NCBI GenBank assembly: GCA_020435995.1
Contig: JAGQYO010000040.1
Location: 1-33,116, forward strand
From: Flavobacteriales bacterium
Lineage (GTDB): Bacteria > Bacteroidota > Bacteroidia > Flavobacteriales_G > Salibacteraceae
Length of the DNA: 33,116 nt
Direction: 5' to 3'
The position numbers were made by a program, and so were the translations under genes. Shown here piece by piece: positions 1 through 33,116 of this stretch. The notes below the pieces were generated by a model. That model had not been told where the DNA came from. It saw only the letters and a list, made by a program, of their open reading frames with translations, and did not search any database. Position 1 is the first letter of the stretch. Each line of letters opens with the position of its first letter.

Positions 1-234
1 CCTTAGTTCAGGATTTTTATTCAAATCTGAAAGTCGGGCTTTTGCATATTCCTTTCTTGAAGGTCTTTGTCCATTTCGTTTGCCAATGTCAGGCAGTCCA
101 AGTTCATCATAAATGTCTCTGCAACCATATTTATTGAATAGAGCTATCAGTTCTTTACCACTTCTAGTTGGTGGATAATCATTACCTGTTAAAAATGGAA
201 CAAGCTCTTCTATTGTATATGCCGAAATTGTCAT
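1..234 (-). CDS. AbiJ-like abortive infection protein, N-terminal part (cut by window edge)
   Basis: The reverse strand reads as an uninterrupted 78-codon frame from an ATG at 234 to the window edge, beginning MTISAYTIEELVPFLTGN and continuing with a patch around RSGKELIALFNKYG and PDIGKRNGQRPSRKEY. From memory this resembles the small N-terminal domains of AbiJ-related abortive-infection proteins, which normally precede a HEPN-type RNase or another toxic domain. The C-terminal domain, which would decide the function, lies outside the window. No Shine-Dalgarno sequence is visible before the ATG, as usual in Bacteroidota. A 32-bp perfect palindrome ends about 28 bp upstream, and codons 3-6 carry a 12-bp inverted copy of part of that upstream region. 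The coding frame is well supported; the family name is tentative. Confidence 0.45.
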   Translation of the reverse strand, partial: MTISAYTIEELVPFLTGNDYPPTRSGKELIALFNKYGCRDIYDELGLPDIGKRNGQRPSRKEYAKARLSDLNKNPELR

Positions 235-562
235 TCTATGTTTGTTTGTATTGCTGCCAACAGCCGAATATATGTAACGTTACATATATTCGGCATATAC
301 CAAATGTAAAATTTATTCGAATTGCGGTTGTTCAATCACCGTGTATTTTATGGCGAATAGCAGGCAACTGTTTCTCTACTATGTCATCAGAAACCGCATT
401 TTTGATTTTGTGTTCGGCATGGCTCGGGCGATTAAAAATAACGAAGTAGTTATGGAAGTCAGGCTCTTGGAGGCTTGCATGGCTTTAAGGGGTGGGCAAT
501 TTATTCAAAGCCCCTAAATAGCATGGGGTTCAAACAGAATGAATGGGAGTAGGTCTTGCGGT
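235..562. other. Intergenic region between the AbiJ-like gene and DUF2200
   Basis: Apart from the palindrome at 263-294, no convincing gene is visible. A 55-codon frame at 350-517 (plus) has no recognisable family. Complementary GGCTTT (481-486) and AAAGCC (507-512) could form a weak hairpin downstream of the DUF2200 gene. This is probably the join between core genome and the accessory segment on the left. Confidence 0.5.
263..294. repeat. Perfect 32-bp palindrome upstream of the AbiJ-like gene
   Basis: The left arm GCCGAATATATGTAAC (263-278) is followed directly by its exact reverse complement (279-294). The flank continues as TTCGGCATATAC (289-300), which is the reverse complement of GTATATGCCGAA at 215-226, inside codons 3-6 of the AbiJ-like gene. 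No T-run follows on either strand, so it does not look like an intrinsic terminator. It could be an operator, a recombination site or a mobile palindromic element. Confidence 0.8.
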
Positions 563-934
563 TTATTTTTTTTCCTCGCGCAATATTTTTTCCATTTTTC
601 GCCCTTTGCCTAGTTCATCTACCAATTTGTCGAGGTAACGCACTTGCTGGGTTAGTGGGTTATCAATATCCTCAATTCTGTAACCGCAAATTACACCTTT
701 TATTAAGTCAGCGTTTGGGTTTAAGGTTGCTTCCTTAAAAAACGTTTCAAAGGTTGCGTTGTCGTCAATGAGTTCTTGTATTTTTTTATTCCCAAAGCCT
801 GTTAGCCACTCAATTACTTGATGTAGTTCTTGCTTGCTTCTCCCGATTTTCTCCACCTTGCTCACGTAGTGTGGGTAAACTGAGGCAAATGTCAATTTTG
901 CCATTCGCTCGTTGTGTTCTGCACTTACTTTCAT
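563..934 (-). CDS. DUF2200 family protein
   Basis: A 123-residue protein that matches my memory of the DUF2200 family over its whole length: MAKLTFASVYPHYVSKVEK near the N-terminus, then VIEWLTGF, LNPNADLIKGVICGYR and VRYLDKLVDELGKGRKMEKI at the end. These are small cytoplasmic proteins of unknown biochemical function, common in bacteria. The ATG at 934 gives a 10-residue leader before the conserved MAKLTF; Met11 is an alternative start. It lies 54 bp downstream of aroE on the same strand, so it may be read with that operon, or from its own promoter in the gap. No catalytic motif is obvious. Confidence 0.85.
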   Translation of the reverse strand: MKVSAEHNERMAKLTFASVYPHYVSKVEKIGRSKQELHQVIEWLTGFGNKKIQELIDDNATFETFFKEATLNPNADLIKGVICGYRIEDIDNPLTQQVRYLDKLVDELGKGRKMEKILREEKK

Positions 935-988
935 TGTTTCAAAAAATTGAGAGCTTGGATAAAACGAAAACCAAATATCATTGAAAAT

Positions 989-1717
989 TTAATTGGACCA
1001 AATCCTCCAACTCTCTTGCGCTTGTATCTCTAGCATTTCAATACCGTTTTTTACCTGGCATCCTCGGTTGAGGCCCTCTTGCATATAGGCAGTGTTTTCG
1101 GGGTTGTACACCAAATCGTAGAGTAGATGTCGGGCGGAAAGAAAAGAGTAGGGGAATGGCGGTTTTTCTAATAAATTGGGCGAAGTACCTAAGGGTGTGG
1201 TGTTGACCACCAGCAGGTTTTCCTTTACCAAGTCTTCGTCCAAATTGGCAAATGATGTCCTTCCTTTTTGCTTTCGAGAAATCACAAAAAAATCAATACC
1301 CAAATGTTTAAGTGCATATTGCACAGCCTTTGAAGCTCCACCATCACCAAGCACCAAGGCGCTTTTTGGCTTCTTTTTGCCAGTCCAGTTTCTCAGGCTT
1401 TGGGTAAACCCCATCCAATCGGTATTGTGTCCATGCAATTGATCTCCTACGCGCTTCACACAATTTACCGCTCCTATTTCTTTTGCCGCCGGCGAAAGCA
1501 GCTGACAATAGTCAATGATAGCTCCTTTGTATGGGTTGGTCACATTAAATCCCACAAGGTCTTTTAAATCCAAAACCTTATGGTTTAACTCGCTAATAGC
1601 CTCCAACTCAAAATTTTGGTAGGTGTGAGGAAGTCCTTCCTTGAGAAACCAATCCGAAAAATAGGTTTTGGAAAACGAATGCGAAAGCGATTTGCCTATA
1701 AGTCCGTAAGTAGCCAT
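989..1717 (-). CDS. aroE: Shikimate dehydrogenase
   Basis: This enzyme reduces 3-dehydroshikimate to shikimate with NADPH, in aromatic amino acid biosynthesis in the cytoplasm. The 242-residue product shows the family motifs in order: the substrate-binding SHSFS near residue 12, NVTNPYK with catalytic Lys64, HNTD with Asp100, the Rossmann loop GDGGASKA at 124-131, NTTPLG, DLVYNP and a C-terminal NGIEML. It is shorter than the roughly 270-residue E. coli enzyme, as is common in Bacteroidota. The start codon ATG at 1717 lies 2 bp after the DUF368 stop, so the two are almost certainly co-transcribed. Confidence 0.96.
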   Translation of the reverse strand: MATYGLIGKSLSHSFSKTYFSDWFLKEGLPHTYQNFELEAISELNHKVLDLKDLVGFNVTNPYKGAIIDYCQLLSPAAKEIGAVNCVKRVGDQLHGHNTDWMGFTQSLRNWTGKKKPKSALVLGDGGASKAVQYALKHLGIDFFVISRKQKGRTSFANLDEDLVKENLLVVNTTPLGTSPNLLEKPPFPYSFLSARHLLYDLVYNPENTAYMQEGLNRGCQVKNGIEMLEIQAQESWRIWSN

Positions 1718-1719
1718 AA

Positions 1720-2646
1720 TTACTTTGTCGTTTCTTCTGGGCTAAATTTTTCGAGTAGATAAATTACCATAAACCCAACTATGGCCAATACAATGGCACC
1801 AATTACGAAGGCTTCGCCTTCAAATCCGCTGGGCAAAACACTTTCTTGGGTAACTGGCACCTCCAAACCGTGAGAATTGATTCTGGTGGTTAGGGTGAGT
1901 TTCCAGGGCCAAACCTTGTTTAAGCTACCCAACATAAAGCCTGTGAGCACGGCTATGGTGAGGTTGTGAAACTTCTTGAACAACCAGCTCAGCACATGGG
2001 AAAACGAAACCAGTCCTACCACACATCCCAACATAAAAGTGAGGATTACTTTGATGTCAATCTCCTTGAGGGCGGTGAGGATATACTCGTATTTGCCCAA
2101 AAGCAGAAGTATAAATGCTCCAGATATACCGGGCAATATCATGGCGCAAATTGCCAACATACCACTCAAAAGTATAAACCATAATTCGGTAGGTGTTTCG
2201 GCAGGCGAAGCCACGGTAATGTAGTAGGCTAGGGCAGTGCCAAACAAAAGACCTCCGACAGATTTTATATCCCAAGAGGTAATTTTTTTACTCACCATAA
2301 GTGCGCTGGCCACTATTAATCCGAAAAAAAACGACCACACCAACACTGGATAGGTGGCAAGCAGGTGAGTAATCACTTTAGAAAGTGTAACTATGGAAAT
2401 ACCTATGCCTACAAAAAGAGCTGCCAAGAAATTGCCATTAACCCTCTTCCAAACCGCGGGAATTCCCTCCTTAAAAAGTACTTTTAGCGTTTCTATTTCT
2501 ATCGACTTCAAAGAGTTAATTAACTCCTCGTAAATACCTGAAATAAAAGCAATTGTGCCGCCAGAAACTCCAGGAACAACATCGGCAGCGCCCATGCCCA
2601 TTCCCTTCAATGAAATCAGTACATAATCCTTCAACGATCTTTTCAT
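1720..2646 (-). CDS. DUF368 membrane protein, probable polyprenyl-phosphate transporter (PopT-like)
   Basis: A 308-residue, very hydrophobic protein with the DUF368 signature at the N-terminus (KGMGMGAADVVPGVSGGT) and an internal repeat-like partner MILPGISGAFILLLLGKYEY. Around eight membrane segments can be read. Established knowledge: DUF368 proteins (PopT) were shown to act as undecaprenyl-phosphate transporters that recycle the lipid carrier across the cytoplasmic membrane. It sits in a minus-strand run with aroE 2 bp downstream and a rhodanese gene 29 bp upstream. The family call is strong; the transport role here is by homology. No missing core motif is seen. Confidence 0.9.
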   Translation of the reverse strand: MKRSLKDYVLISLKGMGMGAADVVPGVSGGTIAFISGIYEELINSLKSIEIETLKVLFKEGIPAVWKRVNGNFLAALFVGIGISIVTLSKVITHLLATYPVLVWSFFFGLIVASALMVSKKITSWDIKSVGGLLFGTALAYYITVASPAETPTELWFILLSGMLAICAMILPGISGAFILLLLGKYEYILTALKEIDIKVILTFMLGCVVGLVSFSHVLSWLFKKFHNLTIAVLTGFMLGSLNKVWPWKLTLTTRINSHGLEVPVTQESVLPSGFEGEAFVIGAIVLAIVGFMVIYLLEKFSPEETTK

Positions 2647-2675
2647 AATTGCTATAAATTAAAAAAGTAAGTGGT

Positions 2676-2996
2676 TTATTTATAGGGTTGCTTGCTAGCG
2701 TCAACAACCTCGGCAAAGGCTTCGATACCTCCGGCCAGATTAATTAAATTGCTAAAACCATGTAATGTTTCTAACACATCAATTAATGCGGCAGCTCTTG
2801 CGCCAGTGTTACAATGTATGACTACCTCTTTGTGGGTGGGTATTTGTTTTTTTTCATCAATCACGTTGCCCATAGGAATATTCAAACCTCCTAGGTTCGA
2901 CCATTCGTATTCAAAGGGTTCTCGGATATCAATAATTAAAAAATCCCGACCTTGATCCATCCAGGATTTTAATTCACTCGCACTTATTTCCTTCAT
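2676..2996 (-). CDS. Single-domain rhodanese (sulfurtransferase)
   Basis: A 106-residue protein made of one rhodanese domain without a signal peptide. It has the family's IIDIREPFEY strand (Asp23), a conserved NIPMG stretch and the active-site loop HCNTGARA with the putative persulfide-carrying Cys62 and Arg67, followed by LAGGIEAF. Such proteins carry sulfane sulfur between enzymes in the cytoplasm. Its ATG overlaps the stop codon of the phosphosulfolactate synthase gene by one base (TAATG on the coding strand), which suggests translational coupling. Being next to a sulfite-using enzyme makes a shared sulfur role possible, but that is inference. Confidence 0.9.
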   Translation of the reverse strand: MKEISASELKSWMDQGRDFLIIDIREPFEYEWSNLGGLNIPMGNVIDEKKQIPTHKEVVIHCNTGARAAALIDVLETLHGFSNLINLAGGIEAFAEVVDASKQPYK

Positions 2997-3781
2997 TAAT
3001 CGTGGTGTTTTTCTACCACCGATTCCGGCAAATGATCAAAGAATGTATCGCCTCGAAGCCCTAGTCTAAGAGTTTCTAGCGGAATAACTTCATCTGGACC
3101 AATATTACCTAGGTTGACATTATGGCCCAAATTTTTGATAAACCACACTTGTTGGTTTTTAATAGGAGCCTCCCACAGAATTCGGTCTTTTTCTACGTTG
3201 GCTAAAATGCGATTGATCAGCATGGTGTGGGCCGTTCCATTGGGTCTGTAAATACCTACCGTTCCGGATTCTCGGGCTTCAGCGATAACAAAGGACGAGC
3301 CCGCTTCCAATTCGGTTTTCATCATATTGATCCACAGTCCAGGACTAATAAAAATACCTTCTTCTTTACTTCCCACTTCGCTTAGCACCTCGTAGTCTTT
3401 GGCAAAATCCGAAATCAATTCTAATTTACGATCGTGAGGAATGGTAATAGAACCATCTGATACTTCGCAACATACCAGCCCAAACTTGTCCAGCAATTTC
3501 TTGTAATCGCCTACTTTATCCCTTACCAAAAATGCCTCGAACAAAGTACCACCCATGTAGACCTTCATGCCGGAATCTTGGTACATTTTTATTTTTTCCT
3601 GAAGCTTTGTTGAAACGATAGAGGTTCCAAATCCCAATTTGATATAATCAGTGAGATGTCCAGCCTTGTCAATAAAGTTTTCAGCTTCCCTAAGGCTTAA
3701 CCCCTTATCCATCATCATTGTAGCGCCATTTTTTCGTGGCTTTTCAGGACGTTCGGGGAGAAAAGGTAATTTAAAGTTCAT
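2996..3781 (-). CDS. Phosphosulfolactate synthase (ComA family)
   Basis: The protein (about 261 residues) resembles ComA, which adds sulfite to phosphoenolpyruvate to make (2R)-phospho-3-sulfolactate, the first step of coenzyme M synthesis in methanogens. Family-typical stretches are PRKNGATMMMDKGLSLREAE, DYIKLGFGTS, KVYMGGTLFEAF, EVSDGSITIP, VIAEARESG and LWEAPIKNQQ. The longest frame begins at a TTG at 3787; I chose the ATG two codons later (3781), which overlaps the upstream TPR gene's stop by 11 bp. Bacteroidota do not make coenzyme M, so the product may feed sulfolactate or sulfonate metabolism such as cysteate-derived sulfonolipids; that is an inference. Confidence 0.85.
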   Translation of the reverse strand: MNFKLPFLPERPEKPRKNGATMMMDKGLSLREAENFIDKAGHLTDYIKLGFGTSIVSTKLQEKIKMYQDSGMKVYMGGTLFEAFLVRDKVGDYKKLLDKFGLVCCEVSDGSITIPHDRKLELISDFAKDYEVLSEVGSKEEGIFISPGLWINMMKTELEAGSSFVIAEARESGTVGIYRPNGTAHTMLINRILANVEKDRILWEAPIKNQQVWFIKNLGHNVNLGNIGPDEVIPLETLRLGLRGDTFFDHLPESVVEKHHD

Positions 3782-5186
3782 TATCAAATTGTTCTATGAA
3801 GTCAATAATTTCAGGAACACATCGCAGATCTTGGTCAAACTCAAAAATCTGGTCTACATCCGCGGGCTTGTGTGCAAGCGCATCGTTCCACAGCTGGAAG
3901 GCTTGGTTGGAGTTTCCTATCAAATAGTGGTAGGCACCAGCCCTAAAACCCAGTTCTACTTGGTTTCCGGTTAATACCATACCGCTTTCTATAATAAAAA
4001 TAGCATTCTCTTTTTCTTCTTGGTCAAATAAAATGGCTGAATAATCCAAGAAAACCTCCCAGTTGTCAGAGTCCAGTTGAATTACTTTTTTATATGCTTT
4101 TTTGGCTTCTTCAAAAAACTGAAGACTCTGGCAAATTTCTGCATATATATGATGGGCTTGGGCATTGTCTTCTTCTTGCTTGATGGCTTTTTCGATAAGT
4201 GCTAGGGCTACTTTTAATTCGCCTTTTTCTAGTGAGGCATTGGCCGCGCCAATCCAAGCATCGGTATAACTATCGTCGAGCTCGTAGGTTTTTTTGTAGT
4301 ATTCAAAAGCCCCCTCGAAGTTGTCCATATTCTCATATACTTCGGCAATACTGCAATAAGTGGGGGAGCTTGGGCCTTCTAATTCCAATGTTTTGAAAAA
4401 AGCTTCCAAGGCCAATTTGTTCCTGTTGAGCTTGGCCAATATGGTTCCCTTGTTATACCACCCCGACGAAAACTCTTCAAAAGAAAGAATCGAGTACTCA
4501 TAAGCGTCTAGAGCTTCCTTCAATTGCTCTTTTACCGTATACAGGTTGCCCAAATTAAACCAAGCATGGTGGCTATAAGGTGAGTTTTCTATAAAGCTTT
4601 TAAAAAACGCAATGGCTTCATCAATAAGGTCATTGGTTTCGTAGGTGAGCGATATTTCGTACAGAGCCTCAATATTCTCAGGGTTGATGTCAAGCAATTT
4701 TTTGAGCCAGTAGATGGCCTGATGTGGTTTTTCTAACAACAAGTACTCTGACGCCATTTGAAAGTAAGTGTCTTCAGAATCCTCGGGTTCTGTGAGTGTC
4801 AGTGATTTTTTATAGTATTCGATACTCTTAATGCTTCGTCCGATTCGGCTGTAGGTATTGGCTATAAGAAAAGGTATGTCAGCTTCAAAGGGATGACTTA
4901 TTTCCAGTTTTTTTAACAAAACCAAAGCCTTTTTAAAATCACTTTTTTCGATAAATAATTCGGCTTCCTTCATCATAAGCTCAAGAGAAGAGGGGTGTTG
5001 GTGCTTGGCAAATTGTAAAGCGCGGCTTGCTTTGTCTAGTTTTAATCCGGCGAGATAGTGCTCAATCATGCCTTCCCACTCACTTACATCAAAGTAGTAG
5101 TACGCATTGTCTGAGAACATGTCCTCTAGTTTAACAATACGGTCCTGGTTGTTATCCTCAAATGAATGATCGAAATGCTCTTCCAT
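3771..5186 (-). CDS. Cytoplasmic TPR-repeat protein
   Basis: A protein of 471 residues with no signal peptide and an acidic N-terminus (MEEHFDHSFEDNNQD), followed by about ten tetratricopeptide repeats. Several show the usual pattern of small and aromatic residues, for example HHAWFNLGNLYTVKEQLKEA and GWYNKGTILAKLNRNKLALE. TPR arrays are protein-binding scaffolds; the partner is unknown. The longest frame starts at a GTG (5192), but the ATG at 5186 is more likely. It is the first gene of the run TPR, comA-like, rhodanese, DUF368, aroE, with a good promoter -7 box just upstream. Confidence 0.85.
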   Translation of the reverse strand: MEEHFDHSFEDNNQDRIVKLEDMFSDNAYYYFDVSEWEGMIEHYLAGLKLDKASRALQFAKHQHPSSLELMMKEAELFIEKSDFKKALVLLKKLEISHPFEADIPFLIANTYSRIGRSIKSIEYYKKSLTLTEPEDSEDTYFQMASEYLLLEKPHQAIYWLKKLLDINPENIEALYEISLTYETNDLIDEAIAFFKSFIENSPYSHHAWFNLGNLYTVKEQLKEALDAYEYSILSFEEFSSGWYNKGTILAKLNRNKLALEAFFKTLELEGPSSPTYCSIAEVYENMDNFEGAFEYYKKTYELDDSYTDAWIGAANASLEKGELKVALALIEKAIKQEEDNAQAHHIYAEICQSLQFFEEAKKAYKKVIQLDSDNWEVFLDYSAILFDQEEKENAIFIIESGMVLTGNQVELGFRAGAYHYLIGNSNQAFQLWNDALAHKPADVDQIFEFDQDLRCVPEIIDFIEQFDNEL

Positions 5187-5212
5187 TGGCACTATTACAG
5201 TGACGATTTAAA

Positions 5213-5220
5213 CAAATGTA
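5213..5220 (-). promoter_or_regulatory. Promoter -7 box for the TPR-comA-rhodanese-DUF368-aroE operon
   Basis: The minus strand reads TACATTTG, an exact match to the Bacteroidota -7 consensus TAnnTTTG, 26 bp before the chosen ATG at 5186. A matching TTG about 19 bp further upstream is not evident, so only the -7 part is supported. Confidence 0.5.
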
Positions 5221-5325
5221 GAGAAATCGAAATCGAGCCATTGTGCTACTTAGTAAAGTTCTTAAAAAGTAATTAACACCTGTTCTTTATTTGTCAACGC
5301 CTCAATTCCTCCAATTGCTTTGAGT

Positions 5326-5333
5326 TATATTTG
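5326..5333 (+). promoter_or_regulatory. Promoter -7 box for glmM operon
   Basis: TATATTTG matches the TAnnTTTG consensus exactly and lies 39 bp before the glmM ATG, leaving a short leader. It is followed by GCGCGCG; the prfC promoter has the same TTTGCGCGC arrangement. The -33 element is weak. Confidence 0.5.
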
Positions 5334-5372
5334 CGCGCGAAAATAACACCTCCTTTAACACCTTAAATAGAA

Positions 5373-6764
5373 ATGACGTTAATTAAATCCATATCTGGAA
5401 TTAGAGGTACAATTGGCGGTAAACCCGGCGATGGTCTTACTCCTCTTGATACTGTGAAATTTGCTTCGGCCTTTGGTACTTGGGTCATAAAAAACAACCC
5501 AAACAAAAAATTAAAGATCGTGATTGGGCGCGATGCGCGAATCTCAGGACAGATAGTGAGCAGCTTGGTTTCTGGGGCCTTACAAGGTCTGGGAATCGAT
5601 GTAATAGATTTGGGATTGTCTACCACACCCACGGTTGAAATTGCGGTTACCAATGAAAGCGCTGATGCTGGAATTATTTTAACCGCTAGTCACAACCCAA
5701 AACAATGGAATGCACTCAAATTGTTGAACCAAAAAGGAGAGTTTATTTCTGGTTCGGATGGAGAAGAGGTGCTACAGATGGCCGAAGCAGAAGATTTTGT
5801 GTACGCCGATGTCAATAACTTGGGCAAGTACCTTCAAAACCAAACCTACCTACACAAGCACATTGAACAAATATTGGCCCTGCCCTTGGTGAATGTAGAA
5901 GCCATTCAAAAGAAGAAGTTTAGAATAGTGGTAGATGCTGTTAATTCTACTGGTGGCACTTATGTGCCAGCGCTATTAAGAGCTCTAGGTGTTGAAGAAA
6001 TTACCGAACTATATTGTGAGCCAACCGGACAGTTTCCGCACAACCCAGAACCACTTCCAGAACATTTGACCGAACTTTCGTCATCTGTGGTTAAACATGA
6101 TGCTCATCTCGGAATTACAGTTGACCCCGATGTGGATCGATTGGCCCTGGTGTGTGAAGATGGTGAAATGTTTGGCGAAGAGTACACTTTGGTGGCCGTT
6201 GCCGATTACGTATTAAAGCACACGCCTGGAAATACAGTATCCAACATGTCATCTACGCGTGCCTTGCGCGATATTACTGAAAAACACGGGCAAAGCTATA
6301 GTGCATCGGCAGTAGGCGAGGTCAATGTGGTTAACTTAATGAAGGGAACTAACGCCATTATAGGAGGAGAAGGAAATGGAGGCATCATTTATCCTGAATT
6401 GCACTACGGCCGAGATGCTTTGGTAGGGATAGCCTTGTTTTTATCGCATTTGGCGCTTTCCAACAAAACCATGTCAATTTTAAAGGCTACTTACCCACAT
6501 TATCATATTTCTAAAAACAAGATTGAACTCACGCCTGAAATCGATGTTGACAAAGTGCTTTCTGAGATTCAAAAAAAATACAAGAACTACCCCATCAATA
6601 CCATCGACGGGGTTAAAATTGAATTCGACAAGGAATGGGTTCATCTCAGAAAATCGAATACCGAGCCCATCATAAGAATCTACACCGAAAGCGACAGTTT
6701 GAATACCGCTAACAACCTAGCCAATAAGATTATAATGGACATTAAAGAAATAATAAAGGGTTAG
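5373..6764 (+). CDS. glmM: Phosphoglucosamine mutase
   Basis: The 463-residue enzyme belongs to the alpha-D-phosphohexomutase superfamily and most likely converts glucosamine-6-phosphate to glucosamine-1-phosphate, feeding UDP-GlcNAc, peptidoglycan and lipopolysaccharide synthesis. All four signature loops are present: TASHNPKQWNALK with phosphoserine Ser106, the metal loop DPDVDRLALV (251-260), the sugar loop GEGNGGI (332-338) and the phosphate loop RKSNTEP (426-432). Phosphoglucomutase or phosphomannomutase activity cannot be excluded from sequence alone, but the length fits Bacteroidota GlmM. It heads a tight plus-strand cluster; the next gene starts 6 bp after its stop. Confidence 0.9.
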   Translation: MTLIKSISGIRGTIGGKPGDGLTPLDTVKFASAFGTWVIKNNPNKKLKIVIGRDARISGQIVSSLVSGALQGLGIDVIDLGLSTTPTVEIAVTNESADAGIILTASHNPKQWNALKLLNQKGEFISGSDGEEVLQMAEAEDFVYADVNNLGKYLQNQTYLHKHIEQILALPLVNVEAIQKKKFRIVVDAVNSTGGTYVPALLRALGVEEITELYCEPTGQFPHNPEPLPEHLTELSSSVVKHDAHLGITVDPDVDRLALVCEDGEMFGEEYTLVAVADYVLKHTPGNTVSNMSSTRALRDITEKHGQSYSASAVGEVNVVNLMKGTNAIIGGEGNGGIIYPELHYGRDALVGIALFLSHLALSNKTMSILKATYPHYHISKNKIELTPEIDVDKVLSEIQKKYKNYPINTIDGVKIEFDKEWVHLRKSNTEPIIRIYTESDSLNTANNLANKIIMDIKEIIKG

Positions 6765-6770
6765 GGTTTA

Positions 6771-7895
6771 ATGAAAGTTTATTTGGATAATGCCGCAACC
6801 ACACCAATTGATCCCGCGGTTGTTGAAGAAATGATTCCCATCATGAAAGAGTATTTTGGGAATCCCTCCTCATCCCATGCCTTTGGACGGCAAGTGCGAG
6901 CCAGATTGGAATTGTCGCGTCGTAAGGTGGCAGCCATTCTAAACGTAACTCCAGGCGAAATTATCTTTACATCCGGTGGAACCGAGGCTGATAACATGGC
7001 CGTGAGAAGCACCATAGAATACTTTGATGTAAAGCACGCTATTACAACAGATATTGAACACCATGCGGTAATTGACACGCTAGAGGAAGTTTGCGAAAAA
7101 GAGGAAATTAAGCTCAGCAAGGTGCGCCTCGACGAAAAGGGTTATGTTGATATGGCTCATCTGGAGGAGTTGTTGGCTAATAATGAAAAAAGTTTTGTGT
7201 CGTTGATGCACGCCAACAATGAAATCGGCAACATGATTGATTTGGAATTCGTTGGCAGTTTATGCGAAAAGTACGGCGCTATATTTCATAGCGATACGGT
7301 TCAAACCATGGCTCACTACAAATTCGATTTCAGTAAGTTAAAAGTGCATTTTGCTGCATGTTCGGCTCATAAATTTCACGGCCCCAAAGGAATTGGGTTT
7401 CTGTACGCCAACAAGAGTTTGAAAATACATTCTATGATTACAGGAGGTGCACAGGAACGTGGCCAAAGAGCTGGAACTGAAAACGTATATGGAATAGTTG
7501 GCCTAGCCAAAGCCTTTGAAATGGCTACCGAACATGCCGAAGAGCACGAAAAAACAGTAAAAGAATTGAAATACTATATGATGGATCAACTGGAAGCTCG
7601 GTTGCCAGGTGTTAGATATAACGGCGACCCAAGGGGGAATTCATTGTACACCGTATTAAATGTCTCTTTACCACCAACCTCAAAGGCAAGCATGCTGTTG
7701 TTTAACCTTGATATTATGGGAATAGCTGTTTCTGGCGGTTCTGCCTGTTCGAGCGGTGCAGCAAAACCATCACATGTTTTAATGGGCATAAACTCAGACC
7801 CCAATCGCCCCGCGGTTAGGTTTTCATTTAGCAGGTTTACCACAAAAGAAGAAATTGATTACGCCGTAGAAAAAGTTGTAGCTTTTTATTCCTAA
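6771..7895 (+). CDS. Cysteine desulfurase (NifS/IscS-type)
   Basis: A PLP enzyme of 374 residues that takes sulfur from cysteine for Fe-S clusters and thiolated cofactors. Landmarks are YLDNAATTP at the N-terminus, SGGTEADN (68-75), the HHAVIDT stretch, HANNEIGN, SDTVQT, the PLP-binding Lys201 in CSAHKFHGPKG, RAGTEN (233-238), and the persulfide loop SGGSACSSGA with Cys326. The flexible cysteine loop and overall length fit the class I group (NifS/IscS) rather than SufS. There is no IscU next to it, so its acceptor is unclear. It lies 6 bp after glmM and 12 bp before the glycosyltransferase start. Confidence 0.93.
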   Translation: MKVYLDNAATTPIDPAVVEEMIPIMKEYFGNPSSSHAFGRQVRARLELSRRKVAAILNVTPGEIIFTSGGTEADNMAVRSTIEYFDVKHAITTDIEHHAVIDTLEEVCEKEEIKLSKVRLDEKGYVDMAHLEELLANNEKSFVSLMHANNEIGNMIDLEFVGSLCEKYGAIFHSDTVQTMAHYKFDFSKLKVHFAACSAHKFHGPKGIGFLYANKSLKIHSMITGGAQERGQRAGTENVYGIVGLAKAFEMATEHAEEHEKTVKELKYYMMDQLEARLPGVRYNGDPRGNSLYTVLNVSLPPTSKASMLLFNLDIMGIAVSGGSACSSGAAKPSHVLMGINSDPNRPAVRFSFSRFTTKEEIDYAVEKVVAFYS

Positions 7896-7907
7896 AAAAC
7901 AGAATAA

Positions 7908-9419
7908 GTGATAGATAAGCTCAAAAAATACCTGAATGATCACCCCATTTCAGGTTTGCTTGTCATTGCGCTTATTCCGCGTCTTGTTGCCGTGTTATTT
8001 TCCAAGGGTTATGGCATGCACGACGACCACTTTCTCATAATTGAAGCTGCCCAAAGTTGGGTAAATGGCTATGACTACAACGATTGGTTGCCAAAAGATC
8101 CGCTAACATCAGGAGCAACGGGGCATAGCTGGTTTTATGTGGGAATGCACTATTTCTATTTCGAGTTTATGGAACTCATCGGTTTTTCTGATCCACAGGG
8201 CAAAATGTACCTTATTCGTCTTGGGCACGCTTTGTATTCATTGCTCATGATTCCGCCGGTTTATTTCATTGTAAAAAAAGCGGCCCACCACAAAGTGGCT
8301 CTACAGGCTGGCTTGTTGATGGCGCTCCTCTGGTCTTTTCCCATTCTTTCGGTGCGAAACCTTGTGGAAATGGTTTGTATCCCACCAGTACTTTGGGCAA
8401 CCTGGATCTTATATAAAAACGAAAACTACCCGATCAAAAATGTGATTTACGCTGGTTTGTTATGTGGTTTCGCTATGGCGTTTCGTTTTCACATCATTTT
8501 ATTTATCGGAGGGTTTGGGCTTGTGCTCTTGGGGCAAAAAAAAATCATTGGAGGCGCTGTTTTTGGCGTGGCCGCCTTTGTAGCCTTGTTTCTTACCCAA
8601 CTAGGCGATTTGGTTATTTGGGGACGACCATTTGTTGAGTTACAAGAATACATCGCCTACAATTTATCCAACACCACTTCCTATTTTAACAGGCCTTGGT
8701 ACCAATATTTTGGGACAATAGGTGGGCTCATGCTTCCTCCGTTGAGTTTGTTATTGATGTTGGGCTATTTCAAGTCTTTCAAAAAACACCTCTTGCTGTT
8801 TTTGCCATCCTTTGTGTTTTTTGCATTTCATTGTTATTTCCCCAACAAACAAGAGCGTTTTATCCTTCCTGTTATTCCCTTTGTAATAGCGCTTGGCTGT
8901 GTGGGTTGGAATGAAATTACCGAAAAAAACAAACAAAAATGGATACGCAACCTGAACAAATTCAGTTGGAGATTCTTTTGGGCGGTTAACACTATCGCGC
9001 TTCTAATAGTTTCACCGGCCTACTCAAAAAAGAGCAGGGTAGATGCCATGGAATATTTGGGTCAATTGCCCGATTACAATGGCTTTGTGGTTGAATATAC
9101 GATTGAATATGATGCCCCATTGATGCCGAGGTACTATGCCAACAATTGGAGTTCGATTTACTACCTCACCAAAGAAACGAATGAAGAAGAGTATGGCAGA
9201 AATATTCATGCGCTGAATGATGCCGAACGTCCGCGCTACGCGCTTTTTTTTGAAAACACCAAACTTGAAGCTCGTAAAAGGAAGTTTGAACACTTATTTA
9301 ATAGCAAACTTGAAGGGCTAACGCAAATTGAACCCAGCTATTTGGACAAGTTACTTCATGCAATGAATCCAAATAACAGCAACGAAACGGCTTACATTTA
9401 CAAAATCAATTACCAATAA
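7908..9419 (+). CDS. GT-C membrane glycosyltransferase (GT22/GT39-like)
   Basis: A protein of 503 residues with roughly ten membrane segments. The first periplasmic loop carries an acidic pair (GYGMHDDHF) as in polyprenyl-phosphate-sugar-using GT-C enzymes, and a later PNKQERFILPVIPF resembles the HKExRF motif of ALG9/PIG-B type mannosyltransferases (GT22). It probably moves a sugar from a lipid-linked donor on the periplasmic side; donor and acceptor are unknown. The start is a GTG at 7908; the next Met (GMHDDH) would remove the first membrane helix, so GTG is preferred. Its stop directly abuts the next gene's ATG. Confidence 0.75.
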   Translation: MIDKLKKYLNDHPISGLLVIALIPRLVAVLFSKGYGMHDDHFLIIEAAQSWVNGYDYNDWLPKDPLTSGATGHSWFYVGMHYFYFEFMELIGFSDPQGKMYLIRLGHALYSLLMIPPVYFIVKKAAHHKVALQAGLLMALLWSFPILSVRNLVEMVCIPPVLWATWILYKNENYPIKNVIYAGLLCGFAMAFRFHIILFIGGFGLVLLGQKKIIGGAVFGVAAFVALFLTQLGDLVIWGRPFVELQEYIAYNLSNTTSYFNRPWYQYFGTIGGLMLPPLSLLLMLGYFKSFKKHLLLFLPSFVFFAFHCYFPNKQERFILPVIPFVIALGCVGWNEITEKNKQKWIRNLNKFSWRFFWAVNTIALLIVSPAYSKKSRVDAMEYLGQLPDYNGFVVEYTIEYDAPLMPRYYANNWSSIYYLTKETNEEEYGRNIHALNDAERPRYALFFENTKLEARKRKFEHLFNSKLEGLTQIEPSYLDKLLHAMNPNNSNETAYIYKINYQ

Positions 9420-10181
9420 ATGAAAGTCACATTCCTCGGAACAGGTACATCACAGGGTATTCCAGTAATAGGAAGCAATCATCCTGTGTGCTTGTCCAAA
9501 GATAGCCGTGACAAAAGGTTGCGTAGTTCGGTGCATATAGAAATCGACGGTAAATCGTTTGTGATTGATACAGGACCAGACTTCCGAATGCAAATGCTTA
9601 ATGCCAATATTCAACGGCTCGATGCCGTGGTATTTACACATGAGCACAAGGACCACACGGCCGGATTCGATGACATACGCCCATTCAATTTCAAGCAGAA
9701 TATGGATATGCCTGTCTACGGCACCAAGCGGGTACTCGAAGCACTGAAGCGGGATTATGCTTACATATTTGAAGCGCAAAAATATCCAGGCGTACCTTCA
9801 GCGGAATTACACGAAATTGAAAACAAACCTTTCGAAATTGATGGTGTACTATTTACACCTATTGAAGTAATGCACATGTTTCTTCCCGTGTTCGGATACC
9901 GTATTCAAGATTTTAGCTACATCACTGATGCTAAAACGATTTCTTCGTCGGAAAAAGATAAAGTAAGGGGCTCAAAAGTGCTGGTTTTGAATGCACTTAG
10001 AATAGAAGAACATTACTCACACTTTAACCTACAAGAAGCCCTGGATTTGGTGGCCGAGCTTAAACCCGAAAGGGCCTATTTTACACATATATCGCACTTA
10101 TTGGGATTTCATGAAGAGGTTTCCAAGCAATTGCCTAAAAATGTATTCCTCGCTTATGATGGACTTGAAATTGAAATTTAG
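9420..10181 (+). CDS. MBL-fold metal-dependent hydrolase, PhnP-like
   Basis: A 253-residue metallo-beta-lactamase-fold protein beginning with the typical KVTFLGTGTSQGIPVIG strand-loop of the PhnP / phosphodiesterase subgroup. Metal-binding motifs are THEHKDH (His74, His76, Asp78, His79), His152, YITD with Asp170, and THISH around 222-226. E. coli PhnP cleaves cyclic ribose phosphates; the Bacteroidota members have no proven substrate, and no phosphonate genes are nearby. A free-standing role as a cyclic phosphodiesterase is plausible. The gene begins in the base after the glycosyltransferase stop and overlaps the start of the secreted endonuclease. Confidence 0.85.
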   Translation: MKVTFLGTGTSQGIPVIGSNHPVCLSKDSRDKRLRSSVHIEIDGKSFVIDTGPDFRMQMLNANIQRLDAVVFTHEHKDHTAGFDDIRPFNFKQNMDMPVYGTKRVLEALKRDYAYIFEAQKYPGVPSAELHEIENKPFEIDGVLFTPIEVMHMFLPVFGYRIQDFSYITDAKTISSSEKDKVRGSKVLVLNALRIEEHYSHFNLQEALDLVAELKPERAYFTHISHLLGFHEEVSKQLPKNVFLAYDGLEIEI

Positions 10182-11775
10182 AACTTTTATTGGCCTAGCC
10201 TTTTTAATTTCTATTGGCACTACCTCAAATGCCCAAACTGTAGTTGATTTTGGTGCAGTTAATGAACTTAACCCAAAGATCGAATCTATTAATGTAAATT
10301 CCGTTTTACATTATAGTAAAAAAGGAGATAGCAATTTTAAAGTTACAGTGATTCCCCTAAAGCCATATTCGTTTTTCGAAACATTAGATACGATTGTAAA
10401 ATATCCTTCCGATTCTATAATTGAAGTTAAACTTGGCATCATTCATAACATGCCCCAAAAAGGAATTTGCATTCTGTCAAACGAAAGAGGTTTGGCAGGA
10501 TATTTTAGACTCAGTGGCAGCGGACAATATTCCAACCGTTATTACGACAATACCAGAAACAAAGAAGGCGAGGACCTTAAAACCGCCTTGAAGTCAACAC
10601 TAGCAGTAAATTATAATTCGATGGGTTACAGCAGTGCCAGAATTGAAATGTTTAGCAAAATTGATAATTGGAAGGTGAATGGACGAGGTAGCTCTGTAGA
10701 CAAAATAGAATGTGTGTATACTGGACGAAGCATTACCAATTATCCTTTTAACACAGGTACGCTGGTGAACTCACCTTGGAACTTTAATACAGAACACACT
10801 TACCCACAAGGCCTTTTTAGCTCAAATGAGCCCATGAAATCCGATCTTCATCATTTGTTTCCGACTGACGTAAGCGAAAATGGTAAAAGAGGTAACGATG
10901 CTTTTGGAACTGGCTCGGGTAAATACGAACCGAGAGACGAACAAAAGGGCAGGAGCGCAAGAGCCATGTTGTATTTCGTTACAAGGTACCAAGATTATCA
11001 AGGGTTTTTGGCTGGTCAAGAGACTTTGTTACGAAGCTGGGCTAAGTCATTTCCACCGGATTCTGTTGACGTAAGACGAAATCAAGATATTTATGGTGCG
11101 CAGCTCAATCGAAACCCATACATAGATTATCCTCAATTCTTGGAAAGAATAAGCTCTATTTCGACAACTGCGTCTGTTCAAAAGATTAAAGATTTTGTTG
11201 TTTCACCCTCGCTCAAAACTAGGGTTTCAACTGACACCCTAATCTATTTTCAAGACAGAGAAGAAATGATTTATAACAACGGAACAGAGAATATTTCGGT
11301 TGAAGTTTATCAATGGAGTGAATATATGAGAAAAAAAATCGCGTCGGACACCGCTTTAGAGGCCGATGGAATTCTCATTTTTCGATTTAGTTTTCCAGGG
11401 TTAATGGACGCTGGCATCATAAATTCCAAAGACACGATTGTAATTGTTTCAAATGTATTGGGCAAAGAAGAGTTGAGGTTTGTGTTTGAAGGATTTTATA
11501 ATACAGGCAGTTCAATTCAAGAATTGAATCAAAGCGTTTCATTCAAAATCTTCCCAAATCCAGCACAAACCAGTATTACCATTGGTGGCCAAAGTATGGA
11601 AAGGGTTCGTGCGTCAAAGTATTCCATTTTGGATGTCTCTGGAAAGTTTATAGCTAAAGGGAAAATCGAAAACCAAAGCATTGATGTAGCTCAAATTCCA
11701 GCAGGCTATTACTTGCTCAACATAACCAACGAAAAAGGGGAGATAGGCACAGAAAAACTAATAATTGAAAGATAG
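10156..11775 (+). CDS. Secreted endonuclease I with T9SS sorting domain
   Basis: A protein of about 539 residues. A signal peptide (KLKFRTFIGLAFLISIG, ending near SNAQ) is followed by an extra N-terminal beta-rich domain, then an endonuclease I domain from about residue 125. Its active-site stretch is NTEHTYPQGLF with His214 and SDLHHLFPTD, the EndA-type ββα-metal arrangement. A type IX secretion C-terminal domain begins near KIFPNPAQTSITI and ends in TEKLIIER. It is therefore probably an outer-membrane-exported DNase for nutrient or biofilm DNA. The longest frame begins at 10111, but an ATG at 10156 fits the signal peptide; either overlaps the MBL gene. Confidence 0.88.
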   Translation: MMDLKLKFRTFIGLAFLISIGTTSNAQTVVDFGAVNELNPKIESINVNSVLHYSKKGDSNFKVTVIPLKPYSFFETLDTIVKYPSDSIIEVKLGIIHNMPQKGICILSNERGLAGYFRLSGSGQYSNRYYDNTRNKEGEDLKTALKSTLAVNYNSMGYSSARIEMFSKIDNWKVNGRGSSVDKIECVYTGRSITNYPFNTGTLVNSPWNFNTEHTYPQGLFSSNEPMKSDLHHLFPTDVSENGKRGNDAFGTGSGKYEPRDEQKGRSARAMLYFVTRYQDYQGFLAGQETLLRSWAKSFPPDSVDVRRNQDIYGAQLNRNPYIDYPQFLERISSISTTASVQKIKDFVVSPSLKTRVSTDTLIYFQDREEMIYNNGTENISVEVYQWSEYMRKKIASDTALEADGILIFRFSFPGLMDAGIINSKDTIVIVSNVLGKEELRFVFEGFYNTGSSIQELNQSVSFKIFPNPAQTSITIGGQSMERVRASKYSILDVSGKFIAKGKIENQSIDVAQIPAGYYLLNITNEKGEIGTEKLIIER

Positions 11776-11793
11776 TTAGTGCTTACTTGAGGC

Positions 11794-12462
11794 TCAACGA
11801 GTTCGGCTAAAATACCCAAGCGCATAACCATACTTGTAGGGCATAACCATAATCATGGTGTCTTGGTAATATGAAATCACCTGAGCGGTGTCGCTTCCAA
11901 TAAGGTATTTCTCAGATTCTAATTGCTTCCATGACCTTGCTACTTGAAGATTTGAAGCGGGGTTGGGCTTGGAGTTGGTTATTATCAACGAATCATCTGC
12001 CTTAATAAACGAATAGTCCAAGCTGATGATTGAATCGTATTTCAATTCGGCATTAAACACGTTTTCGTTTTCATTAAAAAACACATTGTCATAAGCTGAG
12101 AGGCGGTAATGTTTCCAGTGGCCATTGATCTCATCAGAAGAAGGAACTATAGGGTTTATAGGCAGCTTTTTTCCTGCTTCATACACATCCTTCGAGGTTG
12201 AATTGTATACTGTAAGTGATAGGATGTAGCGTTTTTTGAAATAATAAGTATGGCTGGCGTTTCCCTTTATGGTAAGTGGTGGAGTGCCATCACCAAATTC
12301 TATCAGCGACTGGCTGTATTTTTTAGAACAATTTGTAATTTTAATAGGCTCACCTACATAAGGAGTCGCTGTTGAAACAAACAAACAAGCTTTTGGGCTT
12401 TTGTTGCACGAAGCAAAGGCCATTGAGCCAATAAATAACAATATGAGCGTCCAATTTTTCAC
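11794..12462 (-). CDS. PKD-domain lipoprotein, copy 2
   Basis: A 222-residue lipoprotein: signal sequence WTLILLFIGSMAFAS then lipid-anchored Cys (SCNKSP). A PKD/Ig-like domain follows, with the hallmark IEFGDGTPP and a HTYYFKKRYILSLTVYN strand. The C-terminal half (from about NGHWKHYRLSAYDN) resembles the beta-barrel halves of lipocalin-like proteins. It is related to the gene just upstream: both share PKACL or PEACL after the Cys, a VGE-I core and a CSKK/CSQK turn. Its GTG start overlaps the TGA stop of that gene (GTGA), so they are translated together. Function is unknown; likely surface or periplasmic binding. Confidence 0.75.
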   Translation of the reverse strand: MKNWTLILLFIGSMAFASCNKSPKACLFVSTATPYVGEPIKITNCSKKYSQSLIEFGDGTPPLTIKGNASHTYYFKKRYILSLTVYNSTSKDVYEAGKKLPINPIVPSSDEINGHWKHYRLSAYDNVFFNENENVFNAELKYDSIISLDYSFIKADDSLIITNSKPNPASNLQVARSWKQLESEKYLIGSDTAQVISYYQDTMIMVMPYKYGYALGYFSRTR

Positions 12463-13139
12463 TTAGACAAATAAATCAATTTAAAGCCTTTAAAATAATA
12501 CCCCTTCCAAATCATTTGCGAAGAATTTTGCCTCACTATTCTAAACTGAGTGTTACCTGCATACACAACCCCGTTGCTGTAAGAATAGGGCAGTACATTT
12601 TCAAAAATAAAATAGTCCTCAGATATGTGGGCTACTTGAATTTCCTTTTCGGAGATGTTCCAGATTTCTTCAAAAGTCTCGGATTTTATTTTGGGATAGT
12701 CAAACAAACTAATGGTTGGGTCTAGTTCAAGTTGCTCGTAAGTGTCAACCGTAGATAATTTCCAAGATCCCAATACTGAAGCGGTTGATGGCGCCGAAAC
12801 CGATATAGTTTGACCAACCAATTCAGTTTTATCTCCTTTTTTGCTGAACGCCGTGAGTTGTACGGCATAGGCACCCGGTACAAAATAGGAGTGAGGAACA
12901 GATTCTTGATCCAAAAATCGAGCGCCATCGCCCATGTCAATTGTGTTGTTATGGCTTTTTTGGGAGCAATCGCTTACTACAATTCGCTCACCCACTTGCA
13001 CAGAACTGGCCGAAACATCTAAGCAAGCTTCTGGTGTAGGGTTACAGCCGAAAAAAACGACAGAAAGCCCACATATTAAGCTATGCCAAGGTTTTAAACT
13101 CTGAAGTTTTATGGAATTGAATATCTGGATAACTTTCAC
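12459..13139 (-). CDS. PKD-domain lipoprotein, copy 1
   Basis: A 226-residue protein with lipobox VVFFGC, then [11 protein letters not shown], a PKD domain (IDMGDGARF, then [17 protein letters not shown]) and a C-terminal lipocalin-like part starting [11 protein letters not shown]. It is a diverged tandem copy of the gene that follows. The only start in frame is a GTG at 13139, 59 bp inside the end of prfC. The resulting signal sequence has an unusually long N-terminal part ([19 protein letters not shown]) before the hydrophobic stretch. A non-standard start (ATA) further down is possible. Role unknown. Confidence 0.72.
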
Positions 13140-14673
13140 GTGCTCTGTCTAACATCCATGCGGAAGGGGCTAAAAATACGTAATTGCCATCTTTATCTAG
13201 CGCAACCTCACTTGATTTCACCCGAATAAAATGTTCCATTTTCTCAGGCTTATCGCTGGTCATCCAACAGGCCATGTGGTATCCCAATGGTTTGAATTCT
13301 ACCACAGCCCCGTATTCGTTCAGCAAGCGGTATTGAATCACCTCAAATTGTAGGTTTCCTACCGTACCCACTATATTGATATTGCCCGGCTGACGGGTAA
13401 AAAGTTGGGCAACACCTTCTTCGGTAAGCTGCTGAAGGCCTTTTTGCAACTGCTTGGTTTTCATTGGGTCTTTATTAACTACCTCACGGAATAGTTCTGG
13501 TGAGAATGAAGGTATTCCTTGGTAAAGCATCTCTTCACCTTCGGTAAGTGTATCGCCAATTTTGAAGTTGCCCGTGTCGTATAATCCAACCACATCACCA
13601 GGATAAGCTTCTTCTACCAAACTTTTGCTAGAAGCCAAGAAAGTAGCTGGATTGGCGAATTTTACGTTCTTTCCCAGCCTCACATGGTAATAAAAGGTAT
13701 TTCTTTTAAACTCTCCCGAAACTATTCTCACAAAGGCAATACGATCTCGGTGATTGGGGTCAATATTGGCGTGGATTTTAAATACGAACCCACTAAATTT
13801 TTTCTCTTCGGGTTTCACTGGACGTGTGTTAGTTGTCCTTCCTTGTGGTTGTGGGGCTATTTCGCAGAAAGTGTCGAGCATTTCCTTAATCCCGAAGTTG
13901 TTGAGCGCCGAGCCGAAAAATACAGGTGCTAGTTTACCTGCCAGGTACTCTTTATTGTCGAAAGCATCATAAACGCCATCAATCAATTCAACATTCTCAC
14001 GCAGTTCGTTTGCATCTTTCTTTCCCAAAACCTCATCTATTCGGCTGTCTTCTAATCCTTTTGTTTCAATAATGTTCTCTGCTACGGTGGTTTTACTCGC
14101 GTCAAATATGTTGAGTGATTGATCGTAAAGCTTGTAAACGCCTTTAAAATCAGGGCCATAATTAATAGGCCAGCTCAAAGGACGAACACGAATGTCTAGT
14201 TTTTCTTCTAATTCGTCGAGCAAATCAAATGGATCACGACCTGGACGGTCCATTTTATTGATAAATACAATAACCGGCGTGTCCCTCATGCGGCAAACCT
14301 CCATTAGCCTTTCGGTTTGTTCTTCAACACCTTTTACACAGTCGATAACCAGAATTACGCTGTCTACGGCAGTTAAAGTGCGGTAGGTATCTTCAGCAAA
14401 GTCCTTGTGACCGGGAGTATCGAGAATATTTATGGTTTTGTCGCGATAAGGAAAAGACATTACCGAGGTTGCAACAGAAATTCCCCTTTGCTTCTCAATT
14501 TCCATAAAATCGGAAGTAGCTGTTTTTTTGATTTTGTTCGATTTTACAGCACCTGCAACTTGAATTGCCCCTCCAAAAAGCAAGAGTTTTTCGGTCAGCG
14601 TAGTTTTTCCAGCATCGGGGTGAGAGATAATGGCAAAGGTCTTTCTTGTTTTTATGGCGTCTTCTAACTTCAT
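13081..14673 (-). CDS. prfC: Peptide chain release factor 3
   Basis: RF3 is the translational GTPase that removes RF1 or RF2 from the ribosome after peptide release. The 530-residue length is normal. The GTPase motifs are visible: P-loop HPDAGKTT (18-25), switch I with [14 protein letters not shown], and [12 protein letters not shown]. Domain II begins around [12 protein letters not shown], and the C-terminal region includes [10 protein letters not shown]. It is transcribed from a promoter with a perfect -7 box 18 bp before the ATG. The 59-bp overlap with the next gene suggests that the two lipoproteins belong to the same transcript. Confidence 0.97.
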
Positions 14674-14690
14674 TTTCCTTTATTGGCGCG

Positions 14691-14698
14691 CAAAAGTA
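14691..14698 (-). promoter_or_regulatory. Promoter -7 box for prfC
   Basis: The minus strand reads TACTTTTG, an exact TAnnTTTG match, followed by CGCGCC and the prfC ATG 17 bp on. The leader is therefore only a few bases long. A clean -33 TTG is not visible at the expected distance. Confidence 0.5.
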
Positions 14699-14712
14699 AG
14701 TGAAATTAGACC

Positions 14713-14740
14713 TTGAAAAGGATTGGAATTAGTAACCTTG
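14713..14740 (+). promoter_or_regulatory. Candidate promoter for the metallophosphoesterase gene
   Basis: TTG (14713-14715), 17 bp, then TAACCTTG (14733-14740), one mismatch from TAnnTTTG, ends 20 bp before the ATG at 14761. The same TTG is the false start of the longest open frame here, which supports reading it as promoter rather than start codon. Confidence 0.4.
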
Positions 14741-14760
14741 CAATCCTATTAAAATTACTT

Positions 14761-16629
14761 ATGAAAGTCCTGTCATTTTTAGCCATTCTTGTTACTCTTC
14801 TAGTAGTCAGCTCATTGAGCAGTCAGGATGTCCCTTCGGTTTATTCCAATATACTTCATACCGACTCGGGCTATGTATTTCTAAAAAGTAGCGGAGAGGT
14901 TTTAAAGGAATTTAAAAGGGGGAAGGGATATGAGTTACAATCCTTTGTAGATGCTCCCAAAGGAAGTACAACTGGCATCGATTTCAATTTCAAGGATTCT
15001 ACTTTTAGAGGAACAATTTACTATGGATTTATCAATATCAGAGAAGAGGCCTATCATTTTCCGGTTTACTTTAAAACCTCAGTGACTATTCGTGGAGGCC
15101 TTGCGTCGGTCAATCTAATTGACCTTGGAGGCAAGTACGATATGATCAATTGGGAAAAAACCAACCACGGGCTTTTGGCTTATAGGGTAGCGGGTAGAGA
15201 TGGCGCTTTGCTATATGACGGGAGAATTGCCTTTAAATACGACGGCAAGTTTGAGGTGCAACCTACTATTGTTGAAGGCCCAACAATACACAAACTCAGC
15301 TCAACAGGCGCAACCGTTAGAATTGTGTTGAACAAACCCGCAAAAGCTTCTTTGTGGATAAATCGAAAAATTATTGAATCGGAAAAAGCACTTATTCACG
15401 AAATTGAAGTTACAGGTTTAGAGCCTCAAACGACATACTCTTATGAATTAGAAGGGTTTGAAACAAGATTATACAGTCTAACCACCACACCCGAACGAGG
15501 AAGTAAAACAGCCTTTACCTTTTCCTATGCGAGCGATTCCCGCGATGGTCAGGGTGGAGGCGAGAGGGATTTATATGGGGCAAATGCATATATCATGAAC
15601 CGAATCATGGCCTTAAATAAGCTGCGCAATGTGAAATTTATGCAGTTTTCAGGCGATATGATCAGCGGCTACTTGACTTCAAACTCAGAAATGGATTTAC
15701 AATATGCGAATTGGAAAAGGTCTTTGGAGCCATTTTCTCATTACATGCCAGTGTATACTGCTTTTGGGAATCACGAAGCCTTGTTACGCATATTCGGTAC
15801 ACGAAAATCATACGTGTCAATTGACAAATTCCCATTCGATACCCAATCTGCTGAAAAAACCTATCAGGATAATTTTTGTAATCCAGAATCGGATTTGTTG
15901 AGTGAGGACGGAAGTCAATACGACCCTAACCCCGACCAGACAGACTTTCCTAGCTACAAAGAAACCGTGTATTCATATAATTACGGCAATATAGAAGTGG
16001 TGGTGTTGAACTCAAATTATTGGTACGCCCCCTTGGCGCACGACAACCCTAAAACCAGCGGTAACATTCACGCCTATATCATGGACAACCAATTGAAATG
16101 GTTGAAAAAGAAACTAGAAGATCTTGAAGCCGATCGTCAAATTCAGCATGTATTTGTAAGTCTTCACACACCTTTTTTTCCAAATGGTGGGCATGTTAAA
16201 GATGACATGTGGTACAGTGGGAATAACGACCCAAGACCTTATGTAGCTGGCAAAGCCGTTGAAAAAGGAATTATTGAAAGACGCGACGAGCTGCTCGACC
16301 TGTTAAATAACCAATCTACTAAGGTAAAAGCAATTCTCACCGGGGATGAGCACAATTACGCACGAACGCTAATAGGTGCAGGCACCTCAAAATATCCGTT
16401 GGAATGGCCCTTAAAAAAACTCGAACTTAAAAGAAGTATTTGGCAAATCAACAACGGCTCGGCAGGTGCACCCTACTATGCCCAAGAAAAAACACCCTGG
16501 ACGCCTTTTGTAAGTGGCTTTTCTACGCAAAACGTGCTGGTACTATTCCATGTGGCTGGGGCCAAGCTCACCATGGAAGTCGTTAATCCCCTCACATTTG
16601 AAAAAGTAGATGAATTAGTGTTTGAATAA
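14761..16629 (+). CDS. Secreted metallophosphoesterase with fibronectin-like domain
   Basis: A protein of 622 residues with an N-terminal signal peptide (MKVLSFLAILVTLLVVSS). A beta-rich region is followed by a fibronectin type III-like domain (about 170-245), as in purple acid phosphatases, then a calcineurin-like phosphoesterase domain with GDMIS (Asp299), GNHE (336-339), SLHTPF (His469) and GDEHNY (His531). The first metal motif is DSRD (from Asp259) where most family members have DxH, so metal binding may differ. There is no evident T9SS tail. The longest frame starts at a TTG at 14713; the ATG at 14761 gives a clean signal peptide. Confidence 0.85.
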   Translation: MKVLSFLAILVTLLVVSSLSSQDVPSVYSNILHTDSGYVFLKSSGEVLKEFKRGKGYELQSFVDAPKGSTTGIDFNFKDSTFRGTIYYGFINIREEAYHFPVYFKTSVTIRGGLASVNLIDLGGKYDMINWEKTNHGLLAYRVAGRDGALLYDGRIAFKYDGKFEVQPTIVEGPTIHKLSSTGATVRIVLNKPAKASLWINRKIIESEKALIHEIEVTGLEPQTTYSYELEGFETRLYSLTTTPERGSKTAFTFSYASDSRDGQGGGERDLYGANAYIMNRIMALNKLRNVKFMQFSGDMISGYLTSNSEMDLQYANWKRSLEPFSHYMPVYTAFGNHEALLRIFGTRKSYVSIDKFPFDTQSAEKTYQDNFCNPESDLLSEDGSQYDPNPDQTDFPSYKETVYSYNYGNIEVVVLNSNYWYAPLAHDNPKTSGNIHAYIMDNQLKWLKKKLEDLEADRQIQHVFVSLHTPFFPNGGHVKDDMWYSGNNDPRPYVAGKAVEKGIIERRDELLDLLNNQSTKVKAILTGDEHNYARTLIGAGTSKYPLEWPLKKLELKRSIWQINNGSAGAPYYAQEKTPWTPFVSGFSTQNVLVLFHVAGAKLTMEVVNPLTFEKVDELVFE

Positions 16630-16655
16630 CAGTATATTCTTTAGATTTGAAACTG

Positions 16656-17519
16656 ATGAAACGCATTGCTCTTTTGTTGTTATTGTTTTGGACTGCTTTG
16701 GTGGCTTCAGCTGCCACTAAAACTTCAAAATTAGTCCTGAATAAAGGGCAATTGCTCACTGTAGATTCTGTGCTGGTACCGTATTACGCATTTAACGCCG
16801 ATACAGTATTTGACCAAACGAATGAACGAATAAAAATGGCAGTAGGAGATACCTTAAATTTGACAGTGGTCAACCATACAGCAGACACCCAGCAATTTAT
16901 AATCGAAGATTTTCAAATTAGCCAAACTATTCCAAGTGGAGATTCCATTGTGGTTGAATTAGTGGGTAAGCAACCAGGAGTTCATATTTATTCTGGCGGA
17001 AAAACTGGGAAGCAAATTGCTTATTGGGGAGCCTCTGGAATGCTAGTGGTTACTTCATTGGCTGATGCCAACAAGGCTACATTCTACTGGAATCTTAAAG
17101 ATTTTGAACTCAACAAAGTGTTGGATCTCGATTCTGGCAAATCTGTGGACTGGAGCACACTTTATCCCGATTATTTTTTGGTTAATGGAAAAGGAAAACC
17201 GCAACTGGTAGGGGATGTAGCGTCAAATGTAAAAGGAAGTGTAGGGCAATCTATTCTTATTATGGTTACGAATACAGGCAAGGTGAATCATTCAATTCAT
17301 TTTCACGGTTTTCATGCAACAGCAGTTGAAGGGAAGTCGAAGAGGGTTCAAAAAGGAAGCATAAAAGATACTTTTCCAATAGAGACAGGAGACGCCTTGA
17401 TGTTGCTTTTGGTTCCAGATAAAACAGGAATTTACCCAGTACACGACCACAATTTAATAGCGGTAGCGGGAGGAGGGAAGTATCCCAACGGCGTATTTAT
17501 GATTATAGATATCAAATAA
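16656..17519 (+). CDS. Cupredoxin-domain protein, multicopper-oxidase-like (partner A)
   Basis: A 287-residue secreted protein (signal peptide MKRIALLLLLFWTALVASA). Two cupredoxin-like domains can be traced. The first has no copper-binding residues. The second has HSIHFHGFH (His212, 215, 217, 220) and PVHDHN (His263, 265), two HxH motifs typical of the trinuclear cluster of multicopper oxidases, but no HCH motif with the type 1 Cys. The frame could start at a TTG (16647), but the ATG at 16656 fits the signal peptide. Its stop overlaps the start of the next cupredoxin gene (TAATG). Confidence 0.7.
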   Translation: MKRIALLLLLFWTALVASAATKTSKLVLNKGQLLTVDSVLVPYYAFNADTVFDQTNERIKMAVGDTLNLTVVNHTADTQQFIIEDFQISQTIPSGDSIVVELVGKQPGVHIYSGGKTGKQIAYWGASGMLVVTSLADANKATFYWNLKDFELNKVLDLDSGKSVDWSTLYPDYFLVNGKGKPQLVGDVASNVKGSVGQSILIMVTNTGKVNHSIHFHGFHATAVEGKSKRVQKGSIKDTFPIETGDALMLLLVPDKTGIYPVHDHNLIAVAGGGKYPNGVFMIIDIK

Positions 17520-18721
17520 TGAAAAGGCTTTTTATCTGTCTGTTTTTGTGGTCGTTGACATCTTCCGCCATGGCTCAAGCCGATACTTCTATCAATCTTT
17601 GGATGTGGACAACAGGTACACACTACCTCCACGATGGAAATACCTTGGGGAATTACGGTATTTCACTCGGCCTTGCAAAGGCTCAAATGCCAGGGCCTTT
17701 GATTCGGGTACAACAAGGACAAAAAGTAACACTTGAAGTTCGAAATCAATCTCAAGGAGCGCCTCATACCATACATCTTCATGGATTGGACGTAGATCAG
17801 GCAAATGACGGGGTGCCAGCTACCAGTTTCTCTATTCCACATAAGGAAACCAGATCTTATGAGTTCAAAAGCGATCATCCGGGTAATTATTTGTATCACT
17901 GCCATGTTGCCTCTGTGTTGCATGTGCAATTTGGCATGTACGGATGTGTGATAGTTGAACCAAAAAACAACGAAGCTGCCCCTGGATATTTTTACGGAAG
18001 AGATCACAACCTGCTTATGTCTGAAGCCGATAAATCGTGGTTTGATAACAAGCCAAAACACGCTACCGGAGACTCGGTACATGCGCTTTTCGCCCTCCCT
18101 GTTTATGACCCCGACTACTTTTTTGTGAACGGGCAGAGCCAGCAACAAATTGACACTTTAAAAGTCAGATCTGATGAAAACGTGTTGATTAGATTGTCTA
18201 ACGTGGGCTACTTCGAAAACCGCGTAATATTCCCAAGTGGACTAACGGCCACCTTACTTACTTCAGATGGCAGACCATTGCCTAATAAAACCGTGATTGA
18301 TACGCTGCTGATTGCCCAAGGTGAACGTTTTGGTGTATTGCTCTCCCCACTTGGTTCACAATCTCCCAATATCGAAATTCAATATTTACACATGTTTACA
18401 GGCAAAAATGTTCATACCGAGCTTGTCCCCATCCGAATAGATGACTCCCTATGGCCATATTCCGTAGGAGAAAACAGCAGAGAAACCAAAATCAAGATCT
18501 ACCCAAATCCTGCGTCTGATTTTATGACGGTTTCGAATGTAGAAGATTTGAATGCTGTAATTGAGGTGCTGGATATTGCGGGTCACATAATGGAAATAAA
18601 TACCGAATCGATTGGTTCAGGTTTTAAATTGAATTTAACCTCTTTGCCTACGGGCTCCTACATACTCCAGATTAAAAATAGGGACCAACTTACCTACTCA
18701 CAAACCTTTCAGAAACTATAA
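17519..18721 (+). CDS. Multicopper-oxidase-like cupredoxin protein with T9SS tail (partner B)
   Basis: A 400-residue secreted protein (signal ends near AMAQ). The first cupredoxin domain carries HTIHLHG (His83, 86, 88) and YHCHVASVLHVQFGM (His127, Cys128, His129, His135, Met140), which can build a type 1 copper site and part of a trinuclear site. The second domain (about 190-310) has no copper ligand set. A T9SS sorting domain begins at KIYPNPASDF. It is coupled by a one-base overlap to partner A, which has the HxH motifs this one lacks. Possible activities are copper or phenol oxidation; unproven. Confidence 0.78.
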   Translation: MKRLFICLFLWSLTSSAMAQADTSINLWMWTTGTHYLHDGNTLGNYGISLGLAKAQMPGPLIRVQQGQKVTLEVRNQSQGAPHTIHLHGLDVDQANDGVPATSFSIPHKETRSYEFKSDHPGNYLYHCHVASVLHVQFGMYGCVIVEPKNNEAAPGYFYGRDHNLLMSEADKSWFDNKPKHATGDSVHALFALPVYDPDYFFVNGQSQQQIDTLKVRSDENVLIRLSNVGYFENRVIFPSGLTATLLTSDGRPLPNKTVIDTLLIAQGERFGVLLSPLGSQSPNIEIQYLHMFTGKNVHTELVPIRIDDSLWPYSVGENSRETKIKIYPNPASDFMTVSNVEDLNAVIEVLDIAGHIMEINTESIGSGFKLNLTSLPTGSYILQIKNRDQLTYSQTFQKL

Positions 18722-18831
18722 GCGAGCTTTTTATCTGAATAGCACTGGATAGAAATAAAGCAATAGTGATGGCTGTCAAGCAACAAGTCTTTTTAACCTA
18801 GTCCTTTAGCAAAAGCAATATTCGAATATTT
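18722..18831. other. Convergent gap between the copper oxidase gene and the hydrolase
   Basis: The 110-bp gap holds a 14-bp palindrome AATATTCGAATATT (18817-18830) just before the hydrolase stop codon, and a few T-runs. No strong GC stem with a T-tract was found for either gene. Confidence 0.4.
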
Positions 18832-19704
18832 CTAGTGTGTTATAGTCCGATTTTGCAGCTGCTCGGCTTTTTTTCGAATGCCATTAATTACAAGTTCACT
18901 TTTTAATATTCTATTGTGCCCCAATTTGTACGTTTCGATGAGTTCAACATTACCATGAACTTCTCTCATGGCAAAAGCATGTTCTATTTCAGCTTCTTTG
19001 TCATCGTGGTCATGAAACGCAAGAATGGCTTTATCTCTTAGAAACGTTACGTTTTTGATACCACTATAGTAGTCGAAAGGATTTCCGGTTCTTTTTAAAA
19101 CATAATTATCGATAGATGAGCTCATTTTCTCTGAAGCATTTATTCGACGAAGAAATTCTGTAACAATTCTTTCAGGAAGCACAGGGGTACTAATGGTGAT
19201 GAGCTGATTGACGCACAATCCCTCCTTGCTAGAATACAACAATGAAGCTCCACCGAGGGAGTGACCTATTCCTAACTCAAAATCACCAAACTGCTTTTGG
19301 ATTTCAACCAAGGTATCGTGAAACTCCAATAAACTGCTGTCTTTTCCTTGGCTGCGTCCATGCCCTGGAGCATCGAAGGTAATAACCTGAAAACCCTCGG
19401 CCAATAGTGGCTCTACAAAATACCGAAGTTGCATGCCGCGTCCGCTCCATCCGTGTACCAATATAGCAATGGGGCCTTTTCCCCAAAAACGCCCTAACAC
19501 CTTATTTCCATTGATCTGCAATTCAAATTCGGTCGACTTTTTAAGCAAGGATTCTTCGCCAGGTCTCGGCTTAAACCGAAATGGCGTAAAGAACAGGCGA
19601 ACAACTAAAAATCGGGCAAAAGAAGGAAGGTATTTTTCTAAAAAAGGAAAGGAAGCAAATAATATTCGAAAGGGTAGGGGAGTGTGTTGTTTCTTTTTGC
19701 TCAT
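18832..19704 (-). CDS. Alpha/beta hydrolase
   Basis: A 290-residue hydrolase. HGWSGRG forms the oxyanion loop, GIGHSLGG holds the nucleophile Ser149, FHDHDDKE (about 231-237) the acidic residue and LGHNRIL the catalytic His263. About 40 N-terminal residues are basic then hydrophobic (FRILFASFPFLEKYL), which may bind the membrane. The substrate is unknown; esterase or acyl-hydrolase activity is likely. Its ATG overlaps the stop of the TetR gene (TAATG), so it is co-transcribed with the regulator and probably under its control. Confidence 0.82.
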   Translation of the reverse strand: MSKKKQHTPLPFRILFASFPFLEKYLPSFARFLVVRLFFTPFRFKPRPGEESLLKKSTEFELQINGNKVLGRFWGKGPIAILVHGWSGRGMQLRYFVEPLLAEGFQVITFDAPGHGRSQGKDSSLLEFHDTLVEIQKQFGDFELGIGHSLGGASLLYSSKEGLCVNQLITISTPVLPERIVTEFLRRINASEKMSSSIDNYVLKRTGNPFDYYSGIKNVTFLRDKAILAFHDHDDKEAEIEHAFAMREVHGNVELIETYKLGHNRILKSELVINGIRKKAEQLQNRTITH

Positions 19705-20297
19705 TATTTAATGATTTGAGTTTTAATGTAAGATGTAAGCATTTTGGCTACGTGTTTTATGGGTTCTGTATTGTCGTTCACCCGAGCTATCATCAATGCC
19801 CCTTCGAGAGTTGATACCAAAAACAAGGCGAAGTCCGATGCCATGATGTTATCCCTGAATTCGCCTTCTATTTTCCCTTCCTCAATTTTAATCTCCACAT
19901 ACTTAATGAGCGTGTTGATGGCACTTTGGGCTTTTGCTTTCAATTCGGGGTGATAGTCGGTTGCGTCCATAGCTGTATTAAATATAGGGCAACCTCCGCG
20001 TACAACTGGCTTATCAGCAAAACTCTCAAACACATTTATGATAGCTAAGAGTTTTTCGTGGCTGCTGCTGCAATGCGCCAATTCGTCCTTAAATCTCTTT
20101 AAAACCAGCTGGAAGGAGTATTCAAAGGAGGCTATTGCTATTTCATCCTTGTTTTGAAAATGGTTGTAAATACCACCTTTTTTCAACCCTGTTGCCTTCA
20201 TTATGTGTTGAAGCGACGATGCTTCGTAACCCACTGTGTTAAATATCTCTGCGGATTTTTGAATGATTAAATCTTTTGTAGCTGCTCCTTTATTCAT
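19704..20297 (-). CDS. TetR/AcrR family transcriptional regulator
   Basis: A 197-residue repressor. The N-terminal helix-turn-helix is clear: IIQKSAEIFNTVGYEASSLQ, then IMKATGLKKGGIYNHFQNKDEI. The C-terminal part (from about 70) is the ligand-binding domain, with a CP-containing stretch (VVRGGCPIFNTAMDATD). It reads leftward into the hydrolase with a one-base overlap. A TAnnTTTG promoter (20317-20324) lies between two operator-like palindromes, giving a classic autorepression layout. The ligand is unknown. Confidence 0.93.
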   Translation of the reverse strand: MNKGAATKDLIIQKSAEIFNTVGYEASSLQHIMKATGLKKGGIYNHFQNKDEIAIASFEYSFQLVLKRFKDELAHCSSSHEKLLAIINVFESFADKPVVRGGCPIFNTAMDATDYHPELKAKAQSAINTLIKYVEIKIEEGKIEGEFRDNIMASDFALFLVSTLEGALMIARVNDNTEPIKHVAKMLTSYIKTQIIK

Positions 20298-20302
20298 GTT
20301 TC

Positions 20303-20315
20303 AGACCGTTTGGTC
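20303..20315. promoter_or_regulatory. TetR operator-like palindrome 1
   Basis: AGACCGTTTGGTC sits just downstream of the tetR -7 box, around its expected transcription start. Its arms match the palindrome at 20345-20358. Confidence 0.6.
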
Positions 20316-20316
20316 G

Positions 20317-20345
20317 CAAATATAAGCGAAGTAGGTTATACAAAA
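20317..20345 (-). promoter_or_regulatory. Promoter of the tetR-hydrolase operon
   Basis: On the minus strand TTTTG (20345-20341), a 16-bp spacer and TATATTTG (20324-20317) form a Bacteroidota-type promoter 20 bp before the tetR ATG. The spacer is a little shorter than usual. Operator-like sites lie on both sides. Confidence 0.6.
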
Positions 20346-20358
20346 GACCAATCGGTCT
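20345..20358. promoter_or_regulatory. TetR operator-like palindrome 2
   Basis: AGACCAATCGGTCT, with 5-bp arms AGACC/GGTCT, is the clearest of the series. It overlaps the -33 region of the tetR promoter. Confidence 0.65.
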
Positions 20359-20422
20359 GTATTTTCTCAAGGTAAAATTTTTGAACTACTGCAAATCCCG
20401 TCAAATGGGCAATTGCTCAAAC

Positions 20423-20437
20423 AGACCAATCGGTTCT
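20423..20437. promoter_or_regulatory. TetR operator-like palindrome 3
   Basis: AGACCAATCGGTTCT differs from palindrome 2 by one inserted T. It lies about 100 bp upstream of the DUF2911 start. Confidence 0.5.
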
Positions 20438-20486
20438 TTCTGAGTATTTTAACAAAAAGCATGTGAAATATGTATGCAACTTAACA

Positions 20487-20498
20487 AACCAATGGGTT
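20487..20498. promoter_or_regulatory. TetR operator-like palindrome 4
   Basis: AACCAATGGGTT is a diverged copy of the same motif, 38 bp before the DUF2911 ATG. A further TGGTCGCC half-site follows at 20513-20520. Confidence 0.4.
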
Positions 20499-20535
20499 CA
20501 AGTCAGCTACTTTGGTCGCCTAATTTGAAAGAAAG

Positions 20536-21054
20536 ATGAAACAAGTAATGATAAGTGCCGTGGCCATCCTTTCGGTATTCGCTTTTAGCTATTCAGGGCT
20601 AGCTCAAGAAAAAGCACCAAAGAGTCCCGCAAAATCAACTGAAACCTTAATTGATGGCGTCAACGTGTTGGTTGTTTACGGAAGTCCCTCAGTAAGAGAA
20701 AGAGAAATATGGGGAAAATTAGTTCCATACAACAAGGTATGGCGAACAGGAGCCAACGAAGCAACCACTATTGAAGTACACGCGGATATGGAAATTAACG
20801 GGAAGCTCCTACCAGAGGGAAAGTATTCGATTTTCACAATTCCTACCGAAAAGTCATGGACCCTAATATTTAACTCCGTTTGGGAGCAATGGGGAGCTTA
20901 TAAATACGATGAATCAAAGGACGTATTACGTGTTGAAGCTACGCCAGAAAAATGCGAAATGACCGAATCTATGAGCATCAGGTTAGACAATAGCCAACTC
21001 ACCATCAAGTGGGAAAAGCTAAAAGTGTCGGTAAAAATTTCTAAAGCGAAGTAA
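20536..21054 (+). CDS. DUF2911 domain protein, exported
   Basis: A 172-residue protein with a signal peptide (MKQVMISAVAILSVFAFSYSG, cleavage near LAQ). The DUF2911 core is plain: VVYGSPSVREREIWGKLVPY, VWRTGANEATTIEV, GKLLPEGKYSIFTIP, then WTLIFN, WGAYKYDE and VLRVEATP. The family is frequent in Bacteroidota and has no known activity. It diverges from tetR across four operator-like palindromes, so it is probably under TetR control. Its stop overlaps the next gene's ATG (TAATG). Confidence 0.9.
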   Translation: MKQVMISAVAILSVFAFSYSGLAQEKAPKSPAKSTETLIDGVNVLVVYGSPSVREREIWGKLVPYNKVWRTGANEATTIEVHADMEINGKLLPEGKYSIFTIPTEKSWTLIFNSVWEQWGAYKYDESKDVLRVEATPEKCEMTESMSIRLDNSQLTIKWEKLKVSVKISKAK

Positions 21055-21845
21055 TGAAATACTTCAAAACAGTAAAAGGGTGGGTTGTTGTGGCCCACCT
21101 TTTTGTTTTTATATCGTGTCAATCAGACCCAAATCATGGTAGCCAAAAAGCAAATAATGAACTCACCCTTGATTCCGCTGAAGTGGTGCTCAATAAAGTT
21201 ATTTCAGCCTATGGCGGAGGTTACACCGAGCTTCAAGTAGCATTTCGATTTCGGGAATTTCTCTATACCGTTTCGGAAGGCGACGGTGGATTCAGGTACA
21301 CCAGGTCGTTTACTGACACAGCATCGGCTTCCATCATGGATATTTATACCAACAGCTCATTCGAGCGAATAAGATCTGGCAAAATTGACCGTATCACCCC
21401 TGAAAAAGCCAAAGCCTATTCTAACTCAATTAATTCGGTTGTTTATTTTGCGCTGTTGCCTTATAAACTTCGAGATCCTGCTGTTGTAAAGGAATACAAA
21501 GGGCTTTCACACATCAAATGCAAAGCCTACCATACACTCAAAGTAACGTTTACCGAAGAAGGTGGAGGCGAGGACCACGATGATGAATTTTATTACTGGA
21601 TCAATTCCGACGACTCAAAGATGGATTACTTGGCCTATCGCTACCATACTGAAGGAGGAGGTATTCGATTTAGAGAACGAATTAGGACGCACACACTCTC
21701 AAATGCTATGCTCTTACAAGATTATACCAATTACAAAACCGATTCCTTGCTCATAGATTTGTCACAACTCCCTGCGATGTTTGAGGCAGGTGCATTGGTA
21801 GCGTTATCCAAAATTGAAATTGAAGATCCTAGGATAATCAACTAA
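21054..21845 (+). CDS. Putative lipoprotein (DUF6503-like)
   Basis: A 263-residue lipoprotein: hydrophobic start WVVVAHLFVFIS followed by CQSDPN. The body has AEVVLNKVISAYGG, a GFRYTRSFTD strand and a conserved-looking FYYWINSDDSKMDYLAYRYH and GGIRFRERI; from memory this fits the DUF6503 group of Bacteroidota exported proteins. Function unknown. It is coupled to the DUF2911 gene and converges with the permease gene, overlapping its end by 4 bp. Confidence 0.65.
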   Translation: MKYFKTVKGWVVVAHLFVFISCQSDPNHGSQKANNELTLDSAEVVLNKVISAYGGGYTELQVAFRFREFLYTVSEGDGGFRYTRSFTDTASASIMDIYTNSSFERIRSGKIDRITPEKAKAYSNSINSVVYFALLPYKLRDPAVVKEYKGLSHIKCKAYHTLKVTFTEEGGGEDHDDEFYYWINSDDSKMDYLAYRYHTEGGGIRFRERIRTHTLSNAMLLQDYTNYKTDSLLIDLSQLPAMFEAGALVALSKIEIEDPRIIN

Positions 21846-23068
21846 ACCCTTCCTTTGAAGGTGTAGCCTATCTCCTCAACGGTTTTTTTTACTTCTAATT
21901 CGTCTACATTTCCGGTAACCACTACTTGCTGCTCCGAAAGATTCACTTCAGCCTTTTCTACTCCCGCAATTGAGTTAACTGATTTTTCTACACTAGCCTT
22001 GCAATGGTTGCAGGTCATGCCTTCCACTTTATACTTTACTTCGTTCAATCCCATCTCTTTTGTTTTGTTAGGTAGTACCCTTTTTACTTCTACAAAAATC
22101 AGGAATCCAAGGAGAATAACAGCACTTAATTGCCCTAATGACGCTGGAATAAGATGATGCGCGTGATGATGTAGTTCGTTGAGTGAATGGAGGGTAAACC
22201 ACTCAGTAGGCAAAAGGTGATCTATGACCAATCCAAATCCAAAGCTGCAAACCACAATGGTAGCCACGTATAAAACAGTGGTTCGTTTGCCGAGGGTATT
22301 CCATAACACGGTTATGGTAGCGGTATTGGTTGCCGGACCAGCCATTAAAAAAACCAAAGTTGCACCCGGACTCAATCCCTTTGCTAACAGAGCTGCAGCA
22401 ATGGGCACCGAACCTGTTGCACACACATACAAGGGCACGCTGGCCAGTAAAACAATAAGCATGTTTAAGACTGGTTGATTCATGTATTCAGTGAACACGG
22501 TATCGGGTAAAAAGACAGTGAGCGCAGTGGCCAATAAAATGCCCGCGATTAATGGCCTTGAGATATCCTGTAAAAAGTCGATAAATGCATATTTAAAAAT
22601 CTTATCGAAAAGGCTGCTTTGGGCAGTTGAACTTACTTCAGGAGGCGATGCTACTTCTTCCATTTTTTCGTTCTGGTCAACAACCAGCCCGCCTATTAAA
22701 CCACTAACTAATGCAACCACGGGGCGAAAGATGGCCCAAGGCAGGTTCATCATCGAATAGGTAATGAGCATAGAGTCGACGCCAGTTTGCGGAGTAGAAA
22801 TAAGAAAAGATACGGTTGCCCCTTTGCTGGCTCCTTGCTTGTTAAATGCAATTCCCGTTGGAATTACGCCACACGAACAGAGGGGGAGAGGCACTCCCAA
22901 AAGCGCAGCTTTCAGAACTGATGCAAACCCTTTTTTTCCTAAGTGTTTTTGAACTTTTTCTTTCGATACAAATGCATTGAGCAAGCCGGCGAACAGCAAG
23001 CCCAAAAGTAGATAGGGTGCTAATTCGAGCAAGATGATCCAAGCCTCAGATATGAAGGTATAAAACAT
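21842..23068 (-). CDS. SO_0444-type Cu/Zn efflux permease with heavy-metal-binding tail
   Basis: A 408-residue permease with about eight to ten membrane segments. The motif GVPLPLCSCGVIPT (Cys64, Cys66) and ATVSFLISTPQTGVDS match the SO_0444 family of metal efflux permeases. A His-rich loop (HHHAHH) and a C-terminal heavy-metal-associated domain (EGMTCNHCKAS, Cys353 and Cys356) are fused to it. It most likely exports copper or a similar soft metal. The longest frame begins at a TTG at 23071; the ATG at 23068 is preferred and shares one base with the AhpD-like gene's TGA stop. Confidence 0.88.
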   Translation of the reverse strand: MFYTFISEAWIILLELAPYLLLGLLFAGLLNAFVSKEKVQKHLGKKGFASVLKAALLGVPLPLCSCGVIPTGIAFNKQGASKGATVSFLISTPQTGVDSMLITYSMMNLPWAIFRPVVALVSGLIGGLVVDQNEKMEEVASPPEVSSTAQSSLFDKIFKYAFIDFLQDISRPLIAGILLATALTVFLPDTVFTEYMNQPVLNMLIVLLASVPLYVCATGSVPIAAALLAKGLSPGATLVFLMAGPATNTATITVLWNTLGKRTTVLYVATIVVCSFGFGLVIDHLLPTEWFTLHSLNELHHHAHHLIPASLGQLSAVILLGFLIFVEVKRVLPNKTKEMGLNEVKYKVEGMTCNHCKASVEKSVNSIAGVEKAEVNLSEQQVVVTGNVDELEVKKTVEEIGYTFKGRV

Positions 23069-23640
23069 CAATCGTATTTATATCCGGTAAACTCATCTTC
23101 ATCATTCGATGCGCTACCTACGCCCAGACCTAGTACCAGTCTGTTCACAAAATTGAAATAAGCAACAACCATGGTTGCGTCCAAAATGTCTTCGTCGGAT
23201 AGCCCTTGCTCTTTTATGCGTTTGATAAGCTCTTCTTTGCCAGCAAAAAAGGGTTTTAGGGTAAGCTGCTCAGCCAATAAACAAAGTAGTAATTCTGCAT
23301 CAGTTAGTCCCGCTTTGGTAAAATCCCGAAGCAAAATCCCAAGACGGTTGTCGTCCTTCCAATAGTGGTTGAGCGCGGCGGCATGGTGTTTTACACAATA
23401 AATACACTTATTGCCTATGGATACTATAACCCCAATTAGTTCTCGTTGCGCCCTGCTCAAACCCGACTTTCCATACATAAGCTCCATGTACAAATCCATG
23501 TGTTTTAACAATGATTCGGGTTTAATGCTGTGAATTTCGTGAATGGCTGCTAATTTTCCCCTGGATGCTATGATGGTGTCGTAGGCGTTTTTCAAATCTT
23601 CATTCGCATCGTGGTAAGGGATTGTTTTTATATAAGTCAT
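23068..23640 (-). CDS. AhpD-like peroxidase-related protein
   Basis: A 190-residue all-helical protein of the carboxymuconolactone decarboxylase / AhpD type. The redox centre CIYCVKHH (Cys79, Cys82, His85/86) and an upstream acid (LSRAQRELIG, Glu67) match the proton-relay pattern of alkylhydroperoxidase D, and it fits the 'uncharacterised peroxidase-related' subgroup. It lies immediately upstream of the metal permease with a one-base overlap, so a role in metal-induced oxidative stress is plausible. No signal peptide. Confidence 0.85.
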   Translation of the reverse strand: MTYIKTIPYHDANEDLKNAYDTIIASRGKLAAIHEIHSIKPESLLKHMDLYMELMYGKSGLSRAQRELIGVIVSIGNKCIYCVKHHAAALNHYWKDDNRLGILLRDFTKAGLTDAELLLCLLAEQLTLKPFFAGKEELIKRIKEQGLSDEDILDATMVVAYFNFVNRLVLGLGVGSASNDEDEFTGYKYD

Positions 23641-23720
23641 ATCAATTATTTCAGTCCATAAAATTAGAGGATTCTTAAAGAATGCTTAAAAGAGTGAGTG
23701 AGCCAACCAAAAAAACTGTC

Positions 23721-23752
23721 AAAAAAAAAGCGTCACTTCTACAAGCAACGCT
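23721..23752 (-). terminator. Intrinsic terminator of clpC
   Basis: On the minus strand, AGCGT pairs with ACGCT and an inner CTT with AAG around a GTAG loop (with two G-U pairs), followed by nine T. It lies 23 bp after the clpC stop codon, in the expected place. Confidence 0.8.
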
Positions 23753-23774
23753 CTTTTATGGCATTTAAAGCTAA

Positions 23775-26381
23775 CTAAGCTTCTTCATCTTTGTCATCTT
23801 TTGATTTTTTGGCACCACTGCCTTTCGACTTTTTTGCCGCCTTGGCGGGGTGACTCACGGTTACCAACACATCGTTGCCTTCTTCGTTCATTGTAACTTC
23901 AAGGGTATCGCCTTCGTGAAGTGTAGAATTAATGATTTCTTCTGCCATGGGGTCTTCCACGTACTTTTGGATAGCTCGCTTAAGAGGTCGAGCACCATAT
24001 TGCTCATCATATCCCTTATCGGCAATAAACTCCTTGGCTTTTTCGGTCAACTTAATTTTATAACCTAATTCTTCAACTCTCTTGTAAAGTTGGTTCAATT
24101 CAATATCAATAATCTTGAAAATATCTTCCTTACTCAAGCCGTTGAACAACACCACATCATCAATCCTGTTTAAAAACTCAGGTGCAAATGCTTTTTTAAG
24201 TGCATTTTGAATGACGCCCTTCGAGTGCTCGTCTGCTCCAGTTTTTTTTGCCGAGGTGCTAAATCCCACGCCTTGTCCAAAATCCTTTAGCTGACGGGTA
24301 CCAATGTTAGAGGTCATTATGATGATGGTGTTTCTAAAATCGATTTTTCGTCCAAGTGAATCTGTTACAACTCCGTCATCTAAAATTTGAAGGAGCAGGT
24401 TGAATACATCTGGGTGCGCTTTTTCAATTTCATCTAGCAATACAACAGAGTAGGGGCGACGCCTCACTTTTTCGGTCAACTGACCACCTTCTTCGTAACC
24501 CACATATCCTGGAGGCGCTCCTACCAGGCGCGATATGGCAAATTTTTCCATATACTCACTCATGTCGATTCGGATCAGGTTGTCATCCTTGTCAAAAAGA
24601 AAACGCGCCAGTTCCTTAGCTAATTGGGTTTTACCCACCCCTGTTGGGCCTAAAAAGATAAATGACCCAATGGGCTTTGAAGGGTCTTTTAGCCCCGCTC
24701 TGTTTCGCTGAATGGCCTTTGTAACCTTCTTAATCGCCTCCTCTTGTCCGATAACACTTCCTTTGAGCTCTTCGGTCATGGTAGAAAGCCTCTTGCTTTC
24801 ACGTTGAGCTATACGCTGCACCGGTACGCCTGTCATCATGGCCACCACTTCAGCCACGTTGTCTTCCGTAACTTCTACTCGGTGGTTTTTAGAATCTTCT
24901 TCCCATTTTATTTTGGCAGCTTCCAGCTCTTCTTGCAGCCTTCTTTCTTTATCTCTTAATTCTGCTGCTTGTTCATATTTTTGAGAACGCACCACGCGGT
25001 TTTTCTCTTCCTTGGCCAGTTCAACCTTCTTTTCAAGGTCTTCTATTTCTTTGGGCACATTGATGTTAGTTAAGTGAACCCGCGAGCCTGACTCATCTAA
25101 AGCGTCAATTGCCTTGTCAGGAAGGAAACGATCGGTGATATACCTTTCGGTTAACGTAACGCATGCTTTGATGGCCTCACTGCTGAACGTAACGTTGTGG
25201 TGATCTTCATATTTCTCTTTAATGTTATTCAGAATCTGAATGGTTTCATCCACAGTGGTGGGTTCAACCAGTACTTTTTGAAACCTTCGCTCCAAAGCGC
25301 CGTCTTTTTCAATGTTGGTACGGTATTCATCGAGGGTAGTAGCTCCAATACACTGTATTTCGCCTCTAGCCAGAGCTGGCTTAAACATATTCGAAGCGTC
25401 GAGCGAACCGCTTGCACCTCCAGCGCCAACAATCGTATGAATTTCGTCGATAAACAAAATCACATCAGGTGACTTTTCCAGTTCATTCATCACCGCCTTC
25501 ATTCGTTCTTCAAATTGTCCTCTGTATTTGGTTCCAGCCACCAAGGAGGCAAGGTCGAGCGTTACAACCCGTTTGTTGAACAACACACGAGAAACTTTTC
25601 TTTGAATGATTCGAAGTGCCAATCCCTCTGCAATAGCCGATTTTCCAACACCTGGCTCACCTATTAATATGGGGTTGTTTTTCTTTCGCCTACTCAGGAT
25701 CTGGCTTACCCTTTCAATTTCTTTTTCTCGACCAACGATTGGGTCGAGTTTATCCTCTTCGGCCATCTTGGTAAGGTCGCGTCCAAAATTGTCCAAAACA
25801 GGTGTTTTAGACTTGCTGGCAGAAGAAGAGCCCCTCGTTGTACCACTGGTGCCACCGCTTGATTTATAACCCGATGCTTCATCGTCGTCTTCGTCGGATG
25901 GACTTCCAGGAAATTCTGACCGAACATCTTCATTTTTTTCAGAAATGATAAGCTCTAATTCCTCGGATACCAATTTGTAGTTTACATTCATGTGCATAAG
26001 GCTTTGGCTCGCTAGGTTATCTTCTTCCTTTAAAATAGAGAGGAGCAAGTGTTCGGTGCCAATCATCGAACTTTTAAAAAGCTTTGCTTGCAAATAAGTT
26101 ACTTTCAAGATTTTTTCCGCCTGCTTTACAAGGGGAATATTACTTCCGCCTGCTGGCTTTGGAAGGTTTCCAGAAGGTGTAATAGCATTTTCTATATTTC
26201 TTCTTAGCTCAGCTAAATCCACATCGAGGTTATTAAGAATGCGGATCGCCATTCCCTCGCCTTTTCGGATAATACCGAGCATAAAATGCTCTACGCCTAT
26301 ATAATCATGTCCCAAACGCAATGCTTCTTCGCGACTAAATGCAATCACGTCTTTAACACGGGGAGAAAAATTAGTATCCAT
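23775..26381 (-). CDS. clpC: ClpC-type AAA+ ATPase of the Clp protease
   Basis: The 868-residue protein unfolds substrates and feeds them to the ClpP peptidase. It has a double Clp_N domain (1-145), a Ser/Gly/Asp-rich linker (155-193), a first AAA+ module with Walker A GEPGVGKS (241-248) and IDEIH, a UVR-containing middle domain (about 445-500, [12 protein letters not shown]), and a second module with GPTGVGKT (578-585) and LLDEIEKAH. The VGFS loop at 705-708 is the ClpP contact. A basic, Lys-rich tail of about 20 residues ends the protein. Transcription starts from a perfect -33/-7 pair upstream, and a terminator follows. Confidence 0.96.
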
Positions 26382-26458
26382 ACTTAATAGTTTAATTGAA
26401 ATATTCGGATGTCAATAAGAGAACCAAGGCCGAAAAGTAGCCATTATTTCTGCTTGCC

Positions 26459-26488
26459 CAAAGTTATGTGCTGACACTTTGACCACAA
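26459..26488 (-). promoter_or_regulatory. Promoter of clpC
   Basis: On the minus strand TTG (26488-26486), exactly 19 bp, then TAACTTTG (26466-26459) fits the Bacteroidota primary-sigma consensus without mismatch. The leader to the ATG at 26381 is about 70 bp. Confidence 0.75.
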
Positions 26489-26532
26489 TTGTTGAAAAAA
26501 CCCTTTTTATACACCCGATTTTGTTAATAAAA

Positions 26533-26559
26533 CCAGTGAAAACAGCCATATTTCACTGG
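26533..26559. repeat. 9-bp inverted repeat in the clpC-gyrA intergenic region
   Basis: CCAGTGAAA (26533-26541) and TTTCACTGG (26551-26559) form perfect arms around a 9-nt spacer. It sits upstream of the probable gyrA promoter and could be an operator or a leader hairpin. Confidence 0.65.
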
Positions 26560-26579
26560 GCTTTTAGGGGTACTTTCGA

Positions 26580-26610
26580 CCCTTATCTAATAAGGGGCTA
26601 TTGACCCCTT
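26580..26610 (+). promoter_or_regulatory. Alternative hairpins upstream of gyrA
   Basis: CCCTTAT (26580-26586) pairs with ATAAGGG (26590-26596) around a 3-nt loop. The same right arm, as AAGGGG (26592-26597), can instead pair with CCCCTT (26605-26610), followed by TTG. The two stems exclude each other. A near -7 box, TACTTTCG (26571-26578), lies just before them. Confidence 0.45.
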
Positions 26611-26638
26611 TTGCTTATTGTAATTCACTGAAAATCTT

Positions 26639-29206
26639 ATGGCTGAAGGCGAAAAAATTATCAAAGTAAATATTGAAGAGCAAATGAAGTCCTCTTACAT
26701 CGACTATTCTATGTCGGTGATTGTTTCCAGAGCGCTTCCTGATGTTCGAGACGGGTTTAAGCCAGTTCACCGTCGTGTACTTTTTGGTATGAGAGAACTA
26801 GGCGTAACCGCTACCAAACCTTATAAAAAATCTGCAAGAATCGTTGGGGAAGTTTTAGGTAAGTACCACCCACATGGCGATACATCTGTATATGATACTA
26901 TGGTTCGTATGGCTCAAGACTGGAGCTTGCGCTATCCACTGGTTGATGGTCAGGGTAACTTCGGGTCGATTGATGGCGATTCGCCAGCGGCCATGCGATA
27001 TACTGAGGCGAGGCTGAGAAAAATTGCAGAGGAAATGCTTTCCGATATCGACAAAGAGACTGTTGATTTTAGTTTGAATTTTGATGATTCGTTGGAGGAG
27101 CCAACGGTGTTGCCTACAAGAATACCAAACTTGCTACTCAATGGTGCAAGCGGTATTGCGGTTGGTATGGCGACCAATATGGCCCCTCATAACCTCACCG
27201 AGGTGATCGACGGAACGATTGCTTATATCGACAACAAGGACGTAACTATTGAAGAGTTGTGCGGACACGTTAAAGCTCCTGATTTTCCTACTGGTGGAAT
27301 TATCTATGGCTACGATGGGGTAAGACAGGCCTATGAAACAGGTAAGGGTAGAGTTGTCATGCGCGCCCGCGCCAATTTCGAAGAATCAAAATCGGGTAAG
27401 GAAACCATTATCGTAACAGAGATTCCCTACATGGTGAATAAGGCTGAAATGATAGCCAAAACCGCCGACTTGATCAACGAAAAGAAGATTGAAGGTATAT
27501 CGGATGTTCGCGATGAATCGGATCGAAATGGTATGCGTATCGTTTACGAACTAAAGCGTGATGCCATTCCTAATGTTGTATTAAATAATCTCTACAAGCA
27601 AACTGGGCTACAAAGCTCATTTTCAATCAATAACATTGCACTTGTTGCGGGCAGGCCAAGGCTGTTGAACCTCAAAGATTTGATTCAATATTTTGTTGAG
27701 CATCGCCATGAGGTAGTTACCCGAAGAACACAATTTGAGTTGCGCAAAGCGGAAGAAAGAGCGCATATACTCAAGGGATTGATGATCGCCCTCGATCATT
27801 TGGATGAGGTAATTGCACTTATTCGTGCAAGTAAAACGCCAGATGATGCCAGAGAGGGTCTTATGAAGGAATTTGAACTCAGCGACATTCAAGCCCGAGC
27901 TATTCTCGACATGAGGTTACAGAAACTTACTGGACTAGAAAGAGATAAACTCAAGAGTGAATACGAAGAGTTAATGGCTCATATCGACTATTTAAATTCA
28001 ATTTTGAACAGCGAAGAATTGAGAATGAGCATTATAAAGGATGAACTTCTAGAAATTAAGCAGAAGTACGGCGATGAAAGAAGATCGGAGATAGAATACG
28101 CTGGTGGCGACTTCAGCATTGAAGATATGATTCCCAACGAAAAAGTAGTAGTTACTATTTCTCATTTGGGATATATGAAGCGCACCAAACTTTCGGAATA
28201 CAAATCACAGGGTAGAGGTGGTGTAGGTTCGAGAGGCAGCAACACACGTGAGGAAGATTTCTTAGAACACATATTTGTGTCGAGTACACATAATTATTTG
28301 TTGATATTTACTGCATCAGGTAAATGTTTCTGGATGAGGGTATTCGAAATTCCTGAAGGCACGAAGATTTCGAAGGGAAGAGCCATTCAAAACATGATTA
28401 ACATTGAGAATGGAGATAGCATTCTGGCTTACATAAATGTAGAGGACCTTAATGATGAAGAGTTTGTTAAAAACCACTTTATCATCATGTGTACTGAGAA
28501 GGGTATTATCAAGAAAACTTCATTAGAAGCCTATTCGCGTCCAAGAAGCAATGGAATTATAGCCATTAATGTGCGTGATGAAGACAAACTGCTGGAAGCG
28601 CGTTTGACGAATGGTGAAAGCCACATGATGCTCGCCTTAGAAAGCGGTAGAGCTATTCATTTCCCAGAGAACAAGGTTCGCCCAATGGGAAGAAACTCGA
28701 TGGGAGTGCGAGGTATCACACTTGGAAGCGATAAAGACAAGGTAATAGGTATGATAAACATTACCACCGAAGAAGAAAGTGTATTGGTTGTATCAGAAAA
28801 GGGATATGGCAAACGATCTTCAAAAGACGACTATCGCATTACCAATAGAGGTGGGAAAGGAGTTAAAACACTTAATATCACTGAAAAAACAGGTAAACTG
28901 ATTGCCCTCAAAGCAGTGACAGACGATGACGACTTGATGATTATCAACAAATCTGGAATTACCATTCGTATGGCTTGTGCCGACTTAAGGGTGATGGGCA
29001 GAGCTACCCAAGGGGTTAAGTTAATCAACCTAAAGGGGAATGATGAAATAGCATCCGTTGCACGTGTGGACCACGAAGAAGAAATTGAAGCAGAAATTAC
29101 CGACATCGAAGGGGTAGTTACTGATGAAACTCCATTGGATCAAAACGAATCGCCTGAAAATGGCACAGACCTTGACAAAGGGCCTGACGATGAAGTTAAG
29201 GAGTAA
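26639..29206 (+). CDS. gyrA: DNA gyrase subunit A
   Basis: This subunit cuts and rejoins DNA in the type II topoisomerase that adds negative supercoils. The 855-residue protein has the conserved N-terminus [20 protein letters not shown], the quinolone region [10 protein letters not shown] (Thr82 and Asp86 at the E. coli 83 and 87 positions), the catalytic Tyr121 in [10 protein letters not shown], and the C-terminal pinwheel domain. Its GyrA box reads QGRGGVG, the form I associate with Bacteroidota rather than the QRRGGKG of E. coli. A Glu/Asp-rich tail ends the protein. A terminator follows. Confidence 0.97.
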
Positions 29207-29226
29207 TTCAATTATTTAAAAAAAGG

Positions 29227-29263
29227 AAGGCGGTTTATCTCATGTTTGGTAAATCGCCTTTTC
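29227..29263 (+). terminator. Intrinsic terminator of gyrA
   Basis: AAGGCG-G-TTTA pairs with TAAA-T-CGCCTT (29227-29237 with 29250-29260), an 11-bp stem, followed by TTTTC and more T. It lies 21 bp after the gyrA stop and 25 bp before the next gene's ATG. Confidence 0.7.
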
Positions 29264-29287
29264 TTTGCAACAAAATATGACACGATT

Positions 29288-30454
29288 ATGAATATGAGAA
29301 AGTTAGCGACGATATTATTCGTTACCATTTCAATTACCGCATTTGCGCAGAAAAACAAAGTAACAAGTGCATCGAATTATTTGAGGTACTATGCTGATAG
29401 CAAAAGCCTTGATGATTTAAATAGCGCCAAAGCGGCTATAGATGAAGCCACAGAAAATCCTTCAACCTTAGATTGGTGGAAAACCTGGCATTACAGAGGG
29501 CAGATTTACGCTCAGATAGCTATTTCTGATGACCCAAGTTTGGCAGACCAAAAAGAAGTGGCAGTAGAAACAGCTATTTCGTCTTACAAAAAAGCCTTGA
29601 CCTACGAGGACAAGAAAATGGACAAGGCTCAAATGACCAGGGAATACCGAGGTTTGGTTAATCCTACCTTCGAGTTTGCAGTAGAATACTATCAAGCTGA
29701 AAATTATGAGTCAGCTATCAAATTCTTCCAACTTGCCGAGGGCATTAACAAAGACAATGGCATCTTAGACAGTTCATTGACTTATAACATTGCCCTAGCA
29801 GCAGTGAATGGCGGTAATACTTCAGTGGCCGTACAGTATTTGGATGAGTGCATTAACCACGGTTGGAAGGGGTATTTTCCTTACAGCGACAAGGCTAAAT
29901 TGTACCTAAGTCAAGGTAACGAAGCAGAGGCTTTAAAAGCTTTGGAGGCGGGACGTTTAAAGTATCCAAATGAGCAAAATCTGCTCACGCAGGAATTGAA
30001 TATTTTCTTGAAAAACGAAAACTACGACGGTGCATTAAATAACTTAGATGCAGCTATTGCTAACGATCCAAGCAACCACATTATGTATTTTGCAAGAGGA
30101 ACCATTTATGACAGCAAGGGCGAGCACGAAAAAGCGGAACTCGATTATTTGAAGTCTATTGAGCTGAATCCAGAGCATTTTGACTCATACTATAACTTGG
30201 GAGCTGCTTATTATAACCAAGGTGCAGAAATGCTTACCGAGGCGAATAACATTCCACCCAACAAAGTTGATGAGTATGATGCTGCCAAAGCTGCTGCCGT
30301 TGAAGTGTTGAAAAAAGGATTGCCTTATTTGGAAAAAGCACATGAAATATTACCAACAGACCAAAACACCATGATTTCGTTAAAAACAGTGTACACCTTG
30401 GTGGGTCAACCAGAGAAAGCCATCGAAATGAAAAATAAGATTGAAGGACAATAA
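29288..30454 (+). CDS. Exported TPR-repeat protein
   Basis: A protein of about 388 residues with a signal peptide (MNMRKLATILFVTISITAFAQ) and several tetratricopeptide repeats, for instance NHIMYFARGTIYDSKGEHEK and FDSYYNLGAAYYNQGAEM. It is probably a periplasmic scaffold; partners are unknown. The longest frame begins at a TTG (29246) inside the gyrA terminator, so the ATG at 29288 (or 29294) is preferred. It looks like a separate unit from gyrA. A strong terminator follows its stop. Confidence 0.82.
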   Translation: MNMRKLATILFVTISITAFAQKNKVTSASNYLRYYADSKSLDDLNSAKAAIDEATENPSTLDWWKTWHYRGQIYAQIAISDDPSLADQKEVAVETAISSYKKALTYEDKKMDKAQMTREYRGLVNPTFEFAVEYYQAENYESAIKFFQLAEGINKDNGILDSSLTYNIALAAVNGGNTSVAVQYLDECINHGWKGYFPYSDKAKLYLSQGNEAEALKALEAGRLKYPNEQNLLTQELNIFLKNENYDGALNNLDAAIANDPSNHIMYFARGTIYDSKGEHEKAELDYLKSIELNPEHFDSYYNLGAAYYNQGAEMLTEANNIPPNKVDEYDAAKAAAVEVLKKGLPYLEKAHEILPTDQNTMISLKTVYTLVGQPEKAIEMKNKIEGQ

Positions 30455-30478
30455 TCGAACTTCAATTAAAGAAATTAG

Positions 30479-30503
30479 GAGGGCCATTGGCCCTCTTTTT
30501 TTT
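30479..30503 (+). terminator. Intrinsic terminator of the TPR gene
   Basis: GAGGGCC, loop ATT, GGCCCTC, then eight T: a perfect 7-bp GC-rich stem. It also lies at the 3' end of the convergent membrane-protein gene, but its T-run only faces the plus strand. Confidence 0.93.
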
Positions 30504-30933
30504 ACATAGAAAACACAAAAGCAAGCACAAGTACAATGGCAGTTCTCAGCATAAACTCCTTGAGCACAGGCAGGTATTTGTCTTGAATAGGGGTATGAAA
30601 AAGAAGCACACAACTTACTAAAATGCCAACCATGCCAAGTGCCGAAACCGGAATTCCTGAAATACCAAAGAGTTTCATAGTAATGCCCATTATTAAAAGA
30701 GAAAGTGATGTGCCATATATTTTTGGAAAAACCTTCACCAGTGAGCTGTCTTCCTTCTTTTGAACCAGCACTTTGTAGTACAGGAGATAAAAGAAACACA
30801 AATCAAGAGCCAGTAGGGCAAGCAGCCAGCGTAGTTGCCAACCCATAAATTTTTGCGCCAGAGCCAAAGCCGACCACGCAATAAGTAAGTGAATTTCAAA
30901 TGGATAGAATCTAAGCAGATAGTTCCGTAACAT
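30502..30933 (-). CDS. Small integral membrane protein of unknown function
   Basis: A 143-residue protein with about four membrane helices (IHLLIAWSALALAQ; LRWLLALLALDLCFFYLLYY; a central glycine-containing pair; TAIVLVLAFVFSM at the C-terminus) and a Lys-rich cytoplasmic loop. I do not recognise the family. It is preferred over a 139-codon frame at 30380-30799, which would overlap the TPR gene and its terminator and reads as low-complexity Cys/Phe-rich protein. It stands alone, converging with the TPR gene. Confidence 0.7.
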   Translation of the reverse strand: MLRNYLLRFYPFEIHLLIAWSALALAQKFMGWQLRWLLALLALDLCFFYLLYYKVLVQKKEDSSLVKVFPKIYGTSLSLLIMGITMKLFGISGIPVSALGMVGILVSCVLLFHTPIQDKYLPVLKEFMLRTAIVLVLAFVFSM

Positions 30934-31466
30934 ACCCCGAATTTAAGATGAAATATCGAGCCTTGAAGTTCTGAGAAAAAAAGTATGGGGGAGGGGGGGA
31001 TTGAAGCTTTCTTAGAGTTCCTTATTTATGAATCACCGCCATTTGATAAACAACGAAGTAATAAACATAGATTGCTTTAATTGAAATTCTAGAATACTAC
31101 CAAGAATAATAAATTTAGGCTTTTGGCCCATAAAGGACTGGCATTGTGTTAATATAGGATAGAACCATCCGTTTGCTGATAAATGAGTTCGTGAGCTCGC
31201 TGTGTTCGGGTTAGGCCTTCAAGAATCCTGATTCAACGGGAGTTGGGAAGTAGAAGGTTTGCTTTTCGTTTAGTAGCATGTTGATTTAAAATTCTTGACG
31301 CGAGGGCTTCGCTGGTCTAATACAAAACACGGAAAGGCTGAAGAGTATTGAAAGGGTTTTGTGCGATGATATATTAATAAGATTTCGTTTTGCTATTGAT
31401 TATTAAATAAAGTGTCCGTAGATTTGTCCGTGTCCGTAAAAACGTCCGTAGAAACACAAATCACTT
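30934..31466. other. Non-coding join between core genome and the methyltransferase
   Basis: The 533-bp stretch has no convincing gene. It holds a G-rich run (GGGGGAGGGGGGG, 30987-30999), AT-rich sequence, and at its right end the GTCCGT repeat array. On the minus strand, 31115-31279 reads as 54 codons broken by one in-frame TAA, beginning MLLNEKQTFYFPTPVESGFL; it could be a decayed fragment but has no family match I can name. Confidence 0.5.
31413..31450. repeat. Four-copy (T/C)GTCCGT(A/G) direct-repeat array
   Basis: Copies start at 31413, 31425, 31431 and 31443, all on the plus strand, giving spacings of 12, 6 and 12 bp. The array ends 16 bp before the methyltransferase ATG. The fixed phasing on multiples of six suggests binding by a protein rather than chance. 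The arm-type domain encoded directly downstream is an obvious candidate reader. Confidence 0.75.
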
Positions 31467-33116
31467 ATGGCTACTATTAATTTTTATTTAGACAAGGCAG
31501 ATAAAAAAGGCTTTTCACCTATCCACTTACGAATTAATTGCAACGGAGAGCAAGTTAAAATATCTACTGGTGAGAAGGTGAAACCCGCCAATTTTGACAA
31601 AACCAATCATCTAATCAAATCAAAGGACCCAAAACACATTGAGATTAATCATTACCTCGGATACTTGACAGAAAGAGCTGATGACTTATTAAATAACTCT
31701 TACAAAAAAACATTTTCAGTAAAAGAAATTAAAGAAGCACTGAATGAATATGTGAAAGGATACAAGGAAGATCATAGTGTCAACATACTTCGTGAACAAA
31801 TGGAGCTTTACGGAAAGCCTTTTACGTTTATTGATTTGTTCGCAGGTGCTGGAGGTTTTAGTGAAGGGTTCTTACAAGCCGAAGAAAACAATAAGTTCTT
31901 TGACTTTCTGGTTGGTAACGACATTAATGAGAATTGTGAATTAACTCATATTGTTAGGTATAATCACCAGTTAGGTATGGACGCTGAGTTCTTATGCCAA
32001 GACGTTACAGAACCAGATTTCCTTGATAACTTGATGACGAAAATTGGAGGAAAGACTGTGGACGTTGTATGTGGGGGGCCTCCTTGTCAAAGTTTTAGCT
32101 TGGCAGGTAAGCGTCGAAAATTTGATAAGAAGGATGATTTGTTTTCTCATTACCTCGAAGTCATAAAAGTCTTACGACCTAAGTACTTCGTAATGGAAAA
32201 TGTAAAAGGAATCTTGACCAAAGAACGCGGTAAAATCAAAGAGCTCATCCTAAAAGAAATCAACTCCATTGTTGATATTAAGGAGGTTCCTATGCTTACC
32301 ACTTTTATAAAAAGCTTGAAGAAAACTAACCTAGGCGATGAATTCCTATTGGACTGTCTGATTAAAAGAGTTGAAATTGAGCAACATAGTGACGAGGCTG
32401 CCGAAGTAGCAAAAGAGAATTTCATCAAATCAATTGAAACTAAGTTTAGAATTCTCACACCGAAAATTGTAGATTACAAAACAAGTAAGACAGACGAACG
32501 AGTTAGTACTATCAGACACGGCTTTAACCTATTGGTTCGCGACAAACAATGGAATAAGCTTAAGCGAGACATTATTAAAGAGAAGGACTTTTGCAACATT
32601 GACAATGATTATTATGTCGATGGTTTTACAGAATTTTTGGCTCAACTGGATGCTAAACCTATAATTGGTAAAATTGAAGAAGCTTTTGGGCGATTGAAAG
32701 TAGCCAAGGAGTTTCAAAAAGAGTGTGCTGATATATTGAATGCTCTTAAAATTTACACACTCAATTTCGACGATACACTTAAGACGATTGAAAATTTCTG
32801 CGATGAAAAACAACTCAAAAAGTTAAATTCCATTGCTAATGAAATCCGTCTATACAAAATTGAAGCTCCGTTCGTAGCAGATGCATCGAATTATGGAGTC
32901 CCTCAAAAAAGAGAACGAGTACTTTTCATAGGATGTAGAAAAGACCAAAAGTTTATTTCAGAAATTCCAGCAACCGTTTCAGAAGAAGAAAAGGTATCCG
33001 TCTTTGAAGCCATATATGACCTTGATTTTGTGGGTAATAACGATGAAGCTCACAAGTATGAATTAGTTGATATTTCAAGGCAATACAATGGTACAGCCAA
33101 GAAAATGAAAGCTTTG
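31467..33116 (+). CDS. C5-cytosine DNA methyltransferase with recombinase-type arm DNA-binding N-terminus (cut by window edge)
   Basis: An ATG at 31467 opens 550 codons that run off the window. Residues 1-100 (MATINFYLDKADKKGFSPIH, then QVKISTGEKVKPANFD and INHYLGYLTERADDLL) look like the arm-type N-terminal domain of Bacteroidota tyrosine recombinases. From 120 on comes a C5 methyltransferase: motif I IDLFAGAGGFSEGF (Phe125), GNDIN, motif IV GGPPCQSFS with catalytic Cys207, motif VI MENVKG (Glu244), and motif VIII YGVPQKRERVLFIG (480-485). The target-recognition domain and motifs IX-X lie outside. Between motifs VI and VIII are about 235 residues, against about 40 in M.HhaI, so a large insert is present. 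The enzyme would transfer methyl groups from SAM to cytosine. A partner endonuclease, if any, is not visible. Confidence 0.9.
   Translation, partial: MATINFYLDKADKKGFSPIHLRINCNGEQVKISTGEKVKPANFDKTNHLIKSKDPKHIEINHYLGYLTERADDLLNNSYKKTFSVKEIKEALNEYVKGYKEDHSVNILREQMELYGKPFTFIDLFAGAGGFSEGFLQAEENNKFFDFLVGNDINENCELTHIVRYNHQLGMDAEFLCQDVTEPDFLDNLMTKIGGKTVDVVCGGPPCQSFSLAGKRRKFDKKDDLFSHYLEVIKVLRPKYFVMENVKGILTKERGKIKELILKEINSIVDIKEVPMLTTFIKSLKKTNLGDEFLLDCLIKRVEIEQHSDEAAEVAKENFIKSIETKFRILTPKIVDYKTSKTDERVSTIRHGFNLLVRDKQWNKLKRDIIKEKDFCNIDNDYYVDGFTEFLAQLDAKPIIGKIEEAFGRLKVAKEFQKECADILNALKIYTLNFDDTLKTIENFCDEKQLKKLNSIANEIRLYKIEAPFVADASNYGVPQKRERVLFIGCRKDQKFISEIPATVSEEEKVSVFEAIYDLDFVGNNDEAHKYELVDISRQYNGTAKKMKAL

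Follow-up and report, generated by a model that had tools for sequence, protein, structure and literature searches.

Judged from its sequence, the open reading frame at the right end of the window (the whole analysed stretch, 33,116 nucleotides of a Flavobacteriales contig) is a C5 cytosine DNA methyltransferase that carries a second, integrase-type DNA-recognition module. We consider it probable, at roughly 0.7, that this protein, the M component of a type II restriction-modification operon, also regulates transcription of its own gene, its arm domain binding a repeat array upstream of the gene and thereby repressing the operon; the prediction draws on sequence comparison and on analogy with a methyltransferase known to repress its own gene. 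How a restriction-modification operon spares a new host is an old question, to which C proteins and other N-terminal methyltransferase extensions are known answers. In the large, Bacteroidota-wide family described here, a recombinase part appears to handle new-host safety, with a clear predicted site. The relevant features of the window are the following:

31413..31448, + strand: array of four TGTCCG words with starts 12, 6 and 12 bp apart, read directly from the sequence; predicted operator for the arm domain
31419..31426, + strand: TAGATTTG, located between the first two array words and matching TAnnTTTG, the sigma-A −7 box of Bacteroidota
31467..33116, + strand: M gene, encoding the arm-domain C5 cytosine DNA methyltransferase; the initial 550 of ~737 codons, with the 3′ end past the contig end
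31467..31766, + strand: integrase-type arm DNA-binding domain (Pfam match 31491-31697; hhalign; predicted strands and helices)
31821..33116, + strand: C5 methyltransferase core (PF00145; conserved columns; PDB profile matches to C5 methyltransferases)

The M reading frame begins with ATG and is still open after 550 amino acids, where window and contig end together. Residues 9-77 matched PF17293 (Arm-DNA-bind_5) with 35.7 bits against a cut-off of 22.6 (E 1.3e-8; Pfam), and the N-terminal 115 residues alone gave E 3.1e-10. When 28 arm regions of the family were compared with 15 integrase arm regions by profile-profile alignment (hhalign), the two groups were found to be homologous with 99.2% probability (E 3.3e-19, 94 columns), bearing out the initial annotation, which had read the N-terminal ~100 residues as the arm domain of an integrase. 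An AlphaFold2 model of the arm showed three strands followed by helices (pLDDT 83.5); a fold search of the PDB with this 115-residue model returned no significant match, nor did a sequence search with the arm profile among solved arm domains. A full-length model, with a pLDDT of 69 and low values in the C-terminal third, was set aside. PF00145 (DNA_methylase) began at residue 119 (E 2.2e-39), and neither a SAM-like nor a Phage_integrase catalytic domain was found by Pfam after the arm, as had also been noted initially. The core, described at that time as complete-looking, contains motifs I (FAGAGG), IV (GGPPCQS) and VI (ENV), a long helical insertion and motif VIII (QKRER); the target-recognition region is partial in the window copy, and its remainder lies beyond the contig end together with motif X (GNAVPP in relatives). 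Full-length relatives have motifs I, IV (PC), VI (ENV), VIII and X in order, with an altered motif X in L048. The proposed search past the contig end for the rest of the target-recognition domain and for a partner gene was carried out in the remainder of the same assembly, where neither the last 187 residues of the window copy, nor a MvaI/BcnI-family gene, nor the alternative partner ORF described below was found; the restriction endonuclease came to light in relatives. The G+C content of the window M gene is 35.6%, as against 41.2% for positions 1-30933, which fits horizontal acquisition of the gene in the vicinity of gyrA-like and TPR genes.

Relatives were collected by scanning one genome per species, which detected 422 stretches, the best 80 of which were kept. 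In 79 of these 80 loci the fusion is encoded from residue 1 in a frame that reaches a stop codon, the remaining one (L074) being cut by a contig end. The presence of the same fusion from the N-terminus in 79 Bacteroidota loci rules out an assembly artefact, which had been raised as a possibility for the join. The earlier proposal of a methyltransferase with a second DNA-recognition module is supported. The full-length proteins mostly measure 735-741 aa and the arm reading frame is intact in all 79 loci, whose hosts include Flavobacteriia, Cytophagales, Bacteroidales and Chitinophagales, among others. In a sample from the class of the window, a close match was present in 7 of 198 genomes, with a long frame in all seven. 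Protein similarity only loosely matched host taxonomy (the Marivirga copy, L006, is 82% identical to that of Confluentibacter, L007, and the Polaribacter copy, L016, 71-72%), which suggests horizontal spread. Among the 28 arm sequences 13 of ~115 positions were invariant, and in the family members that diverge most, conservation was lower in the arm than in the core. The two close armless relatives available for comparison (L090 and L091, both on viral contigs) are 45-50% identical in the methyltransferase core. No match to the arm profile was obtained in viral contigs, and a search of plasmid and phage records returned distant armless methyltransferases only. In one family member (L048, 8001-10199) the methyltransferase C-terminus diverges from all relatives after about residue 697, the motif X region reads VMNATPP, and a Mrr-type gene lies downstream. 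The open-access papers searched contained no description of the arm-methyltransferase architecture; the fusion is a real, conserved and apparently so far undescribed architecture.

Because a gene for a MvaI/BcnI-family restriction endonuclease follows M in 72 of the 79 loci (tblastn; in a few loci the match is only partial, and the two frames mostly overlap by 4 bp), the arm-domain methyltransferase is, on the basis of gene order, the M gene of a type II restriction-modification operon, in agreement with the link to defence genes that had been suggested initially. In the Confluentibacter locus the M stop codon overlaps by 4 bp with the start of a 392-aa ORF, which matched PF15515 (E 6.5e-73) and R.MvaI (PDB 2oa9; E 2.3e-6). 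In five loci (L008, L009, L077, L078 and L082) the R gene is replaced by a convergent ORF of ~310 aa without any family match (for instance L008, 10211-11158, − strand). The same convergent partner (10062-10679, − strand), together with a Vsr gene, accompanies the armless methyltransferase of L091, and we regard this ORF as a candidate restriction endonuclease from its position. Additional genes were seen between M and R in some loci. Five of them (L004, 2624-4832; L015; L026; L036; L073) contain the Dazbog genes DzbA and DzbB, which scored E 2.6e-95 and E 5.5e-51, respectively, in L004 (PADLOC). Four others contain a gene pair including a GmrSD_N protein (L012, 9342-11022; L033, 10215-12346; L054, 10211-11925; L070, 10208-11876), the pair in L054 being similar to the NsnA and PD-T4-2_A models.

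Sites resembling attC were detected near the operon in 16 loci, mostly flavobacterial (L061, 1-17623; L020, L021, L026, L030, L031, L038, L039, L044, L045, L050, L051, L053, L054, L055 and L064), and wherever both ends could be seen the M-R operon formed a single cassette of an integron-like array. All 54 attC-like sites found in 1.0 Mb were in the orientation of M, with none on the reverse strand and none in shuffled sequence. The bases with which the L061 cassette opens (GTTACCTG) complement the box that follows R (CAGGTAAC), as an integron cassette would be expected to show, and in this locus the lower strand of the attC-like site folds better than shuffled versions (z −2.72). Tyrosine recombinases encoded alongside, within the L061 and L050 stretches, scored 185-200 bits against an integron-integrase cut-off of 265; relatives of these enzymes occur in L055, L051 and L023. 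Integrons are known in Bacteroidota (PMC8618304), but a 2022 survey of complete genomes named only one complete integron in Bacteroidetes proper, that of Salinibacter (PMC9024848). The window was also searched for attC-like sites, and none were found.

Directly upstream of M lies an array of 36 bp, made of four TGTCCG/TGTMCG words with 12-6-12 spacing, the last of which ends 4-18 bp before the ATG. A 36-bp template (TGTCCGTAAATTTGTCCGTGTMCGTAAAAAYGTCCG) matched 77 of 80 copies, including that of the window, with at most five mismatches, and 31 of them with none, while each of about 4000 control stretches taken from these loci had at least 14 mismatches. There were 35 distinct arrays among the 77 copies, and most of the DNA further upstream was not conserved across the family. 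Three loci (L009, L068 and L077) have a single 18-bp unit of two words instead of the four-word array. A generic test for repeats with a period of 10-14 caught only 29 of the 77 arrays because the words are short, and the template test is the more reliable of the two. Analysis of the array as an RNA structure did not reveal a stable fold (z −0.30), and this reading was rejected.

The first spacer of the array reads AAWTTT, which together with the flanking words yields TAnnTTTG, while the second reads AAAAAY. TAnnTTTG is the consensus of the sigma-A −7 box in flavobacteria and other Bacteroidota (PMC9723704); it is found inside the array in 70 of the 77 copies and is partly made of letters of the repeat words themselves. 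A conserved −33 box was sought for the 77 arrays and not found; the −33 element is weak, a TTG at a spacing of 19-20 being present in only 16. If the −7 box is used, the array would cover the core promoter and the transcript start.

The array is retained in loci whose arm is only 34% identical to that of the window (L080 and L082). It is also kept where the convergent ORF replaces R, which indicates that it belongs to M and not to R. Neither an array nor an upstream doublet was found in the armless L090 and L091. When 395 genomes of the phylum were searched with a three-word pattern and 395 of the class with a two-word pattern, those of the array-like matches examined that preceded an intact ORF as expected belonged to this M gene, and the other pattern matches in these ~790 sampled genomes were coding or unrelated chance matches; in the searched samples the array was restricted to arm-bearing genes. 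A lone, interrupted remnant was seen at about 1495-1525 of L180, where an insertion may have broken the gene directly after its start region.

Integrases that share the arm domain often have upstream repeats of their own. A doublet with a period of 10-14 was present within 160 bp upstream of 24 of 39 arm-domain integrases and in 1 of 39 control stretches located at the opposite end of each locus (longest repeat against shuffles, p 0.02); these 39 integrases (from L158-L177 and L208-L227) were among the best-scoring matches and not a random sample, and a rule was used to pick their start codons. The period is typically 11-12, near the 12 of the methyltransferase array. The words vary (TGTTGTACC, TGTTTACC, TGTTTTACC, TGTTTAAAC and others), and TGTCCG words were absent as upstream repeats from all 39 and from the integrase of the window's own genome. 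This pattern fits a model in which arm domains would read a doublet beside their own gene, the word depending on the domain. Since arm-domain integrases often have an analogous upstream doublet, the 5′ module of the methyltransferase gene, made up of repeats and arm domain, may have been taken over from one, and the fusion gene could plausibly have arisen by capturing an integrase 5′ end. It had been suggested that defence genes are swapped behind conserved integrase 5′ ends; a shared repeats-plus-arm 5′ module is indeed seen, but the data point to one capture followed by spread of the family and not to routine swapping. More tentatively, and at somewhat less than even odds, arm domains and upstream doublets could constitute a portable, re-programmable self-regulation module that integrases use at their 5′ ends and of which the methyltransferase captured one whole. 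If so, an integrase part would here be controlling a restriction-modification system.

Several other explanations were weighed against self-regulation. The initial annotation had proposed that the arm steers methylation to mobile-element attachment sites, either to mark self or to block integration. The homology to integrase arms, the short repeats near the genes of arm-domain integrases and the placement of some flavobacterial operon copies within integron-like cassette arrays are all compatible with such a role. However, the conserved TGTCCG words, noted initially as TGTCCGT sites, form one array at the promoter of M itself, no such array being found at the integrases examined or, apart from the L180 remnant, elsewhere in the ~790 sampled genomes, and the methylation already has an ordinary role because most relatives have a restriction endonuclease in the operon; we therefore consider targeting of attachment sites very unlikely. 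The same resemblance to integrases, in both the kind of domain and the layout of the repeats, would also be expected if the array were a recombination arm-site at which a recombinase acting in trans moved the operon, which does appear to move between lineages. Yet the flavobacterial mobile unit ends at the attC-like sites, ~175 bp upstream on one side and directly behind R on the other, and not at the array, and none of the recombinase genes examined had TGTCCG words, so that this possibility is highly improbable.

An alternative that keeps the array in transcription is that an activator acts there, or that a different protein such as a host regulator reads it, the arm then being used for dimerisation or for holding M on DNA. 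Contact between arm and array is itself deduced, and activators can lie near promoters; the co-occurrence of arm and array is no proof of contact, given that both are inherited together. An array overlapping the −7 box and the DNA downstream of it would nevertheless be an unusual position for an activator, and confinement of the array to arm-bearing genes, with its absence from armless relatives, argues against a separate reader; this explanation is unlikely. Finally, the lower conservation of the arm relative to the core among the family's most distant copies might suggest a non-functional leftover of gene fusion, but the invariant arm positions and the frame maintained in all 79 loci make this scarcely credible.

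Self-regulation by M would proceed as follows. The arm domain would bind the four TGTCCG words directly upstream of its own gene, and since the array covers the −7 box and extends almost to the start codon, the bound protein would block RNA polymerase. On entry into a new cell the promoter would be free, and M, as the first gene, would be made at once; its accumulation would then shut the operon, holding both M and the nuclease at a low steady level. Going one step further, incoming unmodified DNA could titrate M off the array and so raise expression. We infer the binding of arm to array, repression by that binding and the physiological role from the layout described above. The domain and its 36-bp site make a testable pair, and integrase arms with their likely cognate repeats could reveal how arm domains read DNA.

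The closest precedent is M.SsoII, which represses its own gene through N-terminal residues 1-55; these contact a 15-bp site in the promoter region (PMC6100179). Like enzymes of that type, the arm-domain protein is a type II C5 methyltransferase that carries an additional DNA-binding domain at its N-terminus and has a conserved site within the promoter of its gene. Whereas M.SsoII combines a 55-residue N-terminal regulator with a 15-bp palindrome (PMC6100179), the arm-domain methyltransferase combines an integrase-type arm with four direct repeats, and its regulation is predicted. With MvaI/BcnI-family type II systems it shares an R protein that likewise belongs to PF15515 and matches R.MvaI; it differs from them in the arm domain, in roughly 190 residues inserted into M between motifs VI and VIII, and in an extra N-terminal part of ~160 residues in R. 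With PF17293 tyrosine recombinases, many of which have a direct-repeat doublet upstream of their own gene, it shares a homologous N-terminal arm domain. By contrast to these enzymes, it has a methyltransferase in place of the recombinase domains, and its repeat word is TGTCCG, usually in four copies, as against TGTTGTACC, TGTTTACC and others in two or three copies at the integrases.
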